Assembly: GCF_011007365.1 (NCBI RefSeq)
Contig: NZ_WFKM01000010.1
Span: forward strand, 186,001-250,000
Source: Sphingobacterium sp. xlx-96
Lineage (GTDB): Bacteria > Bacteroidota > Bacteroidia > Sphingobacteriales > Sphingobacteriaceae
Direction of reading: 5' to 3'
Length of the DNA: 64,000 nucleotides
The notes under the pieces were generated by a model, which saw only the letters and a program-made list of their open reading frames with translations, did not search any database and was not told the origin of the DNA. Below are positions 1 through 64,000 of the stretch, one piece after another; the first letter of the stretch is position 1; each line of letters opens with the position of its first letter. The position numbers and the translations under genes are program-made.

Positions 1-657
1 ATCCATCGTTAGCCTCACATTAATAGCCCCCGGCCTATCAGCAGTCAGGCGAATAATAATCGCTTGGTCAGGATGACTTGCAAACACCTCTCTAATAAAA
101 TTAACTCCATTTTGAGAGAACCTAGTCAAGGAAACTCCAGTCATTAAGTCCAATTCTCGATAATAATCGTCATAAGTAGCTTTCGTTCCAAAATCCAACC
201 GAAGGTCTCCTAAGGTCTGAAAACATCCAAAAGGCAGATTGGCGCCATTGGCTCTTCCCGAACCTAATCCTTTAGTAATTTGAGTACGAACTGTCAACTC
301 AGTAGCTTCTTTATACTTACCCTGAAACAGCAGCTCTCTTATCTTTCCCAGGTGACGGGAAGCATCAGGATTATCTGCCTCATCATCCCTACTCCCACTC
401 CATAGCGTCATTTCATTAAGCTGTATCCGCTCTTGATTAACATCTCCGAAAACCATAGCGCCTAATGAACCATTGCCTATGGGAAGCGCCTTCAACCATT
501 CTGGATCACTATCCCATACATATGGCCTATCTTTGGCTAATGCATCAGCAGGGCTATTAAACCAAATTTTATTTATTTTTGATTCCTGTGCTTTCAATTG
601 CAAGGAACCTACAAACAGCAATCCGATACACCAAACCCATAATTTAATCTTATTCAT
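1..657 (-). CDS. GH95 family glycoside hydrolase, N-terminal part (runs off the window)
   Basis: The reading frame is open from an ATG at 657 to the window edge (219 codons seen). It starts with a signal peptide ending near LKAQ. The mature N-terminus has the GH95 signature: a GNGSLGAMVFG segment followed by RIQLNEMTLWSG. GH95 enzymes are about 750-800 residues and act on alpha-L-fucosyl or alpha-L-galactosyl linkages; the catalytic domain lies outside the window. The gene sits downstream of a SusC/SusD pair on the same strand, as expected for a glycan-use locus in which the imported glycan is trimmed in the periplasm. Family membership is clear; substrate cannot be read from this part. Confidence 0.88.
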   Translation of the reverse strand, partial: MNKIKLWVWCIGLLFVGSLQLKAQESKINKIWFNSPADALAKDRPYVWDSDPEWLKALPIGNGSLGAMVFGDVNQERIQLNEMTLWSGSRDDEADNPDASRHLGKIRELLFQGKYKEATELTVRTQITKGLGSGRANGANLPFGCFQTLGDLRLDFGTKATYDDYYRELDLMTGVSLTRFSQNGVNFIREVFASHPDQAIIIRLTADRPGAINVRLTMD

Positions 658-900
658 ACTTTTTCAGTTTACAACCCTATTCCTAACGGATATTTATAAT
701 AAGAAATCTTTGTTTAACTTAAGAAACTATTCCTAAAATCAACTTATGCCAATGAACAATTCAGCCAAATAAATAGATTATTTAGCTGAATCAATAGACT
801 AGTAGTGTTTTATTTCCTGCTATTAATTGGTTTCATTTCAATTGACCGTGCATGTAACCGTTGAAAACTGCAGACTAATTTCAGTACTTGTTAAATAACT

Positions 901-926
901 TACCTCCCCGTATTCACGAGGAGGTA
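901..926. terminator. Hairpin between susD and the GH95 gene
   Basis: TACCTCC at 901-907 pairs with GGAGGTA at 920-926, with a 12-nt loop, just downstream of the SusD stop in its reading direction. There is no strong T-tract, so it may be an attenuator or mRNA end rather than a full terminator. The rest of 658-949 is A+T-rich with no further gene seen. Confidence 0.45.
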
Positions 927-949
927 TCGTTCATCAGATCTATATTTTT

Positions 950-2581
950 TTAGTTAACATCCCACCAAACTTTTGTATTTTGATTGTTTTTAGGGGCAAC
1001 AGCATTAAAATTAGTCCCATTACTCGCAATTTCTGAAGCTGGATAAAGTAAACGCACGGGTAATTTATCAGCGGTGTTGAGCTGAATTCCATCTTGCACA
1101 TCGGGGTGTAATACCGGAAAGTCTAACCTGCGATATTCAGCATAGGTTTCATAACTCTCTAATATATTAGTGTTCATCCATTTCTGAATACCAATTTGTT
1201 CTAATGCAGTACTTGGATTAAGTGTGTAAGTAGACGAATTTACCAAAGCTACTTTTACAGCTGTCGTTGGTTGCACAGCCAAGCTAGGTACTTTAGTGGG
1301 TGCACCACTTTTAATATAGATGTCATAATAGGCTTCAATAGACCTTTTAATACCTTCATCATAATATGATTTGGCCATGGCAAAATCTCCCCCCGTAATG
1401 TATCCTTTCAAAGCTGCTTCGGCCAACAAGAAATCAACATCGGCAGCTGTTATACCTACCCCGGTCGGCAGCTTGGTATTTCTTACAAAAGTTGTCGAAT
1501 CTAAGCGCGCAATACGCAAAGGAATTGTAGTTGCATTCAACCCTAATGTAGCTTTGGCATCCTCAGCTGCTGGCATACCTTCATAAATCGGATTTGTTGC
1601 CGGTTTTTTGAAAAATATCGGCAACCGGGGGTCATTAGCGGCTACCATTTTATCGACCATTAGTTTTGGTGCGAAGCTAAAATTAGATTGCTCATTAAAT
1701 GCACGCGTTTGTGTGTTACCACCACCACCAGCCACCGCCGTCTGGTCGCCTAAATATAAATAGACATTATCAGCATTGGTTGTTACCATAGGTGCATTTG
1801 TACTCAATAAATCATTAATCTCCAGCTTGGTCTTGGCATCATCTTTAGCAGCGATACGAATCGCATAACGCAGTCTTAGTGAATTAGCAAATTTGACCCA
1901 CTTACTTAAATTTCCTTGAAACAAAATATCCTGTTGTGGAAATGCGGCATGAGAGGTGTACAATGTTGGTTGTAAAGTGGTAGCGGCCAATGAACTTGCA
2001 GCTTCTTTTAGATCTGCTAAAATAGCATAATAAATAGACTTTTGATCATCATACTTTGGATACAGAACCACGGGCTGACCAAATAAAGAGTTTTGTGCTT
2101 TGAAAGCTTCGCTATAAGGCATATCATCAAACAGATCTGTTTGCTTTGCAGTATTGTAAGCCATTAAGATTTTGGCCATCATATAATAAGGTTTATACTC
2201 TTCTTTTTGAGCATCAGTTAAGGTATAATTGTATAACTGCTCCATCCCTTTAAGGTCGACCATTTTACCGGTATAATAATCCCCCCAACGACCTTTATCT
2301 GCCGCATTTGTCCAGGTATAGACATTACTCGTAACGTGATCAGTCGTCGAACCTAAAACCTGTACTAGCTGACTAATAACGGGCATGTGATTAGTATAAA
2401 TATCCGAATAATCCTGACGTAGCGTTTTATCTATTGCCGTAGGTAAAAGGTATTCTATTTTTGTCTCCGTATTGGATTCTGGGTTTTGAAATAAATCGTC
2501 TAACCTTTTCTCACAAGAAGCTAAAGTTAAGGAAAGTGCTATCGCACAAATACCCGATATATATATTTTACTTGTTTTCAT
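950..2581 (-). CDS. SusD/RagB family outer-membrane lipoprotein
   Basis: 543 residues. The N-terminus is a lipoprotein signal with lipobox LASC (Cys about residue 23). The body is alpha-helical and TPR-rich as in the SusD-like_2 (RagB) branch, including a C-terminal SIEAYYDIY helix and a late LDFPVLHP segment. SusD proteins form the lid on a SusC transporter and bind the ligand at the cell surface. It lies 48 nt downstream of the SusC gene on the same strand, so they are almost certainly co-transcribed. The adjoining GH95 gene suggests a fucose-containing glycan ligand, but this is inference. Confidence 0.92.
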   Translation of the reverse strand: MKTSKIYISGICAIALSLTLASCEKRLDDLFQNPESNTETKIEYLLPTAIDKTLRQDYSDIYTNHMPVISQLVQVLGSTTDHVTSNVYTWTNAADKGRWGDYYTGKMVDLKGMEQLYNYTLTDAQKEEYKPYYMMAKILMAYNTAKQTDLFDDMPYSEAFKAQNSLFGQPVVLYPKYDDQKSIYYAILADLKEAASSLAATTLQPTLYTSHAAFPQQDILFQGNLSKWVKFANSLRLRYAIRIAAKDDAKTKLEINDLLSTNAPMVTTNADNVYLYLGDQTAVAGGGGNTQTRAFNEQSNFSFAPKLMVDKMVAANDPRLPIFFKKPATNPIYEGMPAAEDAKATLGLNATTIPLRIARLDSTTFVRNTKLPTGVGITAADVDFLLAEAALKGYITGGDFAMAKSYYDEGIKRSIEAYYDIYIKSGAPTKVPSLAVQPTTAVKVALVNSSTYTLNPSTALEQIGIQKWMNTNILESYETYAEYRRLDFPVLHPDVQDGIQLNTADKLPVRLLYPASEIASNGTNFNAVAPKNNQNTKVWWDVN

Positions 2582-2629
2582 TGTCGTAAGTATTTTTCGT
2601 GAATTAATTAAGCGCTACTTTAATTTCTG

Positions 2630-5600
2630 TTAAAATTTAGCTGTTACAGAAAAACCAATATTCCTTGCTGTTGGATATGCTGTATATTCATAGCCTGCAT
2701 TGGTACCTCCAGTACCAATTGCTGAGTTTGGAGATACATTCGGCAATGATTTATAAATATAGAATAGATTACGACCTATTAGTCCTATTTTAAGATCAGT
2801 GAAACCTGCATTTGCCACAAATTTGTTGGGCACGTTGTAGTTTAACGATAATTCACCTAAGTATAAATAGTTATTTTTATAAACAGCATCTTCCGTACTA
2901 AAACCACCATAACGATTTCCATAATAAACGTTTGCAGCAATTACATTTTCATTTGGTGTGCCATCTGCTTTAACGCCATCTACCAAAATACCATCATTCC
3001 TCACAATTACCCCTGTAGGAGGCGTTTCTCCATTCTTCAAAATAATATTTTTACCTCCTTGCGTATAAAATGCTATACCCCCATGCTCTGCGTCACGGCC
3101 AAACAAAGTCTCTTTGGAAACACCCGAAGATTTCATGAATTGATTCGTATAAGAAACGATGTTACCCCCTAAGCGGTAATTCATTGAAACTTGAAGATCA
3201 AATCCTTTATAACTAAAAGTATTGAATAAACCTCCATACATCTTTGGCAACGCATTTCCAACTTTAGACAATTCAGATTCGAAAGTTACATTCCCATTGG
3301 CATCAACGATTAGTTTACCATCTTCATTACGAGCCAATTTGTACATATAGATATCATAAGGAGAGTCTCCCACTACAGCTTTAAATACGGTGTTGAACGG
3401 ATTACCTAGAATACGCTCTTCAATTCCCTCTGATAAAGAGATAACCTTTCTTTTTACGATACTGGTATTGGCACTTATACGCCATCTAAATTCATCTGAT
3501 CTTACAGCATCTGCGCTTAATGAAACTTCAAGACCTTTGTTTGCTAAACTACCTGAGTTGATTCTTAAGTTAGAAGCACCGCTAGATGGCGCGACACTTG
3601 TAGATGCAATTAGATCTACCCCGCGATTGTTATAATAAGTTACATCTAAATTAATCCTATTCTTCAAAAACGATAATTCTAAACCATATTCATTGGAATA
3701 GTTTTTCTCCGCCTTGATTGAGGTTGGTGGCACACTTGCAGGAATGCTGCTTGTAACAGCCGACGTTCCGTTACCTTGCAAATAGGAACCAATAGCATAG
3801 GACGAATTGGCGAAGTATCTACTTGGTACTGTGTTCCCGACTTGTGCATAAGAACCTCTTAACTTAGCATAGCTTATAAAAGCAGGCATTTTAACTACAT
3901 CGGATAAAATTAAACTTAAACCGACGGATGGATAAAAGTAACTCCGACTGTAGCTTGGCAATTTTGATGACCAGTCATTTCTGGCTGTAACATCTAAATA
4001 CAGGTAATCTCTAAAAGATAACGAAGCAGAACCAAATAATGCATCATAACGTTCACCACCAGATGAACCCGAAGGTTTAGGTAATCCTACAGTTGATTTA
4101 CTGTTGTTAAAACTAAACACGTCATTGAAGCGTAGTCCTCTTGTCGCTAGATTGTTGGAATATCCATAGCTATCATCAATTGAAGCACCTAGATTTACAC
4201 CAAGTTTAAAATCCGGATTAATATCTTTAGTGAATAAAGCCAAAAATTCACCGTAATTACGAAAGCTTTGACCAATAACTCTTGAATAATTTCCTTGTAA
4301 GCTCGAAGCATCAGTCGGGTTAGAGAATGCTAACCAACGTTCTTTAGTTTCATTTAAATTAAAATACCTGTCGGTGCCCCCCCGTATACGAAAGCTTAAT
4401 AAATCACTGACTTTATAGGTACCAGTAATACTCGCTAAAAACTGTTGTTGATCACTTGTATAGCGGTTCTCTCTTTGATCCCAAAATAAAGGACGTAAAA
4501 TATTGTCTCTAAAATTTCCTGAGATCGTACTTATTTCATCTGTAAGGTAATAACCTAAACTGTTTTTGTAGTTATCTTCGTATAAGCTAATGATTTCATT
4601 TCTAGGAATCGGATAATTGGATGCTCTATCAATCCTTTGTGCAGGATTTTGGTTATTGATGCTGTTGTATATAATCTGTGCATCCACTGTTAATTTATCC
4701 GTAAAATTATACCCCGAAGCAAAACTTATAGAATTACGCTTCTGTTTCATGTTGGGCAAAAAGCCACCATAATTAAAGTTTGTGGCTGATAAACGAAAAT
4801 TACCTTTCTCGTTAGCACCAGAAATACCCAATGTATTGCTGTTTGTATACCCTTCATTAAAGATATCTCTAAAGTTATTGGGCTGAGCAACCCACGGGCG
4901 GGCCACACCGTCCCACCACTGTACCGTTTGACCTTCCAGTTTGGGACCAAAGTTTTGTGTCGACGTACTCACATAAGTTGGGGTAACGCCATCGGCAGCA
5001 AATGTCGTAAAATAAGGTGTAGTACCGTTACCATATTCATTCTGATACTCTGGCAATCCTGTTATCTGGTCAACAGTGTAGCTGCTGTTAAAAGAAATTC
5101 CTATCCCTTTATTCACAACACCTTTTTTAGTTGTAATCACAATCGCTCCGTTTATTGCTTGTGAACCATAAAGCGCTGCGGCATTGGCCCCACGTAAAAC
5201 AGTTAGGGATGCGATATCCTCCGGATTTATCGTATTCAACAAAGATCCATTAGCTGTCCCCCCGGCACCACGACCAGTAAAACCATCATCGTTATCATTT
5301 ACAGGTATACCGTCTAAAACAATTAAGGGACGAGCGCTACCATCCAAACTATTGATACCTCTTATGTTGATACGGGTACCCGTCATTGGTCCACCAGACA
5401 TATTGGAAACATCTACCCCAGCAAGCTTTCCCATTAAGGATGTACCTAAATTACTGCTACCCGCATGCACGATGTCCTCGCCTTTAATATCACTCACAGC
5501 ATAACTTAATGAGCGTTTTTGGCGGCTTATACCTAAAGCAGTTACTACAACATCGGTTAATTCTAAGGTGCTTCGGGTCAGTCGAATGTTGACAGGAGCC

Positions 5601-5974
5601 GAACCATCTGTTCGAACTTCCTCTCTATTGTAACCAATAAAAACAAACTCTAAAACTACAGTTCCGCTACCCGCATTTTGAATGGAAAATGTTCCATTTT
5701 CATTGGTTTGAGTAACTAAGGATGTGCCCTTAATCTTAACACTAACGCCCGATATAGGTTGGCCGGCTTCGTCTACAACTCGCCCCCTTATATCCACAAG
5801 CATTTTATTTGATGCTTCTATTGACTTTGGGTATTCGTTTTTAAGCGCCATTTCCTCTGCATTGGCATGCAGCCCGAACAAGCACATCATAACAGCGGTT
5901 AATTTCACAATCCCCATTGGTTTTTCCGAGAGCCAACTTCTCTCTCTCTTTGACATAATTTGTGTGTAGTTCAT
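2630..5974 (-). CDS. SusC/RagA family TonB-linked outer-membrane transporter
   Basis: 1114 residues. After a signal segment (about residues 22-39) comes a carboxypeptidase-regulatory-like domain (about 60-140, VDIRGRVVDEAGQPISGVSV), then the TonB plug containing VTALGISRQKRSLSYAVSDI and the typical RGINSLDGSARPLIVLDGIP stretch, then a 22-strand beta-barrel ending in aromatic ARNIGFSVTAKF. It imports oligosaccharides or peptides with its SusD partner, powered by TonB/ExbBD. No STN domain is present, so it is unlikely to signal to a FecR anti-sigma factor itself. The start could also be Met7 (5956), closer to the signal peptide. Confidence 0.93.
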   Translation of the reverse strand: MNYTQIMSKRERSWLSEKPMGIVKLTAVMMCLFGLHANAEEMALKNEYPKSIEASNKMLVDIRGRVVDEAGQPISGVSVKIKGTSLVTQTNENGTFSIQNAGSGTVVLEFVFIGYNREEVRTDGSAPVNIRLTRSTLELTDVVVTALGISRQKRSLSYAVSDIKGEDIVHAGSSNLGTSLMGKLAGVDVSNMSGGPMTGTRINIRGINSLDGSARPLIVLDGIPVNDNDDGFTGRGAGGTANGSLLNTINPEDIASLTVLRGANAAALYGSQAINGAIVITTKKGVVNKGIGISFNSSYTVDQITGLPEYQNEYGNGTTPYFTTFAADGVTPTYVSTSTQNFGPKLEGQTVQWWDGVARPWVAQPNNFRDIFNEGYTNSNTLGISGANEKGNFRLSATNFNYGGFLPNMKQKRNSISFASGYNFTDKLTVDAQIIYNSINNQNPAQRIDRASNYPIPRNEIISLYEDNYKNSLGYYLTDEISTISGNFRDNILRPLFWDQRENRYTSDQQQFLASITGTYKVSDLLSFRIRGGTDRYFNLNETKERWLAFSNPTDASSLQGNYSRVIGQSFRNYGEFLALFTKDINPDFKLGVNLGASIDDSYGYSNNLATRGLRFNDVFSFNNSKSTVGLPKPSGSSGGERYDALFGSASLSFRDYLYLDVTARNDWSSKLPSYSRSYFYPSVGLSLILSDVVKMPAFISYAKLRGSYAQVGNTVPSRYFANSSYAIGSYLQGNGTSAVTSSIPASVPPTSIKAEKNYSNEYGLELSFLKNRINLDVTYYNNRGVDLIASTSVAPSSGASNLRINSGSLANKGLEVSLSADAVRSDEFRWRISANTSIVKRKVISLSEGIEERILGNPFNTVFKAVVGDSPYDIYMYKLARNEDGKLIVDANGNVTFESELSKVGNALPKMYGGLFNTFSYKGFDLQVSMNYRLGGNIVSYTNQFMKSSGVSKETLFGRDAEHGGIAFYTQGGKNIILKNGETPPTGVIVRNDGILVDGVKADGTPNENVIAANVYYGNRYGGFSTEDAVYKNNYLYLGELSLNYNVPNKFVANAGFTDLKIGLIGRNLFYIYKSLPNVSPNSAIGTGGTNAGYEYTAYPTARNIGFSVTAKF

Positions 5975-6281
5975 ATATTAGTTTTTAGGTGTGCAATAAT
6001 CGATGCTAACTAGTCAAGCCAAAAGACAAAAAAAATCGATCAACATAATTGTTATAATAAATCTACAGATAGAACCTTATTACAAAAATGGATTATTTTA
6101 CAATTAAGATGGATTATTTCGATAGCAGCGATTTGATTTCTGCGGGTTGATTATGCAATAATGACAACCATAGAAAGATAAATCACCTGTATGTAGTAAA
6201 CTTTTATCACTTCTATTAAATAAATTCTGCTAAATTTGAGTAAAACACAACTAATCAATTCGTTAACTAATAACATGGATT
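5975..6281. other. Divergent intergenic region between susC and aat
   Basis: This 307-nt A+T-rich gap separates the leftward SusC and the rightward Aat gene, so promoters for both should lie here. A TAAATTTG near 6233 resembles the Bacteroidota -7 motif but lacks a well-spaced -33 TTG. No ORF or strong hairpin was seen. Confidence 0.35.
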
Positions 6282-7064
6282 ATGGGAGTATTTCGAAAGA
6301 TAGTGTCATCTGTTATCCCGGGAAAGTATAAAAATTCTACCCTCCGGCTATTTCAAAAAGCATTTCACGGCGGTTTGGTAAAGGTATCTGGCGGAGAAGA
6401 AGAAGCCTTGTTCTGGGCCTATGCACAGGCCAAACTAACAGCATACACCATGGTTCAGGGCTTTTTACAAGGCACATTTCCTATGCCTAAAGTCGATAAC
6501 AACAAGGTGTTTATCTGGTTTGATCCCGATCCCCGGGGTATTATCCCCATAGCCGATTTTAAGATAAGAAATGATCTGTTACGTTGTTTGAAAAAAGACA
6601 GACTACAGGACGAAGACAAGCGCTTTGAAGTCAGGTTGAACATGAATTTTGAACAGACCATAAGAAACTGCGCCAAACCCCGGGGAGAGAAAACGACAAC
6701 ATGGATAACGCCTGAATATATCAAGGTGATGTTAGAACTTCACGACATGGGCATAGCCCATAGCGTCGAAACCTACCAAAATGGCAAGCTTGTCGGTGGT
6801 GTTTTGGGGGTATCTCTAAACGGGTACTTCGTGACATTAAGTCTCTTCAGAACGATCGATAATGCGAGTAAAGTGGCTTTTTGTTATCTATTGACCAAAC
6901 TTAAAGAAGATGGGTTTAAGCTGCACATTAGCGGAGCAGCAGACAGTTGGTTTACACAGTTCGGGGCAGTCAACGTGTCAAAAGAAGACTTTAAGAAGGA
7001 GCTGATTACAGCCATCACCTCCCCCGTTACTTTCAGTACCAGAATTCCGGAACTAGCATTATAG
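6282..7064 (+). CDS. aat: Leucyl/phenylalanyl-tRNA-protein transferase family protein
   Basis: 260 residues. Segments typical of Aat follow in order: WFDPDPRGIIPIADFKI (about 85-101), a TTWITPEYIKVMLELHDMG stretch (140-158), AHSVETYQNGKLVGGVLG (159-176) and FRTIDNASKVAFCYLL (189-204). Aat moves Leu or Phe from aminoacyl-tRNA to N-terminal Lys/Arg of proteins, marking them for ClpS/ClpAP degradation (N-end rule). The usual GESMFS segment is replaced here by TLSLFR, and an extra basic N-terminus of about 25 residues is present, so substrate handling may differ. It is a single gene, convergent with the DUF2200 gene. Confidence 0.85.
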   Translation: MGVFRKIVSSVIPGKYKNSTLRLFQKAFHGGLVKVSGGEEEALFWAYAQAKLTAYTMVQGFLQGTFPMPKVDNNKVFIWFDPDPRGIIPIADFKIRNDLLRCLKKDRLQDEDKRFEVRLNMNFEQTIRNCAKPRGEKTTTWITPEYIKVMLELHDMGIAHSVETYQNGKLVGGVLGVSLNGYFVTLSLFRTIDNASKVAFCYLLTKLKEDGFKLHISGAADSWFTQFGAVNVSKEDFKKELITAITSPVTFSTRIPELAL

Positions 7065-7071
7065 CCTACAA

Positions 7072-7101
7072 GAAGCCTGTTCCTACCCCGGGACAGGCTT
7101 T
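7072..7101. terminator. Bidirectional hairpin terminator between aat and the DUF2200 gene
   Basis: AAGCCTGT (7073-7080) pairs with ACAGGCTT (7093-7100) between two convergent stop codons, so the hairpin can serve both genes. Confidence 0.65.
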
Positions 7102-7107
7102 CGACCA

Positions 7108-7467
7108 TCATCGCAAAATCTTCTCCATCTTCTTACCTTTAGCCAGCTCATCCACCAATTTGTCCAGGTATCTTACCTTTTGTGTCAATACGTTTTCGAT
7201 ATTTTCTACCCGGTATCCGCAGATAACACCGGTAATCAGTCCTGCATTGGGATGGAGGCTCGCCTTCTCAAAAAACTCTTCAAAGGTAATGCGATCAGCT
7301 ATGCACCGTTGCAAATCAGCGGTACCAAACCCCGTCAACCAGGTGATGACTTGATGGAGCTCCTCCTCCGTCCGTCCCTTTTTCTCCACTTTGGCTACAT
7401 AGTGCGGATAAACGGATGCGAATACCATTTTTGCGATACGTTCGTCCTGAGCATCGGAATTGTTCAT
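7108..7467 (-). CDS. DUF2200 family protein
   Basis: 119 residues from the ATG at 7467. An open frame continues upstream to 7626, but that part overlaps the broken regulator and lacks DUF2200 similarity. Sequence features are the N-terminal RIAKMVFASVYPHYVAKVEKKGRTEEEL region, here given in part as AKMVFASVYPHYVAKVEKKG, then WLTGF and RITFEEFFEKASLHPNAGLI, ending in a lysine-rich helix. DUF2200 proteins are small, cytoplasmic and uncharacterised. Length matches the family. Confidence 0.85.
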   Translation of the reverse strand: MNNSDAQDERIAKMVFASVYPHYVAKVEKKGRTEEELHQVITWLTGFGTADLQRCIADRITFEEFFEKASLHPNAGLITGVICGYRVENIENVLTQKVRYLDKLVDELAKGKKMEKILR

Positions 7468-7503
7468 ATATTTAATTATTTGAGCGTATTTGATCTCATC
7501 TGT

Positions 7504-7545
7504 ATTAAAGAGCTCGTTACACTCGGTTTGATTTTTATCTTTACG
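7504..7545. repeat. Short dispersed repeat, copy A
   Basis: The stretch GAGCTCGTTACACTCGG, followed by TTTGATTTTTATCT, shares its two blocks with copy B near 11484-11515. It lies between the broken Crp-type gene and the DUF2200 start. Confidence 0.45.
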
Positions 7546-7603
7546 TCCGCGGGCTGACAGACGTAAAGACGGAAAACAAGCAGTTTGAATAACAAACAAC
7601 AAC

Positions 7604-8177
7604 CTAATATAGCATTTTCGGACCACTTAATCAACCTAGCCTGCGCTATCCTCCTCAGGCCGATCATCCCCGGACAGGTCATCTCAAATCTCCGATAGCG
7701 TTTTTCTGCCGAAGGCAATCGACATAGGAAAGCCCGTTCCTCAGCATCTCTATAATACATTTCGAGAATTATACGACCGATGATATTTGCTCCATAGAAT
7801 TTTTCATACAGTGTTTCGAGCGATTTACGACTAATCTCAATCAACAGCGTATCCTCTAAGGTCTGTAGATATTCATTGGTCTCATCATCCAAATCCAGAT
7901 TACGGATACTCCCTATAATATTGCTCTCCCCGTTGATCCAGGTGGTAACCTCCTCTCCTTCATCTTTGAAAAACCTCCGGATGAGTCCTTTGACAACAAA
8001 ATGCACCATATCGGGCTGGTCTATAGGGCTTCGAATGAACTTTCCCTTTTTGATGGATACATACTTTGTATTTTTTAATAAGAAAAGGGCGGCTTCGGGC
8101 GATACCGGATTTATCCTGTTGAAGAAATGAACAATTTCTTTACATCCAGTAGTCCGATAGTGTGTTGTTGCAGGCAT
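7604..8177 (-). pseudogene. Crp/Fnr-type cyclic-nucleotide-binding regulator with lost HTH (frameshifted)
   Basis: The first 160 or so codons encode a typical Bacteroidota cNMP-binding domain (SPEAALFLLKNTKYVSIKKG, VHFVVKGLIRRFFKDEGEEV, then EERAFLCRLPSAEKRYRRF). The C-terminal winged helix should follow as a YPGL..RIAQYLGI-like helix-turn-helix ending about residue 190. Instead the frame reads CPGMIGLRRIAQARLIKW and runs on to 7476 in a low-complexity tail. A KMLY-stop ending of the normal kind is found in another frame at 7604-7618. I infer a small deletion plus frameshift that removed the DNA-binding helices. Confidence 0.7.
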
Positions 8178-8563
8178 AATTAGTCGGTATCTGATAAAAG
8201 TTTTTCCTCTTTTAATTTTGAATGAGATACACCTACGGTTCTTGTTCTTGCAAAAATGTATGAGCTCATAATCGAATGCGGCAACCGGTGTTGTACCACA
8301 GTCTTACAATATTCTTTGTTCATATATTTGTCTTTGTTTGGTGTCTTTGGATAGACAATGTTACATATTCGTCTATGAAAACTGCTATTATCACTAGGGA
8401 CAAAAAGGGGACAATGTAAAAAATAACAAAAAAGAAACTGTACTACAAGCAGTTACACAATCAAAGACCGCAGAAATCTCGGCAATAAAGTAAAATCATT
8501 TAGACAATACCCCTTACTGCAAGAGCCTACGCAGGAAATAATGAACAGTAAAAAAGATTAAAG
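8178..8563. other. Intergenic region, possible decayed small ORF
   Basis: This 386-nt stretch lies downstream of the PQQ-propeller gene and upstream of the Crp remnant. A possible start MKTAIITRDKKG (8376 on, + strand) meets a stop after 14 codons, while another frame continues as KETVLQAVTQSKTAEISAIK and stops at 8491. It could be a frameshifted peptide gene of about 40 codons. No family was recognised. Confidence 0.25.
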
Positions 8564-9799
8564 TTATTGTAGTTTCTGCAACGCGTAGATGATACCGTCG
8601 CTTGCGCCAAAATATAGCCTATCTTGTTCTATGCACACCGTAGAGAAAATACTTCCCATCTCGTGGTAGGCATCAAACAGCCGGTTTATATCGCCGTTAT
8701 AATCCGACAGCAGTCCCTCTTTCTGGGCACCATTGGCGCCAAAAAAATCGGACCGGTGTCTTTTACTCCATTCCGTCTGAAAAACAGGCTTCAGCTGCTG
8801 CCCTTCCATAGCCAATCGGTACAGTACACCATCTATCGCACCAAAATAAGCGAAGTCTCCGCTTAGGGAGGGACTAGCAAACACATTCAGGGGTACAGCA
8901 GGTTCGGCCAGCACCTTACCCGTCGCCTTATCGACTACCAATGCGGAAAACGAGTCCGACATCGTCACTACCAATCGGTCTTTATACACATTCGGCACAC
9001 TTATCCAGCTCCCCTGCTGATGATACACCCAGTGGCCCGTTCCGTCTTTGGTATTCAGGGCATACAGATTAAAATCCCTAGCTCCAAAATACACCCTCCC
9101 CTCCGATACTACGGCATGGAACTGCACTTCACCTTTTGGAAAATACGATTCACCCAGGGTATCAAACTTCCAGCGCAGGCTTCCGTCCCGCTCCAGGCAA
9201 TAAAAAAAACCATCAAAACTACCAATAAAAATAGCCCCATCCGCCACAACCGGGCTGGCATGTACAATGCCGCCTGTCTTATAGCGCCAGTGCAGCGAAC
9301 CGTCATGCGCATGGAGCGCGTACACGTGGCCATCGCCCGAGCCAAAGTAAACAAAGCCCCTATCCAGCACTGGAGCAGAAAGATAATAGTCCCAGGCATC
9401 GTAGACCTGCTCGCCCTCCGTCTGGTACTTCCATCGGAGCAGGCCCGATTTTGCATCCAGTGCATATAGATGGCCATCCGTGGCCAATACATAGACTAGA
9501 CCGGCACCGACCGCCACTGCAGACCGGATCTCGCCTCCCGTTCTGTATTGCCACAGCACATTTCCCTGCGCTGCCTCTATCGCATAGAGCGAGCTATCAC
9601 AAGAGCCCACATACAGGATGCCATCCTGCACTACGGGCGAGGAGAATACCTTGCCTTTAGTCTGTACCTTCCATTTGAGCGGCAATTCATGCGTCGTCTC
9701 TTTTGGGTATACAGAATGGCCCCGTTCCAACGGTCTTGCAAGGACAGCCTGTTGCATCATCACTAGGCATATTGCTGAAATAAACAAATTGAAGGTCAT
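8564..9799 (-). CDS. Secreted PQQ-type beta-propeller repeat protein
   Basis: 411 residues with an N-terminal signal peptide (MTFNLFISAICLVMMQQAVL, cleaved near ARP). At least seven repeats of the form G.VYVGS.DG.LYALDA..G...W.Y.T can be followed (for example ILYVGSCDSSLYAIEAAQG, FVYFGSGDGHVYALHAHDG, RVYFGARDFNLYALNTKDG). This is the PQQ_2/BamB-like propeller fold. There is no dehydrogenase active-site region, so an enzymatic role is unlikely; ligand or protein binding in the periplasm is more plausible. It is a single gene. Confidence 0.85.
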   Translation of the reverse strand: MTFNLFISAICLVMMQQAVLARPLERGHSVYPKETTHELPLKWKVQTKGKVFSSPVVQDGILYVGSCDSSLYAIEAAQGNVLWQYRTGGEIRSAVAVGAGLVYVLATDGHLYALDAKSGLLRWKYQTEGEQVYDAWDYYLSAPVLDRGFVYFGSGDGHVYALHAHDGSLHWRYKTGGIVHASPVVADGAIFIGSFDGFFYCLERDGSLRWKFDTLGESYFPKGEVQFHAVVSEGRVYFGARDFNLYALNTKDGTGHWVYHQQGSWISVPNVYKDRLVVTMSDSFSALVVDKATGKVLAEPAVPLNVFASPSLSGDFAYFGAIDGVLYRLAMEGQQLKPVFQTEWSKRHRSDFFGANGAQKEGLLSDYNGDINRLFDAYHEMGSIFSTVCIEQDRLYFGASDGIIYALQKLQ

Positions 9800-10184
9800 A
9801 TAATTAAGGCGTTGATTAACACAAACCTACATAAATTCGCCTTTACCCGCAATACAATTGTGACGTAATATAAAGAGGTACTATAAAATGGAATTTCGAG
9901 TTCTCCTCATCCCTTTAGATTCTTTTACAGCGGAAATATATTCAAATTCCAGCTATCTTGTCCACTCGATAAATCCTTCTCTCTCTTAAATGTCTATGGC
10001 TTATCTCAATAAATAATCCAATATTAACATCATCATCCACTAATCGACAAAATTCTAGACGTGTGATATACTCCAGCGAAGAAGCTGAGTTGAATCAAGC
10101 AAATTACAAGGAAGCGGTTGCGCACATGAGTAATGGAGATTTTTTTCTCTCCAAAATATGGTGGTAAAAAAAGGTAGAAAATAG
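9800..10184. other. Intergenic region with a possible coding remnant
   Basis: About 385 nt lie between the start of the propeller gene and the end of the TlpA-type gene. A + strand frame ending at about 10167 reads VIYSSEEAELNQANYKEAVA and ends SKIWW-stop, without a convincing start. It may be the 3' end of a lost gene. No other signal was found. Confidence 0.2.
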
Positions 10185-10215
10185 AAAAGCGCTTCTATAA
10201 TCAAGAAGCGCTTTC
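10185..10215. terminator. Bidirectional hairpin terminator
   Basis: AAAGCGCTTCT (10186-10196) pairs with AGAAGCGCTTT (10204-10214) over a 7-nt loop. A/T tracts lie on both sides. It lies just past the stop of the TlpA-type gene at 10242. Confidence 0.75.
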
Positions 10216-10241
10216 TTTGTTTTTAGTTTTCAATTTGCTCC

Positions 10242-11414
10242 CTAATATCCGTAAATCTTTTTTAAAGCAATATCAATATCATCAGTTGCCGAAGCAACTA
10301 CACGGAGAATTACTTTTCCTTCTGCATCAATTAGGATTTTTGTTGGAAAACCAGTCACGTTATAAGACTTTACAATATCCAATTTTGCACTGTTCTCATT
10401 ATTTAATACATTGATCCAATGTATCCCCAATTCATCGATAGATTTTAACCAGGTCGTTTTAGAAATAACCTCTGTCTTTCCAAACTCCTGTGCTACCCCT
10501 ACAATTTCGAAGCCCTTTTCCTTATATTTCTCTCGAAGTTCTTTCAAATGAGGCATTGAGGCCTTACATGGGGCACACCAGCTTCCCCAAAAATCAAGCA
10601 AAAAAACACGACCACGCAGATCATTCAATGTAAATGGCTTGCCATCAGCTGTCGTACGCTCAAAATTGATAGCCTGCATACCTTTGGCGGTTACAAGGTC
10701 ATTCGCAACAATAGCTTTAATTTCCAAGTACTTTTTTGTACCTTCAAAATCAGGGAGTTGTAAATCTGAAAATGCTTGTGCATAGTCATCCGAGGTATAC
10801 AAATTCTTCATCCGATGAAGCAAGAATAAACTTACGAAGGATTTGGGGTTTTTAGCTATAAATTCCTTTTGCGCTATTCTTTCCTGGTCTCTCAACTTCA
10901 CCATCCTCTTATTGCGCTCTGTCCAAACTGGAGAGTCTGTCTGATTCGGATTTTTTAAAAGATCCGCATAAATATAAGCCATTTCTTGAGTGGACCTACG
11001 ATAAGATTTACGCAACTTATTGTAAAGGTTGTTTTCCTCTCCCCCTTTTACGAAGGCAAGCTGTAGTTCATCACTGGTGCCCTTGATAAAAATGTTACTA
11101 TGTTGAATAAATATATTCAAGGGCCGCTGTTGCATAATTTTTGTCCGATCTGTTCCAATAGCCCTTACAGTAGCGTCGACTACCAATTCTTGCTTGGGTA
11201 CCTTAATTTCGAACCTATCCACCTCTGGTTTGGCTACGTAGCTATGTTGTTTTCCACTATAGTCGATAAAAGAAATTACCACATTGACTATTGGTTCATC
11301 TTTTGGTGCTTTCAATATGCCTTTTACAAGAATGCTGTCAGTTTGTCCCAACAAATTAAAAGGCAATACTATTATCATAATTACAACTTTAATAATATCT
11401 GTGCATTTTTTCAT
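10242..11414 (-). CDS. TlpA-type periplasmic thiol-disulfide protein with N-terminal DUF4369-like region
   Basis: 390 residues from the ATG at 11414, chosen because it starts a clean signal peptide (MKKCTDIIKVVIMIIVLPF, cleaved near LLGQ). An upstream in-frame Met (11462) would add 16 non-signal residues. A beta-rich N-terminal part is followed by a helical linker and a C-terminal AhpC/TSA-thioredoxin domain with LLDFWGSWCAPCKASMP (active site CAPC) and the cis-Pro motif VTGFPTKILID. Such proteins reduce disulfides in the periplasm and are often encoded beside SusC/SusD genes. Here it follows a remnant of a related gene (11708-12187). Confidence 0.85.
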   Translation of the reverse strand: MKKCTDIIKVVIMIIVLPFNLLGQTDSILVKGILKAPKDEPIVNVVISFIDYSGKQHSYVAKPEVDRFEIKVPKQELVVDATVRAIGTDRTKIMQQRPLNIFIQHSNIFIKGTSDELQLAFVKGGEENNLYNKLRKSYRRSTQEMAYIYADLLKNPNQTDSPVWTERNKRMVKLRDQERIAQKEFIAKNPKSFVSLFLLHRMKNLYTSDDYAQAFSDLQLPDFEGTKKYLEIKAIVANDLVTAKGMQAINFERTTADGKPFTLNDLRGRVFLLDFWGSWCAPCKASMPHLKELREKYKEKGFEIVGVAQEFGKTEVISKTTWLKSIDELGIHWINVLNNENSAKLDIVKSYNVTGFPTKILIDAEGKVILRVVASATDDIDIALKKIYGY

Positions 11415-11439
11415 ATGTGTATAATTATTCGTGCATTTA

Positions 11440-11700
11440 ATTGTTTTCTTGATGGAACTCATGAATGCTTCGCATTTATTTCATGAGCTCGCAAGCTCGG
11501 TTTGATTTTTATCTGTCATATGGAATATCCAAAGTATATTATGCACGCTTTTATATCGAAAAGGTAGGCATGCTGCTCCGCGGTTATTCGTGTTTGTGCA
11601 GCTACTGCTACATGGATATTTCATATGTAGTTTTATTTGTTCTTAAATGTCATATGTGGTACCCATGAGTTCCTGTGCTTCGCACTAAACAGGAGTACAT
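11440..11700. repeat. Two hairpin repeats (copy B and a GCTTCGC-loop hairpin) between TlpA-type genes
   Basis: At 11457-11490 CTCATGAA pairs with TTCATGAG around an inner AATGC/GCATT hairpin. The flanking GAGCTCGCAAGCTC block and TCGGTTTGATTTTTATCT repeat copy A at 7504-7545. A second hairpin near 11669-11695 has GTGC-TTC-GCAC at its tip. No believable gene lies between; the 67-codon ORF at 11465-11668 is A+T-driven. Confidence 0.5.
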
Positions 11701-11707
11701 CATACGA

Positions 11708-12187
11708 CTAATCTTCTTTTAATAATTCTTCCAATAATTCCTTCAATTGAGGATTTGATGGACGTGGAGAGTTGATCGTCACTATTTCGCCTTTTTTATC
11801 AAAAATCATAAATCTAGGAATCCCCGTAATTTTATAGTATGTTGCCCATACATCGACCAACACCACTTTCCCCTTCAAGTCCGAAAATTGCACTTCATTA
11901 CCCTTATGATCAGCAAATTTGAAATTCAAGCCTGGATCTCCTGGTTGGAGTTGAGCCATTTCGTTTCGTATATGCCTATTTTGCTTAACCTGACTTTCAG
12001 TCAATAGGTACTGCTTATATTTATCTTGTGCAATTTTATAATTGGGATACTCTTTTTGCATCTTTAAATACGACAACAAAGCATCACCTTTTAATGTATC
12101 ATTCTTGATTAGGGCCAGTTCTGCTTCTAACATCTCAATACCTTTTTTCATTTGTGAATAGTATGATTCAGTTTTCCTATAAAATAG
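11708..12187 (-). pseudogene. Remnant of a TlpA-type thiol-disulfide protein, active site deleted
   Basis: The frame is open from a TAG at 12188-12190 but has no signal peptide; it begins inside the helical linker typical of DUF4369/TlpA proteins (EMLEAELALIKNDTLKGDAL). The thioredoxin domain starts normally (KGNEVQFSDLKGKVVLVDVW) and then jumps from DVWAT to YYKITGIPRFMIFDKKGE. The normal CxxC loop and about 70 residues of the fold between these two points are absent, apparently by an in-frame deletion. With both the secretion signal and the catalytic cysteines missing, it is a pseudogene or at best a non-redox relic. It sits at the end of the sigma/FecR/SusC/SusD unit. Confidence 0.8.
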
Positions 12188-12241
12188 CTAGCCTTTATGC
12201 GTTCGTTTTTATGTACAATAACTCGTTGATATTTCAATTGT

Positions 12242-13753
12242 TTACTGTCTATAAGATACATCTACAATCTTCCCAAACCCTTCGTATACTTCATTCAATA
12301 CAGGAGTGTCCGAAAGATTAATTTTATAAAACTCCATTTTTCCAGAGCTGTTCGGATTAGCTTGATCGTAAGTACAAACCATTAACTTAGACCCGAACTC
12401 ATTGTAACGGACATTATTGAAAACCTGTAATATACGTTGAAATTTAATTAGCGATATGGAGCGATTTCCTACATCGAGTAGTGTTTTAAACACCTTATTA
12501 AAAGGATCGTATTGAAAGACTTTGTTCCCCTTAGCAAATATTAAATATCCATAATTTGGATCAACCGCATAAAAGTCGGCCGATTCAATACCGAACGTAC
12601 TTTCCACATCATCAAATGCTAATGGTCTAAGAACACCGCTACTTGGATTTGTAGCACGCAACAAGCGCAACTTTTTTGTTGTAGGATTTTGAAATAATGC
12701 ATAAAACTGAATACTGGATAAACGAACGGATTCCATATAAAGCAGATCATCACCGACATTAGCTGGATTTAAAACATCAGGCAATGAAGATGAAGGCACC
12801 AAGCTAGCTCGATTAGTTCCTTCATGGGTAATAAAGCGCTTATTATCCGTATCGTACATCAATAAATACGGATTCGTATTCGTGTATTTTTCAGCAATAT
12901 ACTTTGAAACTTTAAGCTGTACCCCCGTATTCAATCGATTAATTGTCGGACCATAAGTATAACCATTTATTATGTATTCATATCCAACCACGCCATCACT
13001 ATCCAACATATACACTCTATTGCTACTTCCCATTCCTCGAATAACTTGTGCATGATAACCTACCTTTGTGGGTCTGAATACTTCTTCTTTTAAATTGCGG
13101 TATGAAGTCCAGACCCTGTTGGTGTTGTCAATGCTATACGTCTCCTGATCACTACCCACGTAGATCCGTGCTGTAGGTTTTGATGTAAATGGATCGTAGT
13201 TATAGACGAAATAAACCAATTTAGGTTTTCCCTTTAATGCTATTTTACTCCATTCAGCAAGTATGTTCTTATTATATTCATAATTTTTGGTCGTACTATT
13301 AAAATGGAGCATATCTAATCTTGCCGTATCGCTGATGTTATTCAGCACCAACCAGCCATCGGCAATTCTGGTCGTTATAGTCAGTTCGGACGAAATCTCC
13401 CAAAACCGTTTGGTACTTAATTCTGTAACTCGAAAGTACAACTCATGTTTGCCCGGCTCCAGCTCGTTCAACTTTTTATTTAATTTTTGGGTCTGGGCCA
13501 GTACTTTCTTATCCGCTCCAACGATGGTAAACCATTCATAGCTGTACTCTTTATCTATAAAATCTCTCCCGTTTGCAAAATTAAGTTCAGGATTAATTTC
13601 TAAGTTGATCTCTAAATAACCGGTATAACTTTCTTCAACACCAGAAATCACCAAACTATCCAACTCTGTATATTCATAATTACCCAAATCTTTTCTGCAA
13701 GAAGTAAATACAGAAAGAACCGTTAACAGTAGGTATAATATTTTATTTTTCAT
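12242..13753 (-). CDS. PKD-like family SusD-associated lipoprotein
   Basis: 503 residues with lipobox FTSC (Cys19). The first 110 residues are Ig/PKD-like (YSYEWFTIVGADKKVLAQTQ, LEPGKHELYFRVTE). The rest is beta-rich and propeller-like, with repeated YLLMYDT, VYMLDSDG and YFVYNYDP strands. PKD-like lipoproteins of this type are usually encoded after SusC/SusD/DUF4843 genes and probably sit on the cell surface as accessory binding proteins. It lies 14 nt after the DUF4843 gene and belongs to the same unit. Confidence 0.82.
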   Translation of the reverse strand: MKNKILYLLLTVLSVFTSCRKDLGNYEYTELDSLVISGVEESYTGYLEINLEINPELNFANGRDFIDKEYSYEWFTIVGADKKVLAQTQKLNKKLNELEPGKHELYFRVTELSTKRFWEISSELTITTRIADGWLVLNNISDTARLDMLHFNSTTKNYEYNKNILAEWSKIALKGKPKLVYFVYNYDPFTSKPTARIYVGSDQETYSIDNTNRVWTSYRNLKEEVFRPTKVGYHAQVIRGMGSSNRVYMLDSDGVVGYEYIINGYTYGPTINRLNTGVQLKVSKYIAEKYTNTNPYLLMYDTDNKRFITHEGTNRASLVPSSSLPDVLNPANVGDDLLYMESVRLSSIQFYALFQNPTTKKLRLLRATNPSSGVLRPLAFDDVESTFGIESADFYAVDPNYGYLIFAKGNKVFQYDPFNKVFKTLLDVGNRSISLIKFQRILQVFNNVRYNEFGSKLMVCTYDQANPNSSGKMEFYKINLSDTPVLNEVYEGFGKIVDVSYRQ

Positions 13754-13767
13754 CTTCGTATCATTTA

Positions 13768-14577
13768 TTATTTTACAGCTTGTCCCATCCTCATCTCTGT
13801 AACGCCATCGGCTTCGTAAACCGTCGTCCCCTTCGCTTTCATTTCATTAAGGTACCCCTGAGTTCCAAAAGCCCAAGAAAAAACCATAGAAACACTAGGT
13901 CTAAAACCAGGAGATGTTACTGTTGGAATATCCAAATCATATCTATCAATCAGTAGCTGAAATTTCTTAGAGCTATATTCTCCCAAATACGTGATCATTA
14001 TTTGAGCGCCACTTGGATTAATTTTTTTATCCCAGAAAAAAGGTGCTCCAGCGATATCATCCACATATAAGGTAAAATCATTAAATGTTGTGGGTTGAGA
14101 GGCAGTTGTGGTTTCGATATCCTCCGGTTGAAAATCTGTAACAAAATTAGCGTTAGCCTTTAAGCGCATTTTCAAATTCAAGGCTTCCATTGTCATTACA
14201 TTATTTCTCAAAAGTCTAATCTGTACTGTATCCGACACCTTGTTGGCTTTTATCGCAAACTCTTTATTCACGAATTCGTAATCCCTACCTTCCTTAAGGG
14301 TACTCGCAGGATCAAATTCTATCAAGTACTTTCTATCCCTATTTTTCACTTCACCGGTCGCCATAACATGAATATTGAAAGTATCTACTTTTATTTCTGT
14401 ATTGGTGTATCCAAAAGAATAAAAGTAATCGCTAAAGGGCTGGTATCGTTTTCCAACGAATTTACCTTCAAAATATATGGTACTAGAACTATTATAAAGT
14501 TCCAACTCTTTCTCCTTACAGGATGACAAGCAGACTGCAGCGAGCAATAGACTATATAGAAATTTTATATTTTTCAT
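13768..14577 (-). CDS. DUF4843 domain lipoprotein
   Basis: 269 residues with lipobox LSSC (Cys20). The sequence STIYFEGKFVGKRYQPFSDY, the KVDTFNIHVMATGEVKNRDR strand and RDYEFVNKEFAIKANKVSDT match the DUF4843 pattern found in SusC/SusD operons of Bacteroidota. Function is unknown, probably a surface accessory for ligand binding. It is encoded 68 nt after SusD. Confidence 0.85.
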   Translation of the reverse strand: MKNIKFLYSLLLAAVCLSSCKEKELELYNSSSTIYFEGKFVGKRYQPFSDYFYSFGYTNTEIKVDTFNIHVMATGEVKNRDRKYLIEFDPASTLKEGRDYEFVNKEFAIKANKVSDTVQIRLLRNNVMTMEALNLKMRLKANANFVTDFQPEDIETTTASQPTTFNDFTLYVDDIAGAPFFWDKKINPSGAQIMITYLGEYSSKKFQLLIDRYDLDIPTVTSPGFRPSVSMVFSWAFGTQGYLNEMKAKGTTVYEADGVTEMRMGQAVK

Positions 14578-14645
14578 CTTAATTTAGTTATCATTCAGTT
14601 GACTGATTTATTTACTTTCAATTGCAATATAAGATTCATCATGCC

Positions 14646-16079
14646 TTATCTTGGTTCTGTTTCAGATAATGGAATAGGGAATGTAAATACAGACTCCCTG
14701 ATCGAATAATTTGTATTGTTAGTCGCATCTAATATGGAGGAGGCTTGATTTCTTTTATAGTAGAACCAAAGTTGTCCCTGACCATAAAATTCCTTTCTAT
14801 ATTCTTTTCCAATACGATCATTTACCCCATTAGGATCTGCGATAACATCACATTTTCTATTGGTCAATAGTTCGTTCAAATAGGTCAATGCTTTATTAGA
14901 ATCCGGTGTACATTCAGCTGCTATTAAAAACACCTCTGCCAGACCAATCCCCGGTACGGTATTTTTATAATTTAAAAGAAAGCCAGATGGTTCTTGATAT
15001 TTAATGAAAACTTTATAATTTTTTCCTCCTGACTCCACCCAATGATTACCAAACCGAAGATCATTTTCCCAATTTTCGAAAATATTCTTTAAAAAATTAT
15101 CATTAGTTCCGGCTGCTAAAATGGTATTATCGTCTAGCGTAGGAGCAAATAAAGCCCTATATCTGTTATATAAATCAGTATTTTCAAAGCCAAATAACAT
15201 TTCCGTAGAGAAAATTTTGTTTGAAGTCGAATTTTGAACCGTCACCCATGGGAACTTTGATTTTGCACCTATTACAGTTTCGGCTGCTGCTAATGCATCA
15301 GCTTTGTCTCCTTTATACAAATGAATTCTCGCCTCTAAAGCTTTAACTGCATAATAATTAAAGTGATAGTTTCTGAATGTCAAGAAGGGCTTCTCTCCTA
15401 ACTCGACCTTCCCTCCTGTTAAATCCACTAGCGGCAAATCCATTACAGGATCTGATTCTTGCAATATGCCTGCAGCCAGTTCGAGATCAATCAGAATCTT
15501 TTCAAGAACATCTTTAGTCGTGGAATATGAAACAATCTCACTACTTACTTTATCGTAATATGGTAACCTTTCGGCTAGTGGATCGACAGCATATGCCGGA
15601 GCAAACATACGCAGCAGGTCAAAATAGAGGTATGCCCTGGCTGCCAAGGCTTCCCCCTTCATAATTGCCAAAGATTGCTTATCCAATACTGCTCCCTTAC
15701 GCTCCAGGTTGCTAATAAACACATTAATGTTAGCAATATTTGCATACATCTCAGACCATATTCTATCAATAGTTTTTTGCACGTTTTCCTCTTCGTAATT
15801 GTATGCATTCAAAGGCCTTCTAAAATCTGGCCGGAATGAATTAATTGCATACATGCGAGCAAGCACATCTGGGACATCTAATGTAAGCGTACTACCATAT
15901 AAACTTGATTTGCCCAAGTTCATATAGATACCATTTAATGCATCGTAAAACCCTTGCGGCGTACTAAACACATCCTCTTCAATAAACTTATCCTCTGGCT
16001 TCACATCCAGCCATTTCGAACAACTAGAAAGTATAAAAAACAAACTAGCTAGAGACAATAATATTCTAATATTTTTCAT
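14646..16079 (-). CDS. SusD/RagB family outer-membrane lipoprotein
   Basis: 477 residues from the ATG at 16079, which begins a lipoprotein signal (MKNIRILLSLASLFFILSSC). An earlier in-frame Met at 16103 would overlap the SusC gene and put eight residues before the signal. After the lipobox comes KWLDVKPEDKFIEEDVFSTP, the classical SusD start, then TPR-like helices (GEALAARAYLYFDLLRMFAP) and the C-terminal RKEFYGQGQLWFYYKR region. It is the surface lid of the STN-SusC encoded directly upstream, 7 nt away. Confidence 0.93.
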   Translation of the reverse strand: MKNIRILLSLASLFFILSSCSKWLDVKPEDKFIEEDVFSTPQGFYDALNGIYMNLGKSSLYGSTLTLDVPDVLARMYAINSFRPDFRRPLNAYNYEEENVQKTIDRIWSEMYANIANINVFISNLERKGAVLDKQSLAIMKGEALAARAYLYFDLLRMFAPAYAVDPLAERLPYYDKVSSEIVSYSTTKDVLEKILIDLELAAGILQESDPVMDLPLVDLTGGKVELGEKPFLTFRNYHFNYYAVKALEARIHLYKGDKADALAAAETVIGAKSKFPWVTVQNSTSNKIFSTEMLFGFENTDLYNRYRALFAPTLDDNTILAAGTNDNFLKNIFENWENDLRFGNHWVESGGKNYKVFIKYQEPSGFLLNYKNTVPGIGLAEVFLIAAECTPDSNKALTYLNELLTNRKCDVIADPNGVNDRIGKEYRKEFYGQGQLWFYYKRNQASSILDATNNTNYSIRESVFTFPIPLSETEPR

Positions 16080-16086
16080 TGGTATT

Positions 16087-19000
16087 CTACTTAAATGTTG
16101 CAAATAAACTCATCGATACAGAACGAGCGAAAGGATAATCTATACCTCTTTCGCGGCGTACAGTAGAGCTATAAAATATATCATTCATATAGGCAGACAG
16201 CCTCACATTGGATAACATCATCCGATCTAACCATTTTTTATCAGTAAATTCATAACCTAGATTAATAGACTCACCGGTGAATGTCGTTTCCTTCTGCACA
16301 AAACGAGAAGATATAGGTGTGGTAGAAGTTGTTGAAATAGCCTTAAACTGTGCATGGTCGCCAGGGTTTTGCCATCTACTATATAAAGCTCTACGATCTT
16401 GGTTTAACTCTAGTCCTTGATTCGAAATATTTTCTACCTTATTGTACAAGGCTGTATTCATAAAATCTCTGTTAAGAATAAACCGTACAAATACGTTTGC
16501 GGAGAAGCCTTTATACAACAAAGATCCTCTAAGCACTCCTTCAGCAAGTGGTTGCGAATTTCCGACCACGACTATATCATCCGGGCTATAGTTAAACGTT
16601 TTTTCCCCATTTTGGGTCAAAAAAACCTCCTGGCCAGTTCCTGGATCAATCCCCAATGACTTCACAGCCCATAAATCCCGCGGACTGTACCCATCACGGA
16701 ATCGCACCATGGAATTACTGGTCAAAAGTTTCTCGTTCAGACTTCTTAGCGTATTATTAAAATTACTATACTTTTGATCCGAAACCGCACCTGTAACACC
16801 GAAAGTCAATACAGCTCGATCGGCAGGTTTAAAAATAGGTGAATAGTTAAGAATCATCTCCAGTCCTTTGATAGTAGATGTTCCTACATTGTAAGGATAT
16901 GATCGTAAACCTGTTGATGAAGGTAGAGTAATCGCAACCACAAGAGGATCTGTCTTCTTATTATAGGCATTTAATTGCATATTGAAACGATTTTTAAACA
17001 ACGATGCGTCTAGCCCTACACTTGTCTGTATGGTCCTTTGCTGTCTAAGATCTGGAGCGCCCAGTGTAGAAAAATAAATTCCTTGTCCGAAGCGGTTGAT
17101 CCCGCTATTGTACTGAAATATCGTCTCACTCGAATTATTGAAATTCTGATTTCCGGTCAAACCAGCATTTCCACGTACTCTTAAATTATGTAGCCAAGTG
17201 ATATCCTGTAAAAAAGACTCTTTGTGCGCATTCCAGCTCAAACCCAAGGAGTAGTAAGAAGAATAGGGATTATCAGAACCAAAATTGGTTGATCCATCTA
17301 CACTATAGTTAACATCCATATTGTAGCGTTGATCGTAAGAATAATTTCCAGAAACTATAAAAGATTGACGTCTAGATAAGCTGGTAGAGGCAAGAGGTCT
17401 AGCCCCGCTTCCGTAACCATACGAAAATGCGGGATTACCGTTTGAAGCAGAAGGAAACCCTAAGACCTTAAATCCGTCTAAAACCCCCTTATTATTAGCT
17501 ACCTCTGCCCGTAAGTTTGTCGTCACGGAATGTTTGGCACCAAATAGCTTCGCATAGGTAAGCATCGCATTCGCTGTATAATTAAAAAGACTTACTTGTG
17601 TTTGATCCAAACTACCTTTTAGATTATACTCGATCTGTTCAAACGAAGTATTTAAAGGAGATATAAAGACCTTATCCACCGTATTTGCTTTGCTTATCTG
17701 ACCACTAGCTGTTATTTTCCAATTATTGTCAATGGTGTATTGCAGTTGAATATTATTATTAATATTAAAATTGGAAGATTCGTCGAAGCTATTAAGTGCT
17801 GCGTTGTACATCGGGTTCGAAATATTTATAGATTTTCCTTGATTAAAACCAACAGCTTGGGATAAAAATCGAACCGATGGATCTGCAAATTCATGATAGG
17901 GATTTGCCTCTGCCCAAGTTGCAAAGCTTCCATAAGAAGATTCCTCAGAAGAATAACCTACAATAAAAGTTCTATTGGAGATATTAAATTTACCTTTGCG
18001 GTACGAAAGATTCATATTAGCGCCATAATCTTGTCGCCCCGAGCCTATCATTATACCTTGCGTATTTTTATAATTAACGCCTACATCAAAAACTACAGCC
18101 CCTTCACCACCTCTTGCGCTGATGGAATGCCGGTGGGAATAGCCTGTTTGTAAAGGCTTGTTCAACCAATAAGTATCAACTCCTCTTAATACATTTTCGA
18201 GGCGTGAATTATAGAGTGCATCCAGTTTCAGCTGTTCGTCTGCTTTACTAGAATAATATCTACCTGATAGTCTTTCAAACTCCAATTTTTCAGCAGCATT
18301 CATCATATTGTAGCTGTTCAAATCTGGAAATTCTGATTTTAAGTCAGCCGTGTACGACAATTTAATTTTGCCAGATTTAGGCTTGATGGTTTCGACTACC
18401 ACGACCCCATTGGATGCTCTCGATCCATAAGTCGCGGTCGATGCTGCATCTTTAAGAATAGTAACAGATTGTACAATATTCATATCAAGGTCGACAATAG
18501 TACGTAGACTGGTCTCAAAACCATCTAATATGAATAAGGGCTGATTGGGATCATGGGAGAACTCATCCCGCAAACCTTCTGTAGTAATACTGGTTTGCCC
18601 CCGCAGTTCCAGTGTAGGCAACGCATTAGGATTTGATCCTAAGCTATTGTTCTCTACTTGAATAAATGAAGGGTCTAGTGCGCGTAAACCGGCGATAATA
18701 TTCTGGTTTCCGACCATTTTTAACTCTTCGCCCGTAAATGTAGAAGTAGCCCCTGTGAAGCTTTCTTTTTTACGTTCCATCATACCCGTTATTATTACCT
18801 CACTCACTTCATTAGACTTGGGCACCAAACGTACCGTCATTTTATTTAAATCCATGGTAGCCTTTATTTCCTGAGAATCGAACCCTATGTAGGATACAAT
18901 CAATTGCTCGTTTAGCGAGGTAATGGGTAGGATAAAGCTACCTTCTTCATTACTCAAGACAGCATTTCTTGGATTCGATTTTTCACGGATCGATGCACCT

Positions 19001-19425
19001 TTGATCGGTCTACCATTTTCATCGACTACTTTTCCCTCGATGTGCTTTTGTGTCGATACAACCGATTTTCCATTGTTATCCACCGGTTTGCGGAGTATGG
19101 TGATACTTTTATTGGTAATACGATATTGTAGCGGAAGCCCTTTAAAAATATAGTCCAACGATTCTTTTACGGACACATTTTGTAAATCAACACGAATATT
19201 ACCTATCCCCTTGAGATCCTTCGCTTCATAGAATAGATCATAACCCGACTGCTTTCGGATTGAAAAAAGAGCCGACTCCAGAGAGCCCGAAGTTTTTAAT
19301 GTTATCTGTGCGTAGCCGAATCCCTGAAGAGATATAGCTAACAGTAGGGTCAAAAGTGGTCGTTTTATTACACAATGCACCACCGACCCCAAGACCTTTT
19401 TAAAGTCAATTGGATTAGTTTTCAT
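16087..19425 (-). CDS. STN-containing SusC family TonB-linked transporter
   Basis: 1112 residues. After a signal peptide (about 24-39), residues 40-110 form an STN (secretin/TonB N-terminus) domain (ESALFSIRKQSGYDLFYEAK, VSVKESLDYIFKGLPLQYRI). Then come the carboxypeptidase-like domain (KHIEGKVVDENGRPIKGASI), a plug (VTILKDAASTATYGSRASNG) and the barrel. STN domains contact a FecR-type anti-sigma protein, so ligand binding here should signal to the FecR/ECF pair encoded just upstream. It transports an unknown glycan or peptide together with the SusD at 14646. Confidence 0.93.
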   Translation of the reverse strand: MKTNPIDFKKVLGSVVHCVIKRPLLTLLLAISLQGFGYAQITLKTSGSLESALFSIRKQSGYDLFYEAKDLKGIGNIRVDLQNVSVKESLDYIFKGLPLQYRITNKSITILRKPVDNNGKSVVSTQKHIEGKVVDENGRPIKGASIREKSNPRNAVLSNEEGSFILPITSLNEQLIVSYIGFDSQEIKATMDLNKMTVRLVPKSNEVSEVIITGMMERKKESFTGATSTFTGEELKMVGNQNIIAGLRALDPSFIQVENNSLGSNPNALPTLELRGQTSITTEGLRDEFSHDPNQPLFILDGFETSLRTIVDLDMNIVQSVTILKDAASTATYGSRASNGVVVVETIKPKSGKIKLSYTADLKSEFPDLNSYNMMNAAEKLEFERLSGRYYSSKADEQLKLDALYNSRLENVLRGVDTYWLNKPLQTGYSHRHSISARGGEGAVVFDVGVNYKNTQGIMIGSGRQDYGANMNLSYRKGKFNISNRTFIVGYSSEESSYGSFATWAEANPYHEFADPSVRFLSQAVGFNQGKSINISNPMYNAALNSFDESSNFNINNNIQLQYTIDNNWKITASGQISKANTVDKVFISPLNTSFEQIEYNLKGSLDQTQVSLFNYTANAMLTYAKLFGAKHSVTTNLRAEVANNKGVLDGFKVLGFPSASNGNPAFSYGYGSGARPLASTSLSRRQSFIVSGNYSYDQRYNMDVNYSVDGSTNFGSDNPYSSYYSLGLSWNAHKESFLQDITWLHNLRVRGNAGLTGNQNFNNSSETIFQYNSGINRFGQGIYFSTLGAPDLRQQRTIQTSVGLDASLFKNRFNMQLNAYNKKTDPLVVAITLPSSTGLRSYPYNVGTSTIKGLEMILNYSPIFKPADRAVLTFGVTGAVSDQKYSNFNNTLRSLNEKLLTSNSMVRFRDGYSPRDLWAVKSLGIDPGTGQEVFLTQNGEKTFNYSPDDIVVVGNSQPLAEGVLRGSLLYKGFSANVFVRFILNRDFMNTALYNKVENISNQGLELNQDRRALYSRWQNPGDHAQFKAISTTSTTPISSRFVQKETTFTGESINLGYEFTDKKWLDRMMLSNVRLSAYMNDIFYSSTVRRERGIDYPFARSVSMSLFATFK

Positions 19426-19454
19426 TACGATATTATAGGTTAGTTATTTATTTA

Positions 19455-20618
19455 TTATTTTATATCTACAGGATCAGCAAGACGAGCCAATAGCGTATTG
19501 CCGCGCATTTCGAATTTTATCTTTCCGGTCGATGACATTATTGTAAGCACCTCCTGTAAAGATTTTTTTCGTGAGATAGCTCCAGAGAAATTAAGTTTGC
19601 CCAGGCCTTCCTCATATTTTGTATCTATAGCATACCAGCGTTCCAACTCCTTAAATATTTCTGAGAGGCTATCCTCGATAAATAAGAAATCGTCATTTAA
19701 CCAAGCTGTTTCCAGATCAAGGTTAAAGTTAGATTTAGTCAATCCATCTGTAGTCAATCTCCCTTGTTGGCCCGGAGCAAGTAAAAGGGACTTATTACTA
19801 TTCAATGCCGACAAGCGCACACGACCTTCAATCAATGATGTTTTTATCATCTGCCCTTCTTCAAACTCGTCTACTATAAATTTTGTACCTAGCACCTGTA
19901 TCTGTTGGTTGTCCGTTTCTACCACAAAAGGCTGCGCAGCATTATGCGCCACGTCAAAGAAAAGCTCCCCTTGTGCATAAACCTTACGTTGGTCATTATT
20001 AAAATGATTGGGGAAACGAATACGGGAACCCGCATTCATGGTCACTTTAGTACCGTCGGTCAGCAATAAAGTATACTTTTGACCTTTTGGCGTTATCAGT
20101 GTGTTGTACTTCGATTCATTTTCCAAAACGACATCACTTCCTGCCTCATGTCTATAAGATATAGCTCCATCCGCCTGACGTTCAATTATGATCCCATCTT
20201 CTGTGTGGATAGATCCACTGTCCAATTTATTGAGATTTACGGTCTCGCCATCAGCCAGTATAAGTTGCCCATCCTCCTGTGCCGGCGCAATGGCATTGAC
20301 CTGCTGATAGTCTACCCATTGTGCATCCTCATAAAGCCTCAAACCTATTAAAGCGATGCCTACAATTATGATACTAGCAGCGGCCATCCTCCAAAAAGGA
20401 TGCAACAATATTATTCTTGATTTTGATTTGGTCTGCTTTTCCAATTTATGCCATATCTCAGCCTTATGAGCCTGCATACGACCGTAGGAAATATTTTCAA
20501 ATGCATCATCTAAATAGCTATGATACCAAGTTTCTATATATTGACGTTCTTGCGGGGTACACAGTCCGTCCTTATAGCGCAGCAAAAGTTCCCTAAATTC
20601 GTCCTTCGTTAGATTCAT
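19455..20618 (-). CDS. FecR family anti-sigma factor
   Basis: 387 residues. The N-terminal cytoplasmic domain (about 1-80, with LLRYKDGLCTPQERQYIETW) is followed by one membrane helix (MAAASIIIVGIALIGL, about 84-100), the periplasmic FecR domain (TPKGQKYTLLLTDGTKVTMN, VYAQGELFFDVAHNAAQPFV) and a C-terminal DUF4974/STN-like domain (LERWYAIDTKYEEGLGKLNF). It passes the signal from the STN-SusC to the ECF sigma factor. The gene order sigma, FecR, SusC, SusD supports the pairing. Confidence 0.93.
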   Translation of the reverse strand: MNLTKDEFRELLLRYKDGLCTPQERQYIETWYHSYLDDAFENISYGRMQAHKAEIWHKLEKQTKSKSRIILLHPFWRMAAASIIIVGIALIGLRLYEDAQWVDYQQVNAIAPAQEDGQLILADGETVNLNKLDSGSIHTEDGIIIERQADGAISYRHEAGSDVVLENESKYNTLITPKGQKYTLLLTDGTKVTMNAGSRIRFPNHFNNDQRKVYAQGELFFDVAHNAAQPFVVETDNQQIQVLGTKFIVDEFEEGQMIKTSLIEGRVRLSALNSNKSLLLAPGQQGRLTTDGLTKSNFNLDLETAWLNDDFLFIEDSLSEIFKELERWYAIDTKYEEGLGKLNFSGAISRKKSLQEVLTIMSSTGKIKFEMRGNTLLARLADPVDIK

Positions 20619-20676
20619 TAAAAATATTATGGTCAGTTACGTAATAAAGACGAAGTAACCGTGCGAAGGGTGTAGA

Positions 20677-21246
20677 TTAAAATAAAAAAAAGTGAAAAAA
20701 AGGATGAAGTTTTTTACGCAGCACCTTTAAAGCATTATTAATCTGAGTCTTGACCGTCTTTTCTGATATATCAAGTTTATCTGCTATTTCTTTATGACTA
20801 AGAAATTCTTTACGACTCAATTCAAATATATTTCTCATTTTAGCAGGAAGGGCATCGATTGCTTCTTCCAAATACCTATTAATTTCCTTTTCCTGTATCA
20901 AATGATCCGTACCTTCGGTCAGTCCTATAGAACCTCTAAAAGAATCATAATATTTTTGAAGTACTTTGTGGCGCGCTATGATATCTAAGATATGATTCTT
21001 GGTAATCATAAATAGATACCCTTTAACATTCCCTACATTATTATGGTATTTTCTTTTTTCCCAGAGTTTAAGAAAAATCTCATGAACAATATCTTTAGTA
21101 GCTTCCTCCTCTCCAATTTTAGAAAAAACATGCTGGTAAATATCATCAAAATAGTGTTCATACAGCTGTTCATAAGCTTTTGTACTGCCTCTCGCCATTT
21201 CCTGCAGTAAGGCAACATCATTTAGTATATCCAATTGATCTTTCAT
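20677..21246 (-). CDS. ECF-type RNA polymerase sigma factor (FecI-like)
   Basis: 189 residues. Region 2 is at about 25-95 (YEQLYEHYFDDIYQHVFSKI, VHEIFLKLWEKRKYHNNVGN) and region 4 at about 125-180 (LPAKMRNIFELSRKEFLSHK, then EIADKLDISEKTVKTQINNA). It is expected to be held by the FecR protein encoded next and to drive the SusC/SusD unit when released. A short palindrome lies directly upstream of its start. Confidence 0.93.
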   Translation of the reverse strand: MKDQLDILNDVALLQEMARGSTKAYEQLYEHYFDDIYQHVFSKIGEEEATKDIVHEIFLKLWEKRKYHNNVGNVKGYLFMITKNHILDIIARHKVLQKYYDSFRGSIGLTEGTDHLIQEKEINRYLEEAIDALPAKMRNIFELSRKEFLSHKEIADKLDISEKTVKTQINNALKVLRKKLHPFFHFFLF

Positions 21247-21253
21247 TAGGGAG

Positions 21254-21267
21254 GTCCTATGTAGGAC
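21254..21267. promoter_or_regulatory. Perfect palindrome upstream of the sigma gene
   Basis: GTCCTATGTAGGAC is a near-perfect dyad 8 nt before the start codon of the ECF sigma gene. It could be an operator or a 5'-leader hairpin affecting translation. Confidence 0.35.
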
Positions 21268-21433
21268 AAAAATAAGATATTATTGGGACAATGTTAACAA
21301 CATTAACGGATCTAATATTAACCAATATATTATTTAACAACATAATAGCTGGATAGTCGAGGGTTTTATTACACCAAAGCAAAATGTTGAGCAGGCATAA
21401 AATGTGGATAGAATAATTCGTAAACTCGCTATT

Positions 21434-21514
21434 ATGGGCCCATTAGTAATCCATCCCAATAACAAAGAGCAATCGGAAGCGTTGAAGGCAATTGACCAGA
21501 GGAAGCCTGGGTAA
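21434..21514 (+). pseudogene. N-terminal remnant of a small antitoxin-like protein
   Basis: A 26-codon frame begins MGPLVIHPNNKEQSEALKAI. This resembles the start of the small Bacteroidota antitoxin-like proteins (DUF2683 type, ..IHP.NKEQ..ALKA..). It stops as the sequence enters the inverted repeat at 21494-21549. The rest of the gene and any toxin partner are absent. The similarity is from memory of the family pattern and covers only 20 residues. Confidence 0.35.
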
Positions 21515-21549
21515 TTTTCGCCTGAAAAGTTTCCAGGCTTCCTTTGGTC
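21494..21549. terminator. Strong inverted repeat after the DUF5675 gene
   Basis: Seventeen-base arms (21494-21510 and 21533-21549, one mismatch, AGGAAGCCTGG core) enclose a 22-nt loop. The right arm covers the DUF5675 stop codon, so it probably ends that leftward transcript. Confidence 0.7.
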
Positions 21550-21988
21550 ATCTGATAGCGACCTCCCCTTCTCCCTCCGCTACAGCATCCACCAACAGCG
21601 CATACAAGCGCTTATAGGCCTTGGTAGATTGGAGTAGCAAATAATCACCATCACCGTCCTCCTCATAGCTCTCCCCGACCAAGAGGCAGCCTGCGGTATC
21701 GCCAAAGTTGTTGCCGATATGGATGTAGATATACTTGAAGTTAGGCACATCAATAAGCTCGATCATACCCCGGTGTAGCTTCGGGAATCGACGCTTGTAG
21801 CGCGCATTCATCCCCCCGTATGTATTCAGCTGCAACCGATAGGTGCCTACCGGAATAGCCGTCGCCCCCTTGATCTTGTTGTCGCGCACCAAATCCTCCA
21901 GCCCATAGCACAAAAACTTCCCATCCCTATAAATCTCAGACAGGGTACTGTTCTTCCCCTGCCTGATACGTTTAACCGTTAATTTCAT
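21548..21988 (-). CDS. DUF5675 family protein
   Basis: 146 residues. The family hallmarks are present: TLSEIYRDGKFLCYGLED at the N-terminus, AIPVGTYRLQLNTYGGMNAR, RGMIELIDVPNFKYIYIHIG and GDTAGCLLVG. DUF5675 proteins are common in Bacteroidota and near phage-like genes, and the fold resembles small L,D-transpeptidase or lysozyme-associated domains, but no activity is established to my knowledge. The start overlaps the stop of the next gene upstream by 4 nt (ATGA), so the two are translated together. Confidence 0.85.
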   Translation of the reverse strand: MKLTVKRIRQGKNSTLSEIYRDGKFLCYGLEDLVRDNKIKGATAIPVGTYRLQLNTYGGMNARYKRRFPKLHRGMIELIDVPNFKYIYIHIGNNFGDTAGCLLVGESYEEDGDGDYLLLQSTKAYKRLYALLVDAVAEGEGEVAIR

Positions 21989-22260
21989 GGTTCTCCTTCA
22001 GCTAATTCATCCCTATCAACTTCATCACCCCCCTCACCTTTATCAACCTTATCAACCTTCTCACCCTTATCAACCCCCTCAACCTTATCAACCTTATCAC
22101 CCTTATCACCCTTATCCACCCCCTCACTGATTACCGTCTCCAATATCCCCAGACCCAGCGCGACATATTTGATAATACCCAGCGCCTTTCCAGGCAGCTT
22201 GACCGGAGCCAGCAGCACCAACTGTACCACTGCGCTTATTTTCTTTAGAATTTTGTACAT
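21985..22260 (-). CDS. Small hydrophobic protein with acidic/basic low-complexity tail
   Basis: 91 residues, no family recognised. Residues 1-45 are amphipathic to hydrophobic (a likely membrane segment, KYVALGLGILETVI). Residues 46-88 consist of imperfect repeats of V-D-K-G/V-(D/E)-K. The DNA of this tail is a degenerate tandem repeat (units like TTATCAACC on the + strand). It overlaps the DUF5675 gene by 4 nt, so translational coupling is likely. The arrangement hints at a holin-like small membrane protein beside an endolysin-like DUF5675, but this is a guess. Confidence 0.6.
   Translation of the reverse strand: MYKILKKISAVVQLVLLAPVKLPGKALGIIKYVALGLGILETVISEGVDKGDKGDKVDKVEGVDKGEKVDKVDKGEGGDEVDRDELAEGEP
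22015..22130. repeat. Degenerate 9-10-bp tandem repeat (TTATCAACC-like)
   Basis: About a dozen imperfect units of the form TTATCA(A/C)CC lie inside the tail of the small protein. They encode its D-K-V/G repeats and could expand or contract in frame because most units are 9 nt. Confidence 0.7.
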
Positions 22261-22264
22261 GTTT

Positions 22265-22355
22265 TTCTCTGTTATCTTGTTATCATGTTAACCTGTTATC
22301 TTGAAAAACTAGATAACTCGTTCACTAGATAACATGTTCACTACTTAACTTGATA
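22265..22355. repeat. Degenerate GTTATC/GATAAC repeat upstream of the small protein gene
   Basis: Seven or so units of GTTATCnTG or its complement GATAACnnG follow at about 9-12 nt steps. A similar GATAACACG run is found at 26455-26493. Confidence 0.55.
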
Positions 22356-22380
22356 GCTCCATTGGCCTAGGACTGTTACG

Positions 22381-22472
22381 CGTTCAGAAAACAGTTTGAC
22401 GAGTCCGTATAAAACAACCCGAAGAAGTGAAACGACTCCGGGCTGTTTAGGACTTAAGAAGTGTTTTCAGCG
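22381..22472. other. Nested imperfect inverted repeat
   Basis: An inner stem (AAACAnCCCGnAG with CTnCGGGnTGTTT, 22412-22448) lies inside a weaker outer pairing. It may be a structured leader or terminator. Confidence 0.4.
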
Positions 22473-22497
22473 TAATCGTCCAAGCCTTGACCTTTTG

Positions 22498-22523
22498 GTT
22501 CTTTTCTGTCAAGAGAAAAGAAC
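22498..22523. terminator. Hairpin terminator of the DUF6266 gene
   Basis: GTTCTTTTCT (22498-22507) pairs perfectly with AGAAAAGAAC (22514-22523) over a 6-nt loop, 12 nt past the stop. Confidence 0.7.
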
Positions 22524-22535
22524 TAGGCCCTGTGG

Positions 22536-23180
22536 CTATGAACTCACTTCAATCTCTCCCAGATAATAGCTAACCGAAGTCTTTACGCCATCCCGGTGTC
22601 CTGTGAATACCCAGCCGACCACATGATCACCGGCATAGACAGCTGGAAAGGTAAAGCTCATGGTGCCGTCATTGCGTACTGCCGACTCCAGGATGCTAAA
22701 AAACTGCTTCTCCTTGTTGTACATCAGGAGGATCACCGAGTCATCGGCAAAGGCATTGAATCGGTTCTCCTCGACCGTCCAGGTCACGCTGATCTCCTGC
22801 GGAGCGGACTCCGTCCATGCCACCCCCATCAGGTTGGCCAGCCCCCCCTTAGCGATCACTACGGAAGCATAGTCCAATTCGAAACTTGGGTAAGCCCCCG
22901 TAATACCGTAAGCCAATAGATGCTGCAGCGCCTTGTTGTAGCCTGTAGCGCGAGGCTGCATCGCATCCGAGTAGCCCAACTTGAGGAGATCCTTGATCGG
23001 TGATAAGAAACTCACCGCTAGTGCGAAGCGTGCCCGTTGGGCCAGCTGATCTTCGGTAGCCGGCTTATTGCTCCGTTTAGGAAGCGAGCGTACATAATCC
23101 ACATTACGCCAGCTGGAGCCGATTACGCTTCCTACTTTCCCAGAATAAGCGCCTGTAATTCCTTTTAAAAATCTTGCCAT
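22536..23180 (-). CDS. DUF6266 family protein
   Basis: 214 residues from the ATG at 23180. The open frame continues to 23354, but the family begins with MARFLKGITGAYSGKVGSVI, found exactly here. Further segments are GSSWRNVDYVRSLPKRSNKP, a helical QRARFALAVSFLSPIKDLLK part and a C-terminal beta domain (ISVTWTVEENRFNAFADDSV, VGWVFTGHRDGVKTSVSYYL). DUF6266 proteins are frequent in Sphingobacteriales and uncharacterised. Some features recall phage virion or surface-fibre proteins, but this is not established. It is a single gene with its own terminator. Confidence 0.82.
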   Translation of the reverse strand: MARFLKGITGAYSGKVGSVIGSSWRNVDYVRSLPKRSNKPATEDQLAQRARFALAVSFLSPIKDLLKLGYSDAMQPRATGYNKALQHLLAYGITGAYPSFELDYASVVIAKGGLANLMGVAWTESAPQEISVTWTVEENRFNAFADDSVILLMYNKEKQFFSILESAVRNDGTMSFTFPAVYAGDHVVGWVFTGHRDGVKTSVSYYLGEIEVSS

Positions 23181-23448
23181 TTTTTGATTTTTTAAAACTG
23201 TTAAACCATCGTCTACATGTAAACTATTTCGTGATATCAACAGCGAAACTAGGGTCTTATCACCTAAAACATAAAGTAATGGAACAACATGGGACTGGAT
23301 GGGACGATATGGAACAGACTGTCCCAAAAAACACAAAAAAAAGTGGCTCAGCAAGTAGATTCATGCCACGGGCTTCGATCAGGGATGCCCTGCGCATGCA
23401 CATCGCTACGGGACGTGGCCGACTCTGGGTATCCCCTTGTTCGAGTGG
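23181..23448. other. Upstream region of the DUF6266 gene
   Basis: There is no credible gene here. Several overlapping frames are open on both strands only because the sequence is G+C-rich and repetitive. A promoter for the DUF6266 gene should lie just above 23180. Confidence 0.3.
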
Positions 23449-23604
23449 GCTTCGACAACGCTTCGAGTGGGCTTCGAGTGGGCTTCGACTGCATGTCGAA
23501 CAACAGTCGAACAACAGTCGAAGCGCTCCCGAACCTGTCCCGAACAACTGTCGAACAACAGTCGAACAACTGTCGAACAGCTGTCGAACAGCTGTCGAAC
23601 AAAA
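23449..23604. repeat. 11-bp tandem array with a TCGA core
   Basis: About fourteen units follow, mostly 11 nt apart, each with TCGA or CGAAC: first GAGTGGGCTTC-type units, then GTCGAACAACA and GTCGAACAGCT types. The array is non-coding in any sensible frame. It lies between the end of the HTH gene and the start of the DUF6266 gene. Confidence 0.8.
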
Positions 23605-23620
23605 AGTCTATAAAGTTTGC

Positions 23621-23953
23621 TTAGATCCTACCGCGGCGTTTACTTTCCTGGATCATATCCTCCAGGTCTTCGAGGTAGTAGCAGTGCCGCTCGCCGATCT
23701 TTCGGGGCACCAGTTTGCCTGCATTTACCAAGCGGTAGTAGGTGGTACGGCCTATGCGCAGTATGCCGAGCACCTGCTCGATGTCCAATAATTTGCGGTC
23801 GCTGAGCGGTGGCAGCACGGCCTGTTGTTGTGCGTTGCTCATCCGCACTACACAATCCCGTATTTCCAGCATACAGTCGCGCACTTCGCGTGCATAGTTA
23901 TTTATTTCGACTAGCTGTATAGCGATCTCTTTAGGAAGATGTTCCATGGTCAA
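23621..23953 (-). CDS. MerR/excisionase-type helix-turn-helix protein
   Basis: 110 residues. Residues 1-45 form a helix (KEIAIQLVEINNYAREVRDC). Residues 52-105 are an HTH_17/excisionase domain (LLDIEQVLGILRIGRTTYYR, then LVNAGKLVPRKIGERHCYYL, wing, EDLEDMIQESKRR). Such proteins bind DNA as architectural factors for integrases or as small repressors; the basic C-terminus fits. No integrase is found beside it. The stop abuts the 11-bp array. Confidence 0.82.
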   Translation of the reverse strand: MTMEHLPKEIAIQLVEINNYAREVRDCMLEIRDCVVRMSNAQQQAVLPPLSDRKLLDIEQVLGILRIGRTTYYRLVNAGKLVPRKIGERHCYYLEDLEDMIQESKRRGRI

Positions 23954-24055
23954 TCCGTGAAATTGGGGCCATAAACCGAAAAACCCGAAAGAAGTCCCTG
24001 TTAAACTCCCCTCCTATACAGCCGGTTAACAATAATTAATAATCATATAGTGTCT

Positions 24056-25036
24056 TTATAGCTCGATCATCCCGTCCCAGCCTTCGTGCGACAGCGATTC
24101 CCTATCGAGTACAAATGCATCCAGTTTAGGCCACAGCTTGCGGTTCACAAGCAATGCCGTATTGACCGTTGCATAATTCTTCTTTTTTCTAATTTTCGCA
24201 CTCACCGAATAGATCAGTTTCAATTCTTTATCCCCGACTTTAGGCAACTGCACATACAGCATATTCACATAGGTCCAGCGGCTTGTCCTGAGGAACCAAT
24301 TGCTGAGCAACCACTTCTCGATATGCGTCGATCTGAGCGAAGTGGCGAGCTTGGTACCATCGCGCAGTATGAAGAAATACACCCCATCCTCAAAGGAGAT
24401 CACTAAGATATCCTTTATCCGGACCTTCTTGTCCAGGTATACCACAGTGGAGCCGTAGACCATATCCAGGTAGTTCATCAAAAAAAACATCCTGCGGCTC
24501 TTCATCCATGAATCCAAATACGTCGCAGCCCGCTTCTTCCGATCTTCTACACGCTCCTCCCCCAAGAGGCGTGCACGCGGCCAATACCGTACTGCCAGTA
24601 CGTACAGCAGTAGCGGGACAAAGAAAAACGGAAAGTCCGTGCCCCAGTATGCCGATTTAAATATTATGCCTAGATGTGAAAATACCAGTATCTGGAGCAA
24701 AATCAGATTGAGCCCGACGGCGGGCAATATCGCTCCAAGAATGTATACCGTATTTTTAAGTATTTTTGATTCATCTGCCAGCCCGCCAAATACCCAGCGG
24801 TACACCGCAGACACCCAAACGGCATAAATAATATTCAGCACAGAAGTACCCAGGAGCAAGAGCAGTATCCCTATGCCCGCCCTGAGCTCACCTTCGATGC
24901 CCCGCTGCCCCAGATTGGTGACCGCTGCGGCGGCAGCAGCTATTATAAAGACGAGGACACCGCGAAAAAAACAAGAAATAATACGATTCCAACTGACCCC
25001 AAAATAAGTCAGTCTATCTGGCTTAAATAAGTTCAT
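24056..25036 (-). CDS. Membrane-anchored LytTR-type DNA-binding protein
   Basis: 326 residues. Four membrane segments are visible at about 14-42, 51-83, 91-118 and 134-151 (for example VLVFIIAAAAAAVTNL, GILLLLLGTSVLNIIYAVWV). A basic linker is followed by a LytTR-like domain at about 195-310 (VRIKDILVISFEDGVYFFIL, RDGTKLATSLRSTHIEKWLL, FLRTSRWTYVNMLYVQL). In Bacteroidota such fusions act as one-component membrane regulators without a receiver domain. Target genes are unknown. Confidence 0.72.
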   Translation of the reverse strand: MNLFKPDRLTYFGVSWNRIISCFFRGVLVFIIAAAAAAVTNLGQRGIEGELRAGIGILLLLLGTSVLNIIYAVWVSAVYRWVFGGLADESKILKNTVYILGAILPAVGLNLILLQILVFSHLGIIFKSAYWGTDFPFFFVPLLLYVLAVRYWPRARLLGEERVEDRKKRAATYLDSWMKSRRMFFLMNYLDMVYGSTVVYLDKKVRIKDILVISFEDGVYFFILRDGTKLATSLRSTHIEKWLLSNWFLRTSRWTYVNMLYVQLPKVGDKELKLIYSVSAKIRKKKNYATVNTALLVNRKLWPKLDAFVLDRESLSHEGWDGMIEL

Positions 25037-25198
25037 GATGCGCTAAAAAATTTATATCGGCTAATAAATCAAAACCCTAAATATACAAAAAAAATAGAAT
25101 AGATATCATACACGTTAAATAAAGCCCGCAGTTGCATACCGTAGTTAACATTTCTAGGATGCATCAATAATAGACCATCGCTCCAAAAAGCCAAAAAT

Positions 25199-25220
25199 GA
25201 GGTACATTTTCCTGTACCTC
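25199..25220. terminator. Hairpin between divergent genes
   Basis: GAGGTACA (25199-25206) pairs with TGTACCTC (25213-25220); the A5 and T5 tracts on either side make it look like a bidirectional terminator even though the flanking genes diverge. It could instead be a leader element of the gene at 25300. Confidence 0.45.
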
Positions 25221-25299
25221 GGCATTTTTGACCCTCCGGCCCCATTGCTCATGAAAATCCCCTGTCCTAATTTTGAGCTAATAATTTAATTTTATTCCT

Positions 25300-25695
25300 A
25301 TGAAACAGAGTTTTAACAACGCAGGCTTTGCCAATGCGCAGGCCTCTATCCTGAACCTACTACCAGCCTCGCGGCAGGTAGTGACCGATCACATCCGGAC
25401 CGATATAGACGGATGGCTATTAGACACCTTCGCGATGAGCAGCGATCAGCAATTGCAGCTGGAAGCACTATCCACCACATTCAAACAGCAGATTGCGGAT
25501 GCCGTGGCAGACAGCTGGGATGCCGGACAGCTCGTCCTTTTCGACAAGCAGGAGCGTCCTTACAAAAGCAACAGCAACGAAGAGCAGACGCCCAAGGATG
25601 TGGTACTGGAGAAAATGGGAGCTACCTCCCAGAATATACTGTCGCAGGCTATGAGCCGCAGCGAGCAGGTATCGATCCGTATCCTGTATAGATAG
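25300..25695 (+). CDS. Hypothetical protein, 131 residues
   Basis: No family recognised. The protein is soluble and mostly helical (FANAQASILNLLPASRQVVT, LQLEALSTTFKQQIADAVAD), with a polar middle (KSNSNEEQTPKDVVLEKMGA) and a basic end. Codon use and G+C content match the neighbouring accessory genes. It is followed by a hairpin at 25709-25756 and then the cNMP-binding-like gene. Confidence 0.6.
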   Translation: MKQSFNNAGFANAQASILNLLPASRQVVTDHIRTDIDGWLLDTFAMSSDQQLQLEALSTTFKQQIADAVADSWDAGQLVLFDKQERPYKSNSNEEQTPKDVVLEKMGATSQNILSQAMSRSEQVSIRILYR

Positions 25696-25708
25696 ACACA
25701 GCTCCGAC

Positions 25709-25756
25709 CAGTCGGATAGCCCTGCTGAGCCGAAAACCAGTACAGCTATCTGACTG
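25709..25756 (+). terminator. Inverted repeat after the 131-residue gene
   Basis: CAGTCGGATAGC (25709-25720) and GCTATCTGACTG (25745-25756) match at 11 of 12 positions around a 24-nt loop. Confidence 0.45.
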
Positions 25757-25825
25757 ATCTACTATAAACAATGATGAGACGGAGCCTTCATCTTCTGCCA
25801 TCATCTGCCCTTACTATTTGTGATC

Positions 25826-26353
25826 ATGACAAATTTTGACTTCAGGCATTTAGACCAACACATCAGCACCTCTCCCGAACAGCGTAAGCAGATATGCGCT
25901 GTACTGAAGCACCGCCATGTGCGCAAAGGCCAGACGCTGATGCTCGATGAAGACGACCTGATCTATATTAGCGAAGGCCTACTGGTCAAAATAAACACCG
26001 AAAGTGATGCCATCGACCATTTCATAGCCGAGCGCGACATCGCCATCTATCCGGCACGCAATAGCCCTTACGCCCTGCAAGCACAGGAGAACACGACAAT
26101 TTACTATATACAGCACGACGATGTCGTACATATCCTGAGCAAGAGCAACAACCTCAATCTTATCCGATCCTACCACAAGCTGTTGCTTTACTGGGCATAC
26201 CAGCGTCTGGCACGCGCCAAACTCCTATTGCTGCCTGCCCGGGAGGCAAAAAAAATATTCTACAAACGGTACAAGCACATCGCACTGCGCCTACAGAGCA
26301 AAAGTATCGCTTCCTATCTTAACATGGATCCCAGCTACTTCAGTAAACTATAA
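25826..26353 (+). CDS. Crp/Fnr-like cNMP-binding-fold protein
   Basis: 175 residues from the ATG at 25826 (a GTG at 25820 is also possible). The order is a helix, a cupin-like cNMP fold (HRHVRKGQTLMLDEDDLIYI, FIAERDIAIYPARNSPYALQ) and a C-terminal HTH ending ALRLQSKSIASYLNMDPSYF-SKL. It is the short Bacteroidota form, and the C-terminus stops directly after the recognition helix. Phosphate-binding residues of true CRP are not obvious, so it may not bind a cyclic nucleotide. Confidence 0.72.
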   Translation: MTNFDFRHLDQHISTSPEQRKQICAVLKHRHVRKGQTLMLDEDDLIYISEGLLVKINTESDAIDHFIAERDIAIYPARNSPYALQAQENTTIYYIQHDDVVHILSKSNNLNLIRSYHKLLLYWAYQRLARAKLLLLPAREAKKIFYKRYKHIALRLQSKSIASYLNMDPSYFSKL

Positions 26354-26867
26354 ATTTTACAACTTTTAAGTAGAAAAAACACAAGTTTTAAACAGGAAAA
26401 TTACAACTCCAAACCGTCTAATCCCCCCGAACTTAGTATCAACATTAAGGAACTAAATAACTTGATAACACGATAACACGGTCACACGATAACTTTACAA
26501 AATGACAGCATTAGTCCCATATCATCCATCGGGTACAGCACAAGCAGGCAGACACCGAGCCTTGCGGATAGACTCCGCAGCCATAGGCCATCCCTCATGG
26601 GGGCAGACCTACCCTATGCTGTATTTAGTAGGTATGATGCGAAGCTATTGCTACCGGCCGCTGTTCAAACGGATACGGCGTAGATTTACGGTATTCCCCC
26701 GTGGGCGCGGGGAAAAAATATAAAGTCCTGCTGTGTGCGCTGTAAAGAAAGCAATGCCAAGATAGACGGAACACCGCAGGCCGAGACGTACAGCTATTCT
26801 AGAACGATGTACGCACTTGTAGCCAATATAAACTGAATTAAATATAGTGAAAAGATCGGAGGTCCAA
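26354..26867. other. Repeat-bearing region with a decayed reading frame
   Basis: At 26455-26493 a run of GATAACACG-like units repeats the motif found at 22265-22355. From about 26610 a + strand frame reads LPYAVFSRYDAKLLLPAAVQ and, after a TAG at 26681, KIDGTPQAETYSYSRTMYAL, ending at 26836. An intact gene may have been broken by stops or shifts; no family was recognised. The 73-codon ORF at 26502 is probably not real. Confidence 0.3.
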
Positions 26868-27095
26868 ATGGCTTGGTTTGAATTTACCGGCTCTAACCCA
26901 ACTCTGCCATCACACTATACATTAGTAGTTTCAGAACCGACAAATTGCCTTGGCACACCACAATCAATATGTGCAATCCAGGCATTAAATGACGGCGCTG
27001 GAAATCCTGACATCACCAATGCGTTGCAAAATGAAATGATCATCGCACTGAATGCAGGAACACCTAGCACTAATGTAAAGCTGAAAGCAAGATAA
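26868..27095 (+). CDS. Small Bacteroidota protein (possibly DUF6520-like)
   Basis: 75 residues from the ATG at 26868, preceded by GGAGG six nt upstream; an in-frame ATG at 26847 is less well placed. The sequence MAWFEFTGSNPTLPSHYTLV followed by two cysteines (NCLGTPQSICAIQAL) and ending ALNAGTPSTNVKLKAR is like the C-terminal half of the short secreted peptides common in Bacteroidota, some of which are called DUF6520. No signal peptide is present, so it may be a 5'-truncated relic. It converges on the TlpA-type gene. Confidence 0.5.
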   Translation: MAWFEFTGSNPTLPSHYTLVVSEPTNCLGTPQSICAIQALNDGAGNPDITNALQNEMIIALNAGTPSTNVKLKAR

Positions 27096-27136
27096 GGTTA
27101 GGCTCACTCCTCAAGAAGCGTTAGCTAAATAGATAA

Positions 27137-27165
27137 CAAGGGTATGGTGATGAGCCATACCCTTG
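27137..27165. terminator. Perfect hairpin between convergent genes
   Basis: CAAGGGTATGG (27137-27147) and CCATACCCTTG (27155-27165) form an 11-bp stem with a 7-nt loop, serving both the small gene and the TlpA-type gene. Confidence 0.75.
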
Positions 27166-27174
27166 CTGTGTATT

Positions 27175-28452
27175 CTAATTTACTTCTTCAACCACAAAAA
27201 CTTCAATTATGGCCTTTTCAATTTTTGCTTCCATACCGTAGGCACGGAGCTGTTTATTCAGACCATCCAAATTTTCATAAGTTCCGATTTTTATTTTCGT
27301 TTTACTCTTTACCAAATCTACACTAGGAGGAAACATGTAGGTTACATCAATCATCGTCGCCAACACACCACTATCTTCATAACTCATGAATTCTTTAAAC
27401 GCAGGCCCCTCATAGGGCACTACCGGACATGGTCTAAGTACCAGACAGTCCATTTCCTTCGTGTCAAAATATGTACGAATGCCGAAGTAATTGTGTAGAT
27501 CGTTCAGTATAACTCTCCCTTGTAGCGAATCTGCCCTCGCGACAAGATCATAGCGCTCATAACAGATTGCATTTTGGGCTAGCCAAACTTCCCCCTCCCC
27601 ATTTATATCATCATACTGCTGCGGACTAGCCACTTTCCAGACCAATCTTTCAGGCCTTGGGATATAGGTCGGTGTCTTCAGCTTTAACCAAGCCTGCCGT
27701 AATACCGTCAATAACGGAAAATTATACGACGAGGTTTTATATTTTCCAGAAATACTGTCTAACACCGTTTTCATTCCATGTGTGTGGGAAGGCACGCCGT
27801 CCTGATAACCGGAGATCAATGTTCCTGCCTTCATCTCCAAGACACCCACTATCAAGTGTCCGGCTAGATTACCTCTATCTGCAAAATCATTCTTAAGCGG
27901 CACTTTCAGACCACCTGTCTCGTATAGCCCCAGCATATTCTCTTCAGTGATGAACTCGGACATCGTAATTGCTTTTACTTTTCCCTTGAATATGACCGCT
28001 ATATGTGGAATACCTGCATGCGGAAACAAGGGTTTCAACAACGAATCTGAATAGATTATCGGCAAGTTTACCTTATGCTCTTTCATATATGCATTGGAAC
28101 CAAAGAACTTCTCTATTGTAGAAGCGTCCTGCCAGGTGACAGTAAATATCTGTAGCTTATCCCCCAACTTTTCCTGTAGCCGCTGTAATTTTGGCATCGC
28201 CTTTACACAAGCACCGCAATAGGTGTCAAAAAAATCCAGTACAATTACCTTATTGTCCAACGCCTTCCAATCGACAGCCTGCATACCTCCCCGCATTACC
28301 GTCAGTCCATGCGGTGGTGTAAAACTATCTCCTATCTGCAATGCACGGCTCAGGTCCTTTGATGGACCTCGCTGTCCAAAGCTAAAAGCAGGAGCTAGAC
28401 TCAGTATTAGTATCAAGCAGATAACTATTTTATTAAAAATGTTATGTTTCAT
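27175..28452 (-). CDS. TlpA-type thiol-disulfide protein of a SusC/SusD unit
   Basis: 425 residues from the ATG at 28452, which begins a signal peptide (MKHNIFNKIVICLILILSLA, cleaved near SFGQ). The thioredoxin domain comes first (about 35-180): KVIVLDFFDTYCGACVKAMP with active site CGAC, then LQIFTVTWQDASTIEKFFGS and AGIPHIAVIFKGKVKAITMS. A 240-residue C-terminal extension of unknown fold follows, ending in a possible DUF3738-like segment (VDLVKSKTKIKIGTYENLDG). Periplasmic oxidoreductase function is likely. It is the last gene of the leftward SusC/SusD unit. Confidence 0.85.
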   Translation of the reverse strand: MKHNIFNKIVICLILILSLAPAFSFGQRGPSKDLSRALQIGDSFTPPHGLTVMRGGMQAVDWKALDNKVIVLDFFDTYCGACVKAMPKLQRLQEKLGDKLQIFTVTWQDASTIEKFFGSNAYMKEHKVNLPIIYSDSLLKPLFPHAGIPHIAVIFKGKVKAITMSEFITEENMLGLYETGGLKVPLKNDFADRGNLAGHLIVGVLEMKAGTLISGYQDGVPSHTHGMKTVLDSISGKYKTSSYNFPLLTVLRQAWLKLKTPTYIPRPERLVWKVASPQQYDDINGEGEVWLAQNAICYERYDLVARADSLQGRVILNDLHNYFGIRTYFDTKEMDCLVLRPCPVVPYEGPAFKEFMSYEDSGVLATMIDVTYMFPPSVDLVKSKTKIKIGTYENLDGLNKQLRAYGMEAKIEKAIIEVFVVEEVN

Positions 28453-28503
28453 TTTTCGTGTATTTTGTATGTTCATGGTTATATTGTCTTATTTTTTGAT
28501 TTT

Positions 28504-29865
28504 TTAACGTGGATTTTGCGGTAAACCTCCCACCCTGACTACAGCCTCTGGCAATCTGAATGCATACTGAAGGCTATTGGGTAATAATGTATATGACCGA
28601 CCCTTTACCGTGCGCGATAGTGTCTTCTGAAATCTGGAATCTAGATTGAGCCGCTTTAGATCGGACCAGCCCCTTCCCCTAAAAATCAGTTCCTTTTCGC
28701 GTTCTTTCAATATCAATGCCAGCAGATCATCAGGATCACGCTCTGTGATAGGCACATACTTTCCTGTCCTGAATCTTTTCAGCAGTAATGTATTCAGTGT
28801 CGATAATGCTTCATCCACCCGATCCGTACGTACAGCAGATTCGGTTTTGGTGAGATACATTTCGCTGGTGGTAAGCCCCACAAAAAGTAAAGCTTTGTTA
28901 CGGTCATAGTTGCCACGGTAACGCTGTGTACCGATGGGTTCATCACGCTCCTGAAAGAAAATACGCTTTCGCAGATCGAACACCTCATAACTGTTGTAGA
29001 AAGCCTCTTTTACAATATTATTGTTATAGTTCATCGGTCCCGATCCCCCGGTCATCGCTATAAACAGGATTTCTTTGTTGAATCTAGGTATAGGCAGATC
29101 CTCCTCTTTATCCAGTTCATTAAAATCCAACAGATCGCCGCGCAACATCAGGCTCGAGTCGGCATACAGATACGCCTGCTCAAAATCAGACATTGCCAGG
29201 TAGGCGCGCGCAAGACCTGCATAAGCCGATGCACGTAGCGGCTGACCAATGATTGCTTCGCCATCCGGAAGATTACGGGCCGCTATATTATAATCTTTTA
29301 ACACCTGTTGATAGCTGTCTTCGAGACTGGCTCTGCGGGACGGTTCATCCACACCCGGATTGAGGCGCAAGGGAATCCCTAGGTCGGTAGCGGCCTTACC
29401 CTTTTGATAAGCTGGCGCAAAGACTTCGATCAATTGCTGAAATGCAAATGCTCTAAAGAAATGGGCCGCTCCCAGTAGCCTGCTCTTCTTCGCCAGATCT
29501 CCCCCTTCCGGCAGCTGTGCCAGCATATCCAGTACCTGATTGGCGTTGAACACCGCTTTGTAGGGGCGCTGCCACACAGTCACATCGGTGTAAGGCTGGT
29601 CTGTCCAAGTGTAAAACCCCTGTTGATCTGTGTTCAACGTCCCATCAAATGTTTCATCGGGGATGTAATACTGATCCGCCCCCATCTCTCCGAGAGCCGG
29701 ATATCCCATATTCATGGTGGTGTAGTCATTCAATAATAGCTCGGCATCATCGAGACTTTTGGGTATGACCATTTTTATATCGGTCTTTTCGTCGAGCAGT
29801 CCCGAACAGGCACTGCATAGGAGCACAATGAGTAGATAAGTCGGTAGAATTATTTGGTACTTCAT
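28504..29865 (-). CDS. SusD/RagB family outer-membrane lipoprotein
   Basis: 453 residues from the ATG at 29865 (a first Met at 29877 only adds MISV). Signal and lipobox: LLIVLLCSACSGLLDEKTD. SusD helices include NANQVLDMLAQLPEG, AHFFRAFAFQQLIEVFAPAY and the late GRGWSDLKRLNLDSRFQKTL. Partner of the SusC encoded 17 nt upstream. The TlpA neighbour suggests a peptide or metal ligand as much as a glycan; no glycosidase is nearby. Confidence 0.92.
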   Translation of the reverse strand: MKYQIILPTYLLIVLLCSACSGLLDEKTDIKMVIPKSLDDAELLLNDYTTMNMGYPALGEMGADQYYIPDETFDGTLNTDQQGFYTWTDQPYTDVTVWQRPYKAVFNANQVLDMLAQLPEGGDLAKKSRLLGAAHFFRAFAFQQLIEVFAPAYQKGKAATDLGIPLRLNPGVDEPSRRASLEDSYQQVLKDYNIAARNLPDGEAIIGQPLRASAYAGLARAYLAMSDFEQAYLYADSSLMLRGDLLDFNELDKEEDLPIPRFNKEILFIAMTGGSGPMNYNNNIVKEAFYNSYEVFDLRKRIFFQERDEPIGTQRYRGNYDRNKALLFVGLTTSEMYLTKTESAVRTDRVDEALSTLNTLLLKRFRTGKYVPITERDPDDLLALILKEREKELIFRGRGWSDLKRLNLDSRFQKTLSRTVKGRSYTLLPNSLQYAFRLPEAVVRVGGLPQNPR

Positions 29866-29881
29866 AACAGAAATCATTATA

Positions 29882-32800
29882 TTAAAGATTAAAACTCAAG
29901 CCCAGCGAAGACATTATCGGGTCTGGGATATTAAACCCATACTCCGGGTCTATACCGTACTTATTAGCACGCCAGATGGTCCCTATATTTTGGAAATACG
30001 CATAGCTGCGGCAATTTTTCAGCCCGTATCTGGATAGAAAAGGCATATTGACCGTAAGCTGTATGTCCCTCAGCTTAACTATACTCCCGTCTGTAGCCAG
30101 TGCCGTAGAAGCAAGGTATACCTGACTCGCATACGAATTATGGGGATAGGTAAAGGCAGGCACATCGGTATGCGACTCATCGCCGGCTTTCTGCCAGCGC
30201 ACTGCATAATCTCTATGTCCAAACCCACTATTGATAAAGTCTGCATTTGAAAATGACCGCCTTAAGAACTTATGTCCTAACTGGTAGGCGATATTCCAGG
30301 AGAGCTCTACCCCTTTGTACTGTACCGCATTCCTAAAGCTTCCGACATAGAGCGGTATGGCCGACCCTACATTCAATAAGTCTCCGGTCTTCTGATTGAC
30401 GATACCGATATAATCTTTGGATACCTCTCCATTTAACCATGCCCTCACCTCGCCTGTCGCAGGATCTAATCCGGCCCATCTATAAGCCAGTACGCTATAG
30501 ATATCCATCCCCTTGATAGGAGTCATCCGACTGCCCTGATCGGGACTGACATAGCGCTCTGCCATATCAAACTGTACGTATGAATCGAGTACCTTGGTGC
30601 GCGCATAGGTCATTACGAGGTTACTGCTCCACTTCCATTTTCCGATCTGCAGGGGAACAATGTTCACCGATACGTCCCAGCCTTTGGTCTTCAGAATAGC
30701 ACTATTCATCACCATATTGGTAAAGCCTGTAGTAGGGTCTATCTCGCTCGGTGCAATAAGATCGGCCGCTTTCTTCTCATAATACTCTACCGCACCGGAC
30801 AAGCGTCCACCTTTCAAGGCAAAGTCAAGCCCTAGATTGAAGACATCAACACGCTCCCAGCGCAAACTTGGATTCGGAGGCCTATTTATCATAGCATAAG
30901 ACTGACCGCTCACATAATGAACCTCACTCTCGATATTCATCACCGGATACGCCGAGATTGTATTGTTAGCATTACCGTTATAGCCGTAGGTCGCTCTCAG
31001 CTTTAACAACTCAAAAGGGCCAGCCTCCATAAAATCCTCCCTTGACAATAACCAGGCTCCACCCAATGACCAAAAGGGCTGTCCGCGGTCGTTGCTTTTG
31101 ACACCAAATAGATTAGAGGCATCTTTGCGGATACTCGAACTTAGGATATAGCGGTCAAGGTAGGTATAAGCACCGTTTGCAAAATAAGACAGATAATTAT
31201 GCTTCAAGTCCTCATACCTGCTCCGGTCCGGTATACTGATCGTGCCGAAAGCACCATTCATATAAGGTACCCTGACACCATACTGCACAGGTTTAAATAC
31301 TCCCGTAGCAGGATCGAAACCATGATATTGTGATGTTGTCAAACTTTTATTGACCGCACGCACCTCATAGCCTGCCAATAAAGACAGTGTATGCACCTCC
31401 TTCCATTTCTTATCGTACTCCAGTGTAGCCCTTCCATGGTGTACCTGACTATCCCAATTGGAGATCATCAACAGGTCTCCTAGTGGTATATTCCATTTTA
31501 CATTATTGGCGGCATCCCAGCTTGCATGCGTATTTAGGATGTCCCGCTGTGCATACGAATCCATCCCTTGCCAGATCCTAAAATTGGATATCGACCGTTT
31601 GAAAGCATACATAAGTCCGACCTTAAAGCCAGCGCCCAAGGTATACGATGCGTTAAAGTTAGCATTGAGTTCTTTCACCCGCTGGGTCTCGCGGCTCGCA
31701 TACAATTCGGCCAATGGGCGGTAGTTCCAGTCCAGGAGCTTTCCTCCAGCTGCACTCGTCCGATACGTATTTGTGTAGCTACTTAAATCTACAACAAGTG
31801 GGTTACCATTATTATCGGCCATGTCCATATAAGGATAGTTGCCCAGACCTTTGCCCAATCGGTTATACTCGACCGCTAGATAACTATCAATATTTTTGGT
31901 CTCTGTATACCAAAGGCCTAGGTCGAGCAATAGGTTGGTGATTGGACGCACCTGCGTATTCGATCGCAGATTGAGCCTGTTATTTGACGAAGTCACTACA
32001 CTGCCCAGATTTTTGTCATACCCCAGGGAGAAGATGGTATTGGTCTTATCATTACCACCACGGAGTTGCGCGCTATACTGCTGATTGACCCCATTACGAT
32101 AGATGTACCGATCAAAATCATCCCTAGCGTCTATCTGCCGAAGCCTGTCCAGCTCCCCATTCATCTCTCCCTCGGTAATCTTGCCTATTTGCTCATTGTG
32201 CATCAGCCAAAGAATGGGCTGTACATTATCAAAGCGATCTGTAAATCTGTATTTGTAGCGCTCCTTATCAAAGAGGTAGCGCTGCGCATCGATATAGTCC
32301 GAGGTCGTCATCTGAGGTACATAATACAGATCGGGCTTGTTCTTGACGCTCACATTAGCATTTATGGCGAGTTGAACGGGGCTATTAAACTTCCCCTTTT
32401 TGGTGGTCACCACTATCACCCCATTGCCAGACTGAGCTCCCCATATTGAAGCCGCAGCCGCATCCTTCAGTACAGTAATACTCTCTATGTCGTTCGGATT
32501 GATATTATTAAACAGCCCCTTGCCATAGTCGGCCAGAAGATTGTCGTACGCTACACCATCTATCACGATCAGTGGATAGCGCTCGGACTGTAGTGTACTG
32601 ATACCGCGCACATGGATATTGAGCGTACTTCCTCTATTGTTGAAATATTTGACAGAAGATATCCCCGGTACTACATCTTCCAGTCTACTGACAAAATCCG
32701 TAGACACCTTACGATTGAACAGCGCCGAGTCGATAAATTCAAACGAGCCTGTAGCGCGTTCTTTAGGAAGCTCCTGATATCCTGTAGACACGACATTCAC

Positions 32801-33523
32801 TTCTTCGATATCACGGCTATCGGTAGATAATAGGATCTCCAGTGACTCATCGACATCGTAGGCTACCCTTACCATTTTATAACCTACGGCGGTAAATACC
32901 GCATAGCCCTTTTCCTTTTGGACCACCAGATTAAACATCCCGCTCGCTCTGGTCTTGGTCGAAGCCTTCTGCCCCTCTACCGATATAGACACCCCTTCGA
33001 TAGCCTGCCCATCGGCAGCCGAGCGTACCTCCCCCTGAAGTACAGACCCCGACTGCGTCTGAGCGACCGCCTGCGTAAACGTAAGCGAACTAAACAACAC
33101 ACAAAAAATCGTTGAAACTATGAAATTCTTCTTACTATTAAATATTCTTTGTACATCAGTACATCTTCTATAAATGTCTCCTGTCCCTACAGACACGGCC
33201 TTTGGATGCACAGCCGTTAAGAATTTGGACGGAGAGGACGTAAGAAAATCAAAACTGTTTGATTCCGATCCATCGGGAGAGTTTTTTGATTTTAGGACTC
33301 TCAATCCAAATTTAGGCGAGCATTCAACGCCTTGATTTAGCTTCGCTGAGCTACACTTCGTTTCGGTTTTTGTTTCCTTTTTCATCAAGGAAAAATTGCG
33401 GAGCAATCTCCGAAGGAAACGAGAAGCCTCTCGCGGCTTGAGCGAGAAGATTATAGGATATAAGGCTTGAGTGTATCGCTCTGGAAAGAGCATACCCTTC
33501 CCTGCCCCATTAAAATTCTTCAT
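29882..33523 (-). CDS. SusC/RagA family TonB-linked transporter with uncertain N-terminus
   Basis: The open frame has 1213 codons. The recognisable protein begins with a signal peptide at about residue 135 (KKNFIVSTIFCVLFSSLTFT, then QAVAQ), a carboxypeptidase-like domain (VLQGEVRSAADGQAIEGVSI), the plug (VLKDAAAASIWGAQSGNGVI) and a barrel ending in LGLSFNL. The first 130 codons read like translated intergenic DNA and hold hairpin repeats, so the true start is probably near 33120-33220 (a GTG in the KAVSVGTG stretch is one option), or at Met47 (33385). No STN domain is seen and no sigma/FecR pair lies beside it. Confidence 0.88.
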   Translation of the reverse strand: MKNFNGAGKGMLFPERYTQALYPIIFSLKPREASRFLRRLLRNFSLMKKETKTETKCSSAKLNQGVECSPKFGLRVLKSKNSPDGSESNSFDFLTSSPSKFLTAVHPKAVSVGTGDIYRRCTDVQRIFNSKKNFIVSTIFCVLFSSLTFTQAVAQTQSGSVLQGEVRSAADGQAIEGVSISVEGQKASTKTRASGMFNLVVQKEKGYAVFTAVGYKMVRVAYDVDESLEILLSTDSRDIEEVNVVSTGYQELPKERATGSFEFIDSALFNRKVSTDFVSRLEDVVPGISSVKYFNNRGSTLNIHVRGISTLQSERYPLIVIDGVAYDNLLADYGKGLFNNINPNDIESITVLKDAAAASIWGAQSGNGVIVVTTKKGKFNSPVQLAINANVSVKNKPDLYYVPQMTTSDYIDAQRYLFDKERYKYRFTDRFDNVQPILWLMHNEQIGKITEGEMNGELDRLRQIDARDDFDRYIYRNGVNQQYSAQLRGGNDKTNTIFSLGYDKNLGSVVTSSNNRLNLRSNTQVRPITNLLLDLGLWYTETKNIDSYLAVEYNRLGKGLGNYPYMDMADNNGNPLVVDLSSYTNTYRTSAAGGKLLDWNYRPLAELYASRETQRVKELNANFNASYTLGAGFKVGLMYAFKRSISNFRIWQGMDSYAQRDILNTHASWDAANNVKWNIPLGDLLMISNWDSQVHHGRATLEYDKKWKEVHTLSLLAGYEVRAVNKSLTTSQYHGFDPATGVFKPVQYGVRVPYMNGAFGTISIPDRSRYEDLKHNYLSYFANGAYTYLDRYILSSSIRKDASNLFGVKSNDRGQPFWSLGGAWLLSREDFMEAGPFELLKLRATYGYNGNANNTISAYPVMNIESEVHYVSGQSYAMINRPPNPSLRWERVDVFNLGLDFALKGGRLSGAVEYYEKKAADLIAPSEIDPTTGFTNMVMNSAILKTKGWDVSVNIVPLQIGKWKWSSNLVMTYARTKVLDSYVQFDMAERYVSPDQGSRMTPIKGMDIYSVLAYRWAGLDPATGEVRAWLNGEVSKDYIGIVNQKTGDLLNVGSAIPLYVGSFRNAVQYKGVELSWNIAYQLGHKFLRRSFSNADFINSGFGHRDYAVRWQKAGDESHTDVPAFTYPHNSYASQVYLASTALATDGSIVKLRDIQLTVNMPFLSRYGLKNCRSYAYFQNIGTIWRANKYGIDPEYGFNIPDPIMSSLGLSFNL
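33320..33440. repeat. Hairpin-rich repeat DNA overlapping the annotated 5' end of susC
   Basis: Short dyads such as AGCTTCGCTGAGCT, TTCCTTTTTCATCAAGGAA, TTGCGGAGCAA and CTCTCGCGGCTTGAGCGAG follow closely. GAGCTACACTTCG followed by TTTCGGTTTTTG resembles copies A and B of the dispersed repeat. Confidence 0.4.
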
Positions 33524-33685
33524 TTTTTTGGAAATTAATTGTTTTCTAATGGTCCAAAAGAGCTTGCAAGCAAGGTTTTTGGATTCATTAGGTGTGACCT
33601 AATGAGGGCGGGTCAGAGCGTTACTTTTATAAACAACCTACACGTACCTGATCCTCGATCAGGCCACACTGTTTCAAATAAAAAA

Positions 33686-33845
33686 TTAACTGAATAAAAT
33701 CGAGTAGATACCTTTGCGTTTTACAATTGGGTTTTGTCGGTTTAATAACTGGCAAATACAACGACCTAAGTCATCAATAATGACTTCTACTCCTTTAGGA
33801 TTAAGGAGGTTTAATAATCTTTCTTCTGCTTTTTTTCTTTATCAT
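33686..33845 (-). pseudogene. Small ORF broken at a poly-A run
   Basis: ATG at 33845 begins MIKKK, but a run of seven A puts the rest out of frame. With six A the product would continue AEERLLNLLNPKGVEVIIDD, then LGRCICQLLNRQ, and stop at 33686 (about 52 residues). The coding-like continuation suggests a real small gene that is frameshifted or slips. No family was recognised. Confidence 0.35.
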
Positions 33846-33917
33846 AACTCGTTTAGTTTATAAAACGAGTCTTTACAGTAGATACAGAAACCAACAATGG
33901 CGTGACATCCAACCTAC

Positions 33918-34035
33918 TGTCAATGAGGCCGTGAGAAGCCCTGGAACGAGTAAGCGGACGCCACGCCATTGCCGACGGGCGTTTTGATCCACTTATCGCC
34001 TTGTTCCATTTGAAATTTCTCACGTTTCATTGACA
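33918..34035. ncRNA. 118-nt imperfect hairpin, possible structured RNA or mobile-element end
   Basis: TGTCAATGA..CGTGAGAA (33918-33937) pairs with TTCTCACG..TCATTGACA (to 34035). Inside it, TGGAAC.AG..TAAG.GGA pairs with TCC.CTTA..CTTGTTCCA, and GACGCC pairs with GGGCGT at the tip. The paired blocks are split by small bulges, as in long regulatory RNAs such as 6S or in attC/MITE-like DNA. The type is a guess; the pairing is visible. Confidence 0.4.
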
Positions 34036-34176
34036 AGACTCATAAGCGCATCCACCTATAAGATGGTGCAAATCTATTATTTTAATTCAAAAAGACAAAT
34101 ATTTACATTCTAGGACACCAATTGATGTATTGAAAATCGTGACTATATCGGCAAATAATTGTATCTTTACATCAAA

Positions 34177-34227
34177 GGTAAAAAACCAATTACTTGCAAA
34201 AAAATGGTAAAGAACCGGTAAAATACC
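34177..34227. promoter_or_regulatory. Three operator-like repeats GGTAAAnnACC
   Basis: GGTAAAAAACC (34177-34187), GGTAAAGAACC (34206-34216) and GGTAAAATACC (34217-34227) are three copies of an 11-bp partly dyad motif 25-75 nt before the XRE regulator start. They are likely binding sites for that regulator over the promoter of the seven-gene cluster. Confidence 0.6.
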
Positions 34228-34251
34228 GAACACATTTAAATCTGTCAGAAT

Positions 34252-34695
34252 ATGAGTATTGCATTCCAAGAAGAAAAAATACACGAAGGAAAGAACTTCA
34301 AAAGGATTCGTGAAATCATGGGGCTAAAACAGGAAGCTGTTGGACAAAGATGCGACAGCAAATTTGACCAAAGACGGATATCTGAATTCGAGAACATGTG
34401 GACTATACCAGAACCGACATTGCAAGAATTAGCTGACGCATTAGGTGTAACTATTGAATTTATTCGTTCTTTCAATGAAGAGAAAGCTATATACTATATT
34501 CAACATAACCAAGATACTTCAAAGCAAAATAGTTTAAATCATTTTCCAACGATAACATATGAGGCGGATAATAAAATAGAAGCTTTATTGGAAAAACTCA
34601 TAGAAGATGATAAAGTAAAAACACAAGCCATCATCGACCTAACCAAAGTAGTCGCTGATCTCGCAGCAGAGGTAAAGAAACTTAAAGCAAAGTGA
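34252..34695 (+). CDS. XRE family helix-turn-helix regulator
   Basis: 147 residues. Residues 14-72 form the HTH (NFKRIREIMGLKQEAVGQRC, then DQRRISEFENMWTIPEPTLQ and ELADALGVTIEFIRSF). The C-terminal 50 residues form a coiled-coil-like helix (ALLEKLIEDDKVKTQAIIDL, TKVVADLAAEVKKLKAK), probably a dimer interface. It is the first gene of the cluster with operator-like repeats ahead of it, so it probably represses or tunes the system. The next gene starts 7 nt after its stop. Confidence 0.88.
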   Translation: MSIAFQEEKIHEGKNFKRIREIMGLKQEAVGQRCDSKFDQRRISEFENMWTIPEPTLQELADALGVTIEFIRSFNEEKAIYYIQHNQDTSKQNSLNHFPTITYEADNKIEALLEKLIEDDKVKTQAIIDLTKVVADLAAEVKKLKAK

Positions 34696-34702
34696 TCTAC
34701 TT

Positions 34703-35593
34703 ATGGAATTACTTAAGCTAGAAGAGGATGTTTTAAAACGTTCAACATTTTTTCAGGATGTTCAAATTTGGCCAATAAACAATAAGTTAAATTATGAGGG
34801 TTGGTTAAGTAACTTTAAAACGGACGAAGAAAAGAGAATAGGATATGCTTTATTAAATTCATTTATATATTATTCTAACGATATGATCAATGAGCTTCTA
34901 AAAAAGTGCTTAATTCTCTCTTCATGCTATATAAAAACCATTATAAGAAATTGGGACGTTACAGATATATATGAAAAGGCTGTTTTTTCATATATGCCCG
35001 GTGAAAAACATCATATTACCGATAGTGGTCTACATTTCGCTCGTATACTGAAAAAAGTGTTTAATATTTCTGAAAATAGAATATTATCACCATCAAATTT
35101 GGTTGAAAGCATTGCTAGGATATCTAAAGATACTCCTATCATCTTTGTTGATGATTTCGTTGGTACAGGAACACAAGCAAAGGAAGCTTGGAATGATTTT
35201 AGTCACAACGGAATTAAATTAAACAAATTACTTCAAGATAGAATTTCGATTTATTGTCCACTGATTTGCAACCAGAGAGGTTATGATAGAATTCTTAAAG
35301 AATGTGTGGGGCTGAAATTAATTTGCAACCATATTTTAGGAGATGAATATAATTTGATAAAAGAAAATTGTATCTCTTGGGGAGGAGATATCAATCTGTT
35401 TAATAGTGCAAAAAGTTTTCTATTTACAAAGGGGAAAGAACTAAGTATTTATTCTTATTGTTCGAACACCGTTGATATTTATGGTTATGCTTGTCAAGGA
35501 CTTTCCATTGCGTTTCAACATGGAACGCCAGATGCAACAAGTGCTATTTACACACATAAATCCGAAAACTGGAAACCATTAATAATCTATTAG
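34703..35593 (+). CDS. Phosphoribosyltransferase-like protein (PRTase-CE type)
   Basis: 296 residues. The key feature is IIFVDDFVGTGTQAKEAW at about 146-163. This is the PRPP-binding loop of type I phosphoribosyltransferases (two acidic residues followed by G-T-G-T). The N-terminal 120 residues are helical (KRIGYALLNSFIYYSNDMIN) and the C-terminal third has ICNQRGYDRILKEC and GYACQGLSIAFQHGTPDATS. It resembles the conflict-system PRTase group found next to ORC/CDC6-type ATPases. It may transfer ribose-5-phosphate or sense a nucleotide in response to phage. It is separated by one base from the ATPase gene. Confidence 0.72.
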   Translation: MELLKLEEDVLKRSTFFQDVQIWPINNKLNYEGWLSNFKTDEEKRIGYALLNSFIYYSNDMINELLKKCLILSSCYIKTIIRNWDVTDIYEKAVFSYMPGEKHHITDSGLHFARILKKVFNISENRILSPSNLVESIARISKDTPIIFVDDFVGTGTQAKEAWNDFSHNGIKLNKLLQDRISIYCPLICNQRGYDRILKECVGLKLICNHILGDEYNLIKENCISWGGDINLFNSAKSFLFTKGKELSIYSYCSNTVDIYGYACQGLSIAFQHGTPDATSAIYTHKSENWKPLIIY

Positions 35594-35594
35594 T

Positions 35595-37457
35595 ATGATA
35601 GAGAATGATAAAACCCTTAAAACTCTAAATGAATCTTTTGGTAGTTTTAGAGCTGAATGGTTGAAGAATAAAATTTATGAATTATTCGAAGAACCGTATT
35701 ACTTCTCAACACTACAGGACAGTAGACCATATGTTGTTGAGGGAGGAAGGGGAACTGGAAAGACGACACTCTTACGTGGGTTATCTTATGAAGGACAATT
35801 TGAATTAAGAAATAAGGATATAAATGCTTTTGACAAAGAAATAGACTTTATAGGAATATACCATAGGATAAATACGAACCATGTTAGAGCATTTAAAGGA
35901 GGTGGAATATCGGAAGATATATGGATAAAAATTTTTTCACACTACATCAATCTAATTCTTTGTAATGAAATAATTCAATTCTTGGAATGGCATAGAGCCC
36001 AAAATCCAAATGATGACATGTTATCGAAAGAAGATTGCATTCACATTGCGAAATCTCTTGCCATATACTCTGACATTACAACTTTTAATGATTTAAAAAA
36101 CAGTTTAAAAACTGAGATGTATGAATTTCAGTCTAAAATAAATAATCTAACTAGTGATGCACCTCTTTCTCTCTCATTAGCTGGTGAACCATTTAATGTG
36201 TTGACTAATGCCATCTTAAACTATAACCCCTTCAAGAATAAAGTTTTCTATTTTTTAATTGATGAATATGAGAATCTCGACGATTATCAACAACAAGTTT
36301 TTAATACACTGATAAAGCATTCGAGCGAAAAATATACGTTTAAAATTGGTGTTAGAGAAATGGGATGGCGTATAAAACATACACTCAACACGTCCGAGAA
36401 ATTAAATGATCCTGCTGATTATAAATTGATAAACATTGAGAAGTACTTAACGTCAAACGAGGAGGTGTTTTATCAATTTGCCACAAAAGTTTGTCAACAC
36501 CGTATATCAAACTTAATAGGAAAAGAAAATTTCAATATTGAAGATGCCCTTCCTGGTCTATCAGTTGAAGAAGAGGCTCTGCTTTTGGGGGTAGAAAATA
36601 CCGATTTATATTTAGAAGCAAACAAACAGATACCCACGAGTAAAAATTTAACACCTTTATATAAATATTTTTTAGGACACTGGGCTAATAAAAATAAACG
36701 ATCCATAAAAGAAGAGTACTCATTATATCGAAAAGATACAGCTAGTTACAATACAAGATATAATAATTATAAATATTCTTTACTTTTTATGATAAAGAGA
36801 GGTCGCGGTTCAGCAGGCATTCAAAAATATTATGCTGGATGGGACACTTACATAAAGATATCACATGGAAATATTCGATATTTAATGGAATTAGTACACA
36901 AAGCCTTTGAAAAACATCTTCTTGAGGGAAAATCTTTGGATGAACCTATATCTCCAAAAGACCAAACCATCGCTGCGCAAGAATGTGGACTTAAGAATCT
37001 AACTGAGTTTGAAGGACTTTGGAAGAATGGTGCTCAAATTACTAGACTTTTATTAGGATTTGGTCGTGTGTTTCAACTTCTTGCTCAGAATCCTGATGTT
37101 GCTCCCGAAAAAAATCAGTTTTCTATATCAGATCTGAATGAAAATGAAGAGTTAAAAGATATTATCTCAGCTTCAATCATGAATTTAGCACTGATTCGGA
37201 TGCCTGGAACCAAACTGAATATGAAAGATACAAAAGACGTTCTCTATATGATTCATCCCTTATACTCCCCCTATTTTCAATTTTCCTATCGAAAAAAGAG
37301 AAAAATGGACTTAACATCTAAAGATATAGCGGAATTAATAAAGAACCAGAACTCTGGTATTCAAATGATTTTGGGAAAATCGTTTAGCGGACAAGATATA
37401 TCTAATCAAATTATTCCTAATCAAATGAATCTATTTGCAGATTATTATAATGCATAA
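35595..37457 (+). CDS. ORC/CDC6-type AAA ATPase
   Basis: 620 residues. Walker A is GGRGTGKTT (50-58) and Walker B is FLIDEYENL (220-228), followed by a sensor-like FKIGVREMGWRIKHT segment. The C-terminal half is helical with a probable winged-helix part (LKDIISASIMNLALIRMPGT). The GxRGTGKT loop and DEYE box fit the ORC/CDC6-type STAND-like ATPases that Pfam pairs with PRTase-CE proteins. It probably acts as the sensor or switch, using nucleotide state to control the PRTase partner. The gene overlaps the next one by 8 nt. Confidence 0.78.
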   Translation: MIENDKTLKTLNESFGSFRAEWLKNKIYELFEEPYYFSTLQDSRPYVVEGGRGTGKTTLLRGLSYEGQFELRNKDINAFDKEIDFIGIYHRINTNHVRAFKGGGISEDIWIKIFSHYINLILCNEIIQFLEWHRAQNPNDDMLSKEDCIHIAKSLAIYSDITTFNDLKNSLKTEMYEFQSKINNLTSDAPLSLSLAGEPFNVLTNAILNYNPFKNKVFYFLIDEYENLDDYQQQVFNTLIKHSSEKYTFKIGVREMGWRIKHTLNTSEKLNDPADYKLINIEKYLTSNEEVFYQFATKVCQHRISNLIGKENFNIEDALPGLSVEEEALLLGVENTDLYLEANKQIPTSKNLTPLYKYFLGHWANKNKRSIKEEYSLYRKDTASYNTRYNNYKYSLLFMIKRGRGSAGIQKYYAGWDTYIKISHGNIRYLMELVHKAFEKHLLEGKSLDEPISPKDQTIAAQECGLKNLTEFEGLWKNGAQITRLLLGFGRVFQLLAQNPDVAPEKNQFSISDLNENEELKDIISASIMNLALIRMPGTKLNMKDTKDVLYMIHPLYSPYFQFSYRKKRKMDLTSKDIAELIKNQNSGIQMILGKSFSGQDISNQIIPNQMNLFADYYNA

Positions 37458-38397
37458 TTACCACAAGTATTTTAACGTCACTGATACATATCAAGAGCTT
37501 CGCATTCCTAATAATGCTTTATACATTTATGGGATATCTCCAGAAGATCGTTCTAACGGTTACATCGATCTCCAAGAAACTGGAGAAATCCTCTTTTGTA
37601 AAATTAACAAGATTGAAGGAGATGATTTGATCGAGGTTGGCAATGAAAGAAAGGAAGTACACCTAAGGAATTTAGATGGAATTTCAGCATTGATAGAAAA
37701 TTTTAAAAGAGATAATATTTACATTGATGTTACTGGTCTGGATAATAGAATCTGTGCACCATTGATAAAGCAATGTATATCAATTTTTACAGAAGGAAAG
37801 ATTAAGTCAATTCGCGTAATTTACAGCGAACCCTTAGAATATGATGTAAAGAAATTTAAAGTCGAAGGTGTATTTAGTGACTTGTCTGAAAAAATACAAG
37901 GAATAAATCCATTACCTGGTTTCATAAAAGTTTTTCCTCGTGACAACGAAGATGTATATCTTATTCCTCTCTTAGGTTTTGAAGGTGGAAGATTTATACA
38001 TCTTCTCGAGGAAGTTGAATGCACAGACAAAAATGTAATACCTGTAATTGGACTACCTGGATTTAGAGTTGAATATCCACAAATAGCTTTCTGGGGCAAT
38101 CAAAAGCCACTTAAAGATACTGGAAGTTGGAGGAATATAAAATATGCTTCTGCTAACTCTGCTATAGAAGTATATTTTCTATTGAAGAAACTTTTAAGAG
38201 ATAAACCTGATGCTTATTTTAAGATTGCCCCAATAGGTACTAAGCCTCATGCGATTGGAGCAATGATATTTGCCGCAAGATTTGAAGAACAAACAGAATT
38301 AGTATATGACAACCCAATAAGAAAAATAAAAAAGACAAAGGGAGTTGGTAAAGTGGTAGAGTGTCTAGTCAGCGAATTATTAACGGCAGAAGAATAA
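37450..38397 (+). CDS. Unrecognised protein of the ORC/PRTase cluster, possibly Rossmann-like
   Basis: 315 residues from the ATG at 37450, which overlaps the ATPase stop by 8 nt; an upstream ATG at 37435 is also in frame. I do not recognise a family. Two strand-loop motifs stand out: NIYIDVTGLDNRICAPLIKQ (about residues 94-113) and AYFKIAPIGTKPHAIGAMIF (about 258-277). A strand followed by TG and a later PxGTKPxAxGA recall CARF- and SAVED-type nucleotide-sensing Rossmann folds, but this is only a pattern resemblance. It may be the reader or target of whatever the PRTase makes. Confidence 0.6.
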   Translation: MHNYHKYFNVTDTYQELRIPNNALYIYGISPEDRSNGYIDLQETGEILFCKINKIEGDDLIEVGNERKEVHLRNLDGISALIENFKRDNIYIDVTGLDNRICAPLIKQCISIFTEGKIKSIRVIYSEPLEYDVKKFKVEGVFSDLSEKIQGINPLPGFIKVFPRDNEDVYLIPLLGFEGGRFIHLLEEVECTDKNVIPVIGLPGFRVEYPQIAFWGNQKPLKDTGSWRNIKYASANSAIEVYFLLKKLLRDKPDAYFKIAPIGTKPHAIGAMIFAARFEEQTELVYDNPIRKIKKTKGVGKVVECLVSELLTAEE

Positions 38398-38539
38398 TTA
38401 CACACATTGTAGCTTTTATTAAAAAGAAATCTTTTTGGACTACGAATAATTTTTAATACCAATATTATATTGTTACATTAGCTATAATAGAATTATTACC
38501 TTTAGCAATCAGCATAAATTCGAAAATAAAATAGAAATC

Positions 38540-40228
38540 ATGAATCTGGAGACAAAAGAGCTTGAAGAAAGAAGTGACTATCTAGAGTACACTCAAGTTC
38601 AAGACTGGTATGTAGATAGTGCATATTTTCAAACTATACAAAAGAAGCTTAAAGGTACAGGGGCAAAATTATTAGTTGGCCCTAGAGGAACTGGAAAAAC
38701 CCACCAGATGTTGTTAGCTCATATGGAATGTATTAGGGATAAAACTAAACCAGTTTCTCTTTACGTCAGTTTTAATCGCTACTATCATCTTGAGCCTTTG
38801 ATGTCCAGTGCTCCAAATGCTAAGAAAATATTTCACACTTGGGTGCTGGCTAAGATTGTTTTAGCAATCCATGAATTTCTTGAAAAGGCTGGGATAGTTC
38901 TAAATGATTTTTTAATAGAAGATTTTCTAGGAAAAATCTATTTAGAGAATTTTATTGGTCAAGCGGAAAAAGGACTATTTCGTTTTGATGATGAGGAAGT
39001 TCTTTATAAATTAAGCGTTTCATCACTAAAAAATATTATAGAGTCTTGCGTTATGAATTGTAAGCGTAAGCGAGCTATTCTCCTCTTAGATGATGCAGCA
39101 TTAACTTTAACCCCTGAATATTTAGTAGAGTTTTTTGAGATTTTTGTTAGTCTAAAAAGTATGATAATCGCCCCTAAGGCATCTGTATATCCTGGGACTA
39201 CAGAATATGGGATGAAGTTCCACTTGGGACAAGATGCTGAAAAGGTGGAGTGCTGGATGAACGTTAGTGAGGACATGAATGCATACAGCTCTTTTATGGA
39301 TACATTGATTGAGAAAAGGTTCTCTTCTATAACGCAATCAATTGACAAAGAAATAGTCGAAATACTGAAATATGCATCCTTTGGCATTCCCAGAGCATTT
39401 ATTTTTTTAATTAGATCATATATTCAATCCAATAAAAGCACCAAACAAGCAAAATTTAACGAAGTTATTGATCAGCATTCGACATTAATAAAGGCAGAAT
39501 ACTTATCATTAAAAAGAAAAGTACCACAATTCTCGAATATAATCGAAGTAGGAAGCGTCTTTTTTGAAAATATCATTAACGCTATTACTGAGTCCAACAA
39601 AAGCATTTCAAATCAAAAAAATTTGGTCCTTGGCATCGAAGTATATGATAACAAAATGGTAGATAGAATGATTCAGTTTTTAAATGAGGCAGGTTTACTA
39701 TATAGACACTCCAGCAATGTTAGTCATGGTCAAGATAGGGAATATATTAGGTTCAATCCGCATATAATCTTCCTTATTAAAGCTAATGCCTTTTCTTATG
39801 GAAAGGGGTTTGATAGTACAAAAATACTTGAGAAGCTATTAGCTCCAGAAAAAAAGCATCCCCTTAGAAGAAAATATCAAACTTTATTGATGGCCGAAGA
39901 AATTGAAAAACTAAAATTGAACCTTCCCCCATGTCCAAAATGTCAAACGATACGATTTGAAGACAATCAGAGGTTCTGTCACAATTGCGGAGCAGAATTA
40001 ATAATGCCTTCTTCTTTTGAAAGCTGTATGAATCTAGATATCAACACCATACCTTTGACACCTTTGCAAAAGACTGCAGTAGAACAGGCAAAATTTAAGA
40101 AAATTAGAGATTTTTACTCAATACAAAATCCTAGGTCAGAATTAACGAAGGTAAATAAAATAGGAGGTAAAAGGTCTCAATCGATAATAGATAAAGTAAT
40201 TTCAATTGTTGACGAATTTTTAACATAG
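38540..40228 (+). CDS. Second ORC/CDC6-like ATPase with zinc ribbon
   Basis: 562 residues. Walker A is VGPRGTGKTH (46-55) and Walker B is AILLLDDAALTL (179-190). A four-cysteine zinc ribbon lies at 465-483 (CPKC and CHNC 11 residues apart). The C-terminus has a helix-hairpin-helix-like stretch (LTKVNKIGGKRSQSIIDKVI), typical of DNA binding. It follows the unknown gene after 142 nt, so it may have its own promoter. The Walker regions resemble the ATPase at 35595, but the C-terminal DNA-binding parts differ, suggesting that this one loads on DNA. Confidence 0.78.
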   Translation: MNLETKELEERSDYLEYTQVQDWYVDSAYFQTIQKKLKGTGAKLLVGPRGTGKTHQMLLAHMECIRDKTKPVSLYVSFNRYYHLEPLMSSAPNAKKIFHTWVLAKIVLAIHEFLEKAGIVLNDFLIEDFLGKIYLENFIGQAEKGLFRFDDEEVLYKLSVSSLKNIIESCVMNCKRKRAILLLDDAALTLTPEYLVEFFEIFVSLKSMIIAPKASVYPGTTEYGMKFHLGQDAEKVECWMNVSEDMNAYSSFMDTLIEKRFSSITQSIDKEIVEILKYASFGIPRAFIFLIRSYIQSNKSTKQAKFNEVIDQHSTLIKAEYLSLKRKVPQFSNIIEVGSVFFENIINAITESNKSISNQKNLVLGIEVYDNKMVDRMIQFLNEAGLLYRHSSNVSHGQDREYIRFNPHIIFLIKANAFSYGKGFDSTKILEKLLAPEKKHPLRRKYQTLLMAEEIEKLKLNLPPCPKCQTIRFEDNQRFCHNCGAELIMPSSFESCMNLDINTIPLTPLQKTAVEQAKFKKIRDFYSIQNPRSELTKVNKIGGKRSQSIIDKVISIVDEFLT

Positions 40229-40235
40229 TAATATA

Positions 40236-41090
40236 ATGGCTTCTCCAACACTAGTAATCGATGCGAATAACACATCGCACTCAAATCCTTTAACAACAAG
40301 TTTGATGTTTGACATCAGTTTTGCAGAAAATGATGAAGCTCCTATAGACACATATTTTGATAAAATTAGATCACTTATATTACTTATTAATCCCGCAAGA
40401 TTCAATGAGCTCAATGCAAATTTAGTAGTTTTAGGATGTATTTCCGTTTTTGAAAGCTATATGCGGGAAATAATTAGAAGAACAATACTAATAGACGAAA
40501 AATCAAGAAAAAATTGTGAAGCTATGCCGCTATCCTATGGTGCAGCAATTACACACCACTCTTCACTATTGCCCGAAGCTATTTTGGAAGATGTTTCGTT
40601 TGCTGGTAAAAAAAATGTGACAGAATCTTTGAAAAATTTCATAGGCATAAAGGGGTATTTACCAAACTCCTTGGTGTCCGCTCTTGATGAATTTAGTAAG
40701 GTTTGTGAATTAAGACATTGCTTGGTTCATCGCTTTGGAAAACTCGGCACGAAGAATGCTATCAAACTGGGTTTAGCAGAACATTCTCCTTGCATTGAAA
40801 AGCCCTTGACGTTAACCTACACTCTTTTACAAGACATTCAATTAAGCTGTAATGTGATGGTTAAGGAGATAAACAACTTTATATTCAACAGTTTACTACA
40901 TCGCTTAATAGTTGAAGACAACGGAAAAAAAAACACTAACACTATCTGGAAATGGAGATATAACCAAGATCGAAATCTTTTTTTGAAATATTATAGGACA
41001 TTTGTATCTTCGACCGAAGTGACGCCAAAGCATTCGGGCGCACGTGAAGCTTATGATCTCTACCGGCAGGAGTACAACTCTTTAAATTAA
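40236..41090 (+). CDS. HEPN domain protein (probable ribonuclease)
   Basis: 284 residues. The helical core contains LVVLGCISVFESYMREIIRR (about 63-82) and the diagnostic Rx4H motif ELRHCLVHRFG with R160 and H165, as in RiboL-PSP/MAE_28990-type HEPN domains. HEPN proteins cut RNA in toxin and abortive-infection systems. A polar C-terminal tail contains an aromatic WKWRYNQDRNLFLKYYRTF segment. It begins 7 nt after the zinc-ribbon ATPase, and the methyltransferase follows 4 nt later, so the three are a tight unit. Confidence 0.8.
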   Translation: MASPTLVIDANNTSHSNPLTTSLMFDISFAENDEAPIDTYFDKIRSLILLINPARFNELNANLVVLGCISVFESYMREIIRRTILIDEKSRKNCEAMPLSYGAAITHHSSLLPEAILEDVSFAGKKNVTESLKNFIGIKGYLPNSLVSALDEFSKVCELRHCLVHRFGKLGTKNAIKLGLAEHSPCIEKPLTLTYTLLQDIQLSCNVMVKEINNFIFNSLLHRLIVEDNGKKNTNTIWKWRYNQDRNLFLKYYRTFVSSTEVTPKHSGAREAYDLYRQEYNSLN

Positions 41091-41094
41091 CAAA

Positions 41095-42150
41095 ATGACT
41101 AAGGATTGGTGCAATTTTTACACCCCAAAACATATAGCTGATATGATTATCAATATGATACCGAAAGAGTATCATCCCAAAACAATTGTTGATATATGTG
41201 CAGGGAGCGGAAATTTTATAGCTGCTGCATTGGAAAAATGGGAAGTTAATGCAATCGGCATAGATATTCAGCGGTCAGAACATTTAAAAACCAAAAAGTG
41301 TACTTTTTATACCCAGGACGCATTAGATATTATAGACCTACGAAAAAATGTAGGTCATAGCAAAAAAAAATTGATACTCGCAAATCCTCCCTTCGGAAAA
41401 TTTGAAGGAAATATAACCTCGGTATGCAGAAAACACACTGAATTACAGGAAGTTGCTATTAAATCCAAGAGGATAGAAACTAATATGATAGTTTCAAACA
41501 TGTCACTATTGGAAGATGGCGAAATATTCGCGGCTATTTTACCTGAAAATATTTTTTCATCAGAAAAATTGAACTACTTTAAAAACATTTTTCTTTCTTA
41601 CTTTGAACCAATTTTCATAGGAGAGCCTAGCAAATATTTCCCTAAAAGTGAGGTCATAACACGAATTTTTATTGCTGTGTACAGATCTCACAATGTATCT
41701 ATTTCCTCAATTCGTAATATGAAGGATAAAGGAAGTTTTGATTTTGAAATCGTAAGAGGAATCGACAATTCTAAAATTCACAAAGGCGTCTCAAATTTTA
41801 ATAATAATCTATATAGAAAAATAATACATTTTAACAATAGTGAGGGAATCATGCATTCTGATTGTTTTGTTCCCGAAGATGTTTGCAATAGTAAATACAA
41901 AATAGCAATGAATGATCTTCTGATTTGTAGAGTTGGGCGGGCTTCTGGCCGAGTCTTTCTAGCCGATAAGTTATATGAAAATCAAGTTTTTTCCGATTAC
42001 TTTTTTGTTGTCAAAAACTTATCTATCACTGCTAACAAGTTAATCGCGAAAAAACTTGAAAAGTTACTTATAGAAAAACGGAAAGGACTGACGACCAAAT
42101 ATATTAATAAAAGAGATATAAATGAAGCTCTAAACAGATTGATTTCTTAA
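41095..42150 (+). CDS. N6-adenine DNA methyltransferase (HsdM/TaqI-like)
   Basis: 351 residues. Motif I is IVDICAGSGNF (31-41) and the catalytic motif IV is LANPPFG (95-101), with the usual YTPKHIADMI start (9-18). These mark an N6-adenine methyltransferase of the HsdM/type II gamma class. The C-terminal 120 residues (FNNNLYRKIIHFNNSEG, DLLICRVGRASGRVFLADKL) resemble a target-recognition domain of a type I HsdS half. A full-size HsdM is about 500 residues, so this is a short, possibly self-contained enzyme. It could mark self DNA for the HEPN and ATPase genes in front of it. Confidence 0.82.
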   Translation: MTKDWCNFYTPKHIADMIINMIPKEYHPKTIVDICAGSGNFIAAALEKWEVNAIGIDIQRSEHLKTKKCTFYTQDALDIIDLRKNVGHSKKKLILANPPFGKFEGNITSVCRKHTELQEVAIKSKRIETNMIVSNMSLLEDGEIFAAILPENIFSSEKLNYFKNIFLSYFEPIFIGEPSKYFPKSEVITRIFIAVYRSHNVSISSIRNMKDKGSFDFEIVRGIDNSKIHKGVSNFNNNLYRKIIHFNNSEGIMHSDCFVPEDVCNSKYKIAMNDLLICRVGRASGRVFLADKLYENQVFSDYFFVVKNLSITANKLIAKKLEKLLIEKRKGLTTKYINKRDINEALNRLIS

Positions 42151-42377
42151 AGTAATATTAAAGTCTAAAAGGGAGTCTAACTCAAACTGTGTCATTGGAT
42201 AATTAACCTAATTCTAAAAGCCTCTATCCAGCTTGAGCCTATCTCCAAATTTAATATAAAGTTGAGATATCGTCAAGCCCCAGTTGTGCACCGGCATGGT
42301 CCACTTTTTAGAGATATCCTTTATTATCAGGAACATCAACTTCATAAGAGCCTGCTCAGAACTGAATGCACCTTTGG

Positions 42378-42430
42378 AATATTCATTAGAGTTTTATCTT
42401 TAAGGAATTCATGAGCTCACTCCGTTCGGT
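42378..42430 (+). repeat. Small repeat inserted in the IS256 transposase, copy 1
   Basis: The insertion begins AATATTCATTAGAGTTTTAT, continues CTTTAAGGAATTCATGAGCT and ends CACTCCGTTC. It interrupts the codons for KITK-KGAF. Its 3' half (TTCATGAGCTC..CTCGG-like) matches copy B near 11481. Confidence 0.8.
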
Positions 42431-43464
42431 TTCGTGATTTTACGGATCTGACGGTGCATTCCTTCAATTGGATTAGTAGTATAAATGGTCTTACGCACCT
42501 GTTCATCATACTCGAAAAAAGTAGAGAGATTGATCCAGTTGTCCAGCCATGATTTAGCCGCTATAGGGTATTTCTTTCCCCACTTCTCTTCGAAAGCCAG
42601 TAAATTTTCATACCCCATTTCTTCATTGACAGCTTTGTAAACCGGCTTTAGGTCTTCAATAACTGCCTTTTTATCCTTTTCTGTAACATAGCGCATACTT
42701 GATCTGATCTGGTGGACAATGCATAACTGAACTTTCGTTTTTGGGAAAATAGCCTCTATAGCTTCAGGAAAGCCCTTAAGCCCATCGATACAAGCAATCA
42801 GGATATCCTCGACACCGCGCTGCTTCAAGTCTGTAAGAACCGATAACCAGAACTTTGCACCTTCATTTTCTGAGCTATAAAGTCCTATCAGGTCTTTACG
42901 TCCGTCCATTCCAATACCCAAGATATTATAAATGGCCCTGGACTCAACAGTGCCGTTCTGACGAACTTTATAATGCATGCAGTCCAGGAAAACAAAGGGA
43001 TAGACGGCCTCTAGCGGACGACTTCGCCACTCATTTATAGCAGGCATGACGCTTTCTGTGATACGGGATATTTCAGTTGCAGAAATCTCCATAGCATACA
43101 TCTCACGGATGAAATCGCTTATAGCACTCATGCCTTTGGCATACATACTCAGAGCATGACCTTCTAACTGCTCTGTAATAATAAGTTGACGTTTAGGAAC
43201 TACTTTGGGCTCGAATGTGCCAGATCTATCTCGCCCAGATTCAAGTTCAAAAGTGCCTGTATTCAGACCGCGAGCGGTCTTTTTAGTTTTACCATTGCGA
43301 CGATTGCTGTTCCCTGAAGCCTTATCCTCTTGAAGGTGATTTGCGAGCTCTCCATCCATCATAGACTCCAGTAAATGCTTCATTAAAGGCGCTAAAACAC
43401 CATTGTTGGGAGATAAACTCTTGCCGTTGTAGAGACCTTGCTCAGCCTCCTCTTTGAAACGTTC

Positions 43465-43512
43465 AAAACGGCGGAGCTCTCTTGAATGCCTTTGAAAATA
43501 AACTCTAATGAA
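43465..43512 (-). repeat. Small repeat inserted in the IS256 transposase, copy 2
   Basis: On the minus strand it reads TTCATTAGAGTTTATTTTC, AAAGGCATTCAAGAGAGCTC, CGCCG, flanked by TTTT on both sides (possible target duplication). It is about three-quarters identical to copy 1 but in the opposite orientation. Confidence 0.8.
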
Positions 43513-43615
43513 AAATCAAATCGGGTCTTTTCATTCATGACCATATCGTTTGAATAATTAAATATAAAAAATATTATTAAAATATCCCGTTGACACAGTT
43601 CACGTTACAGTCTCT

Positions 43616-43789
43616 TAGAGGAGCTTGATCCTAGAACATCTTTTTGTCCCTATAATAGCGCGAGCTTCAAGCTCATGTCTATGTAATTCTGATACTTAAG
43701 CCTAGTGCGGTACATTCACAATGATTCTTCTGAAATGAGATACCTCAAAAACAAATAAACATTGTACAAAACACCTTTGCTGGGACTGT
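43616..43789. other. Short region between IS256 and the STAND gene terminator
   Basis: A CGAGCTTCAAGCTC dyad at about 43667-43681 is the only structure noted. No gene is seen. Confidence 0.3.
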
Positions 43790-43847
43790 AAAATAAACTC
43801 TGTTAAATATAATATGTTCAATTATTATATTTAACAGAGTTTATTTT
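43790..43847. terminator. Strong hairpin terminator of the protease-STAND gene
   Basis: Arms of about 25 nt pair perfectly around an 8-nt loop (left part AAAATAAACTCTGTTAAAT, right part ATTTAACAGAGTTTATTTT). It begins at the stop codon and can work in both directions. Confidence 0.85.
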
Positions 43848-46800
43848 TAAGTCTCAACTATAAGCGTAGAAACAGAAATCTTATTTTTTTTAAAAAGAGC
43901 TACGCTGGATATTTCCAAACGTTTAAGCAACTCTTTATCACTACTATCATTCCTGCCAATATTCATTTTTTCTCCCAATCCTGTCCAGAAAATATCAAGG
44001 CCTGCATTTTCAAGAGCTTCAAGTAATTCCTTCTTGCGAATAATTAGGCTTGAAGTAGTGTTACTAAAAGAAGAAGATGGATCGAAGGCAATCACAGTTC
44101 CGAATTCATTGACAAACTGACCATCAATATCTCCATGCTTAAGTTTTAGCAATCCAAATAAATACTTGTTGGGTAAAAGCAAACTTGAACCTCCGTCATC
44201 CTGACGGGTGAGATCCCTTTCCCATAAGTATTCCAAAGCTGTAACTGCAATATCACCGATCTTCTCTCCTCCATTTGGTCCTCGTAATTCCTGCCAATCT
44301 TCTCCACCATAATAAGGTTTTGAGAAATCAGCTACTGCTGGCGACCAAAAAAACTCACGTAAGTATAACTCTGTTCGGGATTGAGACTCTGGCATCCATC
44401 TCCCCATAAGATTCTGCTTTAATAACCAATCCGTGATTAACGTTTTCTGCTTTCTAGGCGTAATGTAGCTCCGCACTTGACACCAAAGATCACGGTCGCC
44501 TTCACGCCAAGTATTCTGGGACTCAAGCACGAGCCACTCTTCATTATTGTCATCTTTTAATTCGATCAATTTTTTTAAATTTGGTAAGTCATCTCTATCT
44601 CGTAACCAGATGCGCATTTCTGTGTTTGATAACCTATATGAATATTTAAGCCACCATGCCGATTCCGGAGCTTTTTCCTTGATTTCAAGACCTGTTGTGG
44701 GATCGAAATCTCTTACAAATGGTTCCCATGGGCCTGAGAACTTAGATTTTTTCTCATCATAGGATCTTTGATAATAATCATAATTATCTGCCAACCTTGC
44801 TAAAATTTGATAAAATACGATCCATTGATATTTTTTACCAATTCTTTCAATTAATGGAGTACTCCTTCCCAAATAATATGGATTACTGTCAATATCGCTG
44901 AGAGTTTGATCATACCCCAAATCTTCAACGATCATTTTAATAGCGAGATTACTTAATAAATTATCAGGATACTCTTTCCAATGGCTTACAGCATAACCGA
45001 AAGTATATCTTCCAAAATCTCCATACATCAAACCACGGGTACTATGTTCTGTCACCATGGAATCTAAAATATATTCAATACCTGTATACCCTTCTCCGCT
45101 AGTCTTTAAGACTTGGGTATACCTAGTTATCTGTTCATCTGCTGGCGCATCCGGTAGCTTTTCACTCTTATAAGGAGGCCCTACCAGTTCTGGTAGCGTT
45201 ATGTCAAGTCCCAGATATCGGCAATATTCTACGGCTAAACGTGCATAATCACGAATCAAAATATCCGGTTTGATCCCTTGCTCAAGAAATACTTTCTTAT
45301 GAATATAATTTGCGAGCACTGTAAGGATTTCTCTATCGCTATTTCTAACGACAGCACCGAAGGCAATGGCATAGATTCGCTGAGTTATATAAGGATCGTT
45401 CACTTTCTCAAAATCGACCATGACAGATTTTAGTAAAGCAATATTTTCTGTAAAAAGGAAAACTGCCACCTTGGTTGCATAATCTCGTAATTTCCGGTTA
45501 GTGCTTCCCAGGAACCAGAATAAAGTCTTTCCAATTGCCTGAATGGCTTTTGGGTCAGTAATACCATTTTTCTTGTAGTCCAGTGCCCATTTAATAATCA
45601 ACAATACAGCTGAGCCACTTTCTTCATAATTATTATTTATAAAAACTGTCCAGATGGCATCGCGCTTCGACAAAGACATCTCTATTAGGAAGTTATGTAT
45701 AAAGTCGGTATTTAGTGCGTTGGCTGGTTGGAAACTAAGCTGTAAAATTTCTGACCAAAATTCCCTAAGCACCTTTGGGTTATCTTTTAAAATTATATTC
45801 AGATAATCACGAGTCTCGTCGGTAATTGTAGACGATGATCGGTCCTTCAGAGATGAAATAAATGCACGAACAATATTGTCCCTCTCAATAAGATCCCCTG
45901 AAAGTTCGAAGATTTCTTTACCAAAATAAAATGGGACCATAATAGCAGTTGCCTCAATGAGGCCGGTAAAATCCTGATCGGAGTAAGAATCCTTATGAAG
46001 GAAAAATAATTTCCCAGTTGGTGTGATTGCTGATGGAGCTGTCTGCCAAGTAAGAGAACTCAACAAAAACTGAACCTTTATATACTCGCCCAATTTCTGG
46101 TATGCGAAATCGACACCCAGTTCATCTTCGCCATGTCCAGTAACATATCGGTTCTCATAAAATAAACCATGGCTGATTAACTCGGCAAAGAAACCTTTGC
46201 CATTTGTATAGTAACTTACAGCTTTTTCTACCAGCTTAAATGCCGTTCGGTACCTTAAGTAGATTGCTTGCTTCTTCCATTGTTTCTTAACAAATTTTTT
46301 GATGGCTAGATTGACAATATCTAATTTGTAAGACTCATAATTAAATCTGTCAGTATGACCCAATATTTCGTTGATGTGTTCGAAAAAGTGATTATAAACC
46401 GTGATGGTCCCTACCCAACTGTTTACGTCAATCTTTCCGCGACTACTTTTATAAAGTAAGGTAAAAAGCCTTAGAAATAAGGGATTACTGAATTGCATGC
46501 TATAGTAAGGCACGATAGGAGCTGTCATTTTTTCATTTTCAAAGAAAAACTTCACAGCCTCCCGCTCCATACCTTTAAATCCTTGATGCTCTATGACAGA
46601 CTCCTCATCAACCTTTATATTCTTGAATAGGGCTTTTTCATACGAATTTCTGTAGCTCAGAACGACTTTTATATATTTGTAGGAATCCAAGATCGCTATA
46701 AATTCATTAAATTCACGACTCCAAAGCTTGATCCCTTTGCCTTCATTGATCGCATCAATAAAAATCAAAACAGGCCTACCGGCCATTTGACCTTTTCTGT

Positions 46801-48262
46801 CCAAAATCTCCATAAAATACTGCTCATCAATAGAGTGCTGACAAAAATATCGGCAGATCTGTCCCCAGATGTTCTGCTCACCATTTAGGCTTTGCCCTAA
46901 AATGAGAATTGTCGGTGCCAGGTCATCCATACGTTGCTTAGCCATAAATCCGAGCATTTGAGACTTACCGCTACCTGCCTCGCCTTTTATCAGTATATAT
47001 TTCTTACCTATAAAAAGTTGCTCGCTTAAATATTTACGGAGTAAATTCAATTGGCTAATGATCTGTACCAAATTCTTTTGATAGTCATGTATCGCCTTCA
47101 CTTGAACTTTTTTATCCGTCTCCTTCGCGTCAAGATCACTCCGTGCACGTAATGCAACGATAAAATCATCGCATAAATTCAATAAATAATTACACTTATT
47201 TCTTGCTCCGTTCCAATGTTCAATATTTTCAAAATCATTATGAATATAATTCAACAAACCGTTGAAAATGGATACAGTTTCTAATAGATTTTGACCAGCC
47301 TGATCAAAAGTCTGATCAGCACTTGATTGCGTGTCCAATCTGACATTACCATAGTTTATAATAAAATCATTTTTTCTACCAATAAGATTAGTGAAGGAAT
47401 TATTTATTCTTTTCATTAACTGGTTAATCTTTGCAATAACCATTTCTTTATATTCTTTTCCAGCGTCAATCTGACGAATATTATCTTCTATCGGTAAGGG
47501 AAAATTAATCTCGTGGTAACGGGGTTTCAGTTCTTTCAGTGATTGGTCTAGTCTTTTTCTAAAATGAGTGTCAGATAGATGGTTTTCAATATCAATGTCG
47601 ACAAGCCTGAGTTCTGATATTTTTGACTCAATAAATGTAGATAATGAGATACATTCAAAGCCGATGGCTTTATCAAATCGACTAATAACCCCCTGAAAAT
47701 AAAGAACTTCATCAACCACAACACATATCCCACTACCTGAAAACCCTTTGCAAAGTCCTTGTACTCTGTTCTTTTTATAGTATTTAAGAAAAGCTTCTCC
47801 TGTTGCAACTTCAAATTTAGCCCCTTCCATATCCATCGTATTTAAAGTTCCCTTAACCGACTTTTGTTTTTCTCCTCCAGTTAATGTAGGATAACCTTTG
47901 AACCATACATCTGTACCATCTTTGTGCAATCCTGCAAGCTTAATTTCCGGAATCTCATTGTAACCGGGGAATCTTTTCCAATCAATAACCAACGCAACAA
48001 TATCGTCGTTATCATCGCCAATTATTCGGTCGGCTTTCTGTAATTTATAATATTCTCCTTTCTTTGCGGCTTTAATCTTATCAATTTTAATATGTTTGGG
48101 CTTCGCGGCACTATCAAAATCTTGCCCATAAATGCAATGTTTGGCAGTAAAGATATATAGGAAATCAGAATCGCTGGGCTTATATAAAATACCTGAACCG
48201 GTTCCTTTATCTTTAACCTTAATCCGAACAGTTACCAAATTTAAAATTTCGTTAGACTCCAT
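43847..48262 (-). CDS. Trypsin-like protease/STAND ATPase fusion (AVAST-like, Avs1-type)
   Basis: 1471 residues. The N-terminal 215 residues are a trypsin-like protease with triad candidates His42 (FTAKHCIYG), Asp86/87 (DDIVALVID) and Ser175 (GFSGSGICV). After a helical linker comes a STAND NTPase: Walker A GEAGSGKS (427-434) and Walker B VLIFIDAINEG (498-508). A long C-terminal helical-repeat sensor (about 750-1470) contains KYQWIVFYQILARLADNYDY and RWMPESQSRTELYLREFFWS. Avs proteins detect phage proteins with the C-terminus and then activate the N-terminal effector. It starts 2 nt after a metallo-beta-lactamase gene, the AVAST type 1 pairing. Confidence 0.82.
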   Translation of the reverse strand: MESNEILNLVTVRIKVKDKGTGSGILYKPSDSDFLYIFTAKHCIYGQDFDSAAKPKHIKIDKIKAAKKGEYYKLQKADRIIGDDNDDIVALVIDWKRFPGYNEIPEIKLAGLHKDGTDVWFKGYPTLTGGEKQKSVKGTLNTMDMEGAKFEVATGEAFLKYYKKNRVQGLCKGFSGSGICVVVDEVLYFQGVISRFDKAIGFECISLSTFIESKISELRLVDIDIENHLSDTHFRKRLDQSLKELKPRYHEINFPLPIEDNIRQIDAGKEYKEMVIAKINQLMKRINNSFTNLIGRKNDFIINYGNVRLDTQSSADQTFDQAGQNLLETVSIFNGLLNYIHNDFENIEHWNGARNKCNYLLNLCDDFIVALRARSDLDAKETDKKVQVKAIHDYQKNLVQIISQLNLLRKYLSEQLFIGKKYILIKGEAGSGKSQMLGFMAKQRMDDLAPTILILGQSLNGEQNIWGQICRYFCQHSIDEQYFMEILDRKGQMAGRPVLIFIDAINEGKGIKLWSREFNEFIAILDSYKYIKVVLSYRNSYEKALFKNIKVDEESVIEHQGFKGMEREAVKFFFENEKMTAPIVPYYSMQFSNPLFLRLFTLLYKSSRGKIDVNSWVGTITVYNHFFEHINEILGHTDRFNYESYKLDIVNLAIKKFVKKQWKKQAIYLRYRTAFKLVEKAVSYYTNGKGFFAELISHGLFYENRYVTGHGEDELGVDFAYQKLGEYIKVQFLLSSLTWQTAPSAITPTGKLFFLHKDSYSDQDFTGLIEATAIMVPFYFGKEIFELSGDLIERDNIVRAFISSLKDRSSSTITDETRDYLNIILKDNPKVLREFWSEILQLSFQPANALNTDFIHNFLIEMSLSKRDAIWTVFINNNYEESGSAVLLIIKWALDYKKNGITDPKAIQAIGKTLFWFLGSTNRKLRDYATKVAVFLFTENIALLKSVMVDFEKVNDPYITQRIYAIAFGAVVRNSDREILTVLANYIHKKVFLEQGIKPDILIRDYARLAVEYCRYLGLDITLPELVGPPYKSEKLPDAPADEQITRYTQVLKTSGEGYTGIEYILDSMVTEHSTRGLMYGDFGRYTFGYAVSHWKEYPDNLLSNLAIKMIVEDLGYDQTLSDIDSNPYYLGRSTPLIERIGKKYQWIVFYQILARLADNYDYYQRSYDEKKSKFSGPWEPFVRDFDPTTGLEIKEKAPESAWWLKYSYRLSNTEMRIWLRDRDDLPNLKKLIELKDDNNEEWLVLESQNTWREGDRDLWCQVRSYITPRKQKTLITDWLLKQNLMGRWMPESQSRTELYLREFFWSPAVADFSKPYYGGEDWQELRGPNGGEKIGDIAVTALEYLWERDLTRQDDGGSSLLLPNKYLFGLLKLKHGDIDGQFVNEFGTVIAFDPSSSFSNTTSSLIIRKKELLEALENAGLDIFWTGLGEKMNIGRNDSSDKELLKRLEISSVALFKKNKISVSTLIVET

Positions 48263-48264
48263 TA

Positions 48265-49335
48265 TTACAACTTGATTTTAAGAACTTTATTACTTTTAGG
48301 GAATTTACATTCAAAATTGAACCGGGTCTCCGCATATTTATCTACCGCAAATAGATTTCTAAAGCGCAAATCGTCGTGACTGAAATAAAAAATGATCTTC
48401 TTCTTCTTATCACGATTCGGGTGCATCAGAATTTTAGCCAATACCTCTTTATCAGGAATACTATATTGGTTATCTCCGTTAGAAGAAATAATGAATCTCC
48501 TGCACTGTACAACATTAAGTAAATCCGTATGGTAATTCTTTCTACTTCCATGATGTGATAGCTTCATATATTTTACTTTTAGAGGCTTTTCCTTTGAATA
48601 TCCCCCCCTAATTGCCTCTAGCACAACACTCGGATAAGAATCTCCCAGCATAAGTAAACGCTTATCATCTTCTTCATAAAGAAAGGCGATACTGCTTCTG
48701 TTGATCAAACCATGTTCACCTCTATCCTCTCTAGCATCTTTGATTGCGGCTAATTTTTCTATTGTTTGTGCATCTTTAACGGATGGATCAGAAACATACT
48801 CAGGTGGATCACCTCCGATATACCTCTTAAATTCAATTTTCCACTTCTGCTTCAGTTCATCAAAGGTTGTTTGATCAGGAGATAGGATTGTCAGTTCAGC
48901 ATCTCCAAACTTTATCGGCTTAAGTATATTGATAATGTCTTGTCTTCCCTTGATTTTAAATTTTTGCAGGTATTTCCTTAGGTCGAAGCCTTTACCGAAG
49001 CTTAAAAATGGAGAATCATCATTCAGTTTAAAGGTATCGAAAAAATTGAACCAGAAACGTCCTATCAGCCTTCCATTATCGCCGGTCTGTTCCTCCCTCA
49101 GATATTGTACGGCGCCATTGATATGATCTGCATCCAGATGAGTCAGGATCCATAGGTCAATCTGTTGTTTATTTTTTTTTATAATTTCAACCTGCTTTTT
49201 GACTTTCGGATATGATTTCATAAATCCACCATCAATAATAATATTTCGAAACTTTCCCTTTAAATCTTTATGGGTTAATACAAAAGCATCACCACATTTG
49301 ACAGGCAGTATTTTAATTTTAGTACTCACATTCAA
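48265..49335 (-). CDS. Metallo-beta-lactamase-fold protein (Avs1A-like)
   Basis: 356 residues. The N-terminus LPVKCGDAFVLTHKD leads into NIIIDGG, then WILTHLDADHINGAVQYL (about 81-98) with the HxDxDH metal site, LMLGDSYP (about 229-236) and KLSHHGSRKNY (about 256-266). This is the ComEC-like soluble metallo-beta-lactamase branch. In AVAST type 1 a protein of this kind is encoded next to the protease and STAND proteins; its substrate is unknown. The 2-nt gap to the protease-STAND gene implies coupled translation. Confidence 0.85.
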   Translation of the reverse strand: MNVSTKIKILPVKCGDAFVLTHKDLKGKFRNIIIDGGFMKSYPKVKKQVEIIKKNKQQIDLWILTHLDADHINGAVQYLREEQTGDNGRLIGRFWFNFFDTFKLNDDSPFLSFGKGFDLRKYLQKFKIKGRQDIINILKPIKFGDAELTILSPDQTTFDELKQKWKIEFKRYIGGDPPEYVSDPSVKDAQTIEKLAAIKDAREDRGEHGLINRSSIAFLYEEDDKRLLMLGDSYPSVVLEAIRGGYSKEKPLKVKYMKLSHHGSRKNYHTDLLNVVQCRRFIISSNGDNQYSIPDKEVLAKILMHPNRDKKKKIIFYFSHDDLRFRNLFAVDKYAETRFNFECKFPKSNKVLKIKL

Positions 49336-49731
49336 TTATTTTTTAGTAGCTGGTAAATGATATTTAGACTTCTGCCAAAAAAATCCTGGCTATTAATAAC
49401 GGGTTCGGTCTTTACTGCATCCATATTTAAGTCTCCTCCAAGATACTTGAAATCTAATAATGAATCAAATAATATTGTATGCCTTAATGAAAACTTCCAA
49501 ATTGGATGGCATTACGATTTTCCATAACCTACCTTCTCATAGAAAACTTATTCTGGCAATCAAGATAATTATTGTTATTCAACAGAAAGTTATTATCTTG
49601 ATAAAGCTTTTCTTACGCAATACGGAGGTGATGATGTTTGGAGCGATTAGTTGCGTTAAAAAATTAGTTAGCGGTGATTATTTACATAAAGAACGTTTAA
49701 TTAAAAATACTAACCTTAATTTATAAATTTA
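49336..49731. other. Intergenic region with a stop-laden coding remnant
   Basis: See the remnant at 49450-49650. The rest should contain the promoter for the MBL gene (leftward) and for the TIR gene (rightward). Confidence 0.35.
49450..49650 (+). pseudogene. Unidentified gene remnant with internal stops
   Basis: One frame reads KSNNESNNIVCLNENFQIGW then HYDFP-stop, and after a second stop KTYSGNQDNYCYSTESYYLD and KAFLTQYGGDDVWSD-stop. The protein-like composition in a single frame, with stops at 49525 and 49540, suggests a decayed gene end. Family unknown. Confidence 0.35.
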
Positions 49732-50235
49732 ATGGCACAATGTACAGCCCCAAGAAATGGGCACCGAACAGCAAGTGGCGCAGCCAACTGTCCTGCATGT
49801 AGTAGTAGAAATAGTTATAGGTCGAGTTATTCCTATCCATCATATGATTCGTATTCTTCAAATAGAAATACTGGTTCATATGGAAACTACAGTTCCGCAA
49901 AAGGAAGAACTCAAAAAGCAAAATGTTCAAAATCAGGCTCTTCAATTTATTATACACCCGCAGAAATAAATGCATTAACACCAGTAAGAAAAGTTGTTGA
50001 ACAACGCGCTGAAAGACCAGATTTAAGAGATATATTTCTTTGTCACGCATGGGATGACAGAAAAGCATCTGCTTTACAATTACACGATTTACTTGTTGCT
50101 AATGGAGTTAGCGTTTGGTTCAGCGAAAAAGATATTCCATTAGGAGCCTCTTTTCTTCGTGAAATTGACAAAGGTTTAGCAAAATCAAAAATTGGTTTAG
50201 TGTTAGTTACACCAAGCTTTCTTAAAAGAGTTTGA
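49732..50235 (+). pseudogene. TIR domain protein, 3'-truncated
   Basis: 167 codons. The N-terminus has a small Cys/His cluster (CTAPRNGHRTASGAANCPAC, residues 4-23), then a Ser/Tyr-rich linker and a TIR domain from about residue 100 (DIFLCHAWDDRKASALQLHD, LLVANGVSVWFSEKDIPLGA, SFLREIDKGLAKSKIGLVLV). It ends at TPSFLKRV, just where the next TIR strand (usually W-x-x-x-E-L) should begin. TIR domains in defence proteins hydrolyse NAD+; the catalytic Glu region may be kept, but the fold is incomplete. The DNA passes straight into a Dam-type methyltransferase remnant. Confidence 0.8.
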
Positions 50236-50755
50236 AAATGAAGCTGATTTAGCTGCAAGATTTATTTAAACCGTACCTGCTTTAATGGTTTGTACCGAGT
50301 TAATTTAAAAGGGCAGTTCAATGTACCAATTGGCTCTAAAGACAAAGTTATCCTAGATACTGATAATTTTGAAAGAACTGCTAAAGCTTTGGAAAACGCA
50401 GAAATTGTTAACTCTGATTTTGAGAGTATAATTGACCGCGCGGTAGATGGAGATCTTGTTTACATAGATCCTCCTTACACGGTAAAGCACAACAATAATG
50501 GCTTTGTTAAGTATGCATATTCCGCACCATACTACACCACCATTCCGCTGCAAAGTACACCAGTGATTCCGCTGCAAAACACACCACTTTGGTGTAAATT
50601 TTCAGCAGCCTAATTATAAGTTGACGGTCTTTTAAACTGTTTTAGAAAGACTGCCATTCCGACACAAAGTGCACCAATAATTCCGTAGCAAACTACTCCA
50701 CTGGATATTTAAGAAAAAAAGATTGCTAAGTTGGGCCTGTATTAGACCTAACGAT

Positions 50756-52321
50756 ATGGCAAACAGACCTCTAAATATGCAGAAGATAAGACAGATATTG
50801 CTGTTTTTGGAACGCGGCTTTTCCCAGCGTTCCATCGAAAGGGAGACCGGTATCAATAGACGTACCATTGCGAGTTATTTACAACGCTTTGCAGATAGCG
50901 GACTAAGTATTGCGGAACTTCTCCTGTTTGCTGATGCCGAGCTGGCGGCTTACCTTAATGCGGGCAAAACGGAATCAATAGAAAAAGATCCCCGTCGGAT
51001 ACATCTCGAATCACAGTTTTCCTATCTGCTTTCTGAACTCCGGCGGGTAGGTGTTACGCGTCAGCTTTTATGGCAGGAATATATCAATGAATATCCCGGT
51101 GGCTTTGGTTATTCGAGATTCTGCGAGCTTCTTCAGGAACATATCCGCAAACAGGGAGCCACCATGCGTTTTGAACATGATCCGGGCAGGCTGCTGCAAG
51201 TAGACTTTGCTGGTGATATGCTGCATTATGTGGATACAGACAGTGGTGAACTGATAGCTTGTCCCGTTCTGGTCGCCGTATTGCCTTTCAGTGGCTATAG
51301 TTATGTGGAAGCACTCATTAATGCATCTCTACCACAGGTATTGCGGGCGCTTAACAATGCCCTTGACTATTTTGGAGGTGTACCCTTATCGGCAAAATCG
51401 GATAATATGAAACAATGGGTCGTACGCAGCAACCGTTACGAACCAAAGTTCACCGATATGCTGGAGCAATGGTCCAATCACAACAACATAGCCCTTCTTG
51501 CCACACGTCCTGCAAAGCCACGGGATAAAGCATCAGTGGAAGGTGCTGTAAAAATAACCTATCAACGGATATACGCACCACTTAGAAATGAGGTGTTTAC
51601 CAGTCTGAACGAACTTAACCTGGCTATACGACTACAGCTTGGGGCACACCATCAGAAAAACTTCCAGCGCAAGACTTTCAGCAGAACAGAGCTTTTTGAG
51701 AGTAGTGAAAAACCGATCTTAAATCCGTTGCCGGAAAGTTCTTTCATAATGAAACACTATACACGTGCAAAGGTGCAGCGTGATTATCATGTGGTACTTG
51801 GAGAGGATTGGCACTTCTACAGTGTACCTTCCAAACATATCGGAAGCACGGTAAATATCATTTATTGTACTGATACCGTTGAAATCTACATCGGAAGCAC
51901 CCGTGTAGCCCTTCACAGGCGCAGCTATAAAAAACACGGTTATACGACCGACAGAAATCATGAACCACCACATCACCGCCATTTGCGTGACCGCCTGGCC
52001 TGGAACCCTGATGACTATCTTTCAAGGGCTGATAAATACGGCGTTGCCACCCGAGAATACTTTCAAAAGGTGATGGACAGCAAGCTGATCATAGACCAGT
52101 CCTATCAGGCCTGTCTGGGGTTACTCCGCTTGGCCTCGCTTTACCCTGACCGGATAGAAGCCGCCTGTCAAAGGGGACTGAAAGGTCACCGCTTTAATTA
52201 TATGGCCATAAAAAATATCCTGGACAACAAAATGGATATGCTGGAAAAAGATGACCGGCCCACTGTCGGTTATACCATTCCGCTGCACCGGAACATCCGG
52301 GGTGCCGATGAATACAAATAA
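50756..52321 (+). CDS. istA: IS21 transposase IstA
   Basis: 521 residues from the ATG at 50756 (an earlier in-frame ATG at 50723 lies nearer the IS end). The N-terminal HTH is KIRQILLFLERGFSQRSIER and ETGINRRTIASYLQRF. The DDE integrase core shows LLQVDFAGDMLHYVD (first Asp), PLSAKSDNMKQWV (second Asp) and DKASVEGAVKITYQRI (Glu). It carries out strand transfer with IstB as helper. istB begins 29 nt after its stop. Confidence 0.95.
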   Translation: MANRPLNMQKIRQILLFLERGFSQRSIERETGINRRTIASYLQRFADSGLSIAELLLFADAELAAYLNAGKTESIEKDPRRIHLESQFSYLLSELRRVGVTRQLLWQEYINEYPGGFGYSRFCELLQEHIRKQGATMRFEHDPGRLLQVDFAGDMLHYVDTDSGELIACPVLVAVLPFSGYSYVEALINASLPQVLRALNNALDYFGGVPLSAKSDNMKQWVVRSNRYEPKFTDMLEQWSNHNNIALLATRPAKPRDKASVEGAVKITYQRIYAPLRNEVFTSLNELNLAIRLQLGAHHQKNFQRKTFSRTELFESSEKPILNPLPESSFIMKHYTRAKVQRDYHVVLGEDWHFYSVPSKHIGSTVNIIYCTDTVEIYIGSTRVALHRRSYKKHGYTTDRNHEPPHHRHLRDRLAWNPDDYLSRADKYGVATREYFQKVMDSKLIIDQSYQACLGLLRLASLYPDRIEAACQRGLKGHRFNYMAIKNILDNKMDMLEKDDRPTVGYTIPLHRNIRGADEYK

Positions 52322-52350
52322 AAAAACAGACACATAAACCAAAAACAGAA

Positions 52351-53082
52351 ATGAACACAGATCAAACTATCGAACAGCTCAGATCAATGCGCCTGACTGG
52401 CATGGCCCGCCGCTATGAAGCAGTCGCCGCCTTACCGGTACACGAAACCCAGGATGTCCATGAACTATTGGGATCTCTGGTACAGGCAGAACTCGAATAC
52501 CGAGACCATACCAGAACCCAGAAATATCTCAAAGCCAGCCGGCTCAGGTATAACGCTCTTCCGGAAGAGATCATCTGCAATGCAGAAAGGGGGATCACAC
52601 GAGAACAGGTACTTCGACTTTCAGACGGCTCTTTTATACATCGAGGAGAAAATGTTCTTATCACAGGAGCAACAGGATCGGGCAAGAGCTTCCTGGCATG
52701 CGCGCTGGGACGATCTGCCTGTCTGCTGGGCTTTAGAACTTTATATTTCAGTATGAACCGCTTTATGGATACTGTTGTACAGACCAGGCTTGATGGAACC
52801 TACCTGAAATGGATAAAGGGTATTGCAAACCAAAAACTGTTGATACTGGATGACTTCGGGTTAAAATCTATAGACGCCGACACTAGGCTCGCACTGCTTG
52901 ATATACTGGAAGACAGATATGGAAACAGTTCCGTTGTGATAACTTCTCAGTTACCGATTGAAGCATGGTACAACTTTATTGATGAGCCAACACTTGCGGA
53001 CGCGATAATGGACAGATTGACAGCTTCCGCACACAGACTCCCGCTACAGGGTAAGTCTTTGAGAAAGAAAAAAAATAATTAA
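52351..53082 (+). CDS. istB: IS21 helper ATPase IstB
   Basis: 243 residues. The DnaC-like AAA ATPase has Walker A ITGATGSGKSF (about 105-115) and Walker B LLILDDFG (about 164-171), and a C-terminal DRLTASAHRLPLQGKSLRKK typical of IstB. It assembles on DNA and recruits IstA to the target. Complete. Confidence 0.95.
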   Translation: MNTDQTIEQLRSMRLTGMARRYEAVAALPVHETQDVHELLGSLVQAELEYRDHTRTQKYLKASRLRYNALPEEIICNAERGITREQVLRLSDGSFIHRGENVLITGATGSGKSFLACALGRSACLLGFRTLYFSMNRFMDTVVQTRLDGTYLKWIKGIANQKLLILDDFGLKSIDADTRLALLDILEDRYGNSSVVITSQLPIEAWYNFIDEPTLADAIMDRLTASAHRLPLQGKSLRKKKNN

Positions 53083-53417
53083 GTTTGAAAAGTTAATACA
53101 ATCCAGTTGTAAAATAGCTCGGGTTATTGGTCACTAAATCTGGTGTACTTTCGTCCGGAATCCGTGGTGTACTTTTGTCGGAATATTCAAAGTACAATGA
53201 ACAAATGTTTACCTGGGCCGACCAAGTTCGTCTAAGTAAAGCTATTAAACGAGCTAGTGATAGAGGTGCACATATAATTCTTTCTAATGCCGATCACCAA
53301 TCCGTGCGAGATCTGTATCTCGAATTTGGAAAAATTGATTCCTTATCTAGAAACAGTGTAATTGCTAGTGATCCTCTTAACAGAGGAAAATACTCCGAAA
53401 TTTTAGTGACCTTATAG

Positions 53418-53722
53418 ATTTAAATAGTTTTTCATTTTAGTTTTTTAACAATGAGTAAGGGATGTATATCTTTGTATCCGCCCTATGAACTACAGTTCGG
53501 CTGATTTTTGAAGTTCTGAGGATAAAGATCCTTTAGGTTTTTAGGTTTATTGACATTATATTTTCCAGCGTACGCTTTAACCCTAGGAAAGGACTATTAA
53601 ATTTATAAATTATGATTTAAAAAACCATAACTAACAATTGCGCTAAAAATACAATAAATTAAACTAAAAACAATTACCATAAAATATTGTATTATTAAAT
53701 AGTAATCAAAGAACTAATCAAT
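53418..53722. other. Intergenic region before the lipoprotein gene
   Basis: 305 nt, A+T-rich. TATCTTTG at 53467-53474 matches the Bacteroidota -7 promoter element, but it lies 250 nt before the next start and has no clear -33 TTG. GAACTACAGTTCGG then CTGATTTTTG at about 53486-53509 resembles the dispersed repeat. No gene is seen. Confidence 0.3.
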
Positions 53723-54526
53723 ATGAAAAGACTAAATTTATTATTTTTAGTATCCTGTATGATTTTAGGGTGCCATAACAATCAAAATGAAAGTAGTTCA
53801 GAAACTAGTTCATCTAATGAAAGTGATATTATAGATAGCACTACATCCGCTCCTAATGAGATGGATACTGACCTATCACAAGTTGGATCATCGGATTTTA
53901 AAAGCCTCTTTATTGAGTCTGTGGGCGACACTCTACCTAGTAGTATGGTTGATAAACTCTCTATGACAAAAACCAAAATCCTAAAGGGTGACGTTAATGA
54001 ACTTATTGAAAACACTCCTTTAAAAGAAGAGAAATGCCCCAGCCCTAAACAAATCAATCAACTACGTGACGGTACTATGCTGAAATATTTCAAATTTAAT
54101 AAAAACAATAGCGCAGGTGCCAAAGCGTTTGGATTTGGCGGGGAAATTGGAAAGAAGGAGCTTTTAATAGTACACGAGTTCGCTCGTTATGGATCATTTC
54201 CTTGTGACGGCAAGAATGAAAAGTATGGTATAGGACTTAGGTGTTTAATTCATATTAAATCTATCAAATCTAAAGTTAACCTAGATAAACTTAGTACTAT
54301 AGCGGCTAATGTCGAACTTGGAAATATAGCTGCATCCTATGCGTTAATCTCTCTTGGATTCCCTATGCAGGGTGAAGATTTAGCAAACGGAACACAGCCC
54401 ACTGGAGAGTACAATATTGAAAACTACGTTAAGCTAACGGCAACTTTTAGTAAAATGATGGGACAACTAAATGACGACAATAAAATGATCATAGCCCCAA
54501 TATCGATGAACTATTATACACCTTAA
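53723..54526 (+). CDS. Hypothetical lipoprotein, 267 residues
   Basis: The lipoprotein signal MKRLNLLFLVSCMILGC gives Cys17 as the anchor. A Ser/Thr/Glu-rich linker follows (about 18-55), then a globular part with two cysteines (EEKCPSPKQINQLRDGTMLK, YGSFPCDGKNEKYGIGLRCL), probably a disulfide. No family was recognised. It has its own upstream region and lies between two IS21 relics, so its relation to the neighbouring defence genes is unclear. Confidence 0.7.
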   Translation: MKRLNLLFLVSCMILGCHNNQNESSSETSSSNESDIIDSTTSAPNEMDTDLSQVGSSDFKSLFIESVGDTLPSSMVDKLSMTKTKILKGDVNELIENTPLKEEKCPSPKQINQLRDGTMLKYFKFNKNNSAGAKAFGFGGEIGKKELLIVHEFARYGSFPCDGKNEKYGIGLRCLIHIKSIKSKVNLDKLSTIAANVELGNIAASYALISLGFPMQGEDLANGTQPTGEYNIENYVKLTATFSKMMGQLNDDNKMIIAPISMNYYTP

Positions 54527-54552
54527 AAGTCTATTCAAATGGATCTTGTTAA

Positions 54553-54711
54553 TTAGCGTATTAAAACGCCCTCGGCCATCTTTTTAAGGTAGGACCTCCC
54601 CGTATTCTTACTCATTCCCAGAATGCGGGCGATTGTTTTTATACCGTTACCGCTCTGGTACAATCTGATTAATTGTTTTATCTGACTCATTCGTTTTGGT
54701 TTTCCAGCCAT
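54553..54711 (-). pseudogene. IS21 istA N-terminal remnant
   Basis: 52 codons from the ATG at 54711: MAGKPKRMSQIKQLIRLYQS then GNGIKTIARILGMSKNTGRS and YLKKMAEGVL, the IstA HTH start of a different IS21 type from the intact one. It ends at a stop (54553). The rest of the transposase and istB are absent. Confidence 0.75.
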
Positions 54712-54819
54712 CAGTGATCCAAATTGTTTGATCACTAAGTAACAAAAACTACTCGCAAGGGGTCAGCATGCTCCAGCGCAATAAACTTAACAGGTGATTC
54801 GGGACTTACTCAATATTGC

Positions 54820-56022
54820 TTAGCTCTGCGGAAGCGCATTTTTATCGTTAAACTCTACTATTAACTTACGCATCATTCCTTTGTTACTAAAATGTCGACC
54901 AATATTGACTATTTTTTCATGAAAATCTGTCGATCCATCTGGCCGCTGATAATGGAAAATCTTGATAGACTTACAATTATGATGGTCAAATACCTCCTTA
55001 AACATTGTCCGATCAGATAAGCCACAAGAATGCCCTATCACATATACTTGATAGGTATCCTCATTTAGAAACCGTATTAAGTTTCTATAGTTTGGCGTCC
55101 TCAAATATTGATAGGATTTGATATGATCGAATAGTTCATTCATGCGTTGTTCTTCAAACTGCATGTATTCTTTGTCATGCTCATCCCCAAAACCAAAAAT
55201 AATAGGATTGTCAGGATTATTTAGTTGTCCGTGGATATGGTTTAGTTCAATTTCGGAAAAACTCCGTTCGTCCATCACATTAAGGTACAAATCCAATGTA
55301 TTGGTGTAATTGAAATTGAGAATGTGTGTTGTATAATCGTACTCTCCATTTTGTGATATATCCATAAGTTGCTCATTGATTAATAAATCGGCATCTATTA
55401 CAGTATCAAAGTCGGAAATAAGGAAAGGAGATCTGAATATGTCCAATACATCCTCATTTGGAACTGGTACATGTCTTTGCTCTTCAAGTGTTAAGTATTC
55501 TGCTAATTTCTGTTTTAAAAAATCAAAAGCTTTATTCAATAAGCGTACATAGTCTACATCACGTGAGTTGTCAGCATGGTTATATTTTTTCAGTGTATCA
55601 AAGTACTCCTGTTCAATATCCACCCACCCACAATCAATACAATTTACAACTAGCTGTTTTAAAAAAATAGATTTAAATTCCACTTGATGAGGTGATATTT
55701 CAGATATTTCACGAAATTTTTCAATATTAGTCGGAGAACCATACTCTTGAGTATGATTAAAATCTAAGTAAGATTTTAAAATTCCTTTTTCATACAAATA
55801 TCTACTTAATCCCATTTCACCACATTTTCTCCCCAAATCCATCAACCTATAATGTTCAAGAACCCTTATCCGAATAAAATCATCTTCAAAAAAATGACCA
55901 TTATCATATAAACCAGCCCCGTTAAAACATTGGTCTAAATACCAAAATATAAAATCTTTGTAGGTAGTCCTCAAGCCATGTGCTAAATCGAATCCATTGC
56001 CGATTAGGATTAATCTGTTCAT
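54820..56022 (-). CDS. abiH: AbiH family abortive-infection protein
   Basis: 400 residues. The family signature MNRLILIGNGFDLAHGLRTT (1-20), YKDFIFWYLDQ, a middle TTHILNFNYTNTLDLYL stretch (about 236-252) and IFGFGDEHDKEYMQFEE (about 275-291) match AbiH. AbiH was found as an abortive-infection protein against lactococcal phages; its biochemical activity is not established. The start codon overlaps the stop of the upstream membrane protein by one base (TAATG), which shows tight coupling. Confidence 0.9.
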   Translation of the reverse strand: MNRLILIGNGFDLAHGLRTTYKDFIFWYLDQCFNGAGLYDNGHFFEDDFIRIRVLEHYRLMDLGRKCGEMGLSRYLYEKGILKSYLDFNHTQEYGSPTNIEKFREISEISPHQVEFKSIFLKQLVVNCIDCGWVDIEQEYFDTLKKYNHADNSRDVDYVRLLNKAFDFLKQKLAEYLTLEEQRHVPVPNEDVLDIFRSPFLISDFDTVIDADLLINEQLMDISQNGEYDYTTHILNFNYTNTLDLYLNVMDERSFSEIELNHIHGQLNNPDNPIIFGFGDEHDKEYMQFEEQRMNELFDHIKSYQYLRTPNYRNLIRFLNEDTYQVYVIGHSCGLSDRTMFKEVFDHHNCKSIKIFHYQRPDGSTDFHEKIVNIGRHFSNKGMMRKLIVEFNDKNALPQS

Positions 56023-57260
56023 TAGCGATAGACATTTTGATTTAAATTAATCCTTTCTGAAGTTTCCTTCTCATATTCATAGTCCACATTGGGATAAAAA
56101 TCATTAATACAGTATTTTTCCCTATAACTTCTTGGTATATTTTTAATCAAATCATATTTAGTTATCCATTGTTTATTCTTATCCTTTTGTGATAATTCCC
56201 AATCTCTTCCGAATATTGATATGCTATTTAAATACATCATGATTTGCTCATGATTACTATACAATGACCTTAACAATTTAGAATATTCCCATTTCTTATC
56301 ATAGTCAATATTTCTATCATTGAAATCATCTATAAACTTTATAAGCATATAATTTTGACGATAGTAATGCCCGAGTTTACTCTGATGACCATTATGATAC
56401 TTAATTTCATCTGATTTATTTGGGTTCGAACAATCAGTTAGCTCTAATTGAAATTTTTTATCAGCCCAAAAGGATTTACCATCATCATTTTTTGAAAATC
56501 CTTGCAATTTATAGCTTAAGCAGTTTGTTAATTCGTTTATAAATTCCTGATTGTATTTATCCTTTAATAATATTTGAATTGAATCACGCCCACTTTGTGA
56601 AACGCCAAAAAACACCACAACATAAGCTATTTCTAAATGAATTAGTTTGTCTACATCCTTTGTGTAATTTTTTATAGAATCTAAATATTTTACATCAACA
56701 AGTTCCTGATATCGAAATTTATCGCCAGTTTTCTTCAAATAAGCCTTCATAAAACAACCAATATCATCATATGCAGATTTAAACTCTTGATGTAAACTAA
56801 AGAAATAGTCTTTTCCTACAAATTCCTCTTTTGATTCACGGCTCTTCATTTTAAAATGGTTAATAGTATTATTATAATTGTCAACCATCTTAAAAAGATG
56901 TGATTCAAACTGTTGTAACTTAAATTGGTCCTGAACTTGTTTATTAGCTTGATATTGCGCATAAAATGCTAGACCAGTCATAACTACCGCTGCTAATGCG
57001 ATAAATGGGTTCATTATACCCCCTATTGTATCACCAACAAAGCCAGTTTTATCTGAAAAATTAAATAGGCCTAATTTATCTTCCTGAGTAAATACAAATG
57101 GTGCTATAAAAGAAAATAATACTGTAAGAATACAAATTATTACTAATGTTCTAATCAATAAATCACTTTCGCGGTTTTTTGTAGGTGTTTTATAACAAAA
57201 AAACGAAATATAAGTAGTAGCAATTCCTAATAACCCACCTAGTACAAGGTCATAATTCAT
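56022..57260 (-). CDS. Putative phage abortive-infection membrane protein (PutAbiC)
   Basis: 412 residues. Three membrane helices lie at the N-terminus (about 4-22, 38-60 and 84-103), the last inside the conserved GGIMNPFIALAAVVMTGLAF followed by YAQYQANKQVQDQFKLQQFE. The helical cytoplasmic part has HLFKMVDNYNNTINHFKM and a HLEIAYVVVFFGVSQSGRDS stretch. This is the PutAbiC family, named from AbiC-like phage exclusion. Its overlap with abiH makes a two-gene unit: probably a membrane sensor/effector and a cytoplasmic partner. Confidence 0.85.
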   Translation of the reverse strand: MNYDLVLGGLLGIATTYISFFCYKTPTKNRESDLLIRTLVIICILTVLFSFIAPFVFTQEDKLGLFNFSDKTGFVGDTIGGIMNPFIALAAVVMTGLAFYAQYQANKQVQDQFKLQQFESHLFKMVDNYNNTINHFKMKSRESKEEFVGKDYFFSLHQEFKSAYDDIGCFMKAYLKKTGDKFRYQELVDVKYLDSIKNYTKDVDKLIHLEIAYVVVFFGVSQSGRDSIQILLKDKYNQEFINELTNCLSYKLQGFSKNDDGKSFWADKKFQLELTDCSNPNKSDEIKYHNGHQSKLGHYYRQNYMLIKFIDDFNDRNIDYDKKWEYSKLLRSLYSNHEQIMMYLNSISIFGRDWELSQKDKNKQWITKYDLIKNIPRSYREKYCINDFYPNVDYEYEKETSERINLNQNVYR

Positions 57261-57283
57261 ATAAATATATTAGTAAATAAAAC

Positions 57284-58873
57284 CTATTTTGTCAACTCCT
57301 TAGCCAAAAGCTCTGCTTGCTTCAGCACCGTTTCCGTAGCCAATAGCTGCATATCAGGCGGATAACCATATTTCCTCAAAAGACGCTTTACAGCTACTTT
57401 TAGTTTAGCACGTACACTCTCCTTGATCGTCCAGTCTATCGATGTGTTATTTTTTATAGTTTCAGTCAGTGCTACTGCTAGCTCCCTCAACTTGTCCTGC
57501 TCTATCAGCTCCTTAGCACTATCATTACTAGCCACTGCGGTATAAAACGCATACTCGTAATCGCTCAATCCCATTTTCTTGGGCTCATTGTCCATCTCTA
57601 CGATGTCCTTACTTAGTTTGATCAACTCATCGATTACCTCCGCAGCAGTCAGGATTTTATTATGATAGCGATTGATGGATAGCTCCAGCATCTCTAGTAA
57701 TTTTTTACTTTGGACTAGGTTGGTTTTCGTTCGGGCTTTGATCTCGTCGTTCAGTAGTTTCTTCAAAACCTCTAATGCGACATTTTTGTGTTGCATATCT
57801 TTGAGTTCCATTAAGAACTCGTCAGACAAGATCGAAATATCTGGCTTCTTAATTCCAGCAGCATCAAAAACGTCAATGACCTGATCCGAAATAAGTGCCT
57901 GATCGATTACCTGTCGAATGGTCGTCTCCAACTCCTCATCTGTCCTGCCTGTTCCTGTAGAATCAAACTTGGCCAATCGTGCTTTGACCGCTTGGAAAAA
58001 GGCCACCTCCTCTTTGACATCCATAGCTTGGTCATGCGGTATTGCGATAGCGAATGCCTGTGATAAAGCAGTTACCTCATCGATGTAGCGTTTCTTACCA
58101 TCATCCAAACCTAATATATGATCCTCGGCACCTAGGATCAAAGATAGTTTGGTAGAGGTGTCTGCGTCGAAATAGTCTTCATAAGGGAAGCCGTGGTACA
58201 TGGCAGATAGTACTTCGATTTTCTCGAGCATCAATGACACCGCTTGCTCTTGAGCTACAGCAGGATCTCCTTTACCGCCGGCATCGGAATAAAAGGACAG
58301 TGCTTTCTTTAAGTCTGCGGCAATACCTAAATAGTCGACAATAAGGCCTCCTGGCTTATCCTTATAGACACGGTTTACGCGAGCAATAGCTTGCATCAGA
58401 TTGTGTCCTTTCATCGGCTTATCGATATACAAGGTATGCATACTTGGTGCGTCAAATCCTGTCAACCACATATCACGCACAATAACCAACTCCAATTCAT
58501 CATTCGGATCTTTCATACGTTCGGCCAACATCCGACGTTGGTCTTTGGTCGTATGAAACTTGGTCATCGCAGGTCCGTCCGAGGATGCAGAAGTCATAAT
58601 CACTTTGATCTTCCCTTTCTTCAGATCATCCGAATGCCATTCGGGCTTGAGATCTATAATGGCATTATACAATTCTGCTGCAATTCGTCGACTCATGGAG
58701 ACGATCATCCCCTTACCTTGAGAAACTTCCTGACGTTGCGTAAAATGGGCTAAGATATCAGATACAATATTCTGTAATCGATTTTTCCCACCGATCAGTT
58801 CACCAATCTGGCATAAACCATTATATATTTTTTCTTGTTCTTTACTCAGTTCCTTGAGTGATTTGATCTTCAT
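57284..58873 (-). pseudogene. hsdR: Type I restriction subunit HsdR, 5'-truncated
   Basis: 529 codons cover only the C-terminal half of HsdR (normally about 1000). Present are the second helicase domain (MIVSMSRRIAAELYNAIIDL, KIKVIMTSASSDGPAMTKFH, VRDMWLTGFDAPSMHTLYID, MQAIARVNRVYKDKPGGLIV) and the C-terminal DUF3387-like part. The N-terminal nuclease domain (PD-ExK) and first RecA-like domain with Walker A are missing; upstream DNA has a stop and then a sigma-factor scrap. No hsdM or hsdS follows. Not expected to restrict DNA. Confidence 0.88.
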
Positions 58874-58955
58874 TGCGATAATTTGTTTTGCTGGTATTTT
58901 TGTTGCTGGAGTTTTTTTTGAACTTCAGTACCATCACTCCTGCAGCAATCTGGCA

Positions 58956-59084
58956 CTAGCGAGCAGCAAATTCGGTTTTCACAACGCTCAATGCTTTTGT
59001 GATGTGCTTTTCAACGGTGCTTACCGAAATATTCAGGCGTTCGGCAATCTCCTGCTGGCTGAACTGTTCAAGCTTGGTCTTTTA
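58956..59084 (-). pseudogene. ECF sigma factor C-terminal remnant (region 4)
   Basis: 43 codons read KTKLEQFSQQEIAERLNISV, STVEKHITKALSVVKTEFAA-R-stop, the region 4 helix-turn-helix of a Bacteroidota ECF sigma factor. A TAA lies just upstream and no region 2 is nearby. It marks a deletion or recombination joint beside the cut HsdR. Confidence 0.75.
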
Positions 59085-59126
59085 AAAATCATTTAAAAAA
59101 ATCTATAATTCGAATTTTGCCATAGT

Positions 59127-62100
59127 CTAGGTTGTTTTTTTAGTATCTTCTGAAATATTTCGATTATTCATTTCCCCAGCTGAATACACATGGACCTGCT
59201 GGAAATCGGCATAGGACAAATCACCATCCGGATTCTTCCTGTCCCAATGTTCGATCTGTCCTAGTGAAAGTTCCCTTTCCCCCCAAACTGCCCATACCAG
59301 AGACATCCCCAATTTCTCGAGTAGTGAATCCAGCAGATCTTTTTTCAGAAAGAAAAGTCGTTCGCTGTTCTTGTAGGATTTTTTCTGGTAGGAATTCTGA
59401 AAAGTAACCCTTTCGCCAGACGCATTCATGAGGTCTCTGCTTTGGGGTATGGTCTTCAGCGCTAATAGATCCGATAGCTCCTTAACTAACGTGATGCCCC
59501 CTGTGAAGTTGTCATGCAGGGTCTTTCCGGGAGTACTCAGATCGCAAACCGGCTCCAGCACGGAGATCTTCAGGAACTCCTGTATAACTTTTTTGACCAT
59601 CACTGGCTCCTTTCGCACTTCCACACGTTCAAATTCCTCATCGCTGAGTTCCCTGCCTTTTCCATGGCTTTTCGGAAAGTTGATGCCAGTTAATTTCAAA
59701 CTGTCAAAAAATGAAAGTTCGTATACACTACCATCTAAATAGAATTTCTCTTGTAGCTCTTCAACTTCGACCGTTTTTTCAGAAACCACGAAGCTGAGTG
59801 TCTGTCTACCTTTGACATCAAAATTACTGCTCCAAGGGACCTCGCCAGCAAAAATCCATCTGCACTCGGCCTTTTCAGGCAACCATCGTCCACCCAGACG
59901 CTGCTTCTGCAGCGCTTTTATAAGTTCGGATTCCTGTTCCCTCGACACAAAAAATGCCCTGATAAAACCGAACATGCCCCTCCCGCGGTGCTCATCCTGC
60001 TGTCCGATATAACCGTCCAATAGTACCCAGGGGCCCTGACCGGCTTCGAGTTCGTCCTGTCTCAAGAAAACACTAAGATCAGGAATTTTTCCATTTCTGA
60101 CCCAATCTTGAAGCGGGATATCGTCGGTTCCAAGAATGTCTAGGTCAACAATCCTCGCCGAAGGCAAAATATCAGGAAAACTCGGATCAATATCGGCATC
60201 AAATTCCCTTCGGTCCTGATAAAATTCCGTCAGTTCTTCGCCCTTTGGCCTTTCTCTCAAGCCCATTTGTTCAAAATATGCAATCCAGGAGTACTTTTTG
60301 CCATAGCGGTCTACCTTCTCCATCTTGTTGCCGTCATGCCGGTCATAACCATTACGACTGTTTTCGATTATCTGGTCCGTCTTTCCAAAATCCTTAATCG
60401 ACCAGCCCAGATCACAGATCCTCCACCAGACCTGAGACCTGATTTTCTGATAGCCCTTGTGCTTAAAATCATAGGTATGCCTGCCTTCTGCAAGGTTTCC
60501 CAGAACATAGTTCTCAAAATCCATTCCAAGCGGCCAATCTCCTGCCGAGCTCTGCTTGCTCGTAATCCTTTTTACTTTTGGTTTGACAGTTAGGGGATGT
60601 ATACGGTGGATTTCCGATAGTTCCTGCTCACTGAAGACAGGTGTCGCAGATCGCCCGGAAAGTTCAATTATCCCGCGCGCATAATCCAGAATCATCACGT
60701 GCGAGGTCACATCCGATGCCTCTTCGGCAAAAAAATTCCCGTGCAATTGCCTAGCAAATACCGACAGTACCTCCTGAAAAGTACCTTCTTCGTCGGGATT
60801 TACGAAAAGAGCCATTGAAGCCCCGTAGCTCGCAGCCAGCATACGTTCGGGTACATAAGGATCATCGATAGCCAGCGACCGAATGGTCATTTCAAAAAGG
60901 CGTTCCACTGCACCCCTTCCATACCAGTACAGCGCAAGGGTAGCGAGATGCCTCAGCTTATGACTTGTGCTTGTCAACATCCACATCATCCAGTTTGCAC
61001 GTAGCTGATCGGCATTATCTCTTTTTCCTAGGTCCTTCGACCATTTATCAATGGCTTCATTCAGGTCCTCCTGAAAACCTTTCTCGTTTCTGCGCAACCA
61101 CTCTGACCAAATAAGGTCGCGCTTGGCGCAAGGTAATTCTAAGAGTACAGCATCAACAAACATAGCATTTAGCGGATGCTTTTCAGCATCGTAAACCCCC
61201 ATCAGGTTTCCAAGATAATTATTCCGGTGGGTTGGAGATGCCTTGATCGCTTCGGAGATCGCTTCAAGGGTGGCTTTGTCAAGATGCTTTGGCTCCAGTA
61301 ACACGGTCTGTTCCAAAGCTTCCGCACGAAGTGAAGGAGCCGCGACCTGCCAGAGTTGTATGCGATGATACTGTGGAGCTAATGCAACAAGGAACCTGAT
61401 GATGTCTTCCCTGAGCGGATGTTGTGTGGAATAGTCCAGGCCAAGAGCCGTTTGTACAACTGCACCATTCAGCCAATCTCCAATCGTATCTCTGCCATTG
61501 ATTGATATGATGTATTTAGCTATGAGGAACCCGCCGAGTAGATCATAGGTAGGAATAATCTCTAACTGACCAGGAACTTTGCCGGTCATACGCAGTAACA
61601 ATCCCTCCTGCTCCATAAAGTGGACCGCACTATTGGTCCATATGTTCCGCTCATCTCCAATTTCGATTCTGAACTGCTTTTCGCTGACAGCCCTAGCCTT
61701 TGAGATCCACATCAGTCTTCCGAACGCATCGAGTTGATTGATGATGTCCGCCTGAAGGTACCGGCAGTGTCTTGGGGCCAGCTCTTCGATGCGGCCTGCG
61801 GCCTGCTCGATGTATCGTTCGAAAAGGGCAGCTAATGAACGTGGTACTGCCTCCATCCCGACCTTCTTTTCCCTAGTGGGATTGGTGACCTCACAGAATA
61901 TCCTTAGAGTTAGTGGATGGCTCAACAGGTTTTCATAGACAAGTCCAGATTGTGCATCGATCTTGAAATATTCAAAATACCTCGCCATGGCATCACTCAC
62001 ATCGTCACCGAAGTCTGGTATTTCCACAGTGAAAGTTCCATCGGGAAGGGACAAATCGACAAAAGGTTTCGGCTTGGGGTCATCCATATCATAATAGTAC

Positions 62101-63455
62101 CTGTGGTCATCCTTTCTTCCGCTTCTTTTTTGTTCACCGGACCTAAGTGTACAGATCAGCAGTACGCTCGGATAAATCTTTAATACCGGTTCTAGGGAAC
62201 TCAATAATAATTTCCATTCCCTTGGATCCTCAGCCTCGTTCAGTCCATCGATTACGATAGGCAAGATACACTTGGCTCGCTCGGCTGCTGCGTTTACCGC
62301 TGCTAATAGCGCTTGCATACTTGGAACAGGCGTACCGTTGATTACAACCTTTGCTGCCAGGTTATCGAGCGAACTTCCGTGAACCAGATACCGCCCCAAC
62401 AACAGAATGCCTGCCGGTCTATTGTCAGTAGACGCAGTCAACTCCGCAGATAGCTGCGTTTTCCCCCCCCCTGCATCTGCTACTACACCGACAAGTCTCG
62501 TATTTAAAAAATCCATCACCTTTTCCAGAGCCTGGATGGATTCGTGAAGGTCCGCCAGTGCATCTGTTGCAATGAGTCCGATCTGAATTCTGGCTCCACG
62601 TGCCTTTCTGGGGAAACTGTCAACCTGTTTAATCTGCTCTTCCAATCCTGATGATATGCCTTGATGAAGGTGCAAAAAATTGCCATCACTAAGCTGGTTA
62701 TATACAGTGTCAAGCTGATCGGCAAACGAGAGTACACAAGATTGAAACTCAAAGGTCAACTCCTTCAGTTTCTCTGGTACAGTGTCAAGGCGCAGCTGGA
62801 TCTCATCATAATTTTCCCGCAAAGCTTCCGCCAGTCTCCGTAACTCTTCCCACGCCGTAGGGCTTCCTAACATGCGCTGAAGATAGCGCTCGGCATCTAC
62901 CTCCTGATGTACTTGTGGAAACCAACGCTTTTTGATCGGTGCGACAGACTGCTCATGCTGCAAATGCAGTTGTTGTGGCGTGAGGATAAGGTCTCCAAAA
63001 TAGGTCCGTTTGAGCTGTTCCCCTTCCAGGTTCAGCAGCGTCTCGGCTTCATGACTGGTCCATAAGTGAAGCCTTACTTTTTCGCTAAGCCCGTAAAACC
63101 AGATCTGGTCTGACTTGGTCAAAGGACGTCTGGTCCAGAGCACCCAATCGGTCAGATCTGGTGTAGCATTTAGAGTTTTCTCCAATGCATCCTTGATCTG
63201 CGAGCGACGCGTCTTGCCGATGCTCTTACCGCTCAGAAGATCGTACCATTTACACTGCCAACCATAATGGCAACCTGCACCCCCAAGCTTGCAGTCGGTA
63301 TGCAGCTTAAGTTCAAATTCAATTCCGGGCTGGTTCAATAGCGCCCTGAAACTTCCAAAACGCCCATAATTCAACCATACAAGAGAACGGCAGAGCATCT
63401 CAAAATTATAAGTTGCATCACCTGGTAGCGTTTCAAAAACAGACCAATTAACCAT
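59127..63455 (-). CDS. Giant STAND ATPase with nuclease-like N-terminus (Avs-like)
   Basis: 1442 residues. The N-terminal about 130 residues look like a PD-(D/E)xK nuclease: ATYNFEMLCRSLVWLNYGRF, GIEFELKLHTD (acidic residues 46/48) and GWQCKWYDLL (Gln67-x-Lys69). After helical linkers comes the STAND core with Walker A VADAGGGKTQL (325-335) and Walker B ILPIVIDGLNEA (397-408). The long C-terminal sensor has YGKKYSWIAYFEQMGLRERP and GGRWLPEKAECRWIFAGEVP, which align by eye with segments of the 43847 protein. A phage-protein sensor that releases a nuclease is the likely model (Avs2/Avs4-like). G+C is higher than in the AbiC/AbiH genes. Confidence 0.78.
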   Translation of the reverse strand: MVNWSVFETLPGDATYNFEMLCRSLVWLNYGRFGSFRALLNQPGIEFELKLHTDCKLGGAGCHYGWQCKWYDLLSGKSIGKTRRSQIKDALEKTLNATPDLTDWVLWTRRPLTKSDQIWFYGLSEKVRLHLWTSHEAETLLNLEGEQLKRTYFGDLILTPQQLHLQHEQSVAPIKKRWFPQVHQEVDAERYLQRMLGSPTAWEELRRLAEALRENYDEIQLRLDTVPEKLKELTFEFQSCVLSFADQLDTVYNQLSDGNFLHLHQGISSGLEEQIKQVDSFPRKARGARIQIGLIATDALADLHESIQALEKVMDFLNTRLVGVVADAGGGKTQLSAELTASTDNRPAGILLLGRYLVHGSSLDNLAAKVVINGTPVPSMQALLAAVNAAAERAKCILPIVIDGLNEAEDPREWKLLLSSLEPVLKIYPSVLLICTLRSGEQKRSGRKDDHRYYYDMDDPKPKPFVDLSLPDGTFTVEIPDFGDDVSDAMARYFEYFKIDAQSGLVYENLLSHPLTLRIFCEVTNPTREKKVGMEAVPRSLAALFERYIEQAAGRIEELAPRHCRYLQADIINQLDAFGRLMWISKARAVSEKQFRIEIGDERNIWTNSAVHFMEQEGLLLRMTGKVPGQLEIIPTYDLLGGFLIAKYIISINGRDTIGDWLNGAVVQTALGLDYSTQHPLREDIIRFLVALAPQYHRIQLWQVAAPSLRAEALEQTVLLEPKHLDKATLEAISEAIKASPTHRNNYLGNLMGVYDAEKHPLNAMFVDAVLLELPCAKRDLIWSEWLRRNEKGFQEDLNEAIDKWSKDLGKRDNADQLRANWMMWMLTSTSHKLRHLATLALYWYGRGAVERLFEMTIRSLAIDDPYVPERMLAASYGASMALFVNPDEEGTFQEVLSVFARQLHGNFFAEEASDVTSHVMILDYARGIIELSGRSATPVFSEQELSEIHRIHPLTVKPKVKRITSKQSSAGDWPLGMDFENYVLGNLAEGRHTYDFKHKGYQKIRSQVWWRICDLGWSIKDFGKTDQIIENSRNGYDRHDGNKMEKVDRYGKKYSWIAYFEQMGLRERPKGEELTEFYQDRREFDADIDPSFPDILPSARIVDLDILGTDDIPLQDWVRNGKIPDLSVFLRQDELEAGQGPWVLLDGYIGQQDEHRGRGMFGFIRAFFVSREQESELIKALQKQRLGGRWLPEKAECRWIFAGEVPWSSNFDVKGRQTLSFVVSEKTVEVEELQEKFYLDGSVYELSFFDSLKLTGINFPKSHGKGRELSDEEFERVEVRKEPVMVKKVIQEFLKISVLEPVCDLSTPGKTLHDNFTGGITLVKELSDLLALKTIPQSRDLMNASGERVTFQNSYQKKSYKNSERLFFLKKDLLDSLLEKLGMSLVWAVWGERELSLGQIEHWDRKNPDGDLSYADFQQVHVYSAGEMNNRNISEDTKKTT

Positions 63456-63467
63456 AGTTCATCCTCT

Positions 63468-63857
63468 TTAACGTCCTTCTCCAGTTCCTGTGTAAGTATG
63501 CGCTGAATACACTTCTACCTTTGCATTGAATTCTATCAATATTTTAAGAAAAGCAGAGAAATCCGACTCTTCCGTGGTAATTACAATCCGGTCATCTTTG
63601 AGCTCAGCCCTTGCATCATAGTTGAACTGATCAATCTCCCTTGGTGCCAGCGTGTAGACCTTAAGGGTCATTAATAGCTCGCGTAGTGGTTTTGAAAACC
63701 GAGTTCCGTCCTCATAGCTTTCCTGTGAATCGCTCAGATATTCCTTGATCTGTTCTATCGCATTATTCGCATCTTCAGCCTCCGCTTTGGTCCTGAAACT
63801 GCCGATCATTACCAGATTGGCCGAATGTTCCGAGCCATATGAATTCCAAATTTTCAT
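63468..63857 (-). CDS. DUF6375-like protein
   Basis: 129 residues from the ATG at 63857; the open frame to 63926 overlaps the upstream gene and is less likely. The start MKIWNSYGSEHSANLVMIGS is typical of DUF6375, followed by a ferredoxin-like alternation (FRTKAEAEDANNAIEQIKEY; IDQFNYDARAELKDDRIVIT; SDFSAFLKILIEFNAKVEVY). The family is uncharacterised. It begins 6 nt after the upstream gene's stop and ends 12 nt before the STAND gene, so it is probably an accessory of that system. Confidence 0.65.
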   Translation of the reverse strand: MKIWNSYGSEHSANLVMIGSFRTKAEAEDANNAIEQIKEYLSDSQESYEDGTRFSKPLRELLMTLKVYTLAPREIDQFNYDARAELKDDRIVITTEESDFSAFLKILIEFNAKVEVYSAHTYTGTGEGR

Positions 63858-63862
63858 GTCAT

Positions 63863-64000
63863 TTAAATTAGTTGTGCCAAATAGTTTCTCATTTTTTCCA
63901 GGTTCTCTATTAGGCTCTTTCCGCAAATGTCTATTCCATCGTGACGGTAACTGGTTCCCCTTAGCCTTCCCCTTGCATCGACAAATGCATAAGCCTGCAA
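63863..64000 (-). CDS. C-terminal end of an upstream gene (runs off the window)
   Basis: 46 codons in frame to the window edge: LQAYAFVDARGRLRGTSYRH then DGIDICGKSLIENLEKMRNY and LAQLI-stop at 63863. It is spaced 5 nt from the DUF6375-like start, so it is probably the first gene of the same operon. The product cannot be identified from this part. Confidence 0.6.
   Translation of the reverse strand: MQAYAFVDARGRLRGTSYRHDGIDICGKSLIENLEKMRNYLAQLI

Follow-up and report, generated by a model that had tools for sequence, protein, structure and literature searches.

The question raised by this locus is why the transposase gene of one insertion sequence (IS) is interrupted twice by related short segments, and by what route such segments could have entered it. 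The locus lies in a stretch of 64,000 nucleotides from Sphingobacterium sp. xlx-96 (the host), referred to below as the window; L, G and C numbers designate loci, genomes and contigs.

The degraded IS256-family element and its two inserts

The initial annotation had placed an IS256 element at 42171-43615; its ends are more exactly at about 42170 and 43614, and it could be aligned over its whole length to intact copies (L049-L054 and others). The IS was assigned to the IS256 family on the basis of its Mutator-type transposase (Pfam Transposase_mut, E 4e-89) and terminal inverted repeats of about 25 bp. Its features, together with a further copy of the inserted element elsewhere in the window, are the following.

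42170-43614, minus strand: degraded IS256-family insertion sequence; terminal inverted repeats at about 42170-42194 and 43591-43614
42409-43383, minus strand: longest transposase ORF left, 324 aa, with the final residues PNGVSS encoded by insert A
42379-42430, plus strand: insert A, 52 nt, antisense to the transposase, between the RKITK and SKGAFSSEQ codons (site A); profile E 1.1e-13
42379-42386, plus strand: left arm of the insert A stem (alignment columns 25-32)
42407-42414, plus strand: right arm of the insert A stem (alignment columns 54-61)
43468-43515, minus strand: insert B, 48 nt, in the same direction as the transposase, separating the FD and FERFK codons (site B); profile E 7.9e-11
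43508-43515, minus strand: left arm of the insert B stem, TTTTTCAT, from the copy alignment
43480-43487, minus strand: right arm of the insert B stem, ATTCAAGA, from the copy alignment
7485-7529, plus strand: third, weaker and more diverged copy of the element (host C18:193485-193529, E 0.00115)

The two related inserts, in opposite orientations within one gene, were found where they had been reported. A repeat search of the window returned them as an inverted match of 42 nt at 76%; TTCATTAGAGTTT is identical in both, and AAGG-ATTCA-GAG is common to them with small changes. Intact comparators from Chryseobacterium pennae, Chryseobacterium sp. ON_d1, Taibaiella and several Sphingobacterium were aligned over the whole element. 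Insert A was absent from the aligned relatives L049, L050, L051, L061, L079 and L082, and insert B from L049, L050, L053, L079 and others, and intact IS copies read ...KTPFDFERFKEEA... and ...RKITKSKGAFSSEQ... uninterrupted across the two sites. Because intact relatives lack either stretch over the whole-element alignment, both are insertions. The prediction that their removal restores the transposase was thus borne out, and the two segments are not normal coding sequence of intact relatives, the outcome that would have undone the earlier proposal. The net gain was 47 bp at B, which causes a frameshift, and 51 bp at A, which is a multiple of three but adds in-frame stops; these values agree with the size of about 45-50 bp first estimated.

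Empty copies of site B read GACTTTGAACG and filled copies GA-TTTTTC...GCCG-TTTTGAACG. The TTTT that had been noted on both sides of an insert is real at insert B, but a target duplication is not convincingly supported there once the empty sites are aligned. The recommended comparison of empty and filled sites was carried out at three sites, namely A, B and a site C described below; it mapped the ends of the element and revealed no target duplication at any of them.

A long near-perfect palindrome (AAATAAACTCTGTTAAATATAATA...TATTATATTTAACAGAGTTTATTTTT), probably a terminator, was observed at window positions 43792-43846, between the IS and an Avs2-like gene, and has AAATAAACTCT in common with insert B. 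The protein of 1471 aa encoded beside the IS (43847-48262, minus strand) matched Avs2 anti-phage defence models (PADLOC E 4.9e-261), and its N-terminal part is similar to LmuA. The IS probably sits in a defence island, since its neighbours include Avs2-like, methyltransferase and ATPase genes.

A dispersed family of hairpin repeats

Short BLAST matches to the repeat were obtained on other contigs of the host. Matches to a 13-mer alone were at chance level (15, against 16 in a control), and for this reason only full-length matches to a profile, a sequence-only model built from 27 copies, were counted. The host genome yielded 33-52 such matches, with 52 at E up to 1 and about 40-43 at E<0.01. 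At E 0.001 the element was present in 45 of 60 Sphingobacterium genomes, with up to 36 copies per genome, and at E 1e-4 it was matched in 78 of 151 genomes and 8 of 12 genera at the level of the order. The repeat is therefore widespread in host, genus and order, and the possibility that it occurs nowhere else, which would also have refuted the earlier proposal, has been answered. Among 28 copies inspected in the host, almost all were extragenic, lying outside ORFs with ordinary genes as neighbours; one lies between rpsP and rimM (names taken from protein sequences, not from a family search). The empty sites and the dispersed copies together support the earlier description of a very small, non-coding, mobile unit that has entered one gene at least twice.

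Tandem copies could be observed in some genomes, 127 bp apart in G019. In G075 an array of three near-identical head-to-tail copies with a 51-bp period was found (L293, G075:C5:173142-173298), indicating that the element can also multiply in tandem. One host copy (L220, C10:87997-88051) lies at the start of a small gene and is flanked by a direct repeat of 12-13 bp (TTATTCATCTTT), which includes the start codon region, and the insert itself brings in a potential new start codon. In other genera of the order the element adjoins CGTCATTGCGAGG-type repeats, so these REP families (small dispersed hairpin repeats) and the element may travel together. At five loci of such genera (L328, L331, L332, L335 and L337) it is located between AAGATT and a CTTCGTGCCTCGCAATGACG-like sequence, apparently inside a CGTC-type REP. 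The element gave no Rfam match; the one strong Rfam hit was to a SAM riboswitch in L230, which has nothing to do with the element. Nothing relevant was found in the literature on Sphingobacterium repeats.

The unit had been called palindromic. A simple palindrome was not confirmed, but an imperfect hairpin with covariation in its stem was. In an alignment of 36 copies TTWTTnAT pairs with ATnAAWGA in an 8-bp stem, the arms lying about 21 columns apart, and 85% of the stem cells pair. Both sides were changed in 27 cells, compared with 8.8 in shuffles and 2-8 with a slid partner, and the covariation score of 0.239 exceeded that of shuffles (0.099) and those of slid controls (0.056 or less). Examples of arm pairs are TTATTGAT/ATCAATGA, TTATTTAT/ATAAATGA and TTATGGAC/GTCCATGA, in addition to that of insert B. 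The two central pairs are mismatched (T-C/C-T) in about half of the copies, A and B included; the opposite strand would have tandem G-A pairs at these positions. Beyond the stem, the tail often forms a mini-hairpin around TNC (AC/GT, GC/GC, CC/GG or GT/AC), with full pairing in 21 of 33 tail types; B-like copies have a longer one (GGC/GCC, CCTC/GAGG). Computed DNA folding energies of the element were weak, and the hairpin is predicted from the covariation.

Repeated filling of the same sites

Site B was filled at the same position in eight IS256 copies from six genomes, and site A in six copies from five genomes.

Site B filled: window copy; L051 and L243 (G010, Sphingobacterium faecium); L289 (G066); L061 (G024, Sphingobacterium sp. 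N143); L135 and L242 (G026); L252 (G025)
Site A filled: window copy; L140 (G022); L290 (G021); L289 and L295 (G066); L296 (G010)

Both inserts occur together in the window copy and in L289. A third site (C), in orfA of an IS3-family element, was filled at the same position in the host (C20:135092) and in G060, and was empty in IS3-family copies from G012, G035, G060 and G072. Just upstream of this orfA in the host (L212, C20) there is a short tandem repeat, which reads (GKVPCF)n in one frame.

The IS tree places filled copies next to near-identical empty ones, in separate groups and in both major IS clades. The filled copy L051 is 97.5% identical to the empty L050 and groups with L050 and L100 (support 98-100); L135 is 96.6% identical to the empty L053 and grouped with it (support 100), and L061, at 95.5% identity to the empty L055, is placed near L055 and L132. 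Element and IS distances at site B were uncorrelated (Spearman 0.07, p 0.71): the elements of L289 and L243 differ by 3.8% and their IS by 24%, while those of L051 and L289 differ by 16.7% and their IS by 4.2%. At site A the elements of L289 and L295 are identical in IS copies that are 10% apart, and the window element is nearer to that of L140 (13%) than to that of L289 (25%), although the window IS is nearer to L289. The immediate flanks match the recipient lineage. The position of filled copies among empty ones, the unrelated distances of element and IS, and the agreement of the flanks with the recipient favour repeated insertion at these sites. Counts of independent events taken from the tree are soft, because IS copies recombine, as is evident from L289 (G066:C1:3753300-3755100), a chimeric copy whose likeness to L050 is 94-99% for the most part and falls to only 84-87% at about 900-1100.

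The copies at each site also have some features in common. All eight site-B copies belong to one sub-type with the right arm CAAG, which was seen in 5 of 28 other host copies (p 4e-5, the copies not being fully independent), and every filled B site reads GAT, compared with GAC at intact empty sites. Site-A copies have a CTCG-type tail in common, and both site-C copies contain CTCCTTACAGTCGG. Filled IS copies were often decayed (L242, L243 and L252).

The reading that we prefer, with a probability of roughly two in three, is that A and B both represent a REP-like mobile repeat which is non-autonomous, is mobilised in trans and recurrently inserts at preferred sites in IS transposase genes. One strand would fold into the imperfect 8-bp hairpin with a T-rich loop and a short tail able to form the mini-hairpin, and a trans-acting enzyme, probably one that handles single-stranded hairpin DNA, would move the repeat of about 48-52 nt. 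Insertion would take place without target duplication, with one pyrimidine beside a T run apparently being replaced: with the element written as TTWTTCAT...CNGT, the target GA-C-TTT would lose its C at sites A and B. At site C the insertion would have cost a run of seven one T, or a run of six none; runs of both lengths occur among the empty copies. A preference for sequence would cause the same positions in IS transposase genes to be refilled across lineages, killing those IS copies.

Alternatively, one insertion per site may have been followed by spread of the filled allele through very short gene-conversion or homing-like tracts, with de novo transposition at these sites being rare; this is conceivable, and we regard it as unlikely. 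Short-tract copying of one filled allele would also explain why all eight site-B copies are of the CAAG sub-type and have T in place of C at the left junction, and the likeness among site-A tails and between the site-C copies points the same way, as does the recombination seen in L289. However, flank differences 4 nt to the left (TTTGA vs TTCGA) and about 11 nt to the right (TTCAAA vs TTCAAG) follow the recipient lineage, so conversion tracts would have to be shorter than about 65 nt, and the divergence between the elements of L051 and L289 far exceeds that of their IS. Excision of the IS200/IS605 type is precise, and filled copies are present in both major IS clades, both of which would suit a history in which each site was filled once, long ago, and the element was later excised precisely again and again, leaving empty copies that only look primitive. 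This history is judged quite improbable, because a different base would need to be restored at the GAC/GAT junction and the intact transposases of all distant relatives are also empty. Translational bypassing, in which the insert is kept in the mRNA and skipped by ribosomes as in the T4 gene 60 hop or the yeast mitochondrial byps, can hardly be entertained. TTT codons match at both edges of site B, a purine-rich GAG lies upstream of the landing side, and the L061 copy is otherwise open, but the net gain at B is not constant (46 to 48 nt), most copies of the element are intergenic, and the decay of filled copies mentioned above argues against it as well. At A and C, where the element is antisense and without matching codons, bypassing was rejected on these grounds.

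The remaining alternative concerns the enzyme: the repeats could be REPs that a resident RAYT (Y1) transposase moves, in the manner known for GTAG REPs. The size of the element, its hairpin, its position between genes and the lack of target duplication would all fit, and the host holds one degraded RAYT fragment (C9:403818). Support also comes from the Bacteroidetes RAYT subclass 2.6, for which atypical flanking structures dispersed in the genome have been reported (PMC6006769). Nevertheless, Y1 (RAYT/IS200-like) matches at E 1e-4 were obtained in only 14 of 60 Sphingobacterium genomes. The element was present in 38 of the 46 genomes without Y1, compared with 7 of the 14 with Y1 (p 0.03), an association that is inverse if anything; stated the other way, Y1/RAYT genes were missing from 38 of the 45 element-bearing genomes. 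A Y1_Tnp search of the host and 60 genomes of the genus, in which the flanks of RAYT genes were read, revealed no cognate RAYT flanked by the element. Most RAYT genes examined in the genus had unrelated repeats at their ends, with the exception of L197, where a weak element copy (E 0.009) lies about 0.7 kb away. A RAYT-driven system is therefore considered doubtful here. RAYT-like genes of Sphingobacterium (L189, L190, L193, L196 and L197) were seen to be flanked by several different repeat families of their own. The transposase with similar ends that the initial annotation had suggested looking for was found neither by the RAYT/Y1 search nor among the neighbours of the host copies, which include no recurring transposase, and the intervals between paired copies at six loci of other genera held no autonomous version. 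The mobiliser of the REP-like repeat may have been lost, or may not be of the Y1 type.

Significance and relation to known systems

The present case bears on how REP-like repeats spread without a RAYT. Its interest lies in identical positions that are refilled in many lineages, in transposase genes belonging to two unrelated IS families; near-identical empty copies are available for comparison, and no enzyme is visible. These natural before-and-after pairs and the defined target offer a way to look for the enzyme, and the case shows how small repeats can put insertion sequences out of action. It might further be speculated, as a rather doubtful extension, that the sub-type of the variable arm and tail directs these minimal hairpin elements to their targets, certain sub-types returning again and again to certain positions in IS transposase genes. 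If true, the element would amount to a very small mobile DNA of a guide-like or homing-like kind, served by an enzyme still to be found and acting on insertion sequences as a parasite or a brake.

REP, BIME and REPIN sequences of the GTAG type, which are associated with RAYTs, resemble the element in their tens of copies, their short imperfect hairpins, their mostly intergenic and sometimes tandem arrangement and the lack of target duplication, and insertions inside genes are known for them. The element differs in that no conserved GTAG-type tetranucleotide was present at the hairpin foot in two copy alignments, that no cognate RAYT was found in 60 genomes of the genus, and that IS transposase genes of several species carry it, through recurrent insertion, at exactly the same nucleotides. 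Like MITEs it is short, non-autonomous and mobile; classification as a MITE was rejected, since the three pairs of empty and filled sites showed neither terminal inverted repeats at its ends nor target duplication. Rickettsia palindromic elements are likewise short palindromic units inserted inside genes. They reportedly become part of the translated protein, whereas inserts A and B break the frame.

CGTC-tagged REPs have been reported in Bacteroidetes, without a dedicated transposase (Di Nocera et al. 2013, PMC3733652). The element shares their phylum and adjoins CGTCATTGCGAGG-type repeats in other genera of the order, but has no CGTC tag itself and another stem and loop, the CGTC-like sequence in those genera being outside it. 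For the Bacteroidetes TnpA-REP subclass 2.6, atypical secondary structures that are dispersed in the genome and flank tnpA-REP genes have been reported (Quentin et al. 2018, PMC6006769). Occurrence in Bacteroidetes and odd, dispersed secondary structures are common to both, and on a comparison of their descriptions the structures could be related to the element. As described there, the structures flank tnpA-REP, whereas the RAYT genes examined here carry other repeats.

Being short (within the 20-60 nt expected of REPs), present in many copies per genome, mostly extragenic and able to form an imperfect hairpin, the element is a REP in the broad sense; with no GTAG tag, no cognate RAYT and no CGTC tag, it belongs to neither of the described tagged REP super-families. 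Because REPs of this general kind, i.e. small dispersed hairpin repeats, are already known, the unit itself is less unusual than the initial annotation had held, and it is the choice of site that is the more unusual of the two.
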